A stretch of 64,000 bases of DNA from Chitinophagaceae bacterium (GTDB taxonomy: Bacteria; Bacteroidota; Bacteroidia; Chitinophagales; Chitinophagaceae): assembly GCA_020437365.1 (NCBI GenBank), contig JAGQWM010000006.1:1-64000 (forward strand), written 5' to 3'. The translations under genes were made by a program, and so were the position numbers. Shown in pieces: positions 1-64,000 of the stretch. Position 1 is the stretch's first letter; each line of letters starts with the position of its first letter. The notes beneath the pieces were generated by a model. That model made no database searches, had not been told where the DNA came from, and worked only from the letters and a program-made list of their open reading frames with translations.

Positions 1-1
1 T

Positions 2-295
2 CAGTATGAGTTGACACATGGCCAGGCTATTGCCATTGGCATGACCTATGCCGCCAATATTTCCGAACAGTTGAATGGATTTACACAAACAAAAAAACTA
101 ACAAACTTATTGGAGAAATATCATTTGCCAACCTATGCCACTTATAATCAAGAAAAAGTTTTTGCTGTATTGAAAATGGATAAAAAAAGAGAGAAAGAAT
201 TTATTCATTATGTTTTATTGGAAAAAATTGGAAAAGCCGTTTTGCAACCGATTCCCTTAAAAAAATTTTCAAAGATTTTAGAAAGCCTGTCATGA
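2..295 (+). CDS. aroB: 3-dehydroquinate synthase, C-terminal part (5' truncated by window edge)
   Basis: AroB converts DAHP to 3-dehydroquinate, the second step of the shikimate pathway, using NAD and a divalent metal. Only about the last 97 residues are inside the window. The first visible residues, YELTHGQAIAIGM, match the conserved metal-binding His segment of the family (usually LLHGEAVAIGM). The reading frame is open to the left edge, so the start is outside. The stop overlaps the aroA start in an ATGA at 292-295, which indicates translational coupling with aroA and an aroB-aroA-aroC operon. Confidence 0.9.
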   Translation, partial: QYELTHGQAIAIGMTYAANISEQLNGFTQTKKLTNLLEKYHLPTYATYNQEKVFAVLKMDKKREKEFIHYVLLEKIGKAVLQPIPLKKFSKILESLS

Positions 296-1614
296 AAATT
301 TCAATTGAACCATCCGTAATAAAAGGCTCGGTGCAGGCACCACCGTCGAAAAGTTCGATGCAAAGAGCATTGGCGGCAGCTTTATTGCACAAAGGAAAAA
401 CAGTGATTCAAAATGCAGGCCTTTCTGATGATGATAAAGCCGCAATAGCCATTATTAAAAAATTGGGTGCCGAAATTCAAATACATAAAAATGAAATTGA
501 AATTCAAAGTGAAGGGTTTCCGCAAGGTGTTTTATCCGGGCAAAAAATAAAATTGCACTGCGACGAAAGTGGATTGTCCTTGCGTTTGTTCGCTGCCATC
601 GCAGCTTTACATCACGAAGAAATAATACTGGACGGTGAAGGTAGTTTACAAAAAAGGCCGATACAATTTATTAAAGATGCTTTGACGATTTTAGGTGTCA
701 ACGTAATAACAAATCAGGGGCATTTGCCTATGACAATTCAAGGCCCGTTAAATGTACAATCACTGGAAGTTGATGGCGCTGTTAGCTCGCAGTTTCTTTC
801 GGGTTTACTCATGGCAGTGAGTGCAGCCGGTGCCGAAGATGTGGCCATTCATGTAAAAGATTTAAAAAGCAAGCCCTATATCGATTTGACACTTGCCGTG
901 ATGAAACATTTTTGTATGCCCGTACCGGAAAATAAAAATTACGAAACCTTTGTTTTCAAAAAAATGGTAACACAAACTTCAGATACTAAAGCAGTGCATT
1001 ATACGGTAGAAGGAGATTGGAGCGGTTGTGCATTCCTGTTAGTTGCAGGTGCCATTGCCGGCCCGGTTACGATTCACGGATTAGATTTAACTTCTACACA
1101 GGCCGATAAAAAGATTATGGATGCCTTGATGGAAGCCAATGCAGCCATAGCTGTAGAAGCCAAATGCATCAAAATACATCCTTCCGATTTAAAGGCTTTC
1201 GAATTCGATGCTACTGATTGCCCCGATTTATTTCCACCTTTGGTGGCGTTAGCAGCGTATGCTCAGGGAGAATCAACCATAAAAGGGGTGAACCGATTGA
1301 AACATAAAGAAAGCAATCGGGGAAAAACTTTGCAACAGGAATTTACCAAAATGGGTGTAAAGATTTCTTTGCAAGATGATGAAATGAAAATTTATGGAAC
1401 AGGACTGGTACAAGGTGCAGTGATTGATTCGCATAATGATCATCGGATTGCAATGGCAGCTGCCGTTGCGGCTTTAAAAGCCAATACCAGCATGACTATT
1501 TTAAATGCTGAAGCGGTAAATAAATCTTATCCCGGTTTTTATTATGATTTGAAAAACCTTGGCGCCACAGTATCTTTACCGGTGATACCATTTTCGGATG
1601 AAGTAAAGAATTAA
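292..1614 (+). CDS. aroA: 3-phosphoshikimate 1-carboxyvinyltransferase (EPSP synthase)
   Basis: AroA transfers enolpyruvate from PEP to shikimate 3-phosphate, the sixth step of the shikimate pathway. The 440-residue length is normal. The N-terminal PPSKSSMQRALAAA segment is the substrate-binding PSKS region, and NDHRIAMAAAVAAL near residue 382 is the C-terminal family signature. The ATG overlaps the aroB stop. aroC follows after 23 nt. No internal terminator is visible, so the three genes are probably cotranscribed in the cytosol-acting chorismate operon. Confidence 0.96.
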   Translation: MKISIEPSVIKGSVQAPPSKSSMQRALAAALLHKGKTVIQNAGLSDDDKAAIAIIKKLGAEIQIHKNEIEIQSEGFPQGVLSGQKIKLHCDESGLSLRLFAAIAALHHEEIILDGEGSLQKRPIQFIKDALTILGVNVITNQGHLPMTIQGPLNVQSLEVDGAVSSQFLSGLLMAVSAAGAEDVAIHVKDLKSKPYIDLTLAVMKHFCMPVPENKNYETFVFKKMVTQTSDTKAVHYTVEGDWSGCAFLLVAGAIAGPVTIHGLDLTSTQADKKIMDALMEANAAIAVEAKCIKIHPSDLKAFEFDATDCPDLFPPLVALAAYAQGESTIKGVNRLKHKESNRGKTLQQEFTKMGVKISLQDDEMKIYGTGLVQGAVIDSHNDHRIAMAAAVAALKANTSMTILNAEAVNKSYPGFYYDLKNLGATVSLPVIPFSDEVKN

Positions 1615-1637
1615 TTATTCATTTAAAACAAACTGCT

Positions 1638-2648
1638 TTGAATTCATTGGGCCGTTTATTCCGCATTTCAGTTTTTGGCGAATCGCATGGCGAGTGTGTT
1701 GGCATTACAATTGACGGTTGCCCGGCAGGATTGTCCATTGATCAAAATGAATTTTTACTTGACTTGGAAAGAAGAAAAGGTGTCAATCAAAAAGGAACGA
1801 CTCCAAGGAAAGAGGAAGACCTGCCCATTTTCAAAGCAGGCATTTTTAACCATACGACCACAGGTTTTCCCATTACAATTTTATTTGAAAATAAAAATGT
1901 ACGTAGCGAAGATTATACAAAACAAAGAGATATTCCTCGTCCGGGACATGCTGATTGGGTGGCGCATCAAAAATTTGGCGGTTATGAAGATTATCGGGGC
2001 GGTGGGCATTTCAGCGCAAGATTAACGACAGGCATTGTTGCCGCCGGCGTTATTGCCAAAAAATTATTGAACAAAATTTCTGATAATCAAAAAATAAATG
2101 TGCAGGCTTCGGTGATAGAAATAGGAGGAGAAGCTGATTTGGAGAAAGGTTTACAAAAAGCCATTGATGCCAAAGATTCTGTTGGTGGTATTATTGAATG
2201 TCGGGTTACAAATATGCCGGTTGGCCTCGGCGAACCTTATTTTGATTCAATAGAATCGGTGTTGTCCAAAATTATTTTTTCCATTCCTGCGGTTCGTGGA
2301 GTAGAATTCGGAACCGGGTTTGCAGCAGCCAAAATGTTTGGAAGCGAACATAATGATGCTATTGAAAATGAAACAGGAAAAACAACAACCAATCATGCAG
2401 GTGGTGTTGTCGGCGGTATCAGCAATGGCAACGATTTGGTTTTCCGATTGGCTATAAAACCCACTTCTTCAACGCCGGCACAACAAAAAAGTTTAAATTG
2501 GTCTTCGGGCCGGCAAGAAACATTCAGCATCAAAGGAAGACATGATCTTTGTGTGGCACTGCGGGCACCGGTCATTGTGGAAGCTGTTACCGCTATTGTC
2601 CTTGTCGATTTTTTATTACAATCGCAACAATTAAAAAGAATTTTATAA
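1638..2648 (+). CDS. aroC: Chorismate synthase
   Basis: AroC makes chorismate from EPSP with reduced FMN, the last shikimate step. Family motifs are visible: GESHGE at residues 14-19, RPGHADW near 100, GGGHFSAR near 121, and GRHDLCVALRAPVIVEAV near the end. The 336-residue length is slightly short but complete. The start is a TTG at 1638: no ATG lies before the conserved N-terminal LGRLFRISVFGESHG sequence, so the rare start is well supported. The stop shares one base with the next gene's ATG (TAATG). Confidence 0.95.
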   Translation: MNSLGRLFRISVFGESHGECVGITIDGCPAGLSIDQNEFLLDLERRKGVNQKGTTPRKEEDLPIFKAGIFNHTTTGFPITILFENKNVRSEDYTKQRDIPRPGHADWVAHQKFGGYEDYRGGGHFSARLTTGIVAAGVIAKKLLNKISDNQKINVQASVIEIGGEADLEKGLQKAIDAKDSVGGIIECRVTNMPVGLGEPYFDSIESVLSKIIFSIPAVRGVEFGTGFAAAKMFGSEHNDAIENETGKTTTNHAGGVVGGISNGNDLVFRLAIKPTSSTPAQQKSLNWSSGRQETFSIKGRHDLCVALRAPVIVEAVTAIVLVDFLLQSQQLKRIL

Positions 2649-2947
2649 TGCCACTTATATATCATATTACTTCCGCTGGAGAATGGGCGGCTGCCAAAGA
2701 AAAAGGAATGTACGAAGCCAAATCACTTCAAGCAGAAGGATTCATACATTGTTCTTTTGATAACCAGGTCGAAGGTGTGCTGGAAAGATATTTTGCCGGA
2801 AAAAAAGATTTGGTAAAATTGGTGATTGATCCTGAAAAACTAACCGGCAAGTTATTATTTGACTGGTCAAAATCTATTGCTGATACTTTTCCGCATGTGT
2901 ATGGGCCTATCAATACCGATGCCGTAATTGAAGTTATTCGCCTGTAA
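2648..2947 (+). CDS. DUF952 family protein
   Basis: This small 99-residue cytosolic protein has the DUF952 pattern: IYHIT near the N-terminus, then EGFIHCSF, VIDPEKL, and a FPHVYGPI segment near the C-terminus. The function of the family is unknown; the fold is related to ADP-ribosyltransferase-like domains. The frame is open further upstream, but the ATG at 2648 overlaps the aroC stop and begins the conserved domain, so it is the chosen start. Its 3' end overlaps the convergent dipeptidase gene by 14 nt. Confidence 0.85.
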   Translation: MPLIYHITSAGEWAAAKEKGMYEAKSLQAEGFIHCSFDNQVEGVLERYFAGKKDLVKLVIDPEKLTGKLLFDWSKSIADTFPHVYGPINTDAVIEVIRL

Positions 2948-3668
2948 TTTTTTTCAATTTTTTAAATGGTAGGTCTAAGATTTCATAATGAATAGAATCG
3001 GACCAGCTATAATGCCACCATTCATTTTCATAAGCTTTAAATCCGTATTGCTCCATTGTTGTTTTTAGCAATTTCCTGTTTTGTAAAATCGCTTCTGGCA
3101 ATTGGTTGAATGCTTGGTGTGCCGAATCTGTAAAATTATCGAAGCCGGTTCCCATATTTAATTCTTTGTTGGTTTTTTTATCGATAATCGTGAGGTCAAC
3201 TGCAACGCCACGGTTATGTCCACTACCGTTTTTGGGATTGGCCACATATCTTTCATCATGTACCAATTCCCAGAATTTTACCGTCACTGCATAAGGCCTG
3301 TATGCATCAAATATTTTCAAGCCCAATCCTTTTTTCAATAAAGATTTTTGCACTTGTTGCAATGCCAAAGCTGCCGGTTTACGGAGAAATGTTATTGCGG
3401 TTTTTTTCGGGTACATACGCCGTTGCATAAAATTGTTCAACGTGGCATACCGAAGGTCGTACACCAAGCCGGGCATAAGCTGATGCAATTCAAACATATT
3501 TTTTTGGGGTTCCAATTGCACTTGCTGTAAATAGTCTTGTACTTTGTGAGTCACTTCTTTCGCTAATATTGTTTCTTGGCAATTGGCATTTTTACCGGGC
3601 AATAAGAGCATCAGGAACAATAGAAAAAGGATTTGTTTCCGTAATTGAATAGGCCATTTTTGCTGCAT
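2934..3668 (-). CDS. M15 family D-alanyl-D-alanine dipeptidase (VanX/DdpX-like)
   Basis: It probably hydrolyses D-Ala-D-Ala or related peptidoglycan dipeptides in the periplasm. The first 31 or so residues form a basic plus hydrophobic signal peptide (LLFLMLLLPG). The zinc-binding SGHNRGVAVD sequence near residue 147 matches SxHxxGxAxD, and EWWHY near residue 215 carries the catalytic Glu and third ligand. The 244-residue length fits secreted DdpX relatives. The cysteine at the signal end lacks a lipobox, so a lipoprotein is unlikely. No van genes are nearby, which suggests wall turnover, not glycopeptide resistance. Confidence 0.88.
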   Translation of the reverse strand: MQQKWPIQLRKQILFLLFLMLLLPGKNANCQETILAKEVTHKVQDYLQQVQLEPQKNMFELHQLMPGLVYDLRYATLNNFMQRRMYPKKTAITFLRKPAALALQQVQKSLLKKGLGLKIFDAYRPYAVTVKFWELVHDERYVANPKNGSGHNRGVAVDLTIIDKKTNKELNMGTGFDNFTDSAHQAFNQLPEAILQNRKLLKTTMEQYGFKAYENEWWHYSWSDSIHYEILDLPFKKLKKITGE

Positions 3669-3745
3669 AGTAATTTTGAATTTACAGGAAAATATTGGTT
3701 CGGAAATTGTTCAATAAAATATTTCCAAATATTAAAGGTAGCCGT

Positions 3746-3753
3746 TACTTTTG
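3746..3753 (+). promoter_or_regulatory. -7 promoter element of the OmpA/TSP3 gene
   Basis: TACTTTTG matches the Bacteroidota consensus TAnnTTTG. It lies 20-26 nt before the ATG codons at 3773 and 3779. A start in the upstream-open frame at 3695 would precede the promoter, so the downstream ATG is supported. No clear -33 TTTG is present. Confidence 0.6.
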
Positions 3754-3778
3754 TAGAGTTACATTTAAACACATGCTC

Positions 3779-5119
3779 ATGAAGAAAATATTATTTTTAT
3801 TGTTAGGATTGTACATGCTGGTACCATCCACGTACAGCCAGGAAGATAATTTGATGCCCAAATCTTTGGGTATAAATTTCTTCTTAAATGATTTTACAAC
3901 TGCTGCCCGTATTCGTTCCTCTTCACTTTCCACTGTCTTAAGAACAAATTCATTGGAGAAATTGAAGAACATGAATCCCGGTTTATCTATTTCTTATTAC
4001 AAAGGTTTGCGTAGCCATTTGGATTTGGTAGCCACTGTAGGCGGCTCATTCCTCGATTATCCAATGGAAGGAAAATCATTTTCACGCAATAATTTTTTGC
4101 TGGAAGCCAATGCAGCGCTGAACTTCAAAATAACTTCTGAAGACTATTGGGTTCAGCCGTACATCACTGCCGGGCTTGGTGGACATAAATACCTTGGCTA
4201 TTATGGTGCTTTCATGCCCATTGGCGCAGGCCTGAAAATTAATTTACTCGACGAAGCACAAATCGTTGCTACTTCTACTTACCGTATTCCGATTACGACA
4301 CAAACAGCCAGTTATCATTTCCAACATAGTGTAGGAATCATCGGTAGATTAGTAAAGAAAAAAGAAAAAAAGATAATTCCACCACCGCCACCGCCGCCAC
4401 CTGCTGATACGGATGGTGATGGTATTTTGGATAAAGACGACAAATGCCCTGACGTAAAAGGCGTAGCCAAATACCAGGGATGTCCCATTCCTGATTCTGA
4501 TAAAGATGGTATCAATGACGAAGAAGATAAATGCCCGCAAGTTGCCGGTTTGGCCCGCTACCAGGGTTGTCCTATTCCTGATTCTGATAAAGATGGCATC
4601 AATGATGAAGAAGATAAATGCCCGCAGGTTGCCGGTTTGGCTCGTTACCAGGGTTGCCCTGTTCCGGATTCCGATGGTGATGGTATCAACGATGAAAATG
4701 ATAAATGCCCGAGCTTGAAAGGTACTGAAGCCAACCAGGGTTGCCCTGAAATTCAACCCGAAATGAAAAAGAAGGTTGATGTAGCGGCTAAGAATATTTT
4801 ATTCATTACCGGTAGTGCCAAATTGCAATCCAAATCTTATAAAGGATTGAATGATGTTGTGGATATTATGAAAGCCAACCCGGATATGTTGCTCAAAGTA
4901 GATGGCCATACAGATAATGTTGGTAAAGAAGATATGAACCAGACATTGAGCGAAAACAGGGCCAATTCTGTCAAAGATTACCTCGTCAGTAAAGGCATTG
5001 ATGCCGACAGAATTACAGCTGAAGGTCATGGAGAAACAATGCCGATAGCTACCAACAATACCGCTGCTGGACGTAAATTGAACCGTCGTTCAGAATTAAC
5101 GCTTAGCTATTTCAAATAA
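3779..5119 (+). CDS. OmpA family outer-membrane protein with thrombospondin type 3 repeats
   Basis: This is a structural outer-membrane protein expected to link the outer membrane to peptidoglycan. Order of parts: a signal peptide (KKILFLLLGLYMLVPSTYSQ), a predicted beta-barrel to about residue 195, a hinge of eight prolines, four calcium-binding TSP3 repeats (D-D-DGI-D-DKCP, residues about 210-322), and a C-terminal OmpA domain with LLKVDGHTDNVG and NRRSELTLSYF. Repeats two and three are almost identical in DNA with an 84-bp period. The ATG at 3779 gives the cleanest signal peptide; 3773 is the alternative. Confidence 0.9.
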   Translation: MKKILFLLLGLYMLVPSTYSQEDNLMPKSLGINFFLNDFTTAARIRSSSLSTVLRTNSLEKLKNMNPGLSISYYKGLRSHLDLVATVGGSFLDYPMEGKSFSRNNFLLEANAALNFKITSEDYWVQPYITAGLGGHKYLGYYGAFMPIGAGLKINLLDEAQIVATSTYRIPITTQTASYHFQHSVGIIGRLVKKKEKKIIPPPPPPPPADTDGDGILDKDDKCPDVKGVAKYQGCPIPDSDKDGINDEEDKCPQVAGLARYQGCPIPDSDKDGINDEEDKCPQVAGLARYQGCPVPDSDGDGINDENDKCPSLKGTEANQGCPEIQPEMKKKVDVAAKNILFITGSAKLQSKSYKGLNDVVDIMKANPDMLLKVDGHTDNVGKEDMNQTLSENRANSVKDYLVSKGIDADRITAEGHGETMPIATNNTAAGRKLNRRSELTLSYFK

Positions 5120-5141
5120 ATAATAATCTTATAATTATTGA

Positions 5142-5172
5142 AATGTCCTGCCGTTTGGCGGGACATTTTTTT
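5142..5172 (+). terminator. Intrinsic terminator after the OmpA/TSP3 gene
   Basis: An 11-bp stem (AATGTCCTGCC pairing with GGCGGGACATT, one G-U) with a GTTT loop is followed by a run of T. It separates the gene from fusA. Confidence 0.85.
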
Positions 5173-5234
5173 TATCTCTTTTTCCACATTCAAAACAGGC
5201 AGGAATTTCCATTAAAAAAATCCGATAATTCCCC

Positions 5235-5242
5235 TACCTTTG
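5235..5242 (+). promoter_or_regulatory. -7 promoter element of fusA
   Basis: TACCTTTG matches TAnnTTTG and lies 65 nt before the fusA ATG, implying a 5' leader of about 55-60 nt. The -33 region is weak. Confidence 0.6.
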
Positions 5243-5307
5243 CGCCTCCAAAACCAAAAAGGTTTGGAGTTTATTATAGCATTCAAAAACTGTAAACAAG
5301 AGCAGTC

Positions 5308-7452
5308 ATGGCAAATTTAAAATTGCAAAGAAACTTTGGTATTGCGGCACATATTGATGCCGGAAAAACGACAACAACAGAACGTATCCTTCGCTATACA
5401 GGAATGATACACAGAATAGGTGAGGTGCATGATGGCGCAGCCACTACCGACTGGATGGACCAGGAAAAAGAAAGAGGCATTACCATTACTTCTGCAGCGG
5501 TAAGCTGTAACTGGAGCTTTCCTACCGATAAAGGAAAACCCACTGCCGATTCTCAACAATATGCTTTCAATATTATTGACACACCGGGCCACGTTGACTT
5601 TACCGTAGAGGTAGAACGTTCTATGCGGGTATTGGATGGTTTGATTGCTTTGTTTTCTGCAGTAGATGGCGTGGAACCACAATCTGAAACCGTTTGGCGC
5701 CAGGCCAATCGTTATGGCGTTCCCCGTATTGGTTTTGTCAATAAAATGGACCGTGCCGGTGCCGACTTTCTTATGGTCGTGAAGCAGGTAAAAGATATGT
5801 TGGGTTCCAAAGCCGTTCCGTTGCAATTACCTATCGGTGCCGAAGATGATTTCAAAGGTGTGGTGGACTTAATAAAAATGAAAGGCATTATCTGGCACAT
5901 GGAAACTGAAGGCATGACTTTCGACGAAATTGATATTCCTGAAGATATGCTCGAAGAAGCACAAACCTGGAGAGCCAGTTTGGTAGAAGCCGTAGCGGAA
6001 TATGATGAAGCCTTATTGGAAAAATTCTTCGACGACCCGGATTCTATTTCCGAAGATGAAATACATGAAGCCATCCGCAGGGCAACAGTAGATTTATCTA
6101 TTGTACCCATGATGTGTGGTTCTTCCTTTAAAAATAAAGGCGTGCAAACTGCATTAGATGCTGTTTGCCGTTATCTGCCTTCACCGTTGGATATCCCTGA
6201 TACAAAAGGTACCAATCCCGATACAGGCGAAGTCGAAACTCGTCAATCGGACCCCAAAGCACCTTTTTCTGCTTTGGCATTTAAGATTATGACTGACCCG
6301 TTTGTGGGCCGTCTGGCTTTCTTCCGTTGCTATTCCGGTCACCTCGATGCAGGTTCTTATGTGCTGAATGTAAGAAGTGGAAAAAAAGAAAGAATCAGCC
6401 GTATCATGAAAATGTTTGCCAACAAACAAAACCCGGTCGATTTTATCGAAGCCGGTGATATTGGTGCTGCTGTAGGTTTTAAAGAAATAAAAACAGGTGA
6501 TACATTATGCGATGAAAACCACCCGATTACTTTGGAGAATATGTTTATTCCCGAGCCGGTAATTGCAGTGGCCGTAGAACCCAAAGCCCAGGCCGATGTT
6601 GATAAAATGGGAATGGCTATCGCCAAATTGGTAGAAGAAGACCCAACATTGCGTGTCAATACCGATGAAGATACCGGGCAGACTATTCTGCGTGGCATGG
6701 GCGAATTGCATCTTGAAATTATTATCGACCGTATGCGCCGTGAATTTAAAGTGGAAGTGAATCAGGGTGCACCGCAGGTGGCATATAAAGAAGCGTTCCA
6801 GCAAACCATTGAACACCGTGAGATTTTGAAAAAGCAAACCGGTGGCCGTGGTAAATTTGCCGATATTAAATTTGAATTGGGCCCGATTGATGCTGAATGG
6901 AAAAAAGAAAACCCGGATAAACATTTTCAGTTTGTCAACGATCTGTTTGGCGGTTCTATTCCCCGTGAATTTGTACCGGCCATTCAAAAAGGTTTTGAGC
7001 AAGCCATGACCAATGGTGTGTTAGCCAATTATCCGGTTGATAATTTGAAAATCAGGATTTTTGATGGTAGTTTCCACCCGGTTGACTCCGATTCTATGTC
7101 ATTTGAACTTTGTGCCAAACAAGGTTTCCGTGAATCCGCAAGAAAAGCACAGCCGGTATTGTTGGAACCCATTATGAAAGTAGAAGTCATTACACCTGCA
7201 GAATATATGGGAGATGTTACCGGCGACCTGAACCGTCGTCGTGGCCTGTTGGAAGGAATGGATACAAGAGCAGGTGCTGAAGTTATTAAAGCCAAAGTAC
7301 CGCTGAGCGAAATGTTTGGTTATGTAACCCAGCTTCGTTCACTGACTTCCGGAAGAGCATCCTCAACCATGGAATTCTCACATTACAACCCTGCACCAGC
7401 CAATATTTCCGAAGAAGTGATTGCCAAGGTGAAAGGGAAAGTGAGTGCTTAA
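5308..7452 (+). CDS. fusA: Translation elongation factor G
   Basis: EF-G is the GTPase that drives translocation and, with RRF, ribosome recycling. GTP-binding motifs are in order: AHIDAGKTT (G1, residues 14-22), DTPGHVDF (G3, near 91) and [10 protein letters not shown] (G4, near 145). The 714 residues match full-length EF-G with domains I-V. It has its own promoter after a terminator and is followed by another terminator at 7477. The usual upstream partners rpsL and rpsG are absent here, although fusA still precedes rpsJ. Confidence 0.98.
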
Positions 7453-7476
7453 ATAATTGAAGATTTAACTATTGAA

Positions 7477-7510
7477 AATCCCGTGGGAATAGCCATGGGA
7501 TTTTTTATTT
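7477..7510 (+). terminator. Intrinsic terminator after fusA
   Basis: AATCCCGTGG pairs with CCATGGGATT (one G-U) around a six-base loop and is followed by TTTTTATTTT. It ends the fusA transcript before rpsJ. The remaining gap to rpsJ (about 220 nt) holds only the rpsJ promoter as far as can be seen. Confidence 0.85.
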
Positions 7511-7672
7511 TGAGAAATAATGCTGCTGGTTTTAAAAAATAGCATGGTTTCATTCGAACCGGAAGGATAAAGGAAAAAAGGCAAGGTTTAAATTTTTGAG
7601 AATCAATATTATAGGTTAGGTTGGGAGATTCATAAAAAGATTCTCCACAAATTGAAAAATAATAGGCAAGTA

Positions 7673-7704
7673 TTTGGTACTATTCACTCTCACCCTTACC
7701 TTTG
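7673..7704 (+). promoter_or_regulatory. Promoter of the S10 ribosomal operon
   Basis: TTTG at 7673-7676, a 20-nt spacer, and TACCTTTG at 7697-7704 form the best match in the window to the Bacteroidota -33/-7 consensus (TTTG - about 19-20 nt - TAnnTTTG). The predicted transcription start is about 25 nt before the rpsJ ATG. Confidence 0.8.
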
Positions 7705-7733
7705 CACTCCCAAAAGAAAATTGGGTTTAATAC

Positions 7734-8039
7734 ATGTCGCAAAGAATCAGAATAAAATTACAATCATACGATCACAACCTGGTTGATAAATCAGCAGAGA
7801 AAATCGTAAAAACAGTTCGAAGTACCGGAGCCGTTGTTACAGGGCCTATTCCTTTACCAACCCGCCGGAAAGTATTTACCGTTTTACGTTCACCACACGT
7901 AAACAAAAAAAGCAGGGAGCAATTCCAGTTGGCCACGCATAAGCGGTTGATGGATATTTATACTTCCTCATCCAGAACGGTGGATGCGTTGAGTAAATTA
8001 GACCTTCCCAGTGGTGTGGAGGTAGAAATAAAAGCCTAA
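7734..8039 (+). CDS. rpsJ: 30S ribosomal protein S10
   Basis: S10 is part of the 30S head and, as NusE, of transcription antitermination complexes. The 101-residue length and the motifs [19 protein letters not shown] and [12 protein letters not shown] are typical. It is the first gene of the S10 operon, but here a hairpin overlaps its stop codon and a 274-nt gap separates it from rplC, unlike the short spacing of most S10 operons. Confidence 0.98.
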
Positions 8040-8055
8040 TCGCTTTTATTTTTTA
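8026..8055 (+). terminator. Terminator or attenuator hairpin overlapping the rpsJ stop
   Basis: A perfect 10-bp stem, AAATAAAAGC with GCTTTTATTT, encloses the hexaloop CTAATC that contains most of the rpsJ stop codon. The 3' arm runs into more T. It could end or attenuate transcription before rplC; the stem is AT-rich, so efficiency is uncertain. Confidence 0.55.
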
Positions 8056-8313
8056 GTTCTTATATTTTGAATTCATTTTTGCTATCTCTCAATCCCTCAC
8101 TTGCGGGAGAAAAGAGCTCTGGCCGATAACATAAAAACAAGCCATTCAGGGTTTGTTTACTGCCGGTACTTCCAGCGTCTTCTTTACAGAAGAACATATA
8201 TTCTCATAAATGACTTATGCAGAACAAAGGGAAAAGGTCGGTGGCAAACGGGGATTGAAACATGCCAACAGCATGATGTCCCAATAACCTTGCAGGCACA
8301 AATACGATAAATT

Positions 8314-8931
8314 ATGAAAGGTATTATTGGGAAAAAAATTGGAATGACCAATGTCTTCGATTCCTCGGGCAAACAAACCGCCTGTACGATTATTGAAGCA
8401 GGCCCCTGCGTCGTTACCCAGGTAAAAACTACCAACGCTGACGGATACGATGCTATCTCACTTTCTTTTGGCGATAAAAAAGAAAAACATGCTACCAAAG
8501 CTGCTGTTAATCATTTTGCCAAAGCCCAAACCGCTCCCAAAAAATTTACAAAAGAATTTCGCAACTACGCCATCGAAAAAAATATTGGTGATACCGTTAC
8601 GGTTGACATTTTCGCCGAAGGTGATAAAGTAGAAGTCGTAGGCACAACCAAAGGCAAAGGGTTTCAAGGTGTGGTAAAGCGTCATGGATTCCATGGTGTA
8701 GGTGAGGCAACGCATGGTCAGCACGACCGCCAGAGAGCTCCCGGTTCGTTGGGTAACTCCTCCGATGCTTCCCGTGTAATGAAAGGAATGAAAATGGCCG
8801 GCCGTATGGGAAATGACCGTGTAAAAATGAAAGGATTAAGAGTGCTGAAAGTATTTACTGATAAAAATTATATCCTTATCAGCGGCTCCGTACCCGGACA
8901 TAAAGGATCAATTGTTTTAATTCAACAATAA
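8314..8931 (+). CDS. rplC: 50S ribosomal protein L3
   Basis: L3 is an early-assembly 50S protein near the peptidyl transferase centre. The 205-residue protein starts [16 protein letters not shown] and contains the conserved GHFHG-type loop as [14 protein letters not shown] and the [16 protein letters not shown] segment. The 274 nt before it hold no convincing gene and no clear TAnnTTTG, and may be a leader RNA. rplD follows after 43 nt. Confidence 0.98.
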
Positions 8932-8974
8932 AGGTTTGTAATACAAAATAGATACAAACCCAAAAGAAAATAAA

Positions 8975-9616
8975 ATGAATCTGAAAGTTTTAAATACAAA
9001 AGGAAAAGCAACCGGCAGAACAATAGATTTGCCCAAAGAGATTTTTGGCGAAGAACCGAACGACCATGTCATGTACCTGGCCGTAAAGCAATACCTTGCT
9101 GCGCAAAGACAGGGAACACATAAAGTGAAAACCCGTGCAGAGGCCAATGGCTCCAGCCATAAACTGCATCGTCAGAAAGGAACCGGTGGAAGCCGTAAAG
9201 GCAATCTTCGTAACCCTTTGTACAGAGGTGGTGGTGCTGTTTTTGGACCCAAGCCACATGCTTACAACCTGAAAATTAACCGCAAGGAAAAAGACCTGGC
9301 AAAAATTTCAGCCCTGAGTTATAAAGCCAAAGAAGAGGCTATCATTATTGTAGAAGACATCGACATGAAGCAGCCGAAAACCAAAGAGTTTACTGCTTTG
9401 ATGGATCATTTGAATGTTGTCGATAAAAAAGTATTGTTGTTAATGGCCGAGCCCAACGAAAACCTGGAATTATCCATGCGCAACATCCCGACTGTTTTGG
9501 CAGTTGTGCTCAGCGATATCAATACGTACGACATTATGAATGCCGATGTATTGGTAATAACAGAGAGTGCAGCAAAAATTTTAACCGGTGCTGAAGAAAA
9601 AACCGTAGAAGCTTAA
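8975..9616 (+). CDS. rplD: 50S ribosomal protein L4
   Basis: L4 lines the exit tunnel and in some bacteria also represses its own operon by binding the leader. The 213-residue protein shows the extended-loop sequence KLHRQKGTGGSRKGN and GGGAVFGPKPH. It lies between rplC and rplW in the standard S10 order. Whether it acts on the long rpsJ-rplC gap cannot be read from the sequence. Confidence 0.97.
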   Translation: MNLKVLNTKGKATGRTIDLPKEIFGEEPNDHVMYLAVKQYLAAQRQGTHKVKTRAEANGSSHKLHRQKGTGGSRKGNLRNPLYRGGGAVFGPKPHAYNLKINRKEKDLAKISALSYKAKEEAIIIVEDIDMKQPKTKEFTALMDHLNVVDKKVLLLMAEPNENLELSMRNIPTVLAVVLSDINTYDIMNADVLVITESAAKILTGAEEKTVEA

Positions 9617-9642
9617 TTTAAAAATAGTTTAAAGAATATAAC

Positions 9643-9942
9643 ATGAATCTTTCTGACGTATTACTCAAACCCATTCTGACCGAGAAGGCCAATGCACAGC
9701 AGGAATCTTTGCAACGCTACGCTTTCAAAGTGGCGAAAAAAGCCAACAAGTTGGAAATTAAAAAAGCGGTTGAACAGTTTTATGGTGTAACGGTGGTCAA
9801 CGTAAATACTTCTGTAACACCTGCCAAAAACAAAAGCCGTTTTACCAATGCAGGTATGATATCCGGCCGTAAGCCGGCGTATAAAAAAGCCTATGTAACC
9901 ATTGCTGAAGGAGACACGATAGATTTATATTCCAGTATTTAA
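9643..9942 (+). CDS. rplW: 50S ribosomal protein L23
   Basis: L23 sits at the exit of the peptide tunnel and is the docking site for trigger factor and SRP. The 99-residue protein has the typical start LSDVLLKPILTEKAN, the RYAFKVAKKANKLEIKKAVE core and the basic NVNT...KNKSRF loop. It is 26 nt after rplD and 66 nt before rplB. Confidence 0.97.
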   Translation: MNLSDVLLKPILTEKANAQQESLQRYAFKVAKKANKLEIKKAVEQFYGVTVVNVNTSVTPAKNKSRFTNAGMISGRKPAYKKAYVTIAEGDTIDLYSSI

Positions 9943-10008
9943 ATTATAAATAAGAAAGGCAATCAACCGCCGCGAAGTGTTGACTGAAAAATAAAACAGA
10001 AAAAGAAA

Positions 10009-10845
10009 ATGGCACTTAGAAAATACAAACCTACTACAGCCGGTACGAGATGGAGAATCGGCAATGCCTATGCTGAAGTAACGACTAATAAGCCGGAGAA
10101 ATCTTTGCTCGAAGCAAAATCAAAAACCGGTGGACGTACTTCTTCAGGAAGGTTGACCATGCGCTATAGAGGTGGTGGACATAAACAGAAATACCGTATA
10201 ATCGATTTCAAAAGAAATAAAGAGGGAGCCGCTACAGTGCAGTCAGTCGAATACGATCCGAACCGTACGGCCTTTATCGCTTTAGTGCAATACGCCGATG
10301 GCGAAAAAAGATACATCCTGGCACCGCAAGGTTTACAGGTAGGCGCTACCGTTGTGAGTGGCGACAAGGTAGCCCCGGAAGTAGGCAATTGTTTGCCATT
10401 GAAAAATATGCCTTTGGGTACCAACGTCCACAATATTGAATTGCAACCCGGACAAGGTGGAAAAATGGCACGTAGTGCAGGTGCTTCTGCACAATTGGCC
10501 AACAAAGAAGAAAAATATGCCATTCTTAAAATGCCTTCCGGTGAATTAAGAAAAGTATTGGTGAATTGTGTAGCAACAGTTGGTGTAGTGAGCAATAGCG
10601 ACCACTTTTTGCAGAGCATGGGTAAAGCCGGCCGTAACAGGTGGAAAGGTATCAAACCTCGCAACCGTGGTGTGGCTATGAACCCTGTCGATCACCCAAT
10701 GGGTGGTGGCGAAGGAAGGGCTTCCGGTGGACAGCCGCGGAGCAGAAACGGACAGTATTCTAAAGGATTGAAAACAAGAAAAAAAGGTAAATCAACCGAT
10801 AAAATGATTATACAGCGTAAGAACGGTAAAAAGCTGGCAAAATAA
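10009..10845 (+). CDS. rplB: 50S ribosomal protein L2
   Basis: L2 is needed for subunit joining and lies close to the peptidyl transferase centre. The 278-residue protein has [15 protein letters not shown], and the C-terminal [18 protein letters not shown] signature with its functional histidine. It is in the expected position between rplW and rpsS. Confidence 0.98.
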
Positions 10846-10871
10846 ATTTTTTAAAAACAACGCATTAAAAT

Positions 10872-11141
10872 ATGGCTCGTTCAATAAAAAAAGGCCCTTA
10901 TATAGCTACCAATCTTGAAAACAAGGTATTGGCTATGAATGAAGGTAAAACCAAAAAAACCGTGATTAAAACCTGGAGCAGAAGATCCACCATTTCACCG
11001 GATTTTGTAGGACACACTTTTGCCGTGCACAATGGCAATAAATTTATTCCGGTTTATATCACAGAATTTATGGTCGGACATAAGTTGGGAGAATTTGCAC
11101 CAACCCGTCATTTCAAAGGCCACTCTAAAAAAGAAGCTTAA
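10872..11141 (+). CDS. rpsS: 30S ribosomal protein S19
   Basis: S19 is in the 30S head next to S13. The 89-residue protein has [10 protein letters not shown] at the start, [23 protein letters not shown] in the middle and [17 protein letters not shown] at the end, all typical. It sits 26 nt after rplB and 22 nt before rplV. Confidence 0.97.
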
Positions 11142-11163
11142 TAAAATAGAAATACTTTAAACA

Positions 11164-11565
11164 ATGGAAGCAGTAGCTAAATTAAGAAATCATCCGACAT
11201 CGCCCCGCAAAATGAGGTTGCTTGTTGACCTGATTCGCGGTATGAAAGTCGAAAAAGCATTGGCCGAATTGGAACATAGTCCCAAAGACGCCGCTGTGCC
11301 ACTTCGCAAGTTAGTACTCAGTGCTATCGATAATTGGAAGCAAAAAAATGAAGGTGGTGATGAAAGTGAACTGAGCATAAAAACAATTATGGTTGACGGT
11401 GGCAGAACATTAAAAAGAATGCGTCCGGCACCACAAGGCCGTGGATATAGAATTCGTAAAAGAAGTAACCATGTTGTATTGACAGTCGATACACCGGCAA
11501 CAGCACAACCGGTCGCAGCGACTGAAGAAGCAACAACTGAAGACACTAAAAATTCAAAGAATTAA
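11164..11565 (+). CDS. rplV: 50S ribosomal protein L22
   Basis: L22 lines the exit tunnel with its long beta-hairpin. The 133-residue protein shows [20 protein letters not shown] and the hairpin [19 protein letters not shown]. The last 20 or so residues (rich in Thr, Ala and Glu) extend beyond the usual end and are probably a flexible tail. rpsC begins 12 nt later. Confidence 0.97.
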
Positions 11566-11577
11566 TAAACCAATAAT

Positions 11578-12324
11578 ATGGGTCAAAAAGCAAATCCGAT
11601 AGGCAACAGAATAGGTATCATCCGTGGATGGGATTCAAACTGGTATGCAGACAAAAAAAATTATGCATCCCGCTTAATCGAAGACCATAAAATCAGAACC
11701 TATTTGAATGCCCGAATCAATAAAGGTGGTATTTCAAAAATTGTGATTGAAAGAACACTGGGCAAATTGATTATCACTATTCATACTTCCAAACCCGGTA
11801 TCATCATTGGTAAAGGTGGTGGCGAAGTAGATCGTATCAAAGAAGAATTGAAAAAACTGACCGGCAAAGAAGACGTGCAGATCAACATCCTTGAAATACG
11901 TCGCCCGGAATTAGATGCTATGATTGTAGGGGAAACCATTGCCCGGCAAATTGAAAACAGGATCAATTTTAAAAGAGCGACCAAGATGGCTATTGCCTCT
12001 TCATTGAGAATGGGTGCCGAAGGTATCAAAGTGAAATTGAGTGGTCGATTGGGTGGCGCTGAAATTGCTCGTAGCGAAGAATTCAAACAAGGCCGTATTC
12101 CTTTGCATACATTCCGTATGGACATTGATTATGCTAACGTATTTGCCCAAACTGTATATGGTAAAATCGGTATCAAAGTATGGATTTGTAAAGGTGAAGT
12201 ATTAGCCAAAAGAGATTTGAACCCGAATATGATTGCCGGTGGCAAAAAAGAAGGTGCCGGCGACAGACGTGATAGGAGAGACCACCGCCGTGGCGATAGA
12301 AGAGGTGGCGGCAGAAGAAATTAA
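11578..12324 (+). CDS. rpsC: 30S ribosomal protein S3
   Basis: S3 forms part of the mRNA entry channel and helicase. The KH domain is visible as [15 protein letters not shown] (near residue 75), followed by the C-terminal S3 domain with [12 protein letters not shown] and [13 protein letters not shown]. The 248-residue protein ends in an Arg/Gly/Asp-rich tail of about 28 residues, a disordered RNA-binding extension longer than in E. coli. Confidence 0.98.
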
Positions 12325-12363
12325 TTGAAAAAAAAACTATTCAGTAACTAGAAATAAACAGAC

Positions 12364-12786
12364 ATGTTACAACCGAAAAGAGTTAAACACAGGAAAGTGC
12401 AAAAAGGCCGAATGAGAGGCAATGCCAAAAGAGGAACATCCATTTCTTTTGGTTCTTATGCCCTCAAAGCTCTGGAACAACATTGGATTACCGACCGTCA
12501 GATTGAAGCAGCCCGTCAGGCACTGACCCGTGAAATGAAAAGAGAAGGTAATGTGTGGATTCGCATTTTCCCGGATAAACCCATCACCAAAAAACCAGCC
12601 GAAGTGAGAATGGGTAAAGGTAAAGGTAGCCTGGAATATTGGGCAGCCGTTGTAAGGCCGGGCCGTATCTTATTCGAAGTGGATGGCGTCAGTGAAAAAG
12701 TAGCCCGTGCTGCCTTATCATTAGCTGCCGGAAAATTACCCATTAAAACAAAATTTATTATTCGTCGTGATTTAGTCACTGCGTAA
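12364..12786 (+). CDS. rplP: 50S ribosomal protein L16
   Basis: L16 stabilises tRNA at the A and P sites. The 140-residue protein has [19 protein letters not shown], then [20 protein letters not shown] and [10 protein letters not shown], which are family signatures. The order rpsC-rplP-rpmC is standard. Confidence 0.97.
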
Positions 12787-12806
12787 AATTTATAAAGCGT
12801 ATAACC

Positions 12807-13019
12807 ATGTCAAAGAAAGCAGATTTTGTAAAAAGTATCCGCACCATGAGTGAGCAGGATATTACTGCCCGATTAGAAGAAGACAAACTGAGGTTGAAGA
12901 AACTTCAATTTGCTCACGCCATTTCACCACTGGAAAATCCAATGGTCATTCGTGAGGTAAGAAAAGACATCGCAAGGTTACAAACAGAATTGAAGTTAAA
13001 GCAATCACAAGCTCAATAA
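12807..13019 (+). CDS. rpmC: 50S ribosomal protein L29
   Basis: L29 is a small helical protein next to L23 at the tunnel exit. The 70 residues are mostly two charged helices, with LEEDKLRLKKLQFAHAISPLENP and REVRKDIARLQTEL, as expected. rpsQ starts 9 nt downstream. Confidence 0.94.
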   Translation: MSKKADFVKSIRTMSEQDITARLEEDKLRLKKLQFAHAISPLENPMVIREVRKDIARLQTELKLKQSQAQ

Positions 13020-13028
13020 AGCAATACA

Positions 13029-13286
13029 ATGGAAGCAAGAAATTTAAGAAAATCGAGAATTGGGGTCGTTACCAGCAATAAAATGGAAAAAACCATTACC
13101 GTTGAGGTAGCTCGTAAAGTGAAACACCCTATCTATGGTAAGTTCGTGAAAAAGTCAACCCGTTTTCATGCACACGACGATAAAAACGAGTGCAGTATCG
13201 GCGACTTGGTACGAATCATGGAAACTCGTCCGCTGAGCAAAACCAAGCGGTGGCGTTTAGTAGAAGTCATTGAAAAAGTAAAATAA
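13029..13286 (+). CDS. rpsQ: 30S ribosomal protein S17
   Basis: S17 is a primary 16S rRNA binding protein. The 85-residue OB-fold protein has [20 protein letters not shown] and [19 protein letters not shown] followed by [20 protein letters not shown], all typical. It ends the S10 operon; rplN follows after 69 nt. Confidence 0.97.
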
Positions 13287-13355
13287 AAAATCAATGCTTG
13301 TTGATGAAAGTTTTCACCAATACGCATTTAATAAAAAAGCTTAAATAGAAATAAG

Positions 13356-13724
13356 ATGATACAGCAAGAAAGCCGGTTAAAAGTAGCAGACAATAGCGGA
13401 GCCAAAGAAGTGCTTTGCATTCGGGTACTCGGCAATAGCGGCCAGCGATATGCAAAAATTGGCGACAAGATTGTCATTACCGTCAAAGATGCGATGCCGG
13501 CAGGAGGTATAAAAAAAGGAACAGTAGCCAAAGCCGTTATTGTTCGTACCAAAAATAAATTGCGTCGCCCGGATGGTTCTTATATCCGCTTCGATGATAA
13601 TGCCGTCGTGATATTGAGCCAGACAGATGACCCGAGAGGTACACGTATTTTCGGCCCCGTAGCCCGTGAATTGAGAGATAAAGGATACATGAAAATTGTT
13701 TCACTGGCACCGGAAGTGCTTTAA
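13356..13724 (+). CDS. rplN: 50S ribosomal protein L14
   Basis: L14 forms an intersubunit bridge. The 122-residue protein starts [19 protein letters not shown] and shows [20 protein letters not shown] and FDDNAVVIL. It opens the spc-type block; no separate promoter of the TAnnTTTG type is evident in the 69-nt gap, so read-through from rpsJ or rplC is likely. Confidence 0.98.
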
Positions 13725-13759
13725 TCAAAAATTTTAGATAACACAATAAGGTTATACAA

Positions 13760-14104
13760 ATGAAAACAAGATTTAAACCAAAATATACTATTCGCAAAGG
13801 CGACAACGTGGTAATCATTGCCGGTAACGATCGGGATTTATCAAAACCCCGCACTGTCAAAGAAGTACTTGTAGATGAAGCGAAAGTTATTGTAGAAGGC
13901 GTCAATATTATAACAAAACATACCAAACCATCTGCCCAGAATACAAAAGGCGGTATCATCAAATTGGAAGCTCCTATACATATCAGCAATGTCATGTTGT
14001 GGGATGCTTCACAAAAAGCCGGTGCCCGTGTGAGCAGAGAAAGAAAAGATGGTAAAACAGAGAGAGTTTTTAAAACGAAAAAAGTTCAGGGAGGTAAATC
14101 ATAA
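13760..14104 (+). CDS. rplX: 50S ribosomal protein L24
   Basis: L24 starts 50S assembly. The KOW motif is visible as [20 protein letters not shown] near residue 15, and [20 protein letters not shown] follows. The 114-residue length is normal. Its stop shares one base with the rplE start (TAATG), suggesting coupled translation. Confidence 0.97.
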
Positions 14105-14679
14105 TGAGTACAACAACGTATAGTCCACGGTTGGCCGATAAATACACTAAAGATGTCGTGCCTGCACTGGTCAAGAAATTTAATTATTCGTCTGTAATGC
14201 AGGCGCCCAGGCTCGAAAAAATTTGCCTGAACAGAGGGGTGAATGGTGCCGTTGCCGATAAAAAATTGGTAGATATATCAGTCGATGAACTGACAACCAT
14301 TTCCGGACAGAAAGCAGTTGCTACTATGTCTAAGAAAGATATTTCCAATTTTAAATTGCGGAAGAATATGCCCATTGGTGCCAGGGTTACTTTACGTGGC
14401 CAAAAAATGTACGAATTCCTCGATCGGCTGATTGCCGTGGCATTGCCAAGGGTTCGTGACTTTAAAGGCATCAATGATAAATCTTTTGATGGCCGTGGCA
14501 ATTACACATTGGGTGTAACAGAACAAATCATTTTCCCGGAAATCGATATTGATAAAGTCAACAAAATAACCGGACTCGATATCACTTTTGTAACGACGGC
14601 TAATACCGACAAAGAAGCTTATGAGTTATTAAAAGAATTGGGATTACCATTTAAGAACGCAAAAAATAATTCAAACTAA
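14104..14679 (+). CDS. rplE: 50S ribosomal protein L5
   Basis: L5 binds 5S rRNA and contacts the P-site tRNA. The 191-residue protein shows [29 protein letters not shown] and [23 protein letters not shown], the typical core. It directly overlaps rplX and precedes rpsN by 15 nt. Confidence 0.98.
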
Positions 14680-14694
14680 AAAGTAAAATATACA

Positions 14695-14964
14695 ATGGCA
14701 AAAAAATCGATAACAGCCAGGCAACGTAAGAGAGAAAAGATGGTGGAACAGTATGCTGAGAAAAGAGCAGAACTGAAAAAAGCCGGCGATTGGAAAGCCT
14801 TGGACAAATTACCCAAGAATTCCTCAAAGGTGAGATTGAAAAATCGTTGTCAGATTACCGGCAGGCCCAAAGGCTATGTTAGGTATTTTGGTATTTCCAG
14901 GATTTTATTGAGAGATATGGCATTGAACGGTAAAATTCCCGGACTGAAAAAAGCAAGTTGGTAA
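14695..14964 (+). CDS. rpsN: 30S ribosomal protein S14 (zinc-independent form)
   Basis: S14 completes the 30S head. The 89-residue protein is the long form without the CxxC zinc pairs: only one cysteine ([20 protein letters not shown]) is present. The basic N-terminus [16 protein letters not shown] is typical. The form matters because zinc-regulated bacteria swap the C+ and C- versions; no second copy is in the window. Confidence 0.97.
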
Positions 14965-15028
14965 AAAAACATTTTTTAAAACCAACAACGAAACGAAAAA
15001 AAATAATTGAATCAATAATTAAATCATT

Positions 15029-15427
15029 ATGGTTACAGATCCTATAGCAGATTTTCTGACAAGAATTAGAAATGCACAAATGGCAGGCCATCGTGTGGTT
15101 GACATCCCTGCATCAAATTTAAAAAAGCGGATGACTGAAATCTTGTATGCACAGGGTTATATTCTCAAATACAAATTTGAGGACGATAATAAACAAGGTA
15201 TCATTAAAATTGCCTTGAAATATGACCCGACTTCTAAAGTGCCGGCTATTCGTAGCCTCGAAAGAGTCAGTCGCCCCGGTTTGCGGCAGTATGCATCGCC
15301 CAATCAATTCAACAGGGTGAAAAACGGTTTGGGCGTAGCAATCATTTCTACTTCCAAAGGTGTTATGACCGACAAAGAAGCGAAAGTGCAAAATGTAGGC
15401 GGAGAAGTCCTTTGCTATATTTATTAA
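15029..15427 (+). CDS. rpsH: 30S ribosomal protein S8
   Basis: S8 binds helix 21 of 16S rRNA and, in E. coli, represses the spc operon. The 132-residue protein starts MVTDPIADFLTRIRNAQMAG and ends with GLGVAIISTSKGVMTDKEA...GGEVLCYIY, both typical. The 64-nt gap before it shows no obvious S8-like RNA hairpin to the eye. Confidence 0.97.
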   Translation: MVTDPIADFLTRIRNAQMAGHRVVDIPASNLKKRMTEILYAQGYILKYKFEDDNKQGIIKIALKYDPTSKVPAIRSLERVSRPGLRQYASPNQFNRVKNGLGVAIISTSKGVMTDKEAKVQNVGGEVLCYIY

Positions 15428-15488
15428 TGTAAATAAAATTGAAACGATTACAACTGAATCGTTCAATCAAAAAATAAAAATTGAAATT

Positions 15489-16043
15489 ATGTCTCGAATA
15501 GGTAAACAACCCATTGTCGTTCCGGAAGGCGTTACGGTTACAGTAGGGAAAGATAATGTCATGACGGTGAAAGGCCCGAAAGGTGAATTGAGCCAGGAAG
15601 TCAACCGTGATATTACTATCGAAGTCAAAGAGGGTGCCATTCAATTTACCCGCCCGACTGACCAGATTCGTCATCGCTCCATGCATGGTTTATACCGGGC
15701 ATTGGTGGCCAATATGGTCAAAGGTGTTACGCAAGGGTATGAAAGAAAACTTGAACTGATTGGTGTTGGTTTTAAAGCCGCTCATCAAGGGAATGTACTG
15801 GACCTTTCATTAGGGTATTCACATAATATTATTTTCGAAGTACCTCAAGAACTAAAAGTATCTACTGAACAAGTGAAAGGACAAAACCCAACCATTACCT
15901 TGGAAGGAACCGACAAACAATTGATTGGACAAGTAGCCGCCAAGTTGAGAAGCCTGCGCAAACCTGAACCTTACAAAGGAAAAGGTGTTCGCTACATGGG
16001 TGAAATCGTCAGGAAAAAAGCAGGTAAAGCAGCGGGTAAATAA
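15489..16043 (+). CDS. rplF: 50S ribosomal protein L6
   Basis: L6 lies near the sarcin-ricin loop. The 184-residue protein has MSRIGKQPIVVPEGV, MVKGVTQGYERKLELIGVGF and the C-terminal signature PEPYKGKGVRYMGEIVRKKAGK. The order rpsH-rplF-rplR is standard. Confidence 0.98.
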   Translation: MSRIGKQPIVVPEGVTVTVGKDNVMTVKGPKGELSQEVNRDITIEVKEGAIQFTRPTDQIRHRSMHGLYRALVANMVKGVTQGYERKLELIGVGFKAAHQGNVLDLSLGYSHNIIFEVPQELKVSTEQVKGQNPTITLEGTDKQLIGQVAAKLRSLRKPEPYKGKGVRYMGEIVRKKAGKAAGK

Positions 16044-16094
16044 TTAAAAGTAAACAATTGCATCCTGGCAGTATCAGGATAAAACAATAAAACA

Positions 16095-16457
16095 ATGAAT
16101 CCGAAAATTAAATCGCAAAGAAGAAAGAAGATACACTACCGCATTCGCAAAAATATTGGAATGGGTACTGCACAAAAACCACGGTTGTCTGTTTTTCGCA
16201 GCAATACCGATATCTACGCCCAGTTGATTGATGATGAAAATGGTAATACTTTGGCATCAGCTTCTTCAAAAGATAAAGACATCAAAGCACAAAAAGCCAA
16301 CAAAGTAGATAAAAGTAAAATGGTGGGTTCGGCACTTGCACAAAAAGCGACTGCTTTAGGCATCAACACCGTAACTTTTGACCGTGGTGGTTATTTATTT
16401 CATGGCCGTATTAAATCATTGGCTGACGGTGCCAGGGAAGGTGGTCTTCAATTTTAA
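16095..16457 (+). CDS. rplR: 50S ribosomal protein L18
   Basis: L18 binds 5S rRNA with L5. The 120-residue protein has RRKKIHYRIRKNIG, KPRLSVFRSNTDIYAQLIDD and the C-terminal FDRGGYLFHGRIKSLADGAREGG. Gap to rpsE is 23 nt. Confidence 0.97.
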   Translation: MNPKIKSQRRKKIHYRIRKNIGMGTAQKPRLSVFRSNTDIYAQLIDDENGNTLASASSKDKDIKAQKANKVDKSKMVGSALAQKATALGINTVTFDRGGYLFHGRIKSLADGAREGGLQF

Positions 16458-16480
16458 AAAACATTTAATAAAATAAATAC

Positions 16481-16999
16481 ATGTCAAAGCTTAATACAAA
16501 TAAAGTAAAACTCGGTGACCTGGAATTAAAAGACAAAGTTGTTTCCATTAACCGGGTCGTAAAAACGACAAAAGGCGGCCGTGCATTTAGCTTTTCTGCT
16601 CTTGTAGTAGTAGGCAATGAAAATGGAATTGTAGGTCATGGCTTAGGTAAAGCCAAAGAAGTACAGGAAGCCATTTCAAAAGGTATTGAAGATGCCAAAA
16701 AGAATTTGATAAAAGTACCGGTGATGAAAGGAACCATTCCACATGACCAATGGGCCAAGGAAGGAGCTGCTAAAGTATTGATTAAACCGGCTGCACATGG
16801 TACCGGTGTTATTGCCGGAGGCTCTATGCGTGCCGTATTGGAAAGTGCTGGTATTACCGACGTCTTGGCCAAATCATTAGGCTCTGCCAATCCACACAAC
16901 GTAGTCAAAGCTACTTTCAAAGCTTTATCTATTTTACGTGAGCCGGTAGAAGTAGCTAAAACCCGTAACCTTGGATTGAAAAAAGTATTTAACGGATAG
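16481..16999 (+). CDS. rpsE: 30S ribosomal protein S5
   Basis: S5 contributes to decoding accuracy. The 172-residue protein has [20 protein letters not shown] and [13 protein letters not shown], then the C-terminal [20 protein letters not shown] and [11 protein letters not shown]. The order rplR-rpsE-rpmD is normal. Confidence 0.98.
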
Positions 17000-17022
17000 T
17001 CCAATCATAAACGAATTGTAAA

Positions 17023-17205
17023 ATGAAAAAGTTAAAGATAACATTGGTGAAAAGTATCATTGACAGATCTGAACGTCAAAAACTGACTGTGCAAGCCTTA
17101 GGTTTGAATAAGATGAATTCAACTAAAGAAGTAGAAGCAACTGCACAAATTTTGGGAATGATAGAAAAAGTAAATCATCTGTTGAAAGTAGAAGAAGTAA
17201 AATAA
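17023..17205 (+). CDS. rpmD: 50S ribosomal protein L30
   Basis: L30 is a small 50S protein absent from some phyla. The 60-residue protein begins MKKLKITLVKSIIDRSERQK and continues with TVQALGLNKMNSTKEVE, matching the family. An 85-nt gap with a short ACAGC/GCTGT hairpin separates it from rplO. Confidence 0.95.
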   Translation: MKKLKITLVKSIIDRSERQKLTVQALGLNKMNSTKEVEATAQILGMIEKVNHLLKVEEVK

Positions 17206-17290
17206 AAACAGCTAAAAGGCTGTCATTTATATATCAACACTGCGAGCCCTGATGCTTTCGGGGCGTAGAGTAAAAAATAAAAGCAAAACA

Positions 17291-17740
17291 ATGAAACTAC
17301 ATGCATTAAAACCTGCAAAAGGTGCAACCGGAAAATCAAAAAGAATTGGCCGTGGACAAGGTTCCGGCAAAGGTGGTACAGCTACCAAAGGCACAAAAGG
17401 TGCACAATCCCGTTCCGGCTACAAAACGAAAATGGCCCACGAAGGTGGCCAGATGCCGATTCAACGTCGGGTACCCAAACGTGGATTTAAAAACAACAAC
17501 CACGTTGCTTACAAAGTATTTAACCTTGGCCAAGTAGAACAATTGGCTGAAAAATATGCTATTACTGAATTTAGTTTTGTCAACCTTTATATCAACAACC
17601 TGGTAGCTAAAACTGATTTGATAAAAATATTGGGCAACGGAGAACTGAAAGGAAAATATTCTTTCAGAGTGAATGCGGTAAGCAAAAAAGCAAAAGAAGC
17701 AATAGAAGCTGCCGGTGGTACGGTAGAAATTATAAAGTAA
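17291..17740 (+). CDS. rplO: 50S ribosomal protein L15
   Basis: L15 is a late-assembly 50S protein. The 149-residue protein begins MKLHALKPAKGATGKSKR and has the Gly/Lys-rich GRGQGSGKGGTATKGTKGAQ. The frame is open 39 nt further upstream, but L15 always begins at this MKLH, so the ATG at 17291 is used. A hairpin terminator follows the stop. Confidence 0.97.
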   Translation: MKLHALKPAKGATGKSKRIGRGQGSGKGGTATKGTKGAQSRSGYKTKMAHEGGQMPIQRRVPKRGFKNNNHVAYKVFNLGQVEQLAEKYAITEFSFVNLYINNLVAKTDLIKILGNGELKGKYSFRVNAVSKKAKEAIEAAGGTVEIIK

Positions 17741-17757
17741 TTTGGCTAAATTGCAGC

Positions 17758-17784
17758 GACGCATACCAATGCGTCTTTTATTTT
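17758..17784 (+). terminator. Intrinsic terminator or attenuator between rplO and secY
   Basis: GACGCAT and ATGCGTC form a perfect 7-bp stem with an ACCA loop, followed by TTTTATTTT. It lies inside the usual rplO-secY transcript and would lower secY expression relative to the ribosomal genes. Confidence 0.7.
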
Positions 17785-17812
17785 ACTGGCTATTTAAATT
17801 TTTTAAATTCTC

Positions 17813-19150
17813 GTGAAGAAATTAATACAAACGCTGAAAAATATCTGGAGCATCGAAGATTTGAGAAAAAAAATCTTGTTTACCCTCATGATGATTGCCA
17901 TTTATCGATTGGGTTCTCATATCGTGTTACCGGGTATCGATCCTACTAAAATTGATGTTGGCGCACAAAACAGTACAGGTATCCTGGGACTAATCGATGC
18001 GTTTTCGGGTGGTGCCTTTAATAATGCATCCATTTTTGCCTTAGGTATTATGCCTTATATCTCGGCTTCTATCTTTATGCAATTGATGACGGTTTTGGTG
18101 CCCAGTTTCCAGAAATTACAAAAAGAAGGAGAAAGCGGACAAAAGAAAATCAATCAATATACAAGATACCTAACGGTTATCGTTACCTTATTACAAGCAT
18201 CGGCGTATGTATCTTATTTGAACGGTATGTTTGCACAATCCGGCGCCATCATGCCGGGCTTCTCTGCTTATTTTTGGCTATCCTGTTTGGTTATCCTTAC
18301 AGCCGGCACCATGTTCGTCATGTGGATAGGTGAAAGAATTACCGATAACGGATTGGGTAATGGAACATCTTTGATTATCATGATTGGTATCATTGCCCGT
18401 TTGCCGCAATCATTCCTGCAGGAGTTGAGTGCCAAATCAGTAAGAAACGGACAGATATTAATTTTCATTATTGAAATTGCCATTCTGATTGCTATCATTT
18501 TGGGTTGTGTGTTATTAATCCAGGGCGTCAGAAAAGTACCGGTCAATTATGCCAAACAGATTGTAGGCAACAGGCAGTTTGGTGGTGCCCGCCAGTTTTT
18601 ACCATTAAAAGTAAATGCGGCAGGTGTTATGCCTATCATCTTTGCACAGGCTATCATTTTTATTCCGACAATCTTTGCCAATTTCAGTACAACAGGCGGT
18701 AGTTTCCTTCGGGCCATGAACGATCATACGAATATTTGGTATATGCTGATTTATTCAATTGTCGTAATTGGTTTTACTTTCTTATACACAGCATTAATAT
18801 TTAACCCCAAACAAATTTCAGATAACCTGAAACAGAATAATGGATTTATTCCGGGTGTAAAACCTGGCCAGCCTACTGCTGATTATATTGGAACCATCAT
18901 GGATAGAATTACTTTGCCGGGCGCCATCTTGCTGGCATTCGTTGGTATTCTGCCGGGTATTGTGGACAGCTTTGGCGTTACACAATCTTTTTCTACGTTC
19001 TTTGGTGGTACATCATTATTGATTATGGTGGGTGTTATTTTAGATACATTGCAACAAATAGAAACACAATTATTGATGCGCCAGTACGATGGATTGATGA
19101 AAAGTGGAAGACTGGCCGGCAGGCAATCTGCTTCAGCTATTCAGATATAA
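17813..19150 (+). CDS. secY: Protein translocase subunit SecY
   Basis: SecY is the pore of the SecYEG inner-membrane translocon. The 445-residue protein has about ten hydrophobic helices, beginning after SIEDLRKKILFTLMMIAIYRLGSHIVLPG, the plug region GIDAFSGG-like (LGLIDAFSGGAFNNAS), and a C-terminal LLMRQYDGLMKSGRLAGR. It starts at GTG 17813; no ATG exists before the conserved first helix. It is bracketed by hairpin terminators at 17758 and 19170. Confidence 0.97.
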   Translation: MKKLIQTLKNIWSIEDLRKKILFTLMMIAIYRLGSHIVLPGIDPTKIDVGAQNSTGILGLIDAFSGGAFNNASIFALGIMPYISASIFMQLMTVLVPSFQKLQKEGESGQKKINQYTRYLTVIVTLLQASAYVSYLNGMFAQSGAIMPGFSAYFWLSCLVILTAGTMFVMWIGERITDNGLGNGTSLIIMIGIIARLPQSFLQELSAKSVRNGQILIFIIEIAILIAIILGCVLLIQGVRKVPVNYAKQIVGNRQFGGARQFLPLKVNAAGVMPIIFAQAIIFIPTIFANFSTTGGSFLRAMNDHTNIWYMLIYSIVVIGFTFLYTALIFNPKQISDNLKQNNGFIPGVKPGQPTADYIGTIMDRITLPGAILLAFVGILPGIVDSFGVTQSFSTFFGGTSLLIMVGVILDTLQQIETQLLMRQYDGLMKSGRLAGRQSASAIQI

Positions 19151-19169
19151 AATTTTTGATGAAATAAGC

Positions 19170-19207
19170 AACCCGTTCAGCTACCAAGCGGACGGGTTAT
19201 TTTTTTT
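19170..19207 (+). terminator. Intrinsic terminator between secY and map
   Basis: AACCCGT pairs with ACGGGTT, with an inner GCT/AGC stem around ACCA, and is followed by ATTTTTTT. It is a strong candidate for ending the secY transcript. Confidence 0.8.
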
Positions 19208-19224
19208 AAGGATATTTGCAAACT

Positions 19225-20043
19225 ATGATATTGTATAAATCGGAAGAAGAAGTAGCCTGCATGCGGCAAAGTGCTTTGTTGGTAAGTCAAACTCTCACTG
19301 AAGTTGCCAAAATCCTGCAACCCGGCAAAACAACACTAGAAATAGACGAATTGATTGGCACATATATCAAAGATCACAAGGCCATTCCTTCTTTTTTGAA
19401 TTATAACGGTTACCCGTTTAATGCCTGTATTTCGGTCAATGATGTTGTCGTTCACGGATTCCCCGGTAAAACTCCACTCAGGGAAGGCGATATTATTTCG
19501 GTCGATGTAGGCGTCATTCTCAATGGATGGCATGGTGACCATGCTTATACTTTTGCCATTGGCAATCCCGGCGAAGATGTGATGCAATTGATTCGGGTTA
19601 CCAAAGAATCTTTATATCTCGGAATTGAGAAAGCCATTGCCGGCAATAGAATCGGTGATATTGCTTATGCTATTCAAGAGCATACTGAAAAAAAATATGG
19701 CTATGGAGTTGTAAGAGAATTAGTGGGTCATGGATTGGGCAAAGATTTACATGAAGATCCACAAGTGCCGAATTATGGAAAAAGAGGAACTGGCACCAAA
19801 CTCAAAAAAGGATTGGTTTTGGCGATAGAACCCATGATCAATTTAGGTAAAAGAGATATTTATACAGAAGAAGATGGTTGGACAGTGAGAACAAAAGATG
19901 GAAAGCCTTCCGCTCATTTCGAACATGATGTTTGTGTGGGAAAAGGCAAGGCCACAATTCTATCTGACTATAGTATAATTGAAGAAGCAGAAGCAGCTAA
20001 CCCTTATTTATTTACACAAGAAAAAATTCCGGTAAAAAATTAA
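19225..20043 (+). CDS. map: Methionine aminopeptidase, type I
   Basis: Map removes the initiator methionine from nascent proteins using two divalent metals. Metal ligands of the pita-bread fold are seen: SVDVGVILNGWHGDHAYTFAIG (two Asp), the GHGLGKDLHEDP histidine, and the Glu in LAIEPMI and FEHDVCV. The 272-residue length is normal for the type I enzyme. ATG 19225 is chosen over the in-frame TTG at 19216. infA, which usually follows in this phylum, is missing; the next gene is on the other strand. Confidence 0.95.
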   Translation: MILYKSEEEVACMRQSALLVSQTLTEVAKILQPGKTTLEIDELIGTYIKDHKAIPSFLNYNGYPFNACISVNDVVVHGFPGKTPLREGDIISVDVGVILNGWHGDHAYTFAIGNPGEDVMQLIRVTKESLYLGIEKAIAGNRIGDIAYAIQEHTEKKYGYGVVRELVGHGLGKDLHEDPQVPNYGKRGTGTKLKKGLVLAIEPMINLGKRDIYTEEDGWTVRTKDGKPSAHFEHDVCVGKGKATILSDYSIIEEAEAANPYLFTQEKIPVKN

Positions 20044-20080
20044 TTTTACTTTCTAACGAGATTGTATAAACGAAAAATAT

Positions 20081-21040
20081 TTAATCCATTTGTTTCTTGA
20101 GTTGTAGATAGGACCAAGCGGTAAATGGAATCAATAACAACCCACTCAATACCCAAATTTTCCTGATGAATAGGGCACTGATAATCGTTATCAAAAGAAG
20201 ATAAACCGGATAGACTAAAAGTAATGCGCCTGTCATAACAGAATCGAAATGGTCGGTTTGATAAGTTCTGTTGGCAATGTATTTTCTCAACGGAACATAC
20301 AATGGCCAATGTAATAAATAGCCGATAATCGCCGGTAAGAAAAGCAATATTTTTTTATATGCAGGAACAGGTACTTGCAGCAATTTTTTTTGCAATGGTT
20401 TATTATCATTGGGAATTTCGAAAACCATTTTCTCCAATTCAGTTTGTAAAAGTTGGTTGAAATGCAGGTGACGCATGCCATCTGTTCGGTGTAGAGGAAT
20501 ATCTTCTTTATGAATAGGATTGCCGAAACTGAGTGTAATATTTTTACCTATTTTTTTGAAAGAGCTGTAATTCAATGCTACCGGAATAATTGTTAATGGA
20601 ATATTTTCTTCCCAAGCTTTTATCGCTAACCTGGCCGTTCCTTTTTTTAATGGCCGAAGATGCCATTCATTTATACATTTACCTTCACTGAAAATAGCAA
20701 CAACACCATTATTCTTGAGAATTTCTATGCAGTCATTAAAAGTTTTATAATTCTCCGACAGGTTTTCCACACCTTCACTACGGCGGTAAACCGGAAGTAT
20801 CTTCAGTGCTTTTAGAATTTTCAAAAAAGGTTTTTTAAAAACATCGCCGCGGGCCAGTGAATATATTGGTGCTCGGAATAAAGTGTCGAGTACAATTGAA
20901 TCCAAAAATGAATTTGGGTGGTTACAAGCCAAGAGCAAAGGTCCTTCGGTAGAGAGAATCTCCGGTTTATTGATCCGTAATTTTCGACAATAAAAAGGAA
21001 AAGCTAACCGGGATATTTTTTTCAAAAAAGTATATAGCAA
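20081..21040 (-). CDS. PlsC-family 1-acylglycerol-3-phosphate acyltransferase-like protein
   Basis: This protein probably acylates a glycerolipid at the inner membrane. The acyltransferase core has NHPNSFLD near residue 40 (catalytic His, here H-X5-D instead of the usual H-X4-D), GDVFKKP, PVYRR, and FSEGKC near residue 118, which fits the FxEG substrate motif. The C-terminal third holds two or three hydrophobic helices. The 319-residue length exceeds soluble PlsC proteins. The start is a TTG; no ATG lies before the conserved region, so the exact N-terminus is uncertain. Confidence 0.8.
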   Translation of the reverse strand: MLYTFLKKISRLAFPFYCRKLRINKPEILSTEGPLLLACNHPNSFLDSIVLDTLFRAPIYSLARGDVFKKPFLKILKALKILPVYRRSEGVENLSENYKTFNDCIEILKNNGVVAIFSEGKCINEWHLRPLKKGTARLAIKAWEENIPLTIIPVALNYSSFKKIGKNITLSFGNPIHKEDIPLHRTDGMRHLHFNQLLQTELEKMVFEIPNDNKPLQKKLLQVPVPAYKKILLFLPAIIGYLLHWPLYVPLRKYIANRTYQTDHFDSVMTGALLLVYPVYLLLITIISALFIRKIWVLSGLLLIPFTAWSYLQLKKQMD

Positions 21041-21204
21041 GCAGCAAGTTTTGGTGAATATAATAAGAATAAAAAAACGGAGGCCAATTGATAAGGCATC
21101 ATTCGTTAGCTTATCATAGTAAGTACTTAAAAATCAGTTGATTGAGAACATATTGCAAGTAAAAATTAATCGAAAAATATAGGCTTCAGCTCTAAAAAAT
21201 TTAT

Positions 21205-21212
21205 TATCTTTG
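21205..21212 (+). promoter_or_regulatory. -7 promoter element of rpsA
   Basis: TATCTTTG matches TAnnTTTG and lies 34 nt before the rpsA ATG. No clear -33 TTTG is seen. Confidence 0.6.
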
Positions 21213-21246
21213 CAACCCCGAAATAAAACCCTCGGGACGATAAAAA

Positions 21247-23304
21247 ATGTTTGAAATTAAAAATTTAAAAAACTTAAACGCTGATGCACAGGAGTCTGCC
21301 GGCGATGCGTCAAATGACGAATCAAAAGCGGCTGCAGCGAAAACAAATGCACCTGTTGAAGAAACGGCTACTGATGAAGCTTCAAAAGAACCAACAACGG
21401 AAGAATTACCCACTGAAAATGCAATGAAACAAGTGGCTGTAGCACCACCGGTTGCCGAACAAACTGCTCATGATGATTTTGACTGGGACATTGACAAACG
21501 CAATGTAACAACCTATTCCGAAGAGGAAGCACAAAAATATCATGAAGTTTATGAAAATACCTTTAAGCAATTGAACGACGGAGAATTGCTGAATGGTACA
21601 GTTGTAGGATTGACCAAAACAGATGTTGTTTTAAACATCGGTTTCAAAAGTGATGGATTGATTTCTTTGAATGAATTCCGTGATTTGCCTGATTTAAGTA
21701 TCGGCGATGAAGTAGAAGTCATGATCATTGAAAAAGAAGATAGAAATGGTCACCTGAATTTAAGCCGTCGCCAGGCAAGGATTACAAGAGCCTGGGAAAA
21801 AATTGTAGAAGTTCATAAAACCGGGGAAGTAATTACCGGTACCGTAACTTCCAAAACCAAAGGCGGTTTGATTGTCGATGTATTCGGTATGGAAACTTTC
21901 CTGCCCGGATCACAAATTGATGTGAAGCCGGTAACAGATTACGACCAATTCGTTGGTAAAACAATGGAATACAAAGTTGTTAAAATCAATGAGACTATTA
22001 AAAATGCAGTCGTATCTCATAAAGCTTTAATCGAAAGCGATATTGAAGAACAACGTGCCAAGATCATGAGTAAGATGGAGAAAGGCCAGGTATTGGAAGG
22101 TACTGTGAAAAACATTACCGACTTCGGTGCTTTCATGGATTTAGGTGGATTAGATGGCTTGTTGTATATCACAGATATTTCTTGGGGACGCATTCAGCAT
22201 CCGTCTGAAGTATTGACCTTGGATCAAAAAATAAACGTAGTGGTTCTCGATTTTGATGATGAGAAAAAGAGAATCAGCCTTGGCTTAAAACAATTATCAC
22301 CACATCCTTGGGATGTACTGGATGAAAACATTCAGGAAGGCAGCCTTGTAAAAGGTAAAGTAGTCAACATTGAAGACTACGGTGCATTTTTGGAAATTCA
22401 ACCCGGTGTGGAAGGCTTGGTACACGTTTCAGAAATTACCTGGGCCAATACACCTATCAATGCCAAAGAATTCTTCAAACTGGGTGATGAATATGAAGCC
22501 AAAGTGGTAACACTGGATAAAGAAGCCCGGAAAATGAGTTTGTCTATCAAGCAACTTTCTGAAGATCCATGGAATGATATTGAATCCAAATTTGCAGAGA
22601 ATACCAAACATTCCGGTTTGGTGAAAAACATTACCAACTATGGTGTGTTTGTAGAATTGACACCGGGTATTGGTGGTATGATTCACATCAGCGATTTGAG
22701 CTGGTTGAAGCGATTTAACCACCCAAGTGAATATACAAAAGTAGGAGCTACAATCGATGTAATGATTTTGGGAATTGATAAAGAAAACAGGAAATTGCAG
22801 TTAGGCCATAAACAACTGGAAGAAGATCCCTGGAATACATTGGCCGATACTTTTGCCGTAGGCAGTATTCATGAAGGAACGGTCAGCCGCCGCGACGACA
22901 AAGGAGCAAGTATTCAGTTGCCGTATGGTTTGGAAGGCTTTGCACCGAACCGCCATTTATCTAAAGAAGATGGAAAAAGCATCTCTTCTGATGAAACGGC
23001 AGAATTTATGGTCATAGAATTTGATAGAAATGAAAAAAGAATCATAGTTTCGCATACACGCATCTGGGAGCAGGAACATATTGACGAGAAAGAAGCAGTA
23101 AAGAAAGAAGCCAGGGCACAAGCAGAGAAGACAAGAAAAGCAGTAAAATCTGTACAGAGTAAAGTAGAGAAAGCAACGCTTGGCGACCTCGGTGTTTTAG
23201 CCGATTTGAAAAAGAAAATGTCCGCCAATTCCGATTCGGATGGGGATAGTGGAGAAAATGAAAAATCTGATGACAAAGCTGCTGATGATGCGGAATCAAA
23301 ATAG
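21247..23304 (+). CDS. rpsA: 30S ribosomal protein S1
   Basis: S1 binds mRNA and delivers it to the ribosome, which matters in this phylum where Shine-Dalgarno sequences are rare. The 685-residue protein begins with an acidic, Ala-rich extension of about 90 residues, then has six S1 (OB-fold) repeats marked by phrases such as GTVKNITDFGAFMDLGGLDGLLYITD and GKVVNIEDYGAFLEI (roughly residues 115-610), and ends in a charged tail. It is about 130 residues longer than the E. coli protein. A terminator follows. Confidence 0.96.
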   Translation: MFEIKNLKNLNADAQESAGDASNDESKAAAAKTNAPVEETATDEASKEPTTEELPTENAMKQVAVAPPVAEQTAHDDFDWDIDKRNVTTYSEEEAQKYHEVYENTFKQLNDGELLNGTVVGLTKTDVVLNIGFKSDGLISLNEFRDLPDLSIGDEVEVMIIEKEDRNGHLNLSRRQARITRAWEKIVEVHKTGEVITGTVTSKTKGGLIVDVFGMETFLPGSQIDVKPVTDYDQFVGKTMEYKVVKINETIKNAVVSHKALIESDIEEQRAKIMSKMEKGQVLEGTVKNITDFGAFMDLGGLDGLLYITDISWGRIQHPSEVLTLDQKINVVVLDFDDEKKRISLGLKQLSPHPWDVLDENIQEGSLVKGKVVNIEDYGAFLEIQPGVEGLVHVSEITWANTPINAKEFFKLGDEYEAKVVTLDKEARKMSLSIKQLSEDPWNDIESKFAENTKHSGLVKNITNYGVFVELTPGIGGMIHISDLSWLKRFNHPSEYTKVGATIDVMILGIDKENRKLQLGHKQLEEDPWNTLADTFAVGSIHEGTVSRRDDKGASIQLPYGLEGFAPNRHLSKEDGKSISSDETAEFMVIEFDRNEKRIIVSHTRIWEQEHIDEKEAVKKEARAQAEKTRKAVKSVQSKVEKATLGDLGVLADLKKKMSANSDSDGDSGENEKSDDKAADDAESK

Positions 23305-23324
23305 GAAAATGTAATACAACTTCT

Positions 23325-23358
23325 AAGGCTGTCAGCAATGGCAGCCTTTTTTATTTTC
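23325..23358 (+). terminator. Intrinsic terminator after rpsA
   Basis: AAGGCTG pairs with CAGCCTT over a ten-base loop and is followed by TTTTATTTT. Confidence 0.8.
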
Positions 23359-23460
23359 TCTAATCTGCGGTTTATTGCCTGCCCAAATGGCGAAACAATT
23401 TTATATTGTCCTTTACAATATGTTATTTTGAATGTCAGGAAAATTCAATAAGTTTTACGC

Positions 23461-24222
23461 ATGTCAACCATAAGCGATAGGTTAAAGCATTTTCATCCGG
23501 TCAGAAAAATCGTTTATTTTTTTGTCGGGTTATTTACATACCCGGGATTGGCAATCATCAATAAATTAAAAATTTCCGGAACGGAACACTTACAAAAACT
23601 CCCCAAACAGAACGTATTGTTTGTCAGTAATCATCAAACCTATTTTGCCGACGTCATTACTTTCTTACATATTTTTTGTGCAGTCAAATGGGGCAAACAA
23701 AACCGGTTGGGCGTGCCGTATTATTTGCTCAATCCATTTACAAGAGTAAATTATGTAGCCGCAGAAGCCACAATGAAAGGCAGTTGGCTAAGCCGCTTGT
23801 TTTTACTGGCCGGTGGCATTACGGTGAAGCGTACCTGGAATACAGCATCCAAAGAGGTAAGAAAAGGATTGGACCCGTCTGACAGCAGGAAAATTCTCAG
23901 GGCCATGCAAAAAAACTGGGTGATAACTTTCCCGCAAGGGACTACCAAACCTTTTGCACCGGGACGCAAAGGCACAGCTTTACTCATTAAACAAATGAAA
24001 CCGATTGTTATTCCTGTAGTAATTAACGGATTCTGGAGAGCTTTCAATAAAAAAGGTTTGAAGTTTAAAAAGAAAGGCTCTTTACTTTCTATCAAGTTTA
24101 AAGCACCACTCGAAATTGATTTTGAAGATACAACCGACAACATCCTCACACAAGTGATGGATGCCATTGAACAAAGCAAAAAATTTATGTTCAGGAAAAA
24201 AGAAGAAATGACAACTTCTTAA
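23461..24222 (+). CDS. Lysophospholipid acyltransferase family protein
   Basis: A second PlsC-type acyltransferase, likely making phosphatidic acid or acylating another glycerolipid at the inner membrane. NHQTYFAD near residue 57 holds the catalytic His and Asp (again H-X5-D), and FPQGTTKPFAPGRKG near 157 corresponds to the FxEGT substrate loop with Gln in place of Glu. A hydrophobic segment VYFFVGLFTYPGLAII precedes the core. The gene is convergent with the thioesterase gene, with only 3 nt between the stops. Confidence 0.85.
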   Translation: MSTISDRLKHFHPVRKIVYFFVGLFTYPGLAIINKLKISGTEHLQKLPKQNVLFVSNHQTYFADVITFLHIFCAVKWGKQNRLGVPYYLLNPFTRVNYVAAEATMKGSWLSRLFLLAGGITVKRTWNTASKEVRKGLDPSDSRKILRAMQKNWVITFPQGTTKPFAPGRKGTALLIKQMKPIVIPVVINGFWRAFNKKGLKFKKKGSLLSIKFKAPLEIDFEDTTDNILTQVMDAIEQSKKFMFRKKEEMTTS

Positions 24223-24225
24223 ATT

Positions 24226-24738
24226 TTATTTTACAAACAAGGCTCTCAATTCATCTGCATCATCGGGATTCATTTTTCCACCGAGAATCAGTCTTAACTG
24301 TCTTCTCCTTAAAGCACCGTCGAACAATTGTTTTTCTTCATCAGATTCTACAATCAGTTCCGGTACGGCTTTCGGCCGGCTGTTGGGGTCCAGCGCTACA
24401 AAGGTATAATAGGCTTCATTGCTTTTATATTTATAACGTTGTACCATGTCTTCGCCCCACACATTGATGTGGACTTCCATCGATGTATTGAAAGCCCGGG
24501 TTACGGTGGCTTCAATATGTACTACATTACCCAATTTGATAGAATTATTAAAAGAAATATTATCAACAGAAGCCGTTACAACCGGTGCATTACAATGTCT
24601 TTGTGCCGCAACAGCCGCCGCTATATCCATCCAATACATTAAACGGCCGCCCATCAGGTTGTCAAAAACATTTGTATCATTGGGCAATACTTGTTCGGTC
24701 ATGATTGTAAGGCTGTCAGCGGCTTTTTTGGGTTTCAT
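24226..24738 (-). CDS. Acyl-CoA thioesterase, hotdog fold
   Basis: It probably hydrolyses acyl-CoA to fatty acid and CoA in the cytosol. The hotdog domain has DTNVFDNLMGGRLMYWMDIAAA near residue 20-40, matching the YciA/BFIT type with the catalytic Asn/Asp region, and VVTASVDNISFNNSIKLGNVVHIEA. The 170-residue length is normal. The ATG at 24738 is chosen over a more upstream one because a TACCTTTG promoter element lies at 24761-24754, just before it. Confidence 0.87.
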   Translation of the reverse strand: MKPKKAADSLTIMTEQVLPNDTNVFDNLMGGRLMYWMDIAAAVAAQRHCNAPVVTASVDNISFNNSIKLGNVVHIEATVTRAFNTSMEVHINVWGEDMVQRYKYKSNEAYYTFVALDPNSRPKAVPELIVESDEEKQLFDGALRRRQLRLILGGKMNPDDADELRALFVK

Positions 24739-24753
24739 TTTTTTTAATTTTGG

Positions 24754-24761
24754 CAAAGGTA
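24754..24761 (-). promoter_or_regulatory. -7 promoter element of the thioesterase gene
   Basis: Read on the minus strand, TACCTTTG matches TAnnTTTG and ends 15 nt before the ATG at 24738. It excludes the upstream ATG at 24780 as the start. Confidence 0.65.
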
Positions 24762-24803
24762 AGCTATGATAGCCCGGCAACGTACATTAAAAGCTGATTT
24801 TTG

Positions 24804-24837
24804 TTTGTTTTTACTTCCCTCGTTCACCCTAACTTTG
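24804..24837 (+). promoter_or_regulatory. Promoter of the proline dehydrogenase gene
   Basis: TTTG at 24804-24807 and TAACTTTG at 24830-24837 are 22 nt apart, close to the consensus spacing. The ATG follows 19 nt later. Confidence 0.65.
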
Positions 24838-24856
24838 AGCACTCATTTTACAAGTT

Positions 24857-26089
24857 ATGCATACGACTGCTGATATTTCATTCGAGAACACTCAATTCGC
24901 ATTTGAATACAAAAATGATAAACAATTAAAGAGAGCCAGGTTTTTATTTTCGCTGATGGGAAAACCCTGGATTGTCAAATTGACTTCACGATTGGCACCT
25001 TGGTCGGTAAAAGTGGGATTGCCGGTAAAAGGGCTTATCCGTTCCACTATTTTTTCGCAATTTGTGGGTGGCGAAACTTTAGAAGCTACTAAAATTGTAG
25101 CCCAAAAACTCGGAGAATATAATGTACAGGTTATTTTAGATTACGGAGTAGAAGGAAAAGAAGGAGAAGAAAATTTTGAAGAAGCTTGTGAAAAATTCAT
25201 TGCCGTCATTGATTATGTAGCCACACAACCAAAAATTCCTTATATCAGTGTCAAAGTAACCGGCTTGGCCAGGTTTGCCTTACTCGAAAAATTAGATGCA
25301 GCTATGCACCAATTGCCGGGCAGCTTGATGAAGCGTTTTTTGGCAGCTGTAGATCAATTGCCACCTGCGGAAAAAGAAGAATGGCACAGGGTACGGCATC
25401 GTTTAATGCGTATTTGTTCTACCGGTGTTGAAAAAAATACAGGTGTTCTCATTGATGCAGAAGAAACATGGATTCAGGAACCCGTAGATGCCATTACGAT
25501 GTTGATGATGGACAGTTTTAATAAAGACAAAGCGTTTATTTTTAATACGCTGCAACATTATCGTCATGATCGGTTGGCTTTTTTAAAAGATTCATACAAA
25601 GCAGCAGCAGAAAGAGGATTTATATTAGGAGCCAAACTTGTTCGCGGTGCCTACATGGAAAAAGAAAGAAAAAGAGCTGTTGAAAAAGGGTATCCTTCTC
25701 CAATACAAATTGATAAAGAAAGTACCGATAAAGATTATAACGCCGCTGTCGAATTTTGTATTCAGCATATCGAACAAATAAGTTTAATCGTTGCTTCGCA
25801 CAATGAAGAAAGTAATATGCTGGCGGCCAAGTTGATGGAACAAAACGGTTTACCATTCAATCATCCGCATATTCATTGGAGCCAACTCTATGGCATGAGC
25901 GATAATATTACTTTTAACCTGGCACATGCCGGTTGTTCTGTTAGTAAATATTTGCCATTCGGCCCTATCAAAGATGTAATTCCTTACCTGATGCGCCGTG
26001 CACAAGAAAATACGGCTATAAAAGGCCAAACCGGTCGTGAATTGGCATTGATAAAAAAAGAATTGAAAAGAAGAAAATCACTTTCCTGA
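24857..26089 (+). CDS. Proline dehydrogenase
   Basis: This FAD enzyme oxidises L-proline to pyrroline-5-carboxylate, the first step of proline catabolism. The 410-residue protein contains the PRODH barrel with ILDYGVEGKEGEENFE, PYISVKVTGLARF, and AKLVRGAYMEKER near residue 258, which is the conserved FAD and substrate region, then IVASHNEESN and QLYGMSDNITFNLA. It is the monofunctional bacteroidete type; the P5C dehydrogenase partner is not in the window. An own promoter at 24804-24837 indicates independent control. Confidence 0.93.
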   Translation: MHTTADISFENTQFAFEYKNDKQLKRARFLFSLMGKPWIVKLTSRLAPWSVKVGLPVKGLIRSTIFSQFVGGETLEATKIVAQKLGEYNVQVILDYGVEGKEGEENFEEACEKFIAVIDYVATQPKIPYISVKVTGLARFALLEKLDAAMHQLPGSLMKRFLAAVDQLPPAEKEEWHRVRHRLMRICSTGVEKNTGVLIDAEETWIQEPVDAITMLMMDSFNKDKAFIFNTLQHYRHDRLAFLKDSYKAAAERGFILGAKLVRGAYMEKERKRAVEKGYPSPIQIDKESTDKDYNAAVEFCIQHIEQISLIVASHNEESNMLAAKLMEQNGLPFNHPHIHWSQLYGMSDNITFNLAHAGCSVSKYLPFGPIKDVIPYLMRRAQENTAIKGQTGRELALIKKELKRRKSLS

Positions 26090-26118
26090 GCAATGAGAAT
26101 ACACTAATTGCTCACAAT
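26087..26118 (+). terminator. Possible terminator overlapping the proline dehydrogenase stop
   Basis: TGAGCAAT, whose first three bases are the stop codon, pairs perfectly with ATTGCTCA at 26107-26114. The T run after it (CAATTTTC) is short, so termination may be weak. Confidence 0.45.
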
Positions 26119-26166
26119 TTTCGCTTGTCAAAAGAAGTATTGCTGAAAAGAAAGTAATTTGCAGTT

Positions 26167-26961
26167 ATGCAACAATACTTATCACTTCTTCGCCATATTA
26201 TTGAAAACGGAACTGAAAAAACTGACAGAACCGGTACCGGAACCAAAAGTTGTTTTGGCTATCAAATGCGTTTCGATTTAGCAAAAGGTTTTCCTTTAGT
26301 AACTACAAAAAAAGTACACCTGAAAAGTATTATTTATGAATTGCTTTGGTTTTTACAGGGCGACACCAATGTGCAGTACTTAAAAAAACATGATGTAAAA
26401 ATCTGGGATGCCTGGGCCGATGATAATGGCGACTTGGGGCCTATTTACGGCAAGCAATGGAGAAGTTGGGGTGCTCAAAACAATCAAAAAATCGATCAGA
26501 TTACAGAGGTTATTCAACAGATAAAAACGAATCCGGATAGCCGCAGGTTGATTGTCAATGCATGGAATGTTGGCGAATTATCAGAGATGGCTTTGTACCC
26601 ATGCCATACTATGTTTCAGTTTTATGTGAGTGAGGGAAAATTGAGTTGCCAACTTTACCAACGGAGTGGTGATGTGTTTCTCGGTGTACCATTCAATATT
26701 GCTTCTTATGCATTATTAACAATGATGATTGCACAGGTTTGTCATTTAACACCCGGCGATTTTGTACATAGTTTTGGCGATGTACATATTTACAACAACC
26801 ATTTGGAACAAGTGAATTTACAATTGACAAGAGAGCCATTTCCATTGCCGGAAATGAAACTCAACCCGGCCGTCAAAAATATTTTTGATTTCAGGTTTGA
26901 AGATTTTACGTTAGAAAATTATCAATCGCATCCGGCTATCAAAGCACCGGTAGCTGTATAA
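26167..26961 (+). CDS. thyA: Thymidylate synthase
   Basis: ThyA methylates dUMP to dTMP using methylene-tetrahydrofolate, which it turns into dihydrofolate. The 264-residue length equals the E. coli enzyme. Visible motifs: [30 protein letters not shown], the catalytic cysteine in [14 protein letters not shown] near residue 146, and [11 protein letters not shown] with GDVHIYNNH. folA follows 42 nt later, so product dihydrofolate is recycled by the next gene. Confidence 0.98.
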
Positions 26962-27003
26962 AACCGATTTGATAATTTTTGAAAAACATTTCAATATATT
27001 AAA

Positions 27004-27495
27004 ATGATCATTTCCCTCATTGTTGCGGCAGCAAAAAATAATGGCATTGGCAAAAATGGAAAAATGCCCTGGCATTTATCCAATGACATGAAGCATTTTA
27101 AAAATATTACATGGGGTTTGCCAATTGTTATGGGTAGAAAAACTTTTGAATCGCTTGGTAAAGCATTACCCGGCAGAAAAAATATTGTTGTTACCCGCCA
27201 AGCCGATTGGACTGCGGAAGGTGCTACGGTTGTATCATCAATTGAGAAAGCCTTACAGGCAGCTACGGCTACCGATGCCAGGGAAATTATGATTATCGGC
27301 GGTGGAGAAATTTATAAAGCCCTTTTTGATAAAGCCCATCGGATTTATTTGACAAGAGTAGATGCTGAACCTGAGGCAGATACTTTTTTCCCGGACATTC
27401 AGCAAAATGAATGGGAATTAAAAAGCCGGCAAGATTATCAGGCAGATGAGAAAAATGAATTCAATTACGCTTTTCAAACCTGGGAAAGAATATAA
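27004..27495 (+). CDS. folA: Dihydrofolate reductase
   Basis: DHFR reduces dihydrofolate to tetrahydrofolate with NADPH. The 163-residue protein begins MIISLIVAAAKNNGIGKNGK, has the substrate Asp-region MPWHLSNDMKHFK, the NADPH motif VMGRKTFESLGKALPGRKNIV, and MIIGGGEIYKALFDKAHRIYLT. It forms a natural pair with thyA and is probably cotranscribed with it and the next gene (18-nt gap). Confidence 0.97.
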   Translation: MIISLIVAAAKNNGIGKNGKMPWHLSNDMKHFKNITWGLPIVMGRKTFESLGKALPGRKNIVVTRQADWTAEGATVVSSIEKALQAATATDAREIMIIGGGEIYKALFDKAHRIYLTRVDAEPEADTFFPDIQQNEWELKSRQDYQADEKNEFNYAFQTWERI

Positions 27496-27513
27496 ATTGT
27501 ACGCAAATTTTTT

Positions 27514-28311
27514 ATGTATTCTCGATTTCAAACGTTTATAAAATATTTGAAGTATTATTTTTCATCATCAAATGGAAAAGGACACGGTATTCATTCCCCA
27601 TTTGTATTTGAATTCATCACTAACATTCTCAACGATAAAGTAAAGAAAAAAGAATATGCCATAGTAGCATCGCTGCGACGACAATTGCAACAAGACCACT
27701 CTGTCATTACAGTTGATGATTTTGGTGCCGGCTCTGGCATCACGAAAACCAATCAACGAAGTATTGCCTCCATTGCAAGGAATGCCGCGAAGTCTCCTAA
27801 ATACGGTCAGTTACTTTATAGAATGGTGGCACATTATCAACCGGGCACCATTTTGGAATTAGGCACTTCGCTGGGCATCACAACTGCTTATCTTGGGCTG
27901 GCAGCGCCGCAAGCCAACATCACTACGATTGAAGGCGCCCCGGCAATCGCTGAGGTAGCAAAGAAAAATTTGCAATCGCTGGGCCTTGGGCACATCAATC
28001 TGGTGCAGGGAAATTTTGATGATGTATTACCACAAATATTATCCAAACTACCCACTATCGATTTTGTATTTATTGACGGAAATCACCGCCGGGAACCAAC
28101 GGAAAGGTATTTTCATTCATTGCTTGAAAAAGTAAATAATGAGACGATTTTCGTCTTTGACGACATTCACTGGAGTCCGGAAATGGAAGCAGCCTGGCAT
28201 ACCATCAAAAGCCATACTTCCGTAAGATGTACTATCGATTTGTTTTTTATCGGCATTGTATTTTTCAGGAAAGAATTTCACGAAAAACAAGATTTCTGTA
28301 TTCGATTTTAA
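27514..28311 (+). CDS. Class I SAM-dependent methyltransferase (O-methyltransferase-like)
   Basis: The substrate is unknown. The Rossmann core is clear: TILELGTSLGITTAYLGLAA near residue 113 is the SAM-binding motif I, ITTIEGAPAIAEVAKKNL is motif II, and IDFVFIDGNHRREPTERYF is the acidic post-motif seen in caffeoyl-CoA-type O-methyltransferases. About 90 residues with a conserved HSPFVFEF segment precede the core, typical of a bacteroidete family. It follows folA by 18 nt. Confidence 0.82.
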   Translation: MYSRFQTFIKYLKYYFSSSNGKGHGIHSPFVFEFITNILNDKVKKKEYAIVASLRRQLQQDHSVITVDDFGAGSGITKTNQRSIASIARNAAKSPKYGQLLYRMVAHYQPGTILELGTSLGITTAYLGLAAPQANITTIEGAPAIAEVAKKNLQSLGLGHINLVQGNFDDVLPQILSKLPTIDFVFIDGNHRREPTERYFHSLLEKVNNETIFVFDDIHWSPEMEAAWHTIKSHTSVRCTIDLFFIGIVFFRKEFHEKQDFCIRF

Positions 28312-28351
28312 AATTCAGTATCTTTCAGACTCACTAAAAAAATGTTTTCAC

Positions 28352-29473
28352 ATGACGATTGGTGTGTTGAAAGAACCCGATTACGAAACAAGAGTCTCCT
28401 TACTCCCGGAAGCGGTGGCTACATTAACCCAAAAAGGCATTGATATATGGATAGAAAAAGATGCAGGATGCCAATCTTTTGCCGATGATCAATCCTACAT
28501 CGAAGCCGGAGGAAAAATCAAAGAAAGAAATGAAATTCTACAAGCTGCTGATATTGTATTAGCTATTCAGCCTTTAGCTTCGCCTGTGTCATTCAATGCA
28601 GCGAAGGTGTTAATTGGTGTGTACAATCCTTTATTGAATAATGACCTGGTAAAAGAATTGCTATCGGCAAAGCTCACCTGTTTTTCTTTGGATATGTTGC
28701 CCAGAACAACCCGTGCACAGGCTATGGATGTGTTGAGTTCGCAGGCCAATATTGCCGGTTACAAAGCCGTATTAACCGCTGCCAACCACTATTGCCGGTA
28801 TTTCCCCATGTTTATGACAGCAGCGGGAAGTGTAAAACCTGCCAAAGTTTTGGTGTTAGGTGCCGGCGTTGCAGGTTTGCAAGCCATTGCCACTGCCAAA
28901 AGATTAGGTGCTGTGGTGGAAGTTTTTGATACCAGGCCGGCCGTAAAAGAAGAAGTGATGAGCCTCGGTGCCAAATTTGTAGAAGTAGAAGGTGCTGCCG
29001 ATGCAAGTAGTGCCGGTGGTTATGCCGTGGAGCAAACCGAAGAATATAAAAAACGGCAACAAGATAAAATTGCCGAAAGTGTGGCCAAGGCAGATATTAT
29101 CATCACAACGGCACAAATTCCGGGACGAAAAGCACCTTTGCTCATTACGGAAGAAATGTTTGCTACAATGAGAAACGGTTCTGTTATTGTTGACCTGGCA
29201 GCCGCTACCGGCGGAAATACGCCTTATACCAAAAACAATGAAACCATTACAAAAAATGGCGTAACGGTCATCGGTAATAGCAATTTACAAAGTACCATGC
29301 CTTCAGATGCCAGTAAATTATACGGGAAAAATGTGCTTAATTTTTTGCAATTAATCATCAATCATGAAAATCAATTGCATTTGAATTGGGAAGATGAATT
29401 GGTAACGGGCAGTTGCATTGCTTTTGATGGAGAAATAAAAAACGAAAGAGTGAAATCTATTGTCAATCAATAA
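28352..29473 (+). CDS. pntAA: NAD(P) transhydrogenase subunit alpha, NAD-binding part
   Basis: This is domain I of the proton-translocating transhydrogenase, which transfers hydride from NADH to NADP+ at the inner membrane. The 373-residue protein has MTIGVLKEPDYETRVSLLP at the start and the NAD-binding VLVLGAGVAGLQAIATAKRLGA near residue 166. The frame is open further upstream, overlapping the methyltransferase gene, but MTIGVLKE is the family start. In this phylum PntA is split: this gene lacks the membrane part, supplied by the next gene. Confidence 0.95.
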   Translation: MTIGVLKEPDYETRVSLLPEAVATLTQKGIDIWIEKDAGCQSFADDQSYIEAGGKIKERNEILQAADIVLAIQPLASPVSFNAAKVLIGVYNPLLNNDLVKELLSAKLTCFSLDMLPRTTRAQAMDVLSSQANIAGYKAVLTAANHYCRYFPMFMTAAGSVKPAKVLVLGAGVAGLQAIATAKRLGAVVEVFDTRPAVKEEVMSLGAKFVEVEGAADASSAGGYAVEQTEEYKKRQQDKIAESVAKADIIITTAQIPGRKAPLLITEEMFATMRNGSVIVDLAAATGGNTPYTKNNETITKNGVTVIGNSNLQSTMPSDASKLYGKNVLNFLQLIINHENQLHLNWEDELVTGSCIAFDGEIKNERVKSIVNQ

Positions 29474-29483
29474 ATAAAAAATT

Positions 29484-29801
29484 ATGGAATCAGTTTTTCA
29501 TTGGATAAGTGCAAACGAGCAGATGATTTATATTTTAATATTGGTCATCTTTCTTGGGTTTATTGTCATTAGCCGGGTGCCTACGGTTTTGCATACGCCA
29601 TTGATGAGTCATGCCAATGCCATCAGCGGTGTTGTTATCATTGGTGCTATCATTGTAATCGGCCGTGCCGAAGCGGATAATTATGCGGCTTTAATATTGG
29701 GTTTCCTTGCTGTTGTTTTAGGAACCATCAATGTGGTGGGAGGATTTGTAGTTACAGACAGAATGCTTGAAATGTTTAAGAAAAAGAAAACGAAAAAATA
29801 G
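29484..29801 (+). CDS. pntAB: NAD(P) transhydrogenase subunit alpha, membrane part
   Basis: This 105-residue membrane protein supplies the domain II helices of the alpha subunit. Four hydrophobic segments are seen, with the conserved SRVPTVLHTPLMSHANAISG loop and GAIIVIG. It lies 10 nt after pntAA and 1 nt before pntB, so all three are cotranscribed. Confidence 0.94.
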   Translation: MESVFHWISANEQMIYILILVIFLGFIVISRVPTVLHTPLMSHANAISGVVIIGAIIVIGRAEADNYAALILGFLAVVLGTINVVGGFVVTDRMLEMFKKKKTKK

Positions 29802-29802
29802 T

Positions 29803-31215
29803 ATGGGACTTTCTATATTGACACTTATTTACATTATTGCAGCGGTTACATTTATAATGGGTTTAAAAATGATGTCGAATCCGGCCAGTGCCCGCAATGG
29901 AAATATCGTAGCCGGCTGTGGAATGGTAGCAGCTATTTTCGGTACCATTTTTTTATACCGCAATCCCGATGGAAATTTATTGAACAATCATTTGTGGATT
30001 TTTATCGGATTGGCAGTAGGTGCTGTCATTGGCATCATGGCGGCCAAAAAAATCAAAATGACTGCCATGCCCGAAATGGTAAGCCTTTTCAATGGTTTAG
30101 GTGGTGCCAGTGCTACATTAATTTCAGTCATAGAATTTAATCACCTTGCCGACCAGGGTTTCCCGGATCCTCTTTCCTCCGGTAGTACAATGGCTATCAT
30201 TTTTGCAGGCATTATCTTGGGCAACATAACTTTTTCAGGAAGTGTAGTTGCCTGGGGCAAATTAAGTGGAAAAGTAAAAGACTTTGCATTCAAAGGCCAA
30301 CACATTATCAATTTAATATTGCTGGCCGCATGTTTGGGTTTAGCAATTTTTATTGGTTCCGATTTACATTCTTCATCAACAACCATTTTGTTTTATACAT
30401 TATTTGCGCTGTCGCTTTTATATGGAATTTTCTTTGTGCTTCCCATAGGCGGCGCCGATATGCCGGTTGTCATTTCCTTATTAAATTCATTGAGTGGTTT
30501 GTCAGCGGCTTGTGGAGGATTTTTATACAACAACAAAGTCGTTTTCACAGGAGGAATTCTTGTAGGCGCTGCCGGAACAATCTTGACGGTATTAATGTGC
30601 AAAGCCATGAATCGATCATTGCTCAATGTATTAATCGGTTCATTTGGCGGTGGCGCTTCTTCATCTGCTGATAGTGAAGACGGTCAATACAAAGAAATCA
30701 GTTTGAATGATGCAGCGGTGATTATGAGTTATGCCAATAAAGTATTGATAGTTCCTGGCTATGGTTTGGCAGTAGCCCAGGCGCAACATGCTTGCCATGA
30801 ATTAGAAAAACTTTTGGAAGCCAAAGGTGTACAGGTAAAATATGCTATACATCCGGTAGCAGGAAGAATGCCCGGACACATGAATGTGTTACTGGCTGAA
30901 GCTGATGTGGGATATGAAAAATTATTGGAAATGGAACAGGCCAATGATGAATTTTCAACGACTGATGTTGTGTTGATTTTGGGTGCCAATGATGTCGTAA
31001 ATCCTGCGGCTAAATTAGATGCCGGTTCGCCCATTTATGGTATGCCGATTCTCGACGTGGAATTAGCGAAGAATGTCATTGTCAATAAAAGAACCATGAA
31101 ACCCGGATATGCGGGTATTCAAAATAGTCTTTTCTTCCGTCCCAAAACATCTATGCTTTTTGGCGATGCCAAGAAAACTTTACAATCATTGGCCGAAGAA
31201 ATAAAAGCATTATAA
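29803..31215 (+). CDS. pntB: NAD(P) transhydrogenase subunit beta
   Basis: PntB holds most of the proton channel and the NADP(H)-binding domain III. The first 300 or so residues have about nine hydrophobic helices with MPEMVSLFNGLGGASATLIS; domain III begins near residue 300 and has VLIVPGYGLAVAQAQHA with the NADP-binding loop, HPVAGRMPGHMNVLLAEA and ILGANDVVNPAA. The 470-residue length is normal. The ATG at 29803 is chosen because the frame upstream overlaps pntAB. Confidence 0.96.
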   Translation: MGLSILTLIYIIAAVTFIMGLKMMSNPASARNGNIVAGCGMVAAIFGTIFLYRNPDGNLLNNHLWIFIGLAVGAVIGIMAAKKIKMTAMPEMVSLFNGLGGASATLISVIEFNHLADQGFPDPLSSGSTMAIIFAGIILGNITFSGSVVAWGKLSGKVKDFAFKGQHIINLILLAACLGLAIFIGSDLHSSSTTILFYTLFALSLLYGIFFVLPIGGADMPVVISLLNSLSGLSAACGGFLYNNKVVFTGGILVGAAGTILTVLMCKAMNRSLLNVLIGSFGGGASSSADSEDGQYKEISLNDAAVIMSYANKVLIVPGYGLAVAQAQHACHELEKLLEAKGVQVKYAIHPVAGRMPGHMNVLLAEADVGYEKLLEMEQANDEFSTTDVVLILGANDVVNPAAKLDAGSPIYGMPILDVELAKNVIVNKRTMKPGYAGIQNSLFFRPKTSMLFGDAKKTLQSLAEEIKAL

Positions 31216-31233
31216 TCGATTGAAATAAAAACC

Positions 31234-33462
31234 ATGAACAAAAATCTATTATGTCTGGCTCTATGTATGTTCTTAGTGTTGTCCATTTCTGCACAGAAAA
31301 TAATGGGATTTACAGAGGCAGCAGCACAAAAACAAATTGCCTGGGAAAAACTATTGGACGAAAATATCCAGGCTTCGAATCAGGATCAATACATGCAATT
31401 CCTGACATCGCATCCACATCATGTAGGAAGTCCGCAAGATGAAAAGAATGCAAAGTATATGGCAGATCTTTTTAAAAAATGGGGTTATCAAACTTCCATC
31501 GAATCTTATTACGTGTTATTTCCTACACCGAAATTGAGAAAACTGGAATTGCTGGGCGATAACTATTTCAATGCGTCATTAATGGAACCTGTCGTGAAAG
31601 AAGATAAAACTTCAGGTCAATTGGATGAGCAGTTGCCACCCTATAATGCCTATTCTGCCGATGGTGATGTTACGGCTGAATTGGTTTTTGTCAATCGGGG
31701 AGTGCCCGCCGATTATGAGGAATTGGATCGAAGAGGAATCAGTGTAAAAGGTAAAATTGTAATAGCCAAATATGGTGGTTCCTGGCGTGGCATCAAACCC
31801 AAGGTGGCGGCAGAGCATGGGGCCATTGGTTGTATTATATATTCTGATCCGGCGGATGATGGATATGCGAGAGGCGATACATATCCCAAAGGAGGTTTTC
31901 GGCCTAAGGAAGGTGCGCAAAGAGGTTCTGTAATGGATATGCCCATTTATCCCGGCGACCCATTGACTCCGAATATCGGTGCTACCAAAGATGCCAAAAG
32001 ATTAAAAATTGCGGAGGTAAAAACCATTATGAAAATTCCGGTCATCCCCATTTCCTGGGGTGATGCCTTGCCGTTTTTAAAATCTTTACAAGGCGAAGTT
32101 GTACCGCCAAGTTGGCGAGGTGGTTTGCCTATCACTTATCATATTGGCCCTTCGAATGAAAAAGTGCATTTGCAATTGGCATTCAACTGGGATATAAAAA
32201 AAATCAACGATGTGATTGCTAAAATTCCGGGAAGTGTTTGGCCCGATGAATGGGTGATTGCCGGCAATCATCATGACGCCTGGGTCAATGGTGCACAGGA
32301 TCCCATCAGTGGAATGGTAGCTGAACTGGAAGATGCCCGTGCCATTGGTGAATTGGTGAAAAAGGGATTTGCACCGAAGAGAACCATTGTTTTCTGTGCC
32401 TGGGATGGAGAAGAACCGGCCTTGCTCGGTTCCACCGAATGGGCCGAAGACCATCAAAAAGAAATACAACAAAAAGCCGTGGCTTATATTAATACAGATG
32501 ACAACGGAAGAGGATATATCAATGCCGGCGGCTCACATACTTTCGAACCATTTTTTAATGAAATAATAGAACAAGTCATAGATCCGGAAACCGGCGTGAG
32601 TTTGAAAGAAAGAAAGTATGCACAGAAATTGGTGAACGCCAAATCTACCGATAGGAGTAAACTGATGAATGAAAAAGATATGAAACTAGATGCCTTGGGT
32701 GCCGGAAGCGATTGGGGAAGCTTCTTGCAACACCTCGGTATTCCTACACTGCAACTTGGTTTTGGTGGCGAAGAAAAAGGAACACAATATCATTCTACTT
32801 ATGATTCTTATGATTTTTTTACCCGCTTCATCGACCCGCATTTTTTTTACGGTGTGGCTTTATCACAAACAACTGGCAGGGTGATTATGCGTTTGGCCAA
32901 TGCCGAATTAATGCCGATAGATTTTACTAGTTTTTATACGACCCTGTGCAGTTATATTGACCAAATAAAAAAAATGTTATCAGATACAAGAAGAGAAACA
33001 GCGGATTTGACAGAGATGCAAAAAGAAAAACTATTTTCTTTAGTGGAAGATCCGGATGTCGTGTATGCTGCGCCTAAAGAAGAAAAACCAGTACCTTTTT
33101 TAAATTTCAGCAGCCTCGATAATGCTATGGTAAGTTTGAAAAAAGCCAGTGAAACTTTTAAAAATTTATACAAAAAAGGATTCCTTCTTTCTGCAGATAA
33201 AAAGAAAAAACTAAATGAAATTTTATACAAAGCCGAACAAAGTTTATTGCAGCAAAAAGGATTACCGAATCGGGAATGGTACCGTCACCAGATTTATGCT
33301 CCGGGCTTTTATACCGGTTATGGCGTAAAAACAATTCCCGGCGTCAGGGAATCAATCGAACAAAGAAAATGGAATGAGGCACAAACGAATATTGTCATCG
33401 TGGCCAATACGATTCAAAATTATACGGCTCAAATTTTAGCAGCCAATAAATTATTGGAATAG
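31234..33462 (+). CDS. Secreted M28 family peptidase (glutamate carboxypeptidase II-like)
   Basis: It probably releases C-terminal acidic amino acids from peptides outside the inner membrane. Order: signal peptide of about 20 residues ending ISAQ, a PA domain near 150-260 (GKIVIAKYGGSWRG), the M28 zinc domain with NHHDAWVNGAQDP near 345 and WDGEEPALLGSTEWAED near 390 (metal and catalytic Glu), and a C-terminal helical dimerisation domain like the transferrin receptor. The 742-residue length fits NAALADase relatives. It is 18 nt after pntB but functionally unrelated. Confidence 0.9.
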   Translation: MNKNLLCLALCMFLVLSISAQKIMGFTEAAAQKQIAWEKLLDENIQASNQDQYMQFLTSHPHHVGSPQDEKNAKYMADLFKKWGYQTSIESYYVLFPTPKLRKLELLGDNYFNASLMEPVVKEDKTSGQLDEQLPPYNAYSADGDVTAELVFVNRGVPADYEELDRRGISVKGKIVIAKYGGSWRGIKPKVAAEHGAIGCIIYSDPADDGYARGDTYPKGGFRPKEGAQRGSVMDMPIYPGDPLTPNIGATKDAKRLKIAEVKTIMKIPVIPISWGDALPFLKSLQGEVVPPSWRGGLPITYHIGPSNEKVHLQLAFNWDIKKINDVIAKIPGSVWPDEWVIAGNHHDAWVNGAQDPISGMVAELEDARAIGELVKKGFAPKRTIVFCAWDGEEPALLGSTEWAEDHQKEIQQKAVAYINTDDNGRGYINAGGSHTFEPFFNEIIEQVIDPETGVSLKERKYAQKLVNAKSTDRSKLMNEKDMKLDALGAGSDWGSFLQHLGIPTLQLGFGGEEKGTQYHSTYDSYDFFTRFIDPHFFYGVALSQTTGRVIMRLANAELMPIDFTSFYTTLCSYIDQIKKMLSDTRRETADLTEMQKEKLFSLVEDPDVVYAAPKEEKPVPFLNFSSLDNAMVSLKKASETFKNLYKKGFLLSADKKKKLNEILYKAEQSLLQQKGLPNREWYRHQIYAPGFYTGYGVKTIPGVRESIEQRKWNEAQTNIVIVANTIQNYTAQILAANKLLE

Positions 33463-33502
33463 AATTTGTTAATGTACTGACAACTTTTGAAAGCAAAGTT
33501 TC

Positions 33503-33553
33503 ATCTCATAAATTGCTATTATCAATGGACTTTTATGAGATTATTTTCATTTT
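33503..33553 (+). terminator. Intrinsic terminator after the M28 peptidase gene
   Basis: ATCTCATAAA pairs perfectly with TTTATGAGAT over a 19-base loop and is followed by TATTTTCATTTT. The stem is AT-rich. Confidence 0.6.
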
Positions 33554-33570
33554 CCCGCTGAAAAATATTT

Positions 33571-33603
33571 TTTGCCTAAAAAATTAAAAATTCAGCATCT
33601 TTG
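33571..33603 (+). promoter_or_regulatory. Promoter of the LysM protein gene
   Basis: TTTG at 33571-33574 and CATCTTTG at 33596-33603 (one mismatch to TAnnTTTG) are 21 nt apart. The start codon at 33656 lies about 50 nt downstream. Confidence 0.5.
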
Positions 33604-33655
33604 TTGTTGAATAACCTGCCAAAAGGCTATGAAAATTGATTTTAAATATTTACGT

Positions 33656-34609
33656 ATGAAACGCATCTTTCTCTTATTCTTTTTTATGTTTTCGCTGTTG
33701 ATGGCAGTGTCTGCTCAATCTGACATGATGATACATTACAACATGAAAGGTTTTTACCTGGAGCATAAAGTGCAAAAAGGAGAAAGTTTCTATGCATTGG
33801 GCCGTAAATATAATGTTTCACCGAAGTCAATTGCCGAATTCAATGACCTGGATTACAACAAAGGAATTTTTATTGACCAACGATTATTGATTCCATTGAC
33901 AGATGATAATTTTGACCAGAAAGGAAATTCCGGTTCAGCGGTTTTTTATAAAGCAAAAGAAAACGAAACCTTAACCACTATTGGAGAAATGATCAATAAT
34001 GTTTCTCCGGCCAATCTTCGTTGGTGGAATGCATTAAAAACAAATGATGTAAAAGAAAATACAAAATTGATTGTTGGATTTATTCATAGTCCTTCTTTAC
34101 CGGCTGTTACCATTGCCGGTCAGCCGCAAAAAGAAGAAATTATTGCAGCGGTAAATAAAGAACCGGTCAAAGAAGAAAAAAAACTGGAAGAGAAGAAGAC
34201 GGAAGAAAAAGATAGTGTCGATCCGCCAACCAAAAAAGAAGAAGCGCCACCAACGGAAATGGCCATTGATAAAACAAAATTACCAAAAGAAGGATTCTTC
34301 AAATATTTTTTCGAACAACAAATTAAAACACATCCTGTCACTAAGAATGAAACCGTAACAGCAGGCATTTTTAAAACGGTAAGCGGCTGGAACGATGCGA
34401 AATTTTATTTGTTGATTGACGATGTATCACCTGGCTCCATTGTGCGCATTATCAATCCCACAACCAACAATACTATTTATGCGAAAGTGCTGGGAAAAAT
34501 GAGTGGCATTCGTCAAAATGAAGGCTTGGATATTCGTATTAGCAATGCCGCCGCCGATGCATTAGGCGTGCAGGACGATAATAAATTTATTGTTAGTATT
34601 AATTATTAA
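33656..34609 (+). CDS. Secreted LysM domain protein with C-terminal double-psi beta-barrel-like domain
   Basis: A peptidoglycan-associated periplasmic protein is likely. Order: signal peptide (KRIFLLFFFMFSLLMAVSAQ), a LysM near residues 28-76 (HKVQKGESFYALGRKYNVSP), a second degenerate LysM near 97-140, a long Glu/Lys-rich linker, and a C-terminal part of about 85 residues with SPGSIVRIINPTTNNTIYAKVLG and DIRISNAAADALG that resembles RlpA-type double-psi barrels. The ATG at 33656 begins the signal peptide; the frame is open to 33629. Its 3' end overlaps fmt by 11 nt. Confidence 0.83.
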   Translation: MKRIFLLFFFMFSLLMAVSAQSDMMIHYNMKGFYLEHKVQKGESFYALGRKYNVSPKSIAEFNDLDYNKGIFIDQRLLIPLTDDNFDQKGNSGSAVFYKAKENETLTTIGEMINNVSPANLRWWNALKTNDVKENTKLIVGFIHSPSLPAVTIAGQPQKEEIIAAVNKEPVKEEKKLEEKKTEEKDSVDPPTKKEEAPPTEMAIDKTKLPKEGFFKYFFEQQIKTHPVTKNETVTAGIFKTVSGWNDAKFYLLIDDVSPGSIVRIINPTTNNTIYAKVLGKMSGIRQNEGLDIRISNAAADALGVQDDNKFIVSINY

Positions 34610-35540
34610 GATTACGAAAACCCCTGAGGAATTCGGCGATTTTCATTCTTTTTTTTCCTGCCAGTTGTAAATCATTTATTAGGATAAAGCCATCTTTTGC
34701 AGCAAATTTTAAATAGGATTTTCCGTCAGAAATAAATTCACCACAAGGAATAGTTGACGTTGCTTTTTCTTTTTCTGCGAAGAAAATTTTTAATTTCTTT
34801 CCATCTAAATTTGTAAAGGCTCCGGGATAAGGGCTTAACCCACGAATTTTATTGTAAATTTTTTCGACCGGTTGTTGCCAATTTATGGCGCAATCTTCCG
34901 TATGTATTTTTGGAGCATGTACATTGTTCGCATCAGTATGGGCAGATTGTGGCAGGGGTTGTAAAGAATCATTTGCCAAACCTTTTATTGTTTTCAATAG
35001 AACTTCAGCACCTATTTCTTTCATTTTGTCGTGCACATCGCCGGCCGTGTCGTTTTCATAAATTGGGAAACTTTCCTGTAGTAAAATATCACCGGTATCT
35101 ATGGCATGTTTTAATTGAAAAGTTGTAACACCTGTTTCTTTTTCGCCATTGATAATTGCCCAATTGATAGGCGCAGCACCACGATAAGCTGGAAGCAAAC
35201 TACCATGCAAATTCACCGTGCCCATCGGCGGCATATTCCACACGACTTCGGGCAACATTCTGAAAGCGACAACGATTTGCAAATCGGCTTCTAAAGATTT
35301 CAACTCAGCTAAAAATTCAGGGTTTTTCAATTTTTCCGGTTGCAGTATGGGAAGTTGATGTGCTATAGCATATTTTTTTACAGCACTTTCCTGAAGTTTC
35401 ATTCCTCTGCCGCCGGGTTTATCAGGTGCGGTTATCACGGCTATAATTTGGCAACCGGCCCGGTGCAAAACAGCTAAAGATGCCACAGCAAATTCCGGTG
35501 TACCCATGAAAATAATGCGAAGAGATGTAAAATCTTTCAT
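34599..35540 (-). CDS. fmt: Methionyl-tRNA formyltransferase
   Basis: Fmt formylates initiator Met-tRNA. The 313-residue protein has IIFMGTPEFAVASL near the start, then the catalytic region NLHGSLLPAYRGAAPINWAI near residue 110 with the SLLP loop that holds formyl-tetrahydrofolate, and the C-terminal tRNA-binding domain with PYPGAFTNLDGKKLKIF. Upstream on the minus strand, TACCTTCG has one mismatch to the -7 consensus. Confidence 0.96.
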   Translation of the reverse strand: MKDFTSLRIIFMGTPEFAVASLAVLHRAGCQIIAVITAPDKPGGRGMKLQESAVKKYAIAHQLPILQPEKLKNPEFLAELKSLEADLQIVVAFRMLPEVVWNMPPMGTVNLHGSLLPAYRGAAPINWAIINGEKETGVTTFQLKHAIDTGDILLQESFPIYENDTAGDVHDKMKEIGAEVLLKTIKGLANDSLQPLPQSAHTDANNVHAPKIHTEDCAINWQQPVEKIYNKIRGLSPYPGAFTNLDGKKLKIFFAEKEKATSTIPCGEFISDGKSYLKFAAKDGFILINDLQLAGKKRMKIAEFLRGFRNLNN

Positions 35541-35585
35541 GCCTGCGAAGGTAAATATTCTAAAGCTGATGAAGGAGAATTCTCT

Positions 35586-36857
35586 TTATTCAAAATCTTC
35601 GTATAGTAAATATTTCTTCCTGATTTTTTTAAATGCATTTAATTCTTTTTGCCAACCGGCACGAATTTCTTTTTCCGATTTGCCGCTTATGATTTGTTTC
35701 CATAAATCATTATTCCCGGCCAATTTTGTAAAATGTGATTTTTCCATATTGCCAGCTTGCGATAAGAAAAAATGTTTCTTATCCGGAAAAAGTTGGTAGG
35801 CTTTCATCAACCATTTGAGTTGAATTTTATGCGCCACTTCTTTTTCAACTTCTTGTGGTGTCCCACTCAAATTCCAACCATAACATTTTTGTCCCATAAG
35901 TTTTGGGCGACTGGCTCCTTCATTGGATTGTGGTGTAAATGCATATAAATTTTTCGGCAACGATGGATGGCCAAATACCTGGAATTGTTTATCGGTTCCC
36001 CTACCTTCACTCAGTACGGTACCTTCAAAAAAAGCAATGGAAGGATATAAATAAATGGATTGAATAGTTGGTAAATTGGGAGAAGGTTTTACCGGCGGCG
36101 CATACCGGCTTTTATGTGTATAGTTTTTGTTTTTTATAATGAGAAAATGAAAAGGCGTATCTACGGGATGTTGTTCTACGTGTTGAAAATAATTGGCATA
36201 AGCATTCGCTTCGTCCGAAAGCCATCTTTCACCGGTAATCATCATGGCATATTCGCCAATCGTCATGCCATACACAATCGGAATGGGTTGCATACCTACA
36301 AAAGATGTATATTTTTTTTCTAAAACCGGCCCGGCCACATAAAAACCATTGGGATTAGGCCGGTCGAGTAACAGCAAGGGAATTTTATTGGTAAATGCCG
36401 CTTCCATAAATTCCTGCAATGAAGAAATATAAGTGTAAAACCGAACGCCGACATCCTGGATATCGAAGAGTAATAAATCAATTCCTTTCAAATCCTGTTG
36501 GGTAGGTTTTCTTTTAGCACCATACAATGATATCACTTCGATGCCTGTTTTTTTGTCAATATAATCACCCACTTTTTCACCTGCATCTGCATTTCCCCGA
36601 AATCCATGTTCCGGCCCGAAGATGGCTTTAATCCGAATCCCTGATTTTTGCAAAGTATCAACAAGATGCGTAGATCCCACCATGGATGTTTGATTGGCAA
36701 AGATGCCGATGATTTTTCCTTTTAAAAAAGGTAAATACACTTCCATTCTTTCTGCACCGGTTATAATTTTTTTGCTGTTAATATTTGTTTTTGACAATTG
36801 TGCAAAAGATAATTGGCTAAGAACCAGAGCGAAAATTAAGAGTTTAAAGTGCTTCAT
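35586..36857 (-). CDS. DUF1343 family protein, NamZ-like exo-beta-N-acetylmuramidase
   Basis: DUF1343 proteins related to NamZ cleave terminal N-acetylmuramic acid from peptidoglycan fragments. The 423-residue protein has a signal peptide (KHFKLLIFALVLSQLSFAQ), then GIFANQTSMVG, FGPEHGFRGNADAGE, LLFDIQDVGVRFYTYISSL, and LDRPNPNGFYVAGPVLE, which are the conserved family segments with the acidic catalytic candidates. It is predicted periplasmic. The neighbouring LysM protein and the VanX-like dipeptidase at 2.9 kb fit a wall-turnover role, though they are not an operon. Confidence 0.88.
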   Translation of the reverse strand: MKHFKLLIFALVLSQLSFAQLSKTNINSKKIITGAERMEVYLPFLKGKIIGIFANQTSMVGSTHLVDTLQKSGIRIKAIFGPEHGFRGNADAGEKVGDYIDKKTGIEVISLYGAKRKPTQQDLKGIDLLLFDIQDVGVRFYTYISSLQEFMEAAFTNKIPLLLLDRPNPNGFYVAGPVLEKKYTSFVGMQPIPIVYGMTIGEYAMMITGERWLSDEANAYANYFQHVEQHPVDTPFHFLIIKNKNYTHKSRYAPPVKPSPNLPTIQSIYLYPSIAFFEGTVLSEGRGTDKQFQVFGHPSLPKNLYAFTPQSNEGASRPKLMGQKCYGWNLSGTPQEVEKEVAHKIQLKWLMKAYQLFPDKKHFFLSQAGNMEKSHFTKLAGNNDLWKQIISGKSEKEIRAGWQKELNAFKKIRKKYLLYEDFE

Positions 36858-36989
36858 GTGAATGGTTTATAAACGTTTGAAAAATACTGATAATTTACAG
36901 GTAGAAGAAATTTAATATTTAAACGGTTGCAAGTTTGATTTTGGTTACCTTGCAAGCCAAATCTTATTATTAAATAAATTAATTTAAAA

Positions 36990-37445
36990 ATGACGCAAGT
37001 AAAGAAAGGTGATAAAGTAAAAGTGCATTATCATGGTAAATTAAATTCAGGTGAAACGTTTGATTCTTCAGAAGGTAGAGACCCATTGGAGTTTGAAGTG
37101 GGTAGTGGCAAAGTGATTAAAGGTTTTGATGAAGGTGTAACAGGCATGCAGGTTGGTGATAAGAAAACGATCAACATTCCCTGCAATGATGCCTATGGCC
37201 CGGTGAATCCTGAAATGGTAATAGATATGCCCAAAGAACGTTTTCCGGAAGATATGAAAATTGAAAAAGGAATGCCCTTGATGATGAGCGACCAGCAAGG
37301 CCAGCAATTCCAAGTAAAAGTTGTAGAAATAAAAGACGCTTCCGTATTGCTCGATGCCAATCATCCATTGGCAGGAAAAGATTTGACTTTTGACCTTGAG
37401 CTCGTTGAGATAAACGGTGGTGCTTCCCGTATCATCACGCCATAA
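36990..37445 (+). CDS. FKBP-type peptidyl-prolyl cis-trans isomerase, SlyD-like
   Basis: A cytosolic prolyl isomerase and chaperone. VKVHYHGKLNSGETFDSSEG and KGFDEGVTGMQVGDKKTINIP form the FKBP core, and the inserted flap domain lies between AYGPVNPEM and LLDANHPLAGKDLTFDLELVEI, as in SlyD. The 151-residue protein lacks the His-rich metal-binding tail of E. coli SlyD. Upstream, TTACCTTG is close to the -7 consensus. A terminator follows. Confidence 0.92.
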   Translation: MTQVKKGDKVKVHYHGKLNSGETFDSSEGRDPLEFEVGSGKVIKGFDEGVTGMQVGDKKTINIPCNDAYGPVNPEMVIDMPKERFPEDMKIEKGMPLMMSDQQGQQFQVKVVEIKDASVLLDANHPLAGKDLTFDLELVEINGGASRIITP

Positions 37446-37463
37446 GGTGTACCAATATTTATG

Positions 37464-37502
37464 AGTGGTTTACAGTTTTTGTCTGTAAGCCACTTTCTTT
37501 TT
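37464..37502 (+). terminator. Intrinsic terminator after the FKBP gene
   Basis: AGTGGTTTACAG pairs with CTGTAAGCCACT (12 bp, one G-U) and is followed by TTCTTTTTT. Confidence 0.8.
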
Positions 37503-37533
37503 TGTATATTACAAGCCCCTAATTTTTAAAAAT

Positions 37534-38790
37534 ATGATGAAAGATTACAAATTCACAGCCGCAGAAAGATTTTTACGTTATGTGCAAATAGATACACAAA
37601 GCAATCCACAATCCTCCGATTTTCCTTCTACTGAAAAACAAAAAGAACTGAGCCAATTGCTTGTCAAAGAATTGAAAGAAATGGGTATAGAAGATGCTCA
37701 CCTCGATGATTGGGGATATGTATATGCTACCATACCTGCAACAAGTTCAAAAAAAGTTCCGGTAATTTGTTTTTGCTCACATGTAGATACGGCACCGGAT
37801 TGTAGCGGAACGAATGTAAAACCTATTGTGCATGAAAATTACCAGGGCAAAGATATTGTGCTGCCCGATGATACAACACAAGTATTGCGTAAAAATGAAA
37901 TTCCCTATCTCTCCTCATTGATAGGCCATGATATTATTACGGCTTCTGGCACCACATTATTGGGAGCTGATGATAAATCGGGTGTTGCCGCTATTATGGA
38001 TATGGCACATTTTTTAATGACGCATAAAGAAATCAAACATGGAACTATAAAAATACTTTTTACACCGGATGAAGAAGTGGGCAGGGGAGTAGATCATGTT
38101 GACATTCAAAAACTCGGAGCCGATTTTGGTTTTACCCTCGATGGAGGCGAAAGAGGTTCCCTGGAAGATGAAACTTTTAGTGCAGATAGTGTGGTTGTAA
38201 CAATTCATGGTGTTATTGCTCATCCCGGCGATGCCAAAAATAAAATGGTCAATGCTATGAAAATTGCCGGCGAAGTGTTGAAAGGGTTGCCCAAAGACAG
38301 GCTTTCTCCGGAAACTACCGAAGGAAGGGAAGGGTTTATTCACCCGGTTCGTATTGAAGGCATTGCAGAGAAATGTACCATCGAATTTATCATCCGTGAT
38401 TTTGATACCAATGGTTTGAAAAAGAAAGAAGATTTTTTGCAAACGCAAATTGAAGAACGAATGCGAACACATCCGAATGCGAGATATGAGTTTACGGTGA
38501 ATGAACAATACAGGAATATGAAATCAGTGCTGGACGAAAATCCGCATATTGTGGCTTTCGCCAAAGAAGCAATTGAAAAAGCCGGATTGACAGTAAAAAT
38601 GGAGAGTATTCGAGGTGGAACAGATGGCAGTCGCTTGTCCTTTATGGGCTTGCCTTGTCCTAATTTATTTACCGGAATGCAAGCGATTCATTCAAAATTA
38701 GAATTTATTAGTATCCAGGATATGAACAAAGCTGTCGAAACTATGTTACATTTGCTTATTATTTGTCATGATAAGAGTAATGCAGCGTAA
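37534..38790 (+). CDS. pepT: Peptidase T (tripeptide aminopeptidase)
   Basis: PepT removes N-terminal residues from tripeptides in the cytosol using two zinc ions. Ligands of the M20 fold are visible: CFCSHVDTAPD near residue 86 (His, Asp), LLGADDKSGVAA near 145 (Asp), LFTPDEEVGRGVDH near 175 (Glu pair), and the C-terminal AIHSKLEFI histidine. The 418-residue length is normal. The gene stands alone between a terminator and the ClC gene. Confidence 0.96.
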   Translation: MMKDYKFTAAERFLRYVQIDTQSNPQSSDFPSTEKQKELSQLLVKELKEMGIEDAHLDDWGYVYATIPATSSKKVPVICFCSHVDTAPDCSGTNVKPIVHENYQGKDIVLPDDTTQVLRKNEIPYLSSLIGHDIITASGTTLLGADDKSGVAAIMDMAHFLMTHKEIKHGTIKILFTPDEEVGRGVDHVDIQKLGADFGFTLDGGERGSLEDETFSADSVVVTIHGVIAHPGDAKNKMVNAMKIAGEVLKGLPKDRLSPETTEGREGFIHPVRIEGIAEKCTIEFIIRDFDTNGLKKKEDFLQTQIEERMRTHPNARYEFTVNEQYRNMKSVLDENPHIVAFAKEAIEKAGLTVKMESIRGGTDGSRLSFMGLPCPNLFTGMQAIHSKLEFISIQDMNKAVETMLHLLIICHDKSNAA

Positions 38791-38844
38791 TTTTCAACTC
38801 TTTGATTGGTAACATCTCTCACTTTGAAATGATAGTTAATTGTA

Positions 38845-40242
38845 ATGGTCAATTTTTTGGGTAGCATTCGGAAATGGTTGAAATATTATTTTGATCAAAT
38901 CAGGAATGAAAGGGTAAAAAACAATATTCTGCAAGCTTTACCTTTTTGGGTCGCTTCTTTATTAGCCGGTTTATTAGCCGTTTCCTACACCAAAATTTTT
39001 GCATGGGCATCCGAAGGAACAGATTATATTCTCAAACACAATGACGCCTTATTTTTTATCATCACACCGGTTTGTTTTGTACTGAGTTGGTGGGTGGTTC
39101 AAAAATTTGCACCTTATGCCAAAGGAAGTGGTATTCCACAAGTGATGGCTTCTACCGAACTGGCCAATCCACGGTATATCGGAAAAGTCAAAAAGCTGTT
39201 GAGTATGCGGGTGATACTTGTAAAATTTGTGTCGAGTATCATCATGATTTTTGGAGGCGGCGTTATCGGCAGGGAAGGCCCGACCATCCAGATTGCCGGT
39301 TCTATTTTTCGAAAAGTCAATCAATGGTTGCCATCCTGGTGGCCCAAGATTTCGAAAAAAAATATGATTCTGACCGGGGCAGCAGCTGGATTGGCAGCCG
39401 CATTTAATACACCACTCGGCGGAATTGTATTTGCCGTGGAAGAATTGACAAAAACACATATCAATTATTTCAAAACGGCACTTTTTACGGCCATTATTAT
39501 TGCGGGATTAACGTCGCAGGCTTTTCTCGGTCCTTATTTATATCTCGGCTATCCGGATGTCAGTAATCTTGAACCTTCTGTTTTTGTTACCTTAATTATT
39601 GTAGCCATTATCGCAGGTTTGAGTGGAAGTGGAATGTCGAAAATGATTTTATACATCGGCAAATGGAAAAAGAATAAATTGAAGAATTGGCAACAGCAAG
39701 TCCTCTTTCTCGTATTATCATCCCTGGTTTTAGTTTCACTTATGTATTTTGTCAATCACAGGGCTTTTAGTTCCGGTAAAAACCTCATGACGGAAACTTT
39801 ATTTACACCCGACAAATATTCAGATTGGGATGTTCCGGTTTTACGGGTTGTGGGTTCCATGCTTTCCTTTACATCAGGAGCAGCAGGCGGTATTTTTGCG
39901 CCGGCATTGGCTGCCGGTGCCAGTATCGGTTCGTGGATGGCCAATGTATTTCAATTGTCTCCATCGGCTTCCAACCTGATTATTCTTGGTGGTATGGTGG
40001 CTTTTCTTACGGGTGTTACACGTACTCCTTTTACTTCCGCCATTCTTGTCTTGGAAATGACTGACCGGCATAATGTTATTTTTCATTTGATGGTAGCCGG
40101 TATGATTGCCAGCCTGGTTTCCCTGTTGGTTGACCGACATTCTTTGTACGACCGTTTGAAAGATCAATACCTGCGGGAGTTGCATCTCGAAGATGAAAAA
40201 AAACCGGTGGCAAAAGAACCACCCGAACCGGCTTCATCCTGA
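38845..40242 (+). CDS. ClC family chloride channel or H+/Cl- exchanger
   Basis: An inner-membrane anion transporter. The three selectivity segments are seen: GSGIPQVMAS near residue 93, GREGPTIQ near 142 with the gating Glu, and GGIFAPALAAGAS near 349. ILTGAAAGLAAAFNTPLGGIVFAVEEL is also typical. The 465-residue protein lacks the C-terminal CBS domains found in some relatives. Exchange or channel activity cannot be settled from the sequence alone. Confidence 0.93.
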   Translation: MVNFLGSIRKWLKYYFDQIRNERVKNNILQALPFWVASLLAGLLAVSYTKIFAWASEGTDYILKHNDALFFIITPVCFVLSWWVVQKFAPYAKGSGIPQVMASTELANPRYIGKVKKLLSMRVILVKFVSSIIMIFGGGVIGREGPTIQIAGSIFRKVNQWLPSWWPKISKKNMILTGAAAGLAAAFNTPLGGIVFAVEELTKTHINYFKTALFTAIIIAGLTSQAFLGPYLYLGYPDVSNLEPSVFVTLIIVAIIAGLSGSGMSKMILYIGKWKKNKLKNWQQQVLFLVLSSLVLVSLMYFVNHRAFSSGKNLMTETLFTPDKYSDWDVPVLRVVGSMLSFTSGAAGGIFAPALAAGASIGSWMANVFQLSPSASNLIILGGMVAFLTGVTRTPFTSAILVLEMTDRHNVIFHLMVAGMIASLVSLLVDRHSLYDRLKDQYLRELHLEDEKKPVAKEPPEPASS

Positions 40243-40478
40243 CGAACCGGACTACTCATTCTTGTTAAAGTACTCTAAAACTTGTTGAAAGAATACAACG
40301 TGGCATTATTTTTCTCGTTCAATGCAATACAAATATGTATCAAGAAAAAATAATCGTTAACAATACACCAAAACAGTTTTGCTTGGATTGTCCAAGCGAT
40401 GGTTATGCAGGACTGTTGAAAACACACCCAAAAAATTAAAAGATCAACCCTTACATTTACAAATAAAGAACCCCTATT

Positions 40479-41174
40479 ATGATTGACATCTTACAGATAG
40501 TAGATACAACAACGCAGATTGTAAAAAAAGTTGCCGGCGATGCAAACGGTGACGGTTACCTGAGTTTTGGCGAATTATTAATGACCGGCGGCTGGATTAT
40601 GATTCCTTTGGGATTGATGTTGCTGGCAGCAGTTTATGTATTTGCGGAAAGAACTATTGGCATCCGCAATGCGGCGAAAATAGATCCCAATTTCATGCAC
40701 ATCATCCGCGACAATATTATGAGCGGCAATATTACTTCGGCCCGAAATCTTGCCAAGAATACGAATAATCCCGTGGCCCGTATCATTGATAAAGGACTCC
40801 AAAGAATTGGGAAACCGATAGATGCAATTGAAAAAAGTATGGACAATGTCGGCACCCTGGAAATGTATAAAATGGAAAAAAATATGGGCGTTTTGTCCGT
40901 CGTTTCCAAAGCCGCACCCATTTTTGGTTTTGTCGGTACATTGATGGGGTTAATGCAGATGTTTTCCAATATTACTACTTCCAATGATTTTGAAGTCGGG
41001 ACAATCGCCGGAGGTATTTATACCAAATTGATTACCTCAATTTCCGGTTTGGTGATTGGTTTGTTAGCCTATCTTGGGTATAGTTACCTGAATACCCAAA
41101 TCGACAAAACAGCGAATAAAATGGAAGCGGCTTCTTCCGATTTCATTGACATCTTGCAGGAACCGACTAAATAA
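40479..41174 (+). CDS. MotA/TolQ/ExbB proton channel family protein with N-terminal EF-hand loop
   Basis: It forms the proton channel of an ExbB/ExbD motor at the inner membrane, which energises outer-membrane transport or envelope functions. Three hydrophobic helices are seen: GGWIMIPLGLMLLAAVYVFAE, then APIFGFVGTLMGLMQMF and LITSISGLVIGLLAYLGYSYL. Residues 21-32, DANGDGYLSFGE, fit every position of the EF-hand calcium loop and lie just before helix 1. The partner ExbD gene follows by 35 nt; no tonB gene follows. Confidence 0.9.
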   Translation: MIDILQIVDTTTQIVKKVAGDANGDGYLSFGELLMTGGWIMIPLGLMLLAAVYVFAERTIGIRNAAKIDPNFMHIIRDNIMSGNITSARNLAKNTNNPVARIIDKGLQRIGKPIDAIEKSMDNVGTLEMYKMEKNMGVLSVVSKAAPIFGFVGTLMGLMQMFSNITTSNDFEVGTIAGGIYTKLITSISGLVIGLLAYLGYSYLNTQIDKTANKMEAASSDFIDILQEPTK

Positions 41175-41209
41175 ACAACAGCCTGTACCTAAATAAATAA
41201 AAACGACGG

Positions 41210-41611
41210 ATGAATTTTAGAAAAAAAAATAGAGAGAATACAGCGGAAGTTTTTACCGATTCATTGAATGACATCCTTTTTATCCTGTTGATGTTTTTCC
41301 TGATTGTTGCGACTTTAGCCAATCCTAATGTTGTTCGAGTAGGCTTGCCGAGGGGAACGAAAGACGTAAAAGCCAAACAAAATATTATGGTATCCATCGA
41401 TAAGGACCAGCAATATTATATTGGTACAAAAAAAATTGAATCGGCCATTTTTGATTCTTTATTGCGCAGCGAAATAAAAAGATATAAAGCATTTGTGGAT
41501 ACGCCAACCGTAGTTATCAATGCAGATACGACGGCTTATTATGGAGAAGTATTTCGCATTATGCGCATAGCAAAAAAGGATACGGCAAAAGTTGTCGCCA
41601 GGATTGAATAA
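41210..41611 (+). CDS. ExbD/TolR family biopolymer transport protein
   Basis: The partner of the ExbB-like channel. The 133-residue protein has one transmembrane helix (DILFILLMFFLIVATLA) with the key Asp of SLNDILF (residue 21) at its start, followed by a periplasmic domain with PTVVINADTTAYYGEVFRIM, the peptidoglycan or TonB-interacting fold. It is probably cotranscribed with the preceding gene. Its stop is 1 nt from the stop of convergent prmC. Confidence 0.92.
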   Translation: MNFRKKNRENTAEVFTDSLNDILFILLMFFLIVATLANPNVVRVGLPRGTKDVKAKQNIMVSIDKDQQYYIGTKKIESAIFDSLLRSEIKRYKAFVDTPTVVINADTTAYYGEVFRIMRIAKKDTAKVVARIE

Positions 41612-41612
41612 A

Positions 41613-42473
41613 TCATTTTTCAGCTTTCACCATCCTGTTTTTCCCCTGCATATCTTTTTTTACTGTGGTGGTAAAACCATTGGATTGAAATACTGCCGCT
41701 ACTTCCCGGCTGAGCGATTCATGTGTTTCTAAAAAAACAATCCTTTTTTGTTGCAAGTGCTTGCTACTGAATTTTGCAATAGCATTATAAAAAACCAAGG
41801 CATCATTATCCGGCACAAAAAGTGCTTTTCCAGGTTCGAAATTTACAACATTGGCCTGCATTGAGGCTTTGTCTTTTTCGGGTACATAAGGTGGATTACT
41901 GACAATGATGTCAAATTTTGGAAAACTATGCCATTGCTTCTCATCTAAGAAATTGACAGGGAGTAATTTGACTTTAACTGCATGTGCGGAAGCATTTTTT
42001 TCAGCAACCTGCAATGCTTCTTTGCTAATATCACAACTCCATATTGCTGCATGCTGTAATTTTTTAGCCAAGCAAATGGGAATGCAGCCACTGCCAGTGC
42101 CAATGTCTAAAATAGTTATTTTTTGAAAAGTGTCTTTCTGGTCAGCTAAAGTTTTGATTATCCATTCCACCAATTCTTCTGTTTCCGGCCGTGGAATTAA
42201 AACATGTTTGTTCACATAAAATTTCAAACCACAAAACCAACTTTCTTCCAACACATATTGTACCGGTTCGTGTTGCAATAACCTCGATGTTATTTTTTCT
42301 AATTGCATAAAACCTTGTTGTGAAATCTGATATTGGCTTTCTACCAGTTGATCTGTTTTTGACATACCAGTTATAAATTCCAATACCCAATCGGTGATTT
42401 GACCGGCTTCATTTACCGAATAAATTTGACTGAGTTGTTGCAACAGGTTTTGCCGGGCTTTTTGTATTAGCAT
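41613..42473 (-). CDS. prmC: Release factor glutamine methyltransferase
   Basis: PrmC methylates the GGQ glutamine of RF1 and RF2. The 286-residue protein has the helical N-terminal domain with HEPVQYVLEESWFCGLKFYV, the SAM motif ILDIGTGSGCIPICLA near residue 120, and the catalytic SNPPYVP near 190. The length and order of motifs are typical. Confidence 0.95.
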   Translation of the reverse strand: MLIQKARQNLLQQLSQIYSVNEAGQITDWVLEFITGMSKTDQLVESQYQISQQGFMQLEKITSRLLQHEPVQYVLEESWFCGLKFYVNKHVLIPRPETEELVEWIIKTLADQKDTFQKITILDIGTGSGCIPICLAKKLQHAAIWSCDISKEALQVAEKNASAHAVKVKLLPVNFLDEKQWHSFPKFDIIVSNPPYVPEKDKASMQANVVNFEPGKALFVPDNDALVFYNAIAKFSSKHLQQKRIVFLETHESLSREVAAVFQSNGFTTTVKKDMQGKNRMVKAEK

Positions 42474-42534
42474 TTACAAACTTACAAACTGATGAAAGAA
42501 TTAACATGCAATAGTGAGCCCTTTTTAAATGGTG

Positions 42535-42542
42535 TATCTTTG
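42535..42542 (+). promoter_or_regulatory. -7 promoter element directly before ribD
   Basis: TATCTTTG matches TAnnTTTG and ends 4 nt before the TTG at 42547 and 7 nt before the TTG at 42550. Transcription would start at or within a few bases of the start codon, giving a leaderless or nearly leaderless mRNA. Confidence 0.55.
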
Positions 42543-42546
42543 AAAA

Positions 42547-43593
42547 TTGTTGACACACGAAAAATATATAGAAAGATGTTTGTCGCTGGCCAAACTTGGT
42601 GCCGGCTTTGTAGCACCTAATCCAATGGTCGGCGCAGTTATAGTTTTTGAAGGCAATATCATTGGCGAAGGATGGCATCAAAAATTTGGAGAAGCCCATG
42701 CAGAAGTTAACTGCCTCGCTTCAGTCAAAGAGGAAGACCGGCCAAAGATTTCGAAATCGGTTTTATACGTATCGTTAGAACCTTGTAACCATTATGGCAA
42801 AACGCCGCCTTGCACCAAATTGATTCTTCAACACAAAATTCCAAAAGTGGTTATCGCTTGCACTGACCCTTATGAAAAAGTAAATGGAAGTGGTATAATG
42901 AAACTTAAAAATGCAGGTGTTGATGTACGCACAGGTATTTTAGAAAATGAAGCCATAAAATTGAACAAACGGTTTTTTACTTTTCAAGAAAAGAAACGAC
43001 CGTACATTATTTTAAAATGGGCACAAACAGCAGACGGTAAGGTGGCTTTCAATGCAAATTCAAATAAAAGGTTATTGATAAGTAATGCATTTTCGAACCG
43101 CCTGGTGCACCGTTGGCGAAGCGAAGAAGCTGCCATTTTAGTTGGAACTGCAACCGCTTTGTTGGATAATCCTTCACTTACCAATCGTTTGTGGACAGGG
43201 CCTTCACCTATAAGGGTTATATTGGATTTGTCATTAAGATTGCCCAAAGATTTGAAAGTATTTGATGCAGCAGCCAAAACAATTATTATCAATTCCAAAA
43301 AAGAAATACAGGAAAAAAATCTTTGCTACTGTAAGATAGAGGAGAAAGATAATGTAGCCGAAGGCATAGTCAAAGTTTTGTATCAGCAGCAAATTCAATC
43401 AGTAATAGTAGAAGGAGGAGTTCAATTATTACAAACTTTTATTGATGCAGGATTATGGGATGAAGCAAGAGTCGTGACCAATCAATCCTTAACAATAAAT
43501 GGAGGGCTCAAGGCACCACAAATACCACAAGCAATTTTGCAGAACCATGAAAAATTGGGAAGCGATTCTATCCAATATTTTTCGAACAAATAA
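42547..43593 (+). CDS. ribD: Bifunctional riboflavin biosynthesis deaminase/reductase RibD
   Basis: RibD deaminates and then reduces the pyrimidine intermediate of riboflavin synthesis. The deaminase domain has the zinc ligands HAEV (H51, with E53 catalytic), C80 in SLEPCNHYG and C89 in PPCTKLIL. The reductase domain begins near 145 with YIILKWAQTADGK and has VEGGVQLLQTFI near the end. The start must be TTG at 42547 or the adjacent TTG at 42550; no in-frame ATG precedes the conserved domain. The promoter element lies almost on top of it. Confidence 0.93.
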   Translation: MLTHEKYIERCLSLAKLGAGFVAPNPMVGAVIVFEGNIIGEGWHQKFGEAHAEVNCLASVKEEDRPKISKSVLYVSLEPCNHYGKTPPCTKLILQHKIPKVVIACTDPYEKVNGSGIMKLKNAGVDVRTGILENEAIKLNKRFFTFQEKKRPYIILKWAQTADGKVAFNANSNKRLLISNAFSNRLVHRWRSEEAAILVGTATALLDNPSLTNRLWTGPSPIRVILDLSLRLPKDLKVFDAAAKTIIINSKKEIQEKNLCYCKIEEKDNVAEGIVKVLYQQQIQSVIVEGGVQLLQTFIDAGLWDEARVVTNQSLTINGGLKAPQIPQAILQNHEKLGSDSIQYFSNK

Positions 43594-43608
43594 ATATTTC
43601 CTGTAAGT

Positions 43609-44214
43609 ATGCAACCTCTTACATCTTATCATACCATTTCTACAAATGCACAGGCGGATTTTAAAGAGAAAGGAAGCAAATTTATCGGTTATGCATTTCC
43701 GGTATCTAGTGTGAAAGATTGTAATGCAAACATTGCATTGATCCGAAAAGAACATCCCAAGGCTACGCATCATTGTTTTGCCTATCGGCTCGGTATTGAT
43801 GGCAATCGTTTCAGGGCCAATGATGATGGCGAACCTTCCGGCACTGCCGGCAAACCTATTCTTGGTCAAATTGATAGTAAAGAATTAACTGACGTTTTGG
43901 TTGTTGTTGTACGGTATTTTGGCGGGAAGCAATTGGGCATTCCCGGGTTGATTGCTGCTTATAAAACGACGGCCGCTTTGGTATTGCAAATGACACCTGT
44001 TTGTCGAAAACCGGTTTTGAGTTTTATGCAATTAAATTTTGATTACACACAAACAAATGATGTGCTTACCCTCGTAAAAAAATTTGATTGCGTAGTGGAT
44101 TCCCAATCCATTGATTTATTTTGTACAATGAAAATCGGAATACCAAAAATCTGGTTGAATGAATTCAAAAATAAAATAAATGACCTGCCGAAAGTAAATA
44201 CAAAAGATTTTTGA
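43609..44214 (+). CDS. YigZ/IMPACT family protein
   Basis: The N-terminal UPF0029 (Impact) domain is clear: EKGSKFIGYAFPVSS, THHCFAYRLG, DDGEPSGTAGKPIL near residue 75, and VVRYFGGKQLGIPGLIAAYKTTA near 105. A shorter C-terminal alpha-beta domain follows. The 201-residue length fits the family, whose bacterial function is poorly defined. It follows ribD by 15 nt and abuts the stop of the convergent dehydrogenase gene. Confidence 0.9.
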   Translation: MQPLTSYHTISTNAQADFKEKGSKFIGYAFPVSSVKDCNANIALIRKEHPKATHHCFAYRLGIDGNRFRANDDGEPSGTAGKPILGQIDSKELTDVLVVVVRYFGGKQLGIPGLIAAYKTTAALVLQMTPVCRKPVLSFMQLNFDYTQTNDVLTLVKKFDCVVDSQSIDLFCTMKIGIPKIWLNEFKNKINDLPKVNTKDF

Positions 44215-45111
44215 TTAAGCAAACCGTTCACTCACTACCAAGTCCTTGCTGCCAGGCGTGTAGGTATAAAAACCTTCACCTGATTTTACGCCGAGTTTGC
44301 CGGCCGTAACCATATTAACCAATAATGGGCAAGGTGCATATTTCGGATTACCAAATCCATCATGTAAAACTTTCAAAATAGAAAGACAAACATCAAGGCC
44401 AATAAAATCGGCGAGTTGTAAAGGCCCCATCGGATGTGCCATTCCCAATTTCATCACTGTGTCTATAGATTCCACGCCGGCTACACCTTCATATAAGCTA
44501 TAAATGGCTTCATTAATCATTGGCATCAAAATCCTGTTGGCTATAAATCCCGGATAATCATTCACCGTACATGGAACTTTGCCGAGTTGCTTACTAAGTT
44601 CTACAATAGTGTTTGTAACTTCTTTCGACGTAGCATAACCATTGATAATTTCTACCAGTTTCATCACCGGTACGGGATTCATAAAATGCATGCCAATCAC
44701 TTTATCGGCACGATTCGTTACAGCCGCAATTTTTGTAATGGAAATTGACGATGTGTTGGTGGCCAAAATGGCTTCTTTCGGTGCATGTTGATCCAGTTGT
44801 TGAAATATTTTTAATTTCAATTCTACATTTTCAGTAGCTGCTTCCACTACTAAATCAGCATTTTTTACACCTTCGATAATATTCGTTTCGGTTTTTAAAT
44901 TTTTTATGGCAGTTGCTTTATCTTCTTCAGTTAATTTGCTTTTTGCAATTTGCCGGTCGAAGTTTTTTTGTATCGTAGCAATGGCTTTGTCTAATTGCGA
45001 AAGTGAAACATCTACAATGGTAACTGAAAATCCGGCTTGCGCAAATACATGTGCAATACCATTTCCCATTGTGCCGGCACCAATAACTGAAATTTCTTGA
45101 TTCGTATCCAT
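44215..45111 (-). CDS. hbd: 3-hydroxybutyryl-CoA dehydrogenase
   Basis: It oxidises 3-hydroxyacyl-CoA to 3-ketoacyl-CoA with NAD. The NAD-binding SVIGAGTMGNGIAHVFAQAG sits at residues 8-27, the catalytic His is in IGMHFMNPVPVMKLVEII near 140, and the C-terminal domain has NRILMPMINEAIYSLYEG and GLDVCLSILKVLHDGFG. The 298-residue length is typical. With the glutaryl-CoA dehydrogenase at 57.9 kb it could serve the crotonyl-CoA to acetyl-CoA end of tryptophan or lysine breakdown; this is inference. A TACATTTG element precedes it. Confidence 0.94.
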   Translation of the reverse strand: MDTNQEISVIGAGTMGNGIAHVFAQAGFSVTIVDVSLSQLDKAIATIQKNFDRQIAKSKLTEEDKATAIKNLKTETNIIEGVKNADLVVEAATENVELKLKIFQQLDQHAPKEAILATNTSSISITKIAAVTNRADKVIGMHFMNPVPVMKLVEIINGYATSKEVTNTIVELSKQLGKVPCTVNDYPGFIANRILMPMINEAIYSLYEGVAGVESIDTVMKLGMAHPMGPLQLADFIGLDVCLSILKVLHDGFGNPKYAPCPLLVNMVTAGKLGVKSGEGFYTYTPGSKDLVVSERFA

Positions 45112-45133
45112 AGTTGGTTTTTTTTACTTTTTG

Positions 45134-45141
45134 CAAATGTA
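45134..45141 (-). promoter_or_regulatory. -7 promoter element of the 3-hydroxybutyryl-CoA dehydrogenase gene
   Basis: On the minus strand TACATTTG matches TAnnTTTG and ends 22 nt before the ATG at 45111. Confidence 0.6.
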
Positions 45142-45210
45142 AGCAATATGTATTCGGTGAAAATAAGGGAAAGGCTTTTCTATTGTAGAATAGACAAACA
45201 ACAAGCAGGT

Positions 45211-45852
45211 TTATTTTTTATTTTTAAAATCGCCTCTTTTCCAAGCTTGAATAAATTCTACCCAAGCTGCCGGATTAAAAATATTCATTGGTGGTGTTTG
45301 TCCCTGGTACACAGCCCTGTTGGCAATTTTATTCATTTGAATTCGGGTGGCTTCACCTCCGTCACCGGGAATGGTGCGCATCCATATTCTTCGTTTTGCG
45401 GCACTGGTATTTTTGCGGGCTATTTCAATATCATCATCCGGTATTTTGACATTGACAAAATCACGGGCAAACTGCTCCGGTGTGGGTCGGGGTTTGATAA
45501 TTGTTGCCGGTAAAAAAACCGTATCGACAACCATCAGTTGTACCAAACTATATTGATTGCCTTTCAAGCTTGTAGGAATGGTTACGGTTTTGGATTTATA
45601 CGTTACATGCGAGAAATTTATTTTATCGCCTTTCAGTACCACAATTGAAAAAACGCCTTGGTTGTTGGTCAGCGTCCCCCGGTTTTGTCCTTCGATGGTC
45701 ACACTTACAGCTGGAATACCAACAAGGCTATCGGCTGTCATGACGACGCCATACAATTGAACCACAGAATCACGGGTGTTTTCAAATTGTGCGTTGGCGG
45801 AATACGCCATAAAAATGATGCCGGCAAAAAAGAATAGTAAATGTTTCTTCAC
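45211..45852 (-). CDS. Secreted carboxypeptidase-regulatory-like domain protein
   Basis: The protein carries a signal peptide (KKHLLFFFAGIIFMAYSANAQ) and one CarboxypepD_reg-like beta-sandwich with QLYGVVMTADSLVGIPAVSV and GTLTNNQGVFSIVVLKGDKI, followed by a basic C-terminal part of unknown role. Such domains occur at the N-terminus of TonB receptors, but no barrel follows here. The start is GTG at 45852, which gives a clean signal peptide; the frame open to 45942 would overlap the mrp promoter. The gene diverges from mrp. Confidence 0.75.
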   Translation of the reverse strand: MKKHLLFFFAGIIFMAYSANAQFENTRDSVVQLYGVVMTADSLVGIPAVSVTIEGQNRGTLTNNQGVFSIVVLKGDKINFSHVTYKSKTVTIPTSLKGNQYSLVQLMVVDTVFLPATIIKPRPTPEQFARDFVNVKIPDDDIEIARKNTSAAKRRIWMRTIPGDGGEATRIQMNKIANRAVYQGQTPPMNIFNPAAWVEFIQAWKRGDFKNKK

Positions 45853-45911
45853 AAATTCAAAAATAACGACAAGTTGCTGATTTCGTAAAAGAAATTGCCC
45901 TGAACAATGGT

Positions 45912-45919
45912 TACCTTTG
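45912..45919 (+). promoter_or_regulatory. -7 promoter element of mrp
   Basis: TACCTTTG matches TAnnTTTG and lies 34 nt before the mrp ATG. Confidence 0.6.
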
Positions 45920-45953
45920 CCGTTCAATCCGAGTTTTAACAAATACTTGAATA

Positions 45954-47048
45954 ATGACGAAGGAAAAAATATTGGAAGCCCTTGGAAATGTACAGGAACC
46001 TGATTTGGGAAAAGACCTTGTGACCTTGAATATGGTCCAAGATATAGCGATTGAGGGAAATGAAGTGTCTTTCACCTTGGTGTTAACTACACCGGCTTGT
46101 CCACTGAAAGATATGATGAAAACGGCTTGTGAAAATGCCATTAAATTATTGGTCAATAAAGAAGCAATCGTAAAAATCAATTTTACAGCCAATACAACAA
46201 CGAGGAGAACAGATCCGGGACAAGTACTTCCCAAAGTAAAAAATATTATTGCCGTTGTGAGTGGAAAAGGTGGCGTTGGAAAATCAACAGTGGCGGCGAA
46301 CCTTGCATTGGCACTTGCCAAAGGCGGTGCTGCTGTGGGTTTAATGGATGCTGATATTTACGGGCCCAGTGTGCCGATTATGTTTGGTGTTCGTGGTGAA
46401 AGGCCGATGATGGTGGATGTGGGTGCAGAGAAACCCAAAATTGCACCGATAGAAAAATTTGGTATTAAATTGATGAGTATTGGTTTGTTGGTCGATGAAA
46501 AAAATGCTGTGGTTTGGCGTGGGCCGATGGCCAGTAGTGCCATTCGCCAGTTTGTTACCGATGTTCATTGGGACGAATTAGATTATCTCGTTGTGGATAT
46601 GCCACCCGGCACCGGCGACATTCATTTGACATTGATGCAAATGGTTCCGGTAACCGGAGCAGTTATTGTTACCACACCACAAAACGTAGCCCTGGCAGAT
46701 GCAAAAAAAGGAATTGCCATGTTCGGGCAATCGCAATTGAAAGTGCCCATCATTGGATTGGTGGAAAATATGAGTTATTTCACGCCGGCAGAATTACCGG
46801 AAAATAAATATTATATTTTTGGAAAAGACGGAGGAAAATTCCTGGCAGATGAATATGAAATTCCATTTCTTGGGCAAATACCATTGGTACAAAATATTTG
46901 TGAAGGTGGCGACCAGGGCATTCCTGTACTAGTTGGCGATGATGAAATTACCAGTAAAGCATTTGAAGGATTTGCTGCACAGGTTGTCAGAAGTATTGCT
47001 ATGCGCAATGCCAATTTGAGCGAAGAGAAAATTACGGCTACGGTTTAA
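45954..47048 (+). CDS. mrp: Mrp/ApbC family iron-sulfur cluster carrier ATPase
   Basis: A cytosolic P-loop protein that carries Fe-S clusters to target enzymes. The first 90 residues are a MIP18/DUF59 domain (ILEALGNVQEPDLGKDLV, TTPACPLKDMM). The deviant Walker A GKGGVGKST is near residue 104, and DYLVVDMPPGTGDIHLT near 210 is the second nucleotide motif. The place where many Mrp proteins have a CxxC pair (after ENMS) reads YFTPAELPENKYYIFG with no cysteine. The 364-residue length is normal. Confidence 0.94.
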   Translation: MTKEKILEALGNVQEPDLGKDLVTLNMVQDIAIEGNEVSFTLVLTTPACPLKDMMKTACENAIKLLVNKEAIVKINFTANTTTRRTDPGQVLPKVKNIIAVVSGKGGVGKSTVAANLALALAKGGAAVGLMDADIYGPSVPIMFGVRGERPMMVDVGAEKPKIAPIEKFGIKLMSIGLLVDEKNAVVWRGPMASSAIRQFVTDVHWDELDYLVVDMPPGTGDIHLTLMQMVPVTGAVIVTTPQNVALADAKKGIAMFGQSQLKVPIIGLVENMSYFTPAELPENKYYIFGKDGGKFLADEYEIPFLGQIPLVQNICEGGDQGIPVLVGDDEITSKAFEGFAAQVVRSIAMRNANLSEEKITATV

Positions 47049-47061
47049 TAGCAAGTGAAAG

Positions 47062-48072
47062 TTAAAATTCTGGCAGTTGTTTCTTTTTCAAATTCAACCA
47101 CTCAATAGCATTTTTATAGTACAATTTATTCCGGGTTTTTTTTCTGTAATCCATTTTTTGAATAAGCTTGCCCGGTTTTGCTTCGCCTAACGGAAATGGA
47201 TAATCGCTGCCAAGGCAAATGAAGTCTTCGCCCATCAAATCAAGTAAATATTGAAATGCACTGCGATCATGTGTCAGGCTATCGACCCAAAATTTGCCAA
47301 TATATTTTTTGGGATTTATCGGGTTGTCAACCGCTACGAGGTCGGGGCGCATTTTATAGCCATGTTCTATTCTGCCAAGGGTTATGGGAAATGAACCACC
47401 ACCATGTGCAAAAGCAACTTTTAGTTTCGGGAATTTTTCAAACACACCACCAAAAATCATTGAACAAATAGCCCTTGATGTTTCTGCCGGCATACCCACA
47501 AGCCAGGGCAACCAGTATTGAGGCATTTGTTCGGTGCCCATCATATCCCAGGGATGAATAAAAAGTGAACATCCTAATTTTTCGGCCGCTTTATAAAAAG
47601 GGAAAAATGATTTGTCTGATAAGTTTTTTCCATTGATGTTGGTACCGATTTCTACTCCCGGAAAATTTAATTCTTTAATACATCTTTCCATTTCGGTAAT
47701 GGCCATTGCCACATCCTGCATGGGCAATGTACCCAAACCAATAAATGAATGTGTATTTTTTGAAACAGTTTCTGCAATATGATCGTTTAGAAACCGGGAA
47801 GTGGTTAACCCATCTTCCGGCTTGGCCCAATAATTAAATAAAACAGGAATGGTAGAAAGTACTTGCATATTGACATCGGTATCTTCCATGTCTTTGATTC
47901 TTGCCTGCGGCTGAAAACAATTCTCTTTGACTTCCCGAAAAACAGTATCGCCTTTCATCATGCAGGCTTTGCAATTGCGATGTTCCAGGTGTATAAATTC
48001 TCCATAACCGAATTTTTTTGTCCAGTTGGGCATATTTTCCGGCATAATATGAGTGTGTATATCTATTTTCAT
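47062..48072 (-). CDS. 2-amino-3-carboxymuconate-6-semialdehyde decarboxylase (ACMSD)
   Basis: ACMSD decarboxylates the product of 3-hydroxyanthranilate dioxygenase, diverting it from quinolinate to aminomuconic semialdehyde. The amidohydrolase metal ligands are visible: MKIDIHTHIMPE (H6, H8), CSLFIHPWDMMG near residue 175, AFAHGGGSFPITLGR near 225, and CLGSDYPFPLGE near 290. The 336-residue length fits. It lies in one operon with the gene for the dioxygenase upstream, separated by a small outer-membrane protein gene. Confidence 0.95.
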   Translation of the reverse strand: MKIDIHTHIMPENMPNWTKKFGYGEFIHLEHRNCKACMMKGDTVFREVKENCFQPQARIKDMEDTDVNMQVLSTIPVLFNYWAKPEDGLTTSRFLNDHIAETVSKNTHSFIGLGTLPMQDVAMAITEMERCIKELNFPGVEIGTNINGKNLSDKSFFPFYKAAEKLGCSLFIHPWDMMGTEQMPQYWLPWLVGMPAETSRAICSMIFGGVFEKFPKLKVAFAHGGGSFPITLGRIEHGYKMRPDLVAVDNPINPKKYIGKFWVDSLTHDRSAFQYLLDLMGEDFICLGSDYPFPLGEAKPGKLIQKMDYRKKTRNKLYYKNAIEWLNLKKKQLPEF

Positions 48073-48090
48073 ATTGACAATTGTTGTGTA

Positions 48091-48585
48091 TCAAAATAAT
48101 TTTCCAAAGGCACCTCCAAAAAAGGGAATGAATCCGTTTTCATTAATAACCGGTGTCAAACTCAATCGCCATAACAAAGCTTTTTTCGTATGCCTGCGAT
48201 AACCAATTGAAGGAATAATGCTCAGGTAACCGGATTTTGGAGCAGCCCTTTTTTCCTTAACATAAAAAGAGGCATTGGCGCGGCTCCAGGTAGTGCCAAG
48301 ACCCACTTCCATAAAAGAAGTGTTTCGTTGCACTTCAAATAAATAATTGACACCTATCGGAATGGTCAATGCAAAAGGTTTCAATTTGTAAAAACCAATG
48401 CCGGCCCTGATGCCTAATCCGGGTTTGGGGCTTACTTGCACATCATAATTGACAGATGTGAAAAAGCCATTTCCGCCTAATTCTACATATATACTTTGCT
48501 TTTTATTGAGCGATTGACCGGAAGATTGTAAAAAGCAAAAACAAATAAAAAAACTAAGGTTCAAAAATTTGGAACTCACAATCAT
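48091..48585 (-). CDS. Predicted small outer-membrane beta-barrel protein, unknown function
   Basis: I do not recognise a named family. The 164-residue protein has a signal peptide (LNLSFFICFCFLQSSGQ) and then alternating beta-strands such as SIYVELGGNGFFTSVNYDV and NTSFMEVGLGTTWSR, ending in a C-terminal phenylalanine, all typical of an outer-membrane barrel. The ATG at 48585 follows the dioxygenase stop by 17 nt; an upstream-open frame overlaps that gene. Its position between two kynurenine genes is odd: a role in import of aromatic compounds is possible but unproven. Confidence 0.65.
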   Translation of the reverse strand: MIVSSKFLNLSFFICFCFLQSSGQSLNKKQSIYVELGGNGFFTSVNYDVQVSPKPGLGIRAGIGFYKLKPFALTIPIGVNYLFEVQRNTSFMEVGLGTTWSRANASFYVKEKRAAPKSGYLSIIPSIGYRRHTKKALLWRLSLTPVINENGFIPFFGGAFGKLF

Positions 48586-48602
48586 AAATTTTTTAAGGCT
48601 TT

Positions 48603-49133
48603 TTATTTTTTTTCCGGCAAAGGCATCACCGTGCCACACTTCTTACAAGTTCTCAATTCTTCATTACTCCAGAATTTTTCCATCACCGGCGGCAATTGCT
48701 TGACGATATCTTTTACAAATAAACTGTCTTCGTGCAACTTATTCCCACAGTTGTCGCAAAACCAGAGAAAGGCATCTTTTTCATTTTCCATGTCTTCCCT
48801 AACTTTTTCTATGACTAAGCCAACAGTATTGGCCGGCCTTTGTGGTGAATGCGGTGTTTTCGGTGGCAACAAAAACATATCTCCTTGCCGAATGGGGATA
48901 TCCCTTGGTTGCCCGTCTTCAATAATTTTTAAAAGAATATCACCTTCTACCTGGTAATACAATTCTTCGCTTTCATTATAGTGATAATCTTTTCGGGCAT
49001 TGGGCCCACCGACAACCATGACAATAAAATTTTCGGCATCTTTATAAATGCATTGATTACCGACCGGTGGTTTTAATAAGTTTCTGTTATCATCAATCCA
49101 TTTGGACAAATTGAAAGGATGTGCAATAGCCAT
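48603..49133 (-). CDS. nbaC: 3-hydroxyanthranilate 3,4-dioxygenase
   Basis: This iron enzyme opens the ring of 3-hydroxyanthranilate. The cupin core has DYHYNESEELYYQVEGDILL (metal His and Glu, near residue 47-60) and GDMFLLPPKTPHSPQRP (metal His, near 95). The C-terminal part carries two CxxC pairs, CDNC and CKKC, forming the rubredoxin-like iron site of bacterial enzymes. The 176-residue length is typical. It is the first gene of the minus-strand arm and diverges from the SDR gene. Confidence 0.96.
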   Translation of the reverse strand: MAIAHPFNLSKWIDDNRNLLKPPVGNQCIYKDAENFIVMVVGGPNARKDYHYNESEELYYQVEGDILLKIIEDGQPRDIPIRQGDMFLLPPKTPHSPQRPANTVGLVIEKVREDMENEKDAFLWFCDNCGNKLHEDSLFVKDIVKQLPPVMEKFWSNEELRTCKKCGTVMPLPEKK

Positions 49134-49186
49134 AATACTTAAATTTAAATTATAGATTTCGGGTCAAAAAATACAACTTTTTAACG

Positions 49187-49194
49187 TAGGTTTG
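49187..49194 (+). promoter_or_regulatory. -7 promoter element directly before the SDR gene
   Basis: TAGGTTTG matches TAnnTTTG and ends 5 nt before the ATG at 49200, so the transcript would be leaderless or nearly so. No clear -33 element is seen. Confidence 0.5.
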
Positions 49195-49199
49195 ACTAT

Positions 49200-49985
49200 A
49201 TGATTCTTTCTCTTTCAGAAAAAAAAGCAATTATTTGTGGTAGCACACAGGGAATTGGATTAGCCATAGCGGAAGAATTGGCTTTGTTGGGTGCCAATTG
49301 TACATTATTGGCCCGAAATGAAGAAGCTTTGCAAAAAGCAGTGTTAAAGTTAGATACACAATTGCGCCAGCAACATGAATACCTGGTGGCGGATTTTGCT
49401 CAGCCTGATCAAGTAAAAAAAGTAATTGAAAAGTATGTAAGCGACAATACGGTGCATATTTTAATCAATAATACTGGCGGCCCTCCAGCAGGAGCCATTG
49501 CGGAAGCAGAAGAACAAGATTTTTTGCATGCTTTTAACCAGCACCTGGTTTGTAATCATATTTTAGTCAAGTCGGTATTGCCGGGCATGAAAAAAGAAAA
49601 TTTCGGACGTATTGTAAATGTTATTTCTACTTCTGTAAAAATTCCATTGCCCAATTTAGGAGTGAGTAATACAATTCGGGGTGCCGTAGCCAGTTGGGCC
49701 AAAACCCTGGCGAATGAATTGGGACAATTTAATATTACAGTCAACAATGTATTGCCGGGATATACGGCTACGCAAAGATTGACTTCTATTATTGACAATA
49801 AACTAAAAAAAGGAAATGGTACTGCAGAGGAAATTGAAAATGCCATGATGCAGAAAGTACCGATGCGAAGATTTGCAGCACCCGCAGAAGTGGCAGCAGT
49901 GGCAGCTTTCCTGGCTTCGCCGGCAGCTTCTTATGTGAATGGTGTTAGCATTCCGGTGGACGGTGGAAGAACGGGAAGTATTTGA
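49200..49985 (+). CDS. SDR family oxidoreductase
   Basis: A classical short-chain dehydrogenase of 261 residues. CGSTQGIGLAIAEELALLGA near residue 12 is the TGxxxGxG cofactor motif (here GSTQGIG), INNTGGPPAGAI is the NNxG region, and the catalytic Ser of VNVISTSVKIP is visible, but the expected YxxxK reads NTIRGAVASWAK, with the Tyr apparently absent, as in several FabG-like relatives with a PNLGVSNTIRGAV loop. The C-terminal GVSIPVDGGRTGSI is typical. The substrate is unknown; position suggests a link to the kynurenine genes. Confidence 0.8.
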   Translation: MILSLSEKKAIICGSTQGIGLAIAEELALLGANCTLLARNEEALQKAVLKLDTQLRQQHEYLVADFAQPDQVKKVIEKYVSDNTVHILINNTGGPPAGAIAEAEEQDFLHAFNQHLVCNHILVKSVLPGMKKENFGRIVNVISTSVKIPLPNLGVSNTIRGAVASWAKTLANELGQFNITVNNVLPGYTATQRLTSIIDNKLKKGNGTAEEIENAMMQKVPMRRFAAPAEVAAVAAFLASPAASYVNGVSIPVDGGRTGSI

Positions 49986-49990
49986 TGGGT

Positions 49991-50270
49991 TGATTTGGAA
50001 ATGTTTCGATTAGTTGATTTGGAGATGGACTGATTTGGAAATGGTTGGATTAGTTGATTTGGAGATGAACTAATTTGGAAATAGTTGGATTAGTTGATTT
50101 GGAGATGAACTGATTTGGAAATGGTTCGATTAGTTGATTTGGAGATGAACTGATTTGGAAATGGTTCGATTAGTTGATTTGGAGATGAACTGATTTGGAA
50201 ATAGTTGGATTAATTGATTTGGAGATGAACTGATTTGGAAATGGTTGGATTAGTTGATTTGGAGATTAAA
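49991..50270 (+). repeat. Tandem array 1: seven copies of a 40-bp unit
   Basis: The unit is built from two near-repeats, TTGATTTGGAGATGAA and CTGATTTGGAAATGGTT, ending CGATTAG. The word GGAGATGAAC recurs at exactly 40-bp steps (50061, 50101, 50141, 50181, 50221), with single-base variants such as ATGGTTC/ATAGTTG. It fills the gap between the SDR and aldehyde dehydrogenase genes. No open frame or stable hairpin explains it. The same unit in reverse orientation forms array 2 at 54.9 kb. Confidence 0.95.
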
Positions 50271-50332
50271 TAATTAGCAAATCTGTTTTTCGACCGAATG
50301 TAATTTAAAATTCAAAAGCAATAGATTTAAAA

Positions 50333-51796
50333 ATACCATATCATCTCGAAAATTACATCGATGGCAATTTGATTGGCCCGTTGAGCGGAAAATTTATAGA
50401 TAATGTAAATCCGGCAACAGCAGAAATAGTTGGCCAAATTCCTGATAGCAACGAAAAAGATATTGCTGTAGCAGTACATGCTGCAGAAAAAGCGTTTCCA
50501 AAATGGAGATTGACATCACTGGAAGAAAGGTTCGCCATCCTTAATCGAATAGCAAACCTTATTGAAGAAAATCTTGACACATTAGCCTTGGCAGAAACCA
50601 ATGATAATGGTAAGCCATTGTGGTTGGCCAAGAAAGTGGACATACCAAGAGCCGCAGCCAACTTCCGTTTTTTTGCTACCGCCATCATGCATTTTGCTAC
50701 CGCAAGTCATCACAACGAAGGTGTGTCCGTCAATTATACATTGCGCCAGCCTATTGGTATTGTGGGCTGTATTTCTCCTTGGAATTTACCCTTGTATTTG
50801 TTTACATGGAAAATTGCACCGGCATTGGCTGCCGGAAATTGTGTTATTGCCAAACCATCAGAAGTTACACCGGTTTCGGCATTTTTGTTGGCCCGTATTT
50901 GTAAAGAGGCCGGACTGCCGAATGGTGTGTTAAATATTGTTCACGGTACAGGTGCTGTTACAGGCGAAGCTATTGTTACGCATCCGAAAGTAAAAGCCAT
51001 TTCGTTTACAGGAAGTACAAGAGCCGGAGAAAGAATTGCCGGTTTGGTGGCTCCAAAATTTAAAAAACTATCCCTTGAACTCGGTGGTAAAAATCCTAAT
51101 ATCATTTTTGCAGATGTAGCGAATGCAAAAGATGCCTGGGAAAAAATGTTGCGAACAACAATTCGGTCTTCATTCGAAAACCAGGGCGAAATTTGTTTGT
51201 GCGGCAGTAGGATTTTAATTGAAGAAACTGTGTATGAAAAATTCAAAACAGATTTTCTTCAAATGATAAAAGATGAATTAACTGTCGGAGACCCATTGGA
51301 AGAGAATACAAAACAAGGTGCTATTGTCAGTAAAGTACATTACGAAAAAATACTAAACTGTTTGGCAATAGCAAAGCAAGAAGACGGTAAAATTTTATGT
51401 GGCGGAAATGCCATACAACTTGAAGGCAGGTGTGCGAATGGTTTTTTTATTGAACCTACTGTTATCGAAAACCTGGGCCCGGATTGTACAACCAACCAGG
51501 AAGAAATTTTTGGGCCGGTGGTAACTTTACAAAGTTTTAAAACAGAAGAAGCAGCTATAGCATTAGCCAATGCTTCACAATATGGATTGGCTGCCAGCAT
51601 TTGGACAAATGATATTGGCAAAGCCAATAGGATGGCTGCTAATTTGGAAGCCGGCATCATCTGGATCAATTGTTGGTTGGTTCGTGACTTACGTACACCT
51701 TTCGGTGGCATGAAAAACAGCGGTGTTGGAAGGGAAGGTGGCTGGGAAGCTTTACGATTTTTTACCGAAGCAAAAAATGTTTGCATTAAATTATGA
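50333..51796 (+). CDS. Aldehyde dehydrogenase, probable 2-aminomuconic 6-semialdehyde dehydrogenase
   Basis: It likely oxidises aminomuconic semialdehyde to 2-aminomuconate with NAD. Motifs: PWNLPLYLFTWKIAPALAAG, the cofactor loop SFTGSTRAGERIAG, the Glu of LELGGKNPN, the catalytic Cys in FENQGEICLCGSRI, and FGPVVTLQSF. The first usual start codon is the TTG at 50369, but the conserved N-terminus ENYIDGNLIGPLSGKF is encoded in frame from about 50348, after a stop at 50306. Only ATA codons (50321, 50333) are candidate starts there; I give 50333 as an estimate. Confidence 0.85.
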   Translation: MPYHLENYIDGNLIGPLSGKFIDNVNPATAEIVGQIPDSNEKDIAVAVHAAEKAFPKWRLTSLEERFAILNRIANLIEENLDTLALAETNDNGKPLWLAKKVDIPRAAANFRFFATAIMHFATASHHNEGVSVNYTLRQPIGIVGCISPWNLPLYLFTWKIAPALAAGNCVIAKPSEVTPVSAFLLARICKEAGLPNGVLNIVHGTGAVTGEAIVTHPKVKAISFTGSTRAGERIAGLVAPKFKKLSLELGGKNPNIIFADVANAKDAWEKMLRTTIRSSFENQGEICLCGSRILIEETVYEKFKTDFLQMIKDELTVGDPLEENTKQGAIVSKVHYEKILNCLAIAKQEDGKILCGGNAIQLEGRCANGFFIEPTVIENLGPDCTTNQEEIFGPVVTLQSFKTEEAAIALANASQYGLAASIWTNDIGKANRMAANLEAGIIWINCWLVRDLRTPFGGMKNSGVGREGGWEALRFFTEAKNVCIKL

Positions 51797-52215
51797 ATGA
51801 AAAAATAATCAATACAAAAAATGCATCTGCACCGCTTGGGGCATATCCGCATGCAAGAAAGGTGGGAAATTTACTTTTTCTTTCCGGCATTGGCCCTCGC
51901 AATCCCAGAGATAACTCCATCCCCGGGTTGGAGTTGGATGCATCGGGCAATATTTTACAATATGACATCGAAGCGGAATGTCGTTCAGTATTTGCCAATG
52001 TAAAAGCAGTTTTGGAAGCCAGCGGCAGTAGCTGGGATAATATGGTAGATGTAACAGTCTTTTTAACCAATATGAAAAAAGACTTTGCAAAATACAATCA
52101 ATTGTACGGCGAATATTTTAAAAATGTGCAGGCTTGCCGTACAACGGTCGAAGTGAAAAGTTTGCCCACACCCATTGCTATAGAATTAAAAGTAATTGCT
52201 ACAATAGATAAATAA
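51793..52215 (+). CDS. RidA family protein, probable 2-aminomuconate deaminase
   Basis: RidA-fold enzymes hydrolyse imines and enamines; in Pseudomonas the 2-aminomuconate deaminase of the nba cluster belongs here. The 140-residue protein has APLGAYPHARKVGNLLFLSG, NVKAVLEASGSSWDNMVDVTVFLTNM, and the catalytic-arginine segment CRTTVEVKSLPTPIAIELKV. The ATG overlaps the aldehyde dehydrogenase stop (ATGA), so the two are coupled. The context makes the deaminase role more likely than a general RidA role. Confidence 0.85.
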   Translation: MNEKIINTKNASAPLGAYPHARKVGNLLFLSGIGPRNPRDNSIPGLELDASGNILQYDIEAECRSVFANVKAVLEASGSSWDNMVDVTVFLTNMKKDFAKYNQLYGEYFKNVQACRTTVEVKSLPTPIAIELKVIATIDK

Positions 52216-52216
52216 G

Positions 52217-53494
52217 ATGGAATATAAGAACGATTTAAGTTTTGCAAAACAGTTGGATGAAGAAGATGAATTAAAAAGTTTTCGTCAAAAATTTTTTATA
52301 CCACAGCATAATGGAAAGGACTCCATTTATTTTACAGGAAATTCTCTCGGGCTTCAACCTGTTACCACACAATCTTATATTCAGCAGGAACTCGACGACT
52401 GGGCTGCTTTTGGAGTAGAAGGACATTTTCAAGCCAGAAATCCATGGATGCCTTATCATGAAATGTTCCCCAAACTATTATCGAAAATTGTAGGTTGTCA
52501 GGAAAATGAAATTGTTGTCATGAATCATTTGACAGTCAATTTACATTTACTGCTGGTAAGTTTTTACAGGCCTTCAAACAAAAGGTTTAAAATTATTTGC
52601 GAAGCCGGTGCTTTTCCCTCTGATCAATATGCATTGGAATCTCAAGTTTTGTTTCATGGTTTTCAGCCTGAAGAAGCCATTATAGAAGTTGCCCCACGAA
52701 ATGGCGAACACAGTTTACAAACAAAAGACATACTTGCTCTCATTAAAGAGCATGGCGATTCGGTAGCAGTTGTACTTTTCGGTGGTGTGAACTATTATAC
52801 CGGCCAGTTTTTTGATTTGCAAAAAATAACAACAGCTGCGCATGAAGTTGGCGCAATTTGTGGTTTTGATCTGGCACATGCTGTTGGTAATGTGGCATTG
52901 GATTTACACAACTGGCAAGTTGATTTTGCTTGTTGGTGTTCTTATAAATATTTGAATAGCGGTCCGGGAAGCGTTGCAGGAATTTATTTACATGAAAAAC
53001 ATATTACCGATACATCTATTCCAAAATTTGCCGGTTGGTGGGGTTATAAAAAAGAAACCCGCTTCAAAATGGAAAAAGGTTTTATACCCATTCCTACGGC
53101 CGAAAGTTGGCAATTGAGTAATGCTCCTATTTTATCAATGGCTGCACATAAAGCAGCATTAGACATTTTCAATGAAGCCGGTATTGAACGATTGCATCAA
53201 AAAAGAAAATTATTATCAGGTTATTTACATTTTGTTTTGCAGGAAATAAATAATCGGCAAGCAGAAAACATAATGGAAATTATTACACCGGCAAATGAAA
53301 CTGAAAGAGGATGCCAGGTGTCTATATTGATGTTGCAAAAAGGAAAAGAAGTTTTTGATGAATTGACAAAACAAGGCGTTATTGCAGATTGGAGAGAGCC
53401 TAATGTCATTCGGGTGGCACCCGTGCCTTTATACAATAGTTATGAAGAAGTATTTCGGTTTGGCGCCATTATACAATCGATTTTAAATACTTAA
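52217..53494 (+). CDS. kynU: Kynureninase
   Basis: KynU is a PLP enzyme that cleaves 3-hydroxykynurenine to 3-hydroxyanthranilate and alanine. The 425-residue protein has YFTGNSLGLQP, WMPYHEMFPKLLSKIVG, FDLAHAVGNVALDLHNW, and the PLP lysine in CWCSYKYLNSGPGSVAG near residue 245. It starts 1 nt after the deaminase gene and precedes kmo by 40 nt, so it is in one operon with the other plus-strand genes. Confidence 0.96.
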   Translation: MEYKNDLSFAKQLDEEDELKSFRQKFFIPQHNGKDSIYFTGNSLGLQPVTTQSYIQQELDDWAAFGVEGHFQARNPWMPYHEMFPKLLSKIVGCQENEIVVMNHLTVNLHLLLVSFYRPSNKRFKIICEAGAFPSDQYALESQVLFHGFQPEEAIIEVAPRNGEHSLQTKDILALIKEHGDSVAVVLFGGVNYYTGQFFDLQKITTAAHEVGAICGFDLAHAVGNVALDLHNWQVDFACWCSYKYLNSGPGSVAGIYLHEKHITDTSIPKFAGWWGYKKETRFKMEKGFIPIPTAESWQLSNAPILSMAAHKAALDIFNEAGIERLHQKRKLLSGYLHFVLQEINNRQAENIMEIITPANETERGCQVSILMLQKGKEVFDELTKQGVIADWREPNVIRVAPVPLYNSYEEVFRFGAIIQSILNT

Positions 53495-53534
53495 ATTGAT
53501 TGATGAAATAATTTTCAATTCGACAAAAAATAAA

Positions 53535-54896
53535 ATGAAAAAAGATATTACCATTGTGGGAGCCGGGTTGGTTGGTTCTCTTTTGTCTGTGTATTTATCA
53601 AAAAGAGGGTATAGCATTTCTTTGTTCGAACGCCGTAGTGATATGCGAAAAGAAAAACTCAGTGCTGGCCGTTCTATCAACCTTGCATTGAGCGACCGTG
53701 GATTATTAGCTTTGGAAAAAGTTGGTTTGGCCTACAGCATAAAACAAATATGCATTCCCATGCATGGCCGTTGCATTCATAATACCGATGGCACAATTGC
53801 ATTTCAACCTTATGGCAAAGAAGGGCAATATATAAATTCTGTGTCCCGCGGTGAATTGAATAAAAGGCTTATGTCGTTGGCAGAGGAAAATGGAGCGAAT
53901 ATTTATTTCAATGAAAAATGCACGGCCATTGATTGGGACAATCGAAAAGTGGTATTCGAGAATGAAGAAACAAAAAATACGAAGATTCAAAAAGCTGATT
54001 TAATTTTTGGTGCCGATGGTGCCTTTTCAGCTGCTCGTTTGCAACACCAGTTACACCATCATAAATTCGATTATCAGCAATATTATATTGATTGCGGCTA
54101 TAAAGAATTGACCATTCCTCCAACGGCCAATGGCGATTTTGCGTTGGAACCAAACGCATTACACATCTGGCCCCGCAAATATTATATGTTGATTGCACTT
54201 CCTAATTTGGATAAAACGTTTACTTGTACTTTATTTTTCCCATTTGAAAATCTGTCAGATGACGAACAGCGGCTTTCATTTAAAAAAATAAATACGGAAG
54301 AAAAAATTAAAAAGTTCTTCCATGCCAATTTCCCGGATGCCATTCCACTCATGCCGGATTATGTCAATGAATTTTTGACCAATCCCACATCTTCATTGGT
54401 AACAGTAAAATGTTTTCCATGGATTAGGGATGATTATTTTGCATTGATTGGCGATGCGGCACATGCATTGGTGCCTTTCTATGGACAAGGAATGAATTGT
54501 GGTTTTGAGGATTGCCGCATTTTGGATGAACTGATTGAAAAATATGCTACTGACTGGTCAAAAGTTTTTAGTGAATACCAAACAATGCGTAAGCCGGATG
54601 CAGATGCCATTGCAGATTTAGCCATATATAATTTTACGGAAATGCGGGACAAAACTGCCGACCCGAAATTTTTGTTGCAGAAAAAAATTGAAAACAGGTT
54701 TGCACAATTACATCCTGATAAATGGTTGCCTTTATACTCTCTTGTTACTTTCAGTCCTGAAATTCGCTACTCCGATGCTATGAAAAAAGGAGAACAACAG
54801 GAAAAAATTATGAGTGAAATAATGAAAATGCCCGGTATAGAAAAAAAATGGGAAAGTGAGGAAATTGAAAAATTAATGTTGCGTAAAATCGACTAA
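53535..54896 (+). CDS. kmo: Kynurenine 3-monooxygenase
   Basis: KMO is an FAD enzyme that hydroxylates kynurenine using NADPH. ITIVGAGLVGSLLSVYLSKRG at residues 5-25 is the FAD motif, LFERRSDMRKEKLSAGRSIN follows, ADLIFGADGAFSAAR is the second motif, and LIGDAAHALVPFYGQGMNCG near residue 308 is the GD motif. The 453-residue length is typical. The ATG at 53535 begins the FAD fold; the open frame to 53496 adds 13 unlikely residues. Array 2 follows its stop. Confidence 0.96.
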   Translation: MKKDITIVGAGLVGSLLSVYLSKRGYSISLFERRSDMRKEKLSAGRSINLALSDRGLLALEKVGLAYSIKQICIPMHGRCIHNTDGTIAFQPYGKEGQYINSVSRGELNKRLMSLAEENGANIYFNEKCTAIDWDNRKVVFENEETKNTKIQKADLIFGADGAFSAARLQHQLHHHKFDYQQYYIDCGYKELTIPPTANGDFALEPNALHIWPRKYYMLIALPNLDKTFTCTLFFPFENLSDDEQRLSFKKINTEEKIKKFFHANFPDAIPLMPDYVNEFLTNPTSSLVTVKCFPWIRDDYFALIGDAAHALVPFYGQGMNCGFEDCRILDELIEKYATDWSKVFSEYQTMRKPDADAIADLAIYNFTEMRDKTADPKFLLQKKIENRFAQLHPDKWLPLYSLVTFSPEIRYSDAMKKGEQQEKIMSEIMKMPGIEKKWESEEIEKLMLRKID

Positions 54897-55054
54897 TCGT
54901 TTCGTCTCCAAATCAACTAATCGAATCATCACCAAATCGACTAATCGTTTCATTTCCAAATCTCCAAATTGAATCATCGCCAAATCAATTAATCGCATCA
55001 TCTCCAAATTGAATCATCTCCAAATCAACTAATCGTTTCATCTCCAAATCAATT
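54894..55054 (-). repeat. Tandem array 2: 24-bp and 40-bp units related to array 1 in reverse orientation
   Basis: On the plus strand the core unit is CTAATCGTTTCATCTCCAAA plus TCAA (24 bp); its reverse complement contains TTGATTTGGAGATGAA and CGATTAG, the same words as array 1. One 40-bp unit of the array 1 type is also present. About six units are seen, with changes such as ATCGCATC. It fills the kmo-pyrF gap and runs into the pyrF promoter. Confidence 0.9.
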
Positions 55055-55061
55055 AACTTTG
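55054..55061 (+). promoter_or_regulatory. -7 promoter element directly before pyrF
   Basis: TAACTTTG matches TAnnTTTG and ends 4 nt before the ATG at 55066, implying a leaderless or nearly leaderless mRNA. It lies at the end of array 2. Confidence 0.5.
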
Positions 55062-55065
55062 CCAC

Positions 55066-55866
55066 ATGACCCGTGCACAAATTATTGAACAAATCGGAAA
55101 GAAGAAATCTTATCTCTGTGTGGGTTTAGACACTGATATTGCAAAAATTCCATCACATTTACAAATAGCAGATGACCCGGTTTTTGAATTTAATAAAGCC
55201 ATCATTGATGCTACCAAAGAATTTTGCGTTTCTTATAAAATGAATACGGCATTTTATGAAGCACAAGGTGTAAAAGGCTGGGAGTCTTTAGAAAAAACGG
55301 TTCATTATATCGGCGATGAGCATTTTAAAATTGCCGATGCCAAACGTGGCGATATTGGCAACACATCTGACCAGTATGCCAAAGCACTTTTTGAAACAAT
55401 ACCTTTCGATGCAATAACTGTTGCGCCTTATATGGGAGAAGATAGCGTAAAACCTTTTTTACAATTTGCCGGTAAATGGGCCATTGTATTGGGATTAACT
55501 TCTAATAAAGGGGCGAAAGATTTTGAATTACAACAAACGGGTAATGGGATGCTTTATGAACAAGTTTTGCAAACGGTTTCTTCTTGGGGAACACTTGAAA
55601 ATTTAATGTTCGTAGTTGGTGCCACACAAACCGATGAATTTACCACCATAAGAAAAATCATACCTAATCATTTTTTATTGATTCCCGGAGTGGGAGCTCA
55701 AGGCGGCAGTCTGAAAGAAATTGCTGAAAAAGCCATAAATAAAGATGTTGGCATTTTGGTGAATGTCAGCCGTGCAATCATTTATGCTTCCAATGGGGAA
55801 GATTTTGCAGAAAAGGCAAGAAGTGTTGCAAAAAAATATCAACAAGAGATGATGTCTTTTCTGTAA
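55066..55866 (+). CDS. pyrF: Orotidine 5'-phosphate decarboxylase
   Basis: PyrF decarboxylates OMP to UMP, the last step of UMP synthesis. The 266-residue protein belongs to the longer type 2 group: LCVGLDTDIAKIP near the start, the catalytic FKIADAKRGDIGNTSDQYA near residue 87, and VAPYMGEDSVKPFL and GVGAQGGSLKE. Its stop abuts the stop of the convergent YCII gene. Confidence 0.95.
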   Translation: MTRAQIIEQIGKKKSYLCVGLDTDIAKIPSHLQIADDPVFEFNKAIIDATKEFCVSYKMNTAFYEAQGVKGWESLEKTVHYIGDEHFKIADAKRGDIGNTSDQYAKALFETIPFDAITVAPYMGEDSVKPFLQFAGKWAIVLGLTSNKGAKDFELQQTGNGMLYEQVLQTVSSWGTLENLMFVVGATQTDEFTTIRKIIPNHFLLIPGVGAQGGSLKEIAEKAINKDVGILVNVSRAIIYASNGEDFAEKARSVAKKYQQEMMSFL

Positions 55867-56292
55867 TTAATCAAACACTTGTTTTCCCGGGGCGAAACTA
55901 CCTATTGCATCAGCCCACCACGGAACAATATCATAAATAAAAACCCCGGCTTTTACCGTAGGGTCTGTTTTTACATATTCTTCAGCTTCATCTTTTGTTT
56001 TACAATCTAAAATAAAAAGCCCTCGCCAGGTAAAATCATTTTTCCCGAATGGGCCGGCTACTTTCAAAACACCTTCTTCAAAAAGTTTTTGCATATTGCC
56101 AAAATGCCCCACAAATAAATGGCTTCGTTCAGTGCTGTCTTTTATCTCTTTATCCTTCGGCCCGGTTTTTAAAATCACCAGCCAGAACTGTTTAATGTTT
56201 TCACCCGGGTTTTTTCGGGCAGAATCTTTTTGTGCCGATACAATATGATTGATACTAAAAAGTACAAGCATTACTAATATTATTCTCTTCAT
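55867..56292 (-). CDS. Secreted YCII-related domain protein
   Basis: The 141-residue protein has a signal peptide (KRIILVMLVLFSINHIVSAQ) and a YCII-like ferredoxin-fold domain with FWLVILKTGPKD, RSHLFVGHFGNMQKLFEEG, VAGPFGKNDFTWRGLFIL and YVKTDPTVKAGVFIYDIVPW. The family role is unclear. The ATG at 56292 gives the signal peptide; the open frame to 56337 extends into the divergent promoter. The start and first codons of this gene lie in copy A of the direct repeat, and a second truncated start is found at 57843. Confidence 0.82.
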   Translation of the reverse strand: MKRIILVMLVLFSINHIVSAQKDSARKNPGENIKQFWLVILKTGPKDKEIKDSTERSHLFVGHFGNMQKLFEEGVLKVAGPFGKNDFTWRGLFILDCKTKDEAEEYVKTDPTVKAGVFIYDIVPWWADAIGSFAPGKQVFD

Positions 56293-56505
56293 AACCACCA
56301 AATTTTGTAGAACCCAAATATCCGCCTTTTCATTCAATCAGTTACCTTTGCGGCAGCAAATATTCATATCAGAAAATAAAATATAAATAACAATGGCAAC
56401 CCGTACAGATCAATTTATAAGTCCCGATTATTTTGGCGTTGATGAATTGCTGACCGAAGAGCATAAACTCATTCGTGAGTCGGTTCGCAGTTATGTGAAA
56501 AAAGA
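56260..56505 (+). repeat. Direct repeat copy A (246 bp)
   Basis: This 246-bp segment matches 57811-58056 in the same orientation with eight base differences that I count, four of them in the first 24 bases. It covers the first codons of the YCII gene, the intergenic promoter region with TACCTTTG at 56343-56350, and the first 37 or so codons of the glutaryl-CoA dehydrogenase gene. The two copies flank the cassette. Confidence 0.95.
56343..56350 (+). promoter_or_regulatory. -7 promoter element in repeat copy A
   Basis: TACCTTTG is identical to the element before the intact glutaryl-CoA dehydrogenase gene (57894). In copy A it would transcribe through the truncated gene start and into the cassette. 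Confidence 0.55.
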
Positions 56506-56518
56506 TATGTATAGTTGA
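56393..56518 (+). pseudogene. Truncated 5' copy of the glutaryl-CoA dehydrogenase gene
   Basis: ATG at 56393 opens a 41-codon frame, MATRTDQFISPDYFGVDELL and onward, nearly identical to the start of the intact gene at 57944 (His changed to Gln at residue 7). After RSYVKKD it diverges into MYS and a TGA at 56516. It is a remnant produced by the repeat duplication, not a working enzyme. Confidence 0.9.
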
Positions 56519-56647
56519 TAAACTGTGCATAAATTACGTTACATTATATTTACAAGAAACTGATAAAGCTGGTAACTTCATAATACGTTTTTAATATATT
56601 ATTACTGAATTTTATGTAGCTATGTTTACCAAATTAAAATCTTGCGT

Positions 56648-57313
56648 ATGAAAAAGATGTATATATTTCTGTTTTTATTATTTATTTTCGGCAAATCATT
56701 TTCACAAGTGGGTCCCTCGGAACAAACTATTACAATAGATTCAATTGTTAATACAAATCTTTCAAATGAAATTCGATTGATATTTAATAAATTACAATGT
56801 GTTCCGGAAAATGTCGTAGAGAATTGTCAAATACCTAGTTTTTCTGAAAATGATTTTAATTTTGATAAGGTTTATCGTAGTAGGAAACCTAATGAATCAG
56901 AGATTGGGTATTCTGTTAAATCGACCTTAAGTACTCCTGGAATCCAGTTTGTATTTTCCGTTTCTGTAAAGGATGGAATTTATAAAAATCCCATGTTAGT
57001 GAAAACTAAAGACGATAAATCGCAAGGCGTTTATAACGAATTAAATGAAAATAAATCATTAACAGTTAATAATAATAATGGAGAATTTGAATATATAGCA
57101 AGTGCTGTAGATTTTGGCGTTCCACAGAATTATATTGCATCGTCTAACGGATGCGGTCAATGTGTTATAGATTGTATTAATGATGCGTATTCTAAACATG
57201 GATGGGCTTCTGTCTGGGCATGGGTTCAAAGTGCTTTTTTACCTCAAACATTAGTTGGAATTGCGTTAGGATGTACTACTAAATGTTGTTTACGGGCAGT
57301 TCCTAGCAATTAA
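56648..57313 (+). CDS. Secreted protein with cysteine-rich C-terminus, putative bacteriocin-like precursor
   Basis: No family is recognised. The 221-residue protein has a signal peptide (KKMYIFLFLLFIFGKSFSQ), a middle of about 140 residues with little recognisable structure, and a distinct C-terminal part of about 55 residues with six cysteines (C169, C172, C176, C209, C213, C214) around a Trp- and Ala-rich hydrophobic helix. That tail resembles cysteine-rich antimicrobial peptides such as halocin C8-type domains in general form only. It is more AT-rich than its neighbours. The ATG at 56648 is preferred to the TTG at 56642. Confidence 0.7.
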   Translation: MKKMYIFLFLLFIFGKSFSQVGPSEQTITIDSIVNTNLSNEIRLIFNKLQCVPENVVENCQIPSFSENDFNFDKVYRSRKPNESEIGYSVKSTLSTPGIQFVFSVSVKDGIYKNPMLVKTKDDKSQGVYNELNENKSLTVNNNNGEFEYIASAVDFGVPQNYIASSNGCGQCVIDCINDAYSKHGWASVWAWVQSAFLPQTLVGIALGCTTKCCLRAVPSN

Positions 57314-57324
57314 TAAATAAGAAT

Positions 57325-57582
57325 ATGAATTTGAAAAATCTATTTTTATTTTATATTTTAATACTTGTTCCCTTAGTGGTTATGTTTATATTTATGAAGG
57401 AACATGTTTTCAGCACCAAATTATTTGTATTTTTTTTTCTATTTTATGCGTTAATATATCATCCCATAATTTCCGGAATAAGACTTTTACAGTCGGGTAA
57501 AATAAATAAAAAACAATTTTGGTATAATTTTATACCAGGGTGGAACTCCCGTTTTTTCTCCTTTCTTTTTTTTGGGAAATAG
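57325..57582 (+). CDS. Small membrane protein, putative immunity protein
   Basis: The 85-residue protein has two hydrophobic helices (NLFLFYILILVPLVVMFIFM, and LFVFFFLFYALIYHPI) and a basic, aromatic C-terminus. No family is recognised. It follows the cysteine-rich gene by 11 nt, so the two are cotranscribed. A small membrane protein directly after a secreted peptide precursor is a common toxin-immunity layout; the role is inferred from this alone. The DNA is strongly AT-rich. Confidence 0.6.
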   Translation: MNLKNLFLFYILILVPLVVMFIFMKEHVFSTKLFVFFFLFYALIYHPIISGIRLLQSGKINKKQFWYNFIPGWNSRFFSFLFFGK

Positions 57583-57711
57583 AAAATAAATTCATATAAA
57601 AATTTTAATTTCTCATACTCAGATATTGGTACTTTCTTTAAGTGCTTATATTGGAAACTTGTAGATTGTGTATTTATAATTCTGCCTGATAACTATACTC
57701 ACAGGAGATTT

Positions 57712-57828
57712 ATGCCAACACGGGGAAGTACATCTTATGGAGTTTCTCAATCCTATGGCACTCTGAAACTTAATTCAGTTTTAGTTCGGATATTTTTTCG
57801 TGGTGCAAAGAAGTACAATCAACACTAA
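57712..57828 (+). CDS. Possible 38-residue ORF at the cassette end
   Basis: ATG at 57712 follows an AGGAG with a 4-nt gap, one of the few Shine-Dalgarno-like sequences in the window. The peptide starts MPTRGSTSYGVSQSYGTLKL and ends YNQH. It matches no family I know, and its 3' end runs 18 nt into repeat copy B. It may be a remnant of a longer gene. The rest of 57583-57810 holds nothing else I can identify. Confidence 0.2.
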   Translation: MPTRGSTSYGVSQSYGTLKLNSVLVRIFFRGAKKYNQH

Positions 57829-58056
57829 AATTATTCTCTTCATAACCACCAAATTTTGTAGAACCCAAATATCCGCCTTTTCATTCAATCAGTTACCTTT
57901 GCGGCAGCAAATATTCATATCAGAAAATAAAATATAAATAAAAATGGCAACCCGTACAGATCATTTTATAAGCCCCGATTATTTTGGCGTTGATGAATTG
58001 CTGACCGAAGAGCATAAACTCATTCGTGAGTCGGTTCGTAGTTATGTGAAAAAAGA
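57811..58056 (+). repeat. Direct repeat copy B (246 bp)
   Basis: The second copy of the 246-bp direct repeat. It restores the promoter and 5' end of the intact glutaryl-CoA dehydrogenase gene. On its minus strand it also carries a truncated start of the YCII gene: ATG at 57843, MKRIILVLIVLLCTTKKYPN, then a stop. Confidence 0.95.
57894..57901 (+). promoter_or_regulatory. -7 promoter element of the glutaryl-CoA dehydrogenase gene
   Basis: TACCTTTG matches TAnnTTTG and lies 42 nt before the ATG at 57944. It is duplicated in copy A. Confidence 0.6.
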
Positions 58057-59128
58057 AATTTCTCCCATCATTGAAGACTATGCACAGAAAGCGGAATTTC
58101 CGCAACAGATTGTAAAACAACTTGGCGATTTAGGTTGTTTCGGCCCGACTGTGCCGATAGCATACGGCGGAGGTGGATTGGATTATATTTCTTACGGGTT
58201 GATGATGCAGGAATTGGAAAGAGGCGATAGCGGTGTTCGTTCCACTGCTTCCGTGCAAGGTTCTTTGGTGATGTTTCCCATTTTTCAATATGGAAGTGAA
58301 GAACAACGAAAAAAATATTTGCCCAAGTTTGCCAGTGGCGAATGGTTGGGTTGTTTTGGATTAACAGAACCCAATCATGGCAGCGATCCCAGCAGTATGC
58401 TGACTAATTTTACCGACGCCGGCGACCATGTTGTTTTGAACGGTGCCAAAATGTGGATTAGCAATGCACCTTTTGCACAAATGGCAGTTGTTTGGGCCAA
58501 AGATGAAGAAGGCGTGGTGCATGGTTTGATTGTAGAAAGAGGTATGGAAGGATTTACTACTCCCACTACGCATGATAAATGGAGTTTAAGAGCTTCGGCA
58601 ACTGGTGAATTGGTTTTCGATCATGTAAAAGTGCCCAAAGAAAATATTTTACCGAATGTAAAAGGTTTGAAAGGCCCATTAAGTTGTTTAACCAAAGCCC
58701 GTTTTGGCATTGCCTGGGGCGCAATAGGCGCAGCCATGGATTGTTATGATACGGCTTTGCGCTACGCAAAAGAAAGAGAACAATTTGGAAAACCGATTGG
58801 CGGATTTCAATTGCAACAAAAAAAACTGGCTGAAATGCTGACCGAAATTACGAAAGCACAGTTATTGAATTGGCGTTTGGGTGTGTTGATGAACGAAGGA
58901 AAAGTAACACCACAACAAGTGAGTATGGCTAAGAGAAATGCCTGTGAAGTAGCCACGAATATTTGCCGAGATGCGAGACAAATGCTGGGTGGTATGGGCA
59001 TCACCGGCGAATATCCCGTTATGCGCCACATGATGAATTTGGAAAGTGTCATTACATACGAAGGAACACATGATATTCACTTACTGATTACCGGTATGGA
59101 TGTTACAGGATTGAATGCGTTTAAGTGA
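57944..59128 (+). CDS. gcdH: Acyl-CoA dehydrogenase, glutaryl-CoA dehydrogenase type
   Basis: It probably oxidises and decarboxylates glutaryl-CoA to crotonyl-CoA with FAD. The 394-residue protein has CFGLTEPNHGSDPSSM (FAD and substrate), WISNAPFAQMAVVWAKD, LRASATGELVFDHVKVP, REQFGKPIGGFQLQQKKLAEM, and the catalytic Glu in ESVITYEGTHDIHLLITG near the end. YEGTHDIH and the GVRSTASVQGSLVM segment are typical of glutaryl-CoA dehydrogenases. The 5' end lies in repeat copy B, so the insertion left the gene whole. Confidence 0.9.
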   Translation: MATRTDHFISPDYFGVDELLTEEHKLIRESVRSYVKKEISPIIEDYAQKAEFPQQIVKQLGDLGCFGPTVPIAYGGGGLDYISYGLMMQELERGDSGVRSTASVQGSLVMFPIFQYGSEEQRKKYLPKFASGEWLGCFGLTEPNHGSDPSSMLTNFTDAGDHVVLNGAKMWISNAPFAQMAVVWAKDEEGVVHGLIVERGMEGFTTPTTHDKWSLRASATGELVFDHVKVPKENILPNVKGLKGPLSCLTKARFGIAWGAIGAAMDCYDTALRYAKEREQFGKPIGGFQLQQKKLAEMLTEITKAQLLNWRLGVLMNEGKVTPQQVSMAKRNACEVATNICRDARQMLGGMGITGEYPVMRHMMNLESVITYEGTHDIHLLITGMDVTGLNAFK

Positions 59129-59153
59129 TGTTTAGATTCACAAATTTGTAAAT

Positions 59154-59504
59154 ATGCAGATTGAAAAGAGAGATAATGTGATTGTATCAATTAGTATGCA
59201 ATTTGCTTTAGATATTATTATCTATACTGAAAAATTAGAAAAACAAAGAAAATTTAACTTGGCAAATCAGCTATTTCGAAGTGGTACATCTATAGGTGCT
59301 AACGTAAATGAGGCTCAGGGATGCGAGAGCAAAAGAGATTTTATTCATAAATTGAAAATTGCTTATAAAGAAGCCGAAGAAACACGATACTGGCTTGTAT
59401 TATGTGAAAAGTCCGAAAACTATTTATCACCCGGTAAATTATTGGATGATATTCTTTCAATTTTAAAAGTGCTTGGAAAAATTATTAGCACCGCAAAATC
59501 TTAA
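59154..59504 (+). CDS. Four-helix-bundle protein (23S rRNA intervening-sequence protein family)
   Basis: This 116-residue protein matches PF05635/TIGR02436: ALDIIIYTEKLEKQRKFNLANQLFRSGTSIGANVNEAQGCESKRDFIHKLKIAYKEAEETRYWL is the family core, with four predicted helices. Relatives are encoded in 23S rRNA intervening sequences and include the Avd protein of diversity-generating retroelements. No reverse transcriptase or rRNA is near. A 300-bp tandem array follows its stop, and words like the array lie just before its ATG, so the gene and repeats may belong together. Confidence 0.9.
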   Translation: MQIEKRDNVIVSISMQFALDIIIYTEKLEKQRKFNLANQLFRSGTSIGANVNEAQGCESKRDFIHKLKIAYKEAEETRYWLVLCEKSENYLSPGKLLDDILSILKVLGKIISTAKS

Positions 59505-59510
59505 ATTTAC

Positions 59511-59795
59511 CATTTAAAAATTCACACATTTGCACATTTAAAAATTCACTCATTTACCCATTTAAAAATTTACCCATTTGCACATTTAATAATTCACTCA
59601 TTTACCCATTTAAAAATTCACACATTTGCACATTTAATAATTCACTCATTTACCCATTTTAAAATTTGCACATTTAAAAATTTACACATTTGCACATTTA
59701 ATAATTAACTCATTTACCCATTTAATAATTCACTCATTTACCCATTTAAAAATTCACACATTTGCACATTTAATATTTCACACATTTAAAATTCT
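59511..59795 (+). repeat. Tandem array 3: about twelve 24-bp units
   Basis: Two alternating unit types are seen, CACACATTTGCACATTTAAA plus AATT and CACTCATTTACCCATTTAAT plus AATT, giving a loose 48-bp higher-order period. Single-base changes and small deletions are present. The array fills the gap between the four-helix-bundle gene and aroK and has stops in all frames that I checked. Its reverse complement has the same TTTGnAnATG style as arrays 1 and 2. Confidence 0.93.
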
Positions 59796-59807
59796 CAATT
59801 CTACAAA

Positions 59808-60314
59808 ATGAAAATATTCCTCATAGGCTTTATGGGTTCCGGCAAATCGCATTGGGGGCATTTGCTAAGCCAGAAACTGGGGCTCCGGTTTTTTGACCTT
59901 GATAAACAAATAGAGGAAGAAAACGGGAAATCAGTCAATGAAATATTCTCGACAGAAGGGGAAGAACATTTTCGCCTGTTGGAAAAAGAAATTCTTTATA
60001 TTATTACAGAGAGTCACGATAATTTTATCATGGCTTGTGGTGGCGGAGCACCTTGCTTTTATAAAAATATAGACTACATGAATGATGCAGGTTTGGTTGT
60101 TTGGTTAAATCCACCGATCGAAAAAATACTTGAACGATTAATAAAAGAAAAAAATACACGGCCATTGATTCAGGATTTGTCAGATGAAGCCATTGGCGGA
60201 TTTATCCATAAAAAAATGACCGACCGAAAAATTTATTATGAGCAAGCAAGATTAATGATTACTGAAGAAAATATAAAAATTGAAAACCTGGTAGAAAAAA
60301 TATTTCATGCATAA
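59808..60314 (+). CDS. aroK: Shikimate kinase
   Basis: AroK phosphorylates shikimate, the fifth shikimate step, and supplies the substrate of AroA at the other end of the window. The Walker A loop is LIGFMGSGKSHWG at residues 5-17, the shikimate-binding Asp is in FFDLDKQIEEENGKSVNEIF, and the glycine-rich MACGGGAPCF follows. The 168-residue length is normal. Its 3' end overlaps the next gene by 8 nt. Array 3 separates it from the gene before. Confidence 0.94.
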   Translation: MKIFLIGFMGSGKSHWGHLLSQKLGLRFFDLDKQIEEENGKSVNEIFSTEGEEHFRLLEKEILYIITESHDNFIMACGGGAPCFYKNIDYMNDAGLVVWLNPPIEKILERLIKEKNTRPLIQDLSDEAIGGFIHKKMTDRKIYYEQARLMITEENIKIENLVEKIFHA

Positions 60315-60699
60315 AAATTTTATTATTACAGCAGCATTTTTTGGCGGCCTGGCAGTTGCATTAGGTGCATTCGGCGCACATGGGTTAGAAAAAATAACAA
60401 CTGACGAAAAAATTTTGCACGGATTCAGAACGGCAGTACTGTACCAAATGATTCACGCCTTGGGATTATTAAGCATTGCCATACTTGCAGAAAAAATAAA
60501 AAACCATTGGATTATTTGGGCCGGCAGAAGTTTTATTTTGGGTATCATATTATTTTCCGGCTCATTGTATTGCCTGACATTTCTGTAAATAGAAAATAAC
60601 AATCTTGTCAAAATCATTGGTCCGATAACACCTTTCGGTGGATTGTGTTTTATAGCCGGATGGGTTTGCCTGTTGATGGCGGTACTCAAACAGAAATAA
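60307..60699 (+). pseudogene. DUF423 membrane protein gene interrupted by an in-frame stop
   Basis: The first 93 codons read as a DUF423 (YgdD-type) inner-membrane protein: FFGGLAVALGAFGAHGLEK, VLYQMIHALGLLSIAIL, GIILFSGSLYCLTFL. A TAA at 60586-60588 then stops the frame. The same frame continues for 36 codons to 60699 and encodes the missing conserved end, KIIGPITPFGGLCFIAGW and LLMAVLKQK. The full length would match the family, so a nonsense change, read-through or a sequencing error has split it. Confidence 0.85.
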
Positions 60700-60756
60700 C
60701 AATCCACCTTCCCAAAATACTGCTCGATAAAATTTTAACTGGAAACATCGAAACAG

Positions 60757-60764
60757 TATCTTTG
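60757..60764 (+). promoter_or_regulatory. -7 promoter element directly before ftsK
   Basis: TATCTTTG matches TAnnTTTG and ends 5 nt before the ATG at 60770. A TTTT at 60733-60736 stands 20 nt upstream in the -33 position. A leaderless transcript is implied. Confidence 0.55.
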
Positions 60765-60769
60765 CAAAC

Positions 60770-63277
60770 ATGGCTACCAAGCGGACAAAAGCAAAAAAAA
60801 ATCCTGGAAAAAAACCGGCCAAATCAAATGGTAAACCACTTCGCACAGAAAAGGATGTTAGCATTGATCTGAAAGCGATTGCCCGGGATGAACGTACCTG
60901 GAAAATTATAGGTACAGTCTTTATTTTATTTTCAATTTTTCTGTTTATTTCATTTGCCTCTTATCTTTTTACATGGAAACAAGATCAGGCCATTGCCCGG
61001 CAGGGATTCTCCGCTTTATTGGATACCGATAAGCCGGTAGCCAATTTATTAGGAAGATTTGGTGCCGTAGTTTCTTATTTTTTTATTTATAAAGCATTTG
61101 GCCTTGCTTCATTTCTTATCTGTACTTTCTTTTTTGTAGTTGGCGTAAACCTGCTGTTCAAAAGAAAAGTATTTTCTATCTGGCGAAATTTAAAATATGT
61201 AACACTTGGCCTCGTCATTTTGTCTGTTTCTCTTTCATTTATTACTTCTTTTTTCGAAACCAATGGATTTTCTTATGGTGGCGCCGTAGGCGATATGATC
61301 AGTAATAAAATCATTGGTGTATTGGGTAGATTTGGTACAGCCGCTGTATTGATTTTACTCGCTGTCGTTTATTTTATCTGGCAGTTTAATCCCGCTTTCA
61401 ACCTGCCGCAAAAATCAGCCTCCGCATTCAATGAGGAAGAACAAGATGGAGAAATAAATTCCGTTGTTGAGGAAAATGCCGAAAATCAAAAAAATAGTCA
61501 AGAAGAAAATGCCGAAGGCAATGGCAATCGTTTAAAAGATGACCCAACGGTTGTGATTAATTTTCCGGAAGATGACCCTAAAAATGATTTTAAGGTTTTT
61601 GAAAAAGATGAACCGGCATCTGTAGCAACAACGCCGACGGAATTCGATATACCCAAAGTGGCGAAACCTTCACAACCTTTATCTACTTCATCAGACGATC
61701 CTTTAGAACTTGAAATAAAAGCCGGTGCCGAATCTGACGAAGAGGAAGCAAAAAAGAAAGTAGAAAACCTGCCGCCGTATGAACCTACGTTGGATTTGAA
61801 AGATTATTCCTATCCTACATTGGAATTGTTGGAATCGCATGGTAGTGAGAAAATAATTCAGGACACCAATGAACTGCAGAATAATAAAAACCAGATTATT
61901 GAAACACTAAGAAATTATTCTATCGAAATTCAAAAAATCAGTGCCACCGTAGGGCCAACCGTTACGCTGTACGAAATTGTACCCGCACCGGGTATTCGTA
62001 TTTCGAAAATTAAAAATCTCGAAGATGATATTGCGTTAAGCCTGGCAGCTTTGGGTATTCGAATCATTGCACCTATTCCGGGAAAAGGCACAATTGGCAT
62101 TGAAGTACCAAATGTCAGGAAGACGATTGTGAGTATGAAATCCTTGCTTTCTTCAGAAAAATTCCAACATAATAATTACAGCTTACCCATTGCCATTGGT
62201 AAAAAAATTGATAATGAAAATTATATTGTCGATTTAACGTCGATGCCACATTTATTGATGGCAGGTGCTACCGGACAGGGAAAGTCAGTAGGGCTCAATG
62301 CCATCCTTGTTTCATTGTTGTATAAAAAACACCCATCGCAATTAAAATTAGTGTTGATAGATCCCAAAAAAGTGGAATTGAGTGTGTACAGGCATATTGA
62401 AAAACATTTCCTCGCCAAACTGCCCGAAGAAGAAGATGCAATTGTTACCGACACTAAAAAAGTAGTGAATACATTGAATGCATTGTGTATTGAAATGGAT
62501 AACCGTTACGATTTACTAAAAGAAGCCGGAGCAAGGAATATCAAGGAGTACAATCAAAAATTTATTAAACGCAAATTGAACCCGGAGAAAGGCCACCAGT
62601 TTTTGCCTTTTATCGTGTTGGTCATTGATGAATTTGCCGACCTTATAATGACGGCCGGAAAAGAAATTGAAATGCCGATAGCGAGATTGGCACAATTGGC
62701 CAGGGCAGTTGGTATTCATTTGATCATTGCTACGCAAAGGCCTTCAGTCAATATTATTACAGGAACAATTAAAGCCAATTTCCCATCGAGAATTGCATTC
62801 AAAGTGTCGAGTAAAATAGATTCCCGTACTATTTTGGATACCGGCGGTGCCGAACAATTAATTGGTAAAGGCGATATGCTGATTTCGCACCATGGCGATA
62901 TTACCCGCTTGCAATGTGCTTTTGTTGATACGCCTGAAGTTGAAGAAGTAGTAGCATATATCAGCGATCAACGAGGTTATCCGCAGGCTTTTCTGCTTCC
63001 CGAATACATCGATGAAAAAGACTTGGAGGGAAAAAGTTTTGATTTAACCGATAGGGATGCACTTTTTGAAGATGCCGCCCGTCTGCTGGTGCAAAATCAA
63101 ATTGGCTCCACCTCTTTATTGCAAAGAAGAATGAAACTGGGCTACAACCGGGCCGGAAGATTGATGGATCAATTAGAAGCGGCCGGCATTGTTGGTCCCA
63201 ACCAAGGTAGCAAAGCCCGTGAAGTATTGATAAAAACGGAAATGGAATTGCAACAACATCTTGATACATTGGAATAA
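60770..63277 (+). CDS. ftsK: DNA translocase FtsK/SpoIIIE
   Basis: FtsK pumps DNA during chromosome segregation at the division septum. The 835-residue protein has a basic N-terminus, four transmembrane helices in about residues 45-205, an acidic linker to about 350, the motor with Walker A GATGQGKSVGLNAIL near 500 and Walker B FIVLVIDEFADLIM near 620, and a winged-helix gamma domain at the end (STSLLQRRMKLGYNRAGRLMDQLE). It has its own promoter. Confidence 0.97.
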   Translation: MATKRTKAKKNPGKKPAKSNGKPLRTEKDVSIDLKAIARDERTWKIIGTVFILFSIFLFISFASYLFTWKQDQAIARQGFSALLDTDKPVANLLGRFGAVVSYFFIYKAFGLASFLICTFFFVVGVNLLFKRKVFSIWRNLKYVTLGLVILSVSLSFITSFFETNGFSYGGAVGDMISNKIIGVLGRFGTAAVLILLAVVYFIWQFNPAFNLPQKSASAFNEEEQDGEINSVVEENAENQKNSQEENAEGNGNRLKDDPTVVINFPEDDPKNDFKVFEKDEPASVATTPTEFDIPKVAKPSQPLSTSSDDPLELEIKAGAESDEEEAKKKVENLPPYEPTLDLKDYSYPTLELLESHGSEKIIQDTNELQNNKNQIIETLRNYSIEIQKISATVGPTVTLYEIVPAPGIRISKIKNLEDDIALSLAALGIRIIAPIPGKGTIGIEVPNVRKTIVSMKSLLSSEKFQHNNYSLPIAIGKKIDNENYIVDLTSMPHLLMAGATGQGKSVGLNAILVSLLYKKHPSQLKLVLIDPKKVELSVYRHIEKHFLAKLPEEEDAIVTDTKKVVNTLNALCIEMDNRYDLLKEAGARNIKEYNQKFIKRKLNPEKGHQFLPFIVLVIDEFADLIMTAGKEIEMPIARLAQLARAVGIHLIIATQRPSVNIITGTIKANFPSRIAFKVSSKIDSRTILDTGGAEQLIGKGDMLISHHGDITRLQCAFVDTPEVEEVVAYISDQRGYPQAFLLPEYIDEKDLEGKSFDLTDRDALFEDAARLLVQNQIGSTSLLQRRMKLGYNRAGRLMDQLEAAGIVGPNQGSKAREVLIKTEMELQQHLDTLE

Positions 63278-63376
63278 AGCGTTAGCATCCTGTTAAGAAA
63301 TTCTATCCATTTGCAACCCGGTACAGTCATTGTAAGTCATATACTGCAAGGCCCGGAACTAAAACTCAGAACTTAT

Positions 63377-63384
63377 TACCTTTG
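63377..63384 (+). promoter_or_regulatory. -7 promoter element of the LolA-like gene
   Basis: TACCTTTG matches TAnnTTTG and lies 51 nt before the ATG at 63436. Confidence 0.6.
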
Positions 63385-63435
63385 TGCCCATAATTGAATT
63401 TTCAATTCTGCCACACCACCACCAAAAAATAAAAA

Positions 63436-64000
63436 ATGAAAAAAATTTACTTCTTTATCCTTTTGCTTTTTTCCTTTTCTATTATTCATGCGCAAAAAAG
63501 TGACCCGGCTGCAAAAGCCATCCTCGATGCAGTTAGTGCCAAATTCAAAAGTTTTAAATCCGTTCAGGCCAGTTTTTCATATATCGTACAAAATGCTTCG
63601 GGCAAAACTTTGTCGAAACAAAATGGAAGTCTCACCATGAAAGGCACCAAATACCAGGTCAATTTTAGCGGGCAACAAATTTTCTGCGATGGTAAAACTG
63701 TCTGGAATTATGATAAATCGGTGAATGAAGTAACCGTCAGTAATCTCGATGCCGCCGCAGGTACCATCACGCCACAAAAATTATTTACTAATTTCTACGA
63801 TAAAGATTTTCGCTATATCCTCAACGGCGAAAAAACCGTTGGTTCCAAAAGAATCCAGGAAATAGAATTGACACCATTGGATAAAAGCAAACCTTTCTTT
63901 AAAGTGTATTTACAAATTAATAAACCGGCCAAAGTTATTTATAGCACAAAAGTTTTGGAAAAAGCCGGTAACCGTTATGTTTATACCGTAACTTCCATGA
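63436..64000 (+). CDS. lolA: LolA-like outer-membrane lipoprotein carrier protein (3' truncated by window edge)
   Basis: LolA carries lipoproteins across the periplasm. The visible 188 residues start with a signal peptide (KKIYFFILLLFSFSIIHAQ), then AKAILDAVSAKFKSFKSVQASFSY, GSLTMKGTKYQVNFSGQQIF, DGKTVWNYDKSVNEVTVS, and KSKPFFKVYLQINKPAKVI, the beta-sheet pattern of the LolA fold. No stop is reached before the window edge. It follows ftsK in the same order as in many bacteria. Confidence 0.85.
   Translation, partial: MKKIYFFILLLFSFSIIHAQKSDPAAKAILDAVSAKFKSFKSVQASFSYIVQNASGKTLSKQNGSLTMKGTKYQVNFSGQQIFCDGKTVWNYDKSVNEVTVSNLDAAAGTITPQKLFTNFYDKDFRYILNGEKTVGSKRIQEIELTPLDKSKPFFKVYLQINKPAKVIYSTKVLEKAGNRYVYTVTSM

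Follow-up and report, generated by a model that had tools for sequence, protein, structure and literature searches.

Array A1, at 49984..50275 on the forward strand of the 64,000 nucleotide stretch of Chitinophagaceae DNA analysed here (the window), is a run of tandem octamers after the first gene of a kynurenine-degradation cluster and, with a probability of roughly two in three, it is an intercistronic spacer of a degenerate 7-/8-bp array class that was grown by slippage and lacks a dedicated kynurenine role. A1 is most likely a variant within an established class, that of intergenic heptamer/octamer repeats; of chief interest are the sharp restriction of unit length to 7 and 8 and a polarity towards gene ends that occurs without G-tracts. 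The analysis moves A1 from a possible operon switch to the question of how bacterial intergenic DNA is made, and is a caution for annotators that such arrays are not to be taken as operon-specific regulation.

Array A1 is built from octamers

TRF places the repeat at 49991-50266 with a period of 40, 6.9 copies, 94% matches and a score of 489, which bears out an earlier note on this DNA that described a tandem array of seven near-exact 40-bp units; the copy number is that of a draft assembly of 161 contigs, and the seven units differ at few positions. The same note had divided each unit into two subrepeats of ~13 bp, a description that has to be replaced: read in 8-bp steps, 34 of 34 consecutive octamers begin with RAT, hence 8 bp is the deeper unit of A1, and five octamers form one 40-bp higher-order block. 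The words are GATTTGGA, GATTAGTT, GATGAACT and AATGGTTG, arranged within each block in the order GATTTGGA AATGGTTG GATTAGTT GATTTGGA GATGAACT. A single octamer phase can be traced from 49984 to 50275, through ~7 higher-order units, and overlaps the stop codon of the preceding gene. Identity is 0.94 at a lag of 40 versus 0.56-0.57 at lags of 16 and 24, and this two-tier pattern suggests that the five-octamer block was amplified recently.

Many stop codons close all three forward frames, which confirms that the array is non-coding. A CRISPR array, likewise dismissed earlier, was rejected because the units are contiguous and unique spacers are absent, and a G-quadruplex heptamer repeat of the GGGAATC type was rejected because there are no G-tracts, GGG being absent from 49991-50270 on inspection of the sequence. 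The earlier statement that the units are not hairpins holds for the antisense RNA, which is almost unstructured (-6.6 kcal/mol), and less well for the G/U-rich sense strand, which folds at -72.6 kcal/mol, a value matched by 10 of 200 unit-shuffled tandem arrays. This makes the RNA structure a moderate one, which G.U pairing may have produced incidentally. No Rfam covariance model matched at the gathering score anywhere in the window.

The array lies between the first and second genes of a probable operon

Pfam matches identify 3-HAO, SDR, Aldedh, RidA-type, kynureninase and FAD monooxygenase genes in the cluster, as well as OMP decarboxylase, and so uphold the claim that the array precedes the aldehyde dehydrogenase (ALDH) gene of a kynurenine cluster; the gene order is kept in most relatives examined. 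An SDR-family oxidoreductase gene (49200..49985, +) comes first and ends at A1, followed by ALDH (50321..51796, +) and by the genes for a RidA-type protein, kynureninase and a FAD monooxygenase similar to kynurenine 3-monooxygenase (51793..54896, +).

The Bacteroidota -7 consensus is TAnnTTTG. Its sole exact occurrence in 49101-50420 is TAGGTTTG at 49187-49194 (feature 49183..49199, +), located 5 bp before the SDR ATG in the 66 bp that separate SDR from the divergent 3-HAO gene, and the box is conserved in eight of eight relatives inspected; it is likely to be the operon promoter. Meanwhile, only 17, 20 and 29 bp separate the SDR stop codon from the ALDH ATG in three relatives, which leaves no room for a promoter there. 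The box before SDR and these short gaps together make it most likely that A1 lies after the first gene, in an intercistronic position, and not in the operon promoter and leader region to which it had been assigned. Judged from this arrangement, A1 most likely sits between the first and second genes of one predicted transcript.

It is unlikely that A1 tunes ALDH-KynU-KMO output as a slow contingency switch in which copy number would act on RNA structure or spacing. The strong fold of the sense RNA would suit such a role, near-identical 40-bp units should favour copy change, and the VNTRs of Flavobacterium psychrophilum, mostly with 7-8 bp units, differ among isolates (PMC4501049), but A1 lies away from the conserved promoter box, similar arrays are found at unrelated genes, and the authors who described the heptamers of Xanthomonas and Nostoc did not identify a regulatory role for them (PMC4692102). 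Furthermore, a phase-variable repeat is expected to lie within the promoter or the coding sequence of its target gene, whereas A1 is intercistronic. A second strain was not found, the best kynureninase match in the genus being 76% identical.

The spacer differs between relatives

Comparison of the SDR-ALDH gap in fourteen genomes provides further evidence against such a switch, because relatives keep the same operon with gaps of 17-523 bp and unrelated spacer sequence. Heptamer hairpins occupy the gap in L088 and L099 (GTTTGAG and its reverse complement) and in L090 and L095 (ATGTTGA and ATTCAAC), an octamer array of CAATTAAC is present in L100 and L093, L101 has heptamer-like sequence, L098, L092 and L096 have an unrelated palindrome, and in L091, L102 and L097 the gap is just 17-29 bp. 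By this comparison of sequences the spacer is replaceable. The palindrome of L092, L096 and L098 (CAGATTATCATGAT...ATCTGCG...CTGCGTTC) resembles a dispersed hairpin element.

Eleven of the 14 genomes start ALDH with ATG; the aligned codon is ATA in the window (50321-50323, the ORF list giving TTG at 50369) and ATT in L093 and L100. Octamer arrays occupy the gap in exactly these three genomes, and no upstream in-frame canonical ALDH start was found in any of them. The ATA and ATT codons would be either non-canonical starts or the outcome of array overwriting of the start codon.

Inverted arms at the orthologous gap of relatives fold into hairpins of ~70 bp, as might be expected of a REPIN- or MITE-like origin, in which the arrays would be degenerate copies moved by a Y1 (RAYT/IS200-type) transposase and array pairs ordered + then - would be REP/iREP hairpins. 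Y1_Tnp matches are present in 18 of 42 genus genomes, including that of the window. However, at least five array-bearing genomes (G007, G008, G026, G028 and G062) have no Y1_Tnp match, G061 and G021 carry Y1 genes yet few or no arrays, and a conserved element sequence is absent, the words varying by site and by genome; an origin of this kind is very improbable. Dependence on RAYT/Y1 was rejected on the absence of PF01797 from the same five array-bearing genomes, which are drafts in which the gene may be missed.

Octamer arrays recur in the window and in its genome

Two octamer arrays besides A1, both overlooked by the earlier note, are present in the window. Array A2 (54886..55057, -) consists of ~20 octamers that use the A1 vocabulary on the opposite strand; it fills the gap between the monooxygenase stop codon and pyrF, ends ~9 bp before the pyrF ATG and is A/C-rich in sense. 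Array A3 (59505..59800, -) contains ~36 octamers with words other than those of A1 (AATGTGTG, AATTTTTA, AATGGGTA and AATGAGTG) in the same RATK frame; it fills the entire gap to an ATG at 59808, is A/C-rich in sense and nearly devoid of G, and its RNA is almost unstructured (-3.4 kcal/mol). By reading, the gene that starts at 59808 resembles a putative shikimate kinase.

A DNA search for the unit elsewhere in the genome, as had been proposed, matched C81:30902-31167, C81:31560-31725 and C103:10076-10217; the C81 arrays share A1 words and the C103 words are related. The genome was sampled over 0.5 Mb for array comparison, and arrays of A1-like build are also found at unrelated genes. The higher-order periods of these other arrays vary (16, 24, 32, 40, 72 and 88), which indicates local amplification of each array out of a shared set of words. 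Across the genome, the octamer-frame pattern gave 67 + 43 matches, with 0 in the reversed control. The exact 15-mer TTGATTTGGAGATGA has 17 copies in this genome, and two of the 293 other family genomes carry a single copy apiece; a word conserved across the family was rejected on the strength of these two single matches, and the near confinement of TTGATTTGGAGATGA to one genome indicates that array words turn over. On sequence grounds, the exact octamer words are lineage-specific. Heptamers occur alongside octamers in this genome, for example as dense arrays of GTTACTG, AACAAGC and AACCAGC at the start of contig C3 (L054:1-840), and may break assembly.

Unit length is restricted to 7 and 8

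An array caller was run at each lag from 4 to 20 on 169 intergenic regions of a relative (G027, 360 kb), with genes called by a simple ORF rule. Arrays were found at lag 7 (25), lag 8 (17), lag 14 (19) and lag 16 (12), with one each at lags 9 and 11 and none at the remaining lags. The caller found no arrays in shuffled intergenic sequence of the same relative, which, taken together with the empty reversed control, excludes chance for A1. Only a handful of arrays were present in 330 kb of coding sequence, and a small control of 42 intergenic regions in 100 kb of E. coli yielded none. The same 7/8 series appears in the repeated 6-mer spectrum of the genus and of independent, named loci from Bacteroidota. 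The intergenic tandem arrays of the relatives have unit lengths of 7 or 8 almost exclusively; array densities are not genome averages, because array content guided the choice of the G001 stretches and of some of those from G027.

Many genus genomes of 1.5-2.1 Mb match neither array pattern; array-free small genomes include G002, G003, G006, G011, G013, G014, G016, G017, G022, G025, G029, G034 and G064, and G007 and G060 (1.9 Mb) retain heptamers. Array load may track genome reduction.

Array polarity follows gene ends

In all sampled intergenic regions taken together, 44 of the 50 arrays nearest to a start codon have more C than G in the sense strand, and 42 of the 55 nearest to a stop codon have more G than C; A1, A2 and A3 all obey this rule. 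The GC skew of background gaps is -0.13 near starts, the same lean as the arrays, and 0.004 after stops, so the stop-side polarity of the arrays is unmatched by background composition. Furthermore, arrays are scarcer in divergent gaps (held by 11 of 270) than in the rest (82 of 805). When one array per genome was taken across the phylum the direction of polarity was the same, although the numbers are too few (7:4 at starts and 6:3 at stops). Selection that disfavours G-rich, structured sequence where translation begins would suit this polarity, though it gives no clear account of the preference on the stop side; because A1 is without GGG, G-quadruplexes are unlikely as its general cause.

Related octamers recur across the phylum

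Degenerate octamers of the RATKWGNN type recur across the phylum: RATK-frame arrays are present in 41 of 198 sampled genomes, with reversed controls that are mostly empty, albeit with as many matches or more in the control for a few genomes (G524 and G462). In 26 degenerate arrays, one per genome, the mean fraction of G is 0.55 at position 6, which the search left unselected, compared with 0.14 at position 7 and 0.20 at position 8; 9 of the 26 show no such preference. With the phylum search conditioned on RATK, these figures hint at a shared word, RATKWGNN, that is not universal.

Such a word could point to a sequence-specific system, i.e. a phylum-wide factor that recognises or writes RATKWGNN, whether a DNA- or RNA-binding protein or else a polymerase or reverse transcriptase that moves in 7-8-nt steps, with A1 as one site. 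The spread across the phylum, the G at position 6, the confinement of units to 7 and 8 and the + then - order of neighbouring opposite-strand arrays would all agree with this proposal, but RATK was selected by the search itself, the G preference is missing from about a third of the degenerate arrays, other words also form perfect repeats, the controls of a few genomes equal or exceed the matches and no candidate factor was identified, making a system of this kind decidedly doubtful. A broader conjecture, that a process or factor common to Bacteroidota, its step fixed at 7-8 nt, writes or maintains degenerate, gene-end-polarised arrays with RATKWGNN as the preferred octamer and rewrites gaps as far as the start codon and beyond it, is also considered improbable.

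Proposed origin of A1

According to the preferred reading, that A1 is a slippage-grown spacer, degenerate 7- or 8-bp arrays would arise, expand and be replaced in the intergenic gaps of this lineage, with slippage as the presumed engine of growth. A short octamer array would have formed first in the SDR-ALDH gap, after which replication slippage or unequal exchange would have raised a block of five octamers to ~7 copies. Selection would act mainly as a filter that excludes arrays from genes and makes them scarcer in divergent promoter gaps, with arrays tolerated where promoter or start codon is unharmed; those that remain are A/C-rich in sense beside start codons and G/U-rich in sense behind stop codons. 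A1 would have no dedicated regulatory role in kynurenine metabolism and any effect on ALDH would be indirect, through the length of the spacer and the folding of the operon RNA; the transcript may be mildly affected, since the A1 sense RNA is more folded than most unit-shuffled arrays. The 7/8 restriction would fit a polymerase-held segment that favours slippage of that length, while pure slippage from arbitrary seeds does not explain either the 7/8-only restriction or the G at position 6.

Relation to known repeats

Xanthomonas and Nostoc contain intergenic heptameric repeats, GGGAATC and GGGGA(C/T)T, and these G-rich heptamers share with the class of A1 both the preferred polarity and a shortage between divergent genes (PMC4692102). 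The A1 unit differs in being 8 bp (7 elsewhere in the genus) with a 40-bp higher-order unit, the word variety is far larger, and there are no G-tracts and so no G-quadruplex; the polarity of G-quadruplex repeats from unrelated phyla is reproduced without G-tracts. Mrazek 2007, as cited in PMC4679880 and PMC4692102, described long simple sequence repeats with units of 5-11 nt, of which heptamers are the commonest class, and proposed that slippage is governed by the stretch of DNA that the polymerase holds. A1, as a member of a mostly intergenic set of 7- or 8-bp tandem units, is of the same kind as these and the Xanthomonas-Nostoc repeats, although, unlike the Mrazek repeats as so cited, the present arrays are degenerate and include about as many octamers as heptamers.

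TAACTGA heptamer repeats are known from Beggiatoaceae, Cyanobacteria and some Bacteroidetes, the latter with long arrays mixed with other heptamers (PMC4679880). Like the present arrays they are intergenic, short in unit, often beside start codons and missing from the same gap in close relatives, but they have one conserved word, whereas the octamers here are lineage-specific and A1 follows a stop codon. The VNTRs of F. psychrophilum (PMC4501049) are from the same phylum and are mostly intergenic, with most listed units of 7 or 8 bp, although they are simple typing units for which an octamer phase or higher-order unit is undescribed. The tandem repeats of archaeal Borgs (PMC9879509) are similarly fast-evolving, independently arising and partly intergenic, but Borgs are extrachromosomal archaeal elements and their repeats are often coding. 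The polymerase-step idea becomes directly testable in culturable Bacteroidota species.

Elsewhere in the window, at 4472-4748, there is an in-frame coding tandem repeat of 87 bp that by eye is DSDKDGINDEEDKCP-like, in the style of calcium-binding thrombospondin type 3 repeats.
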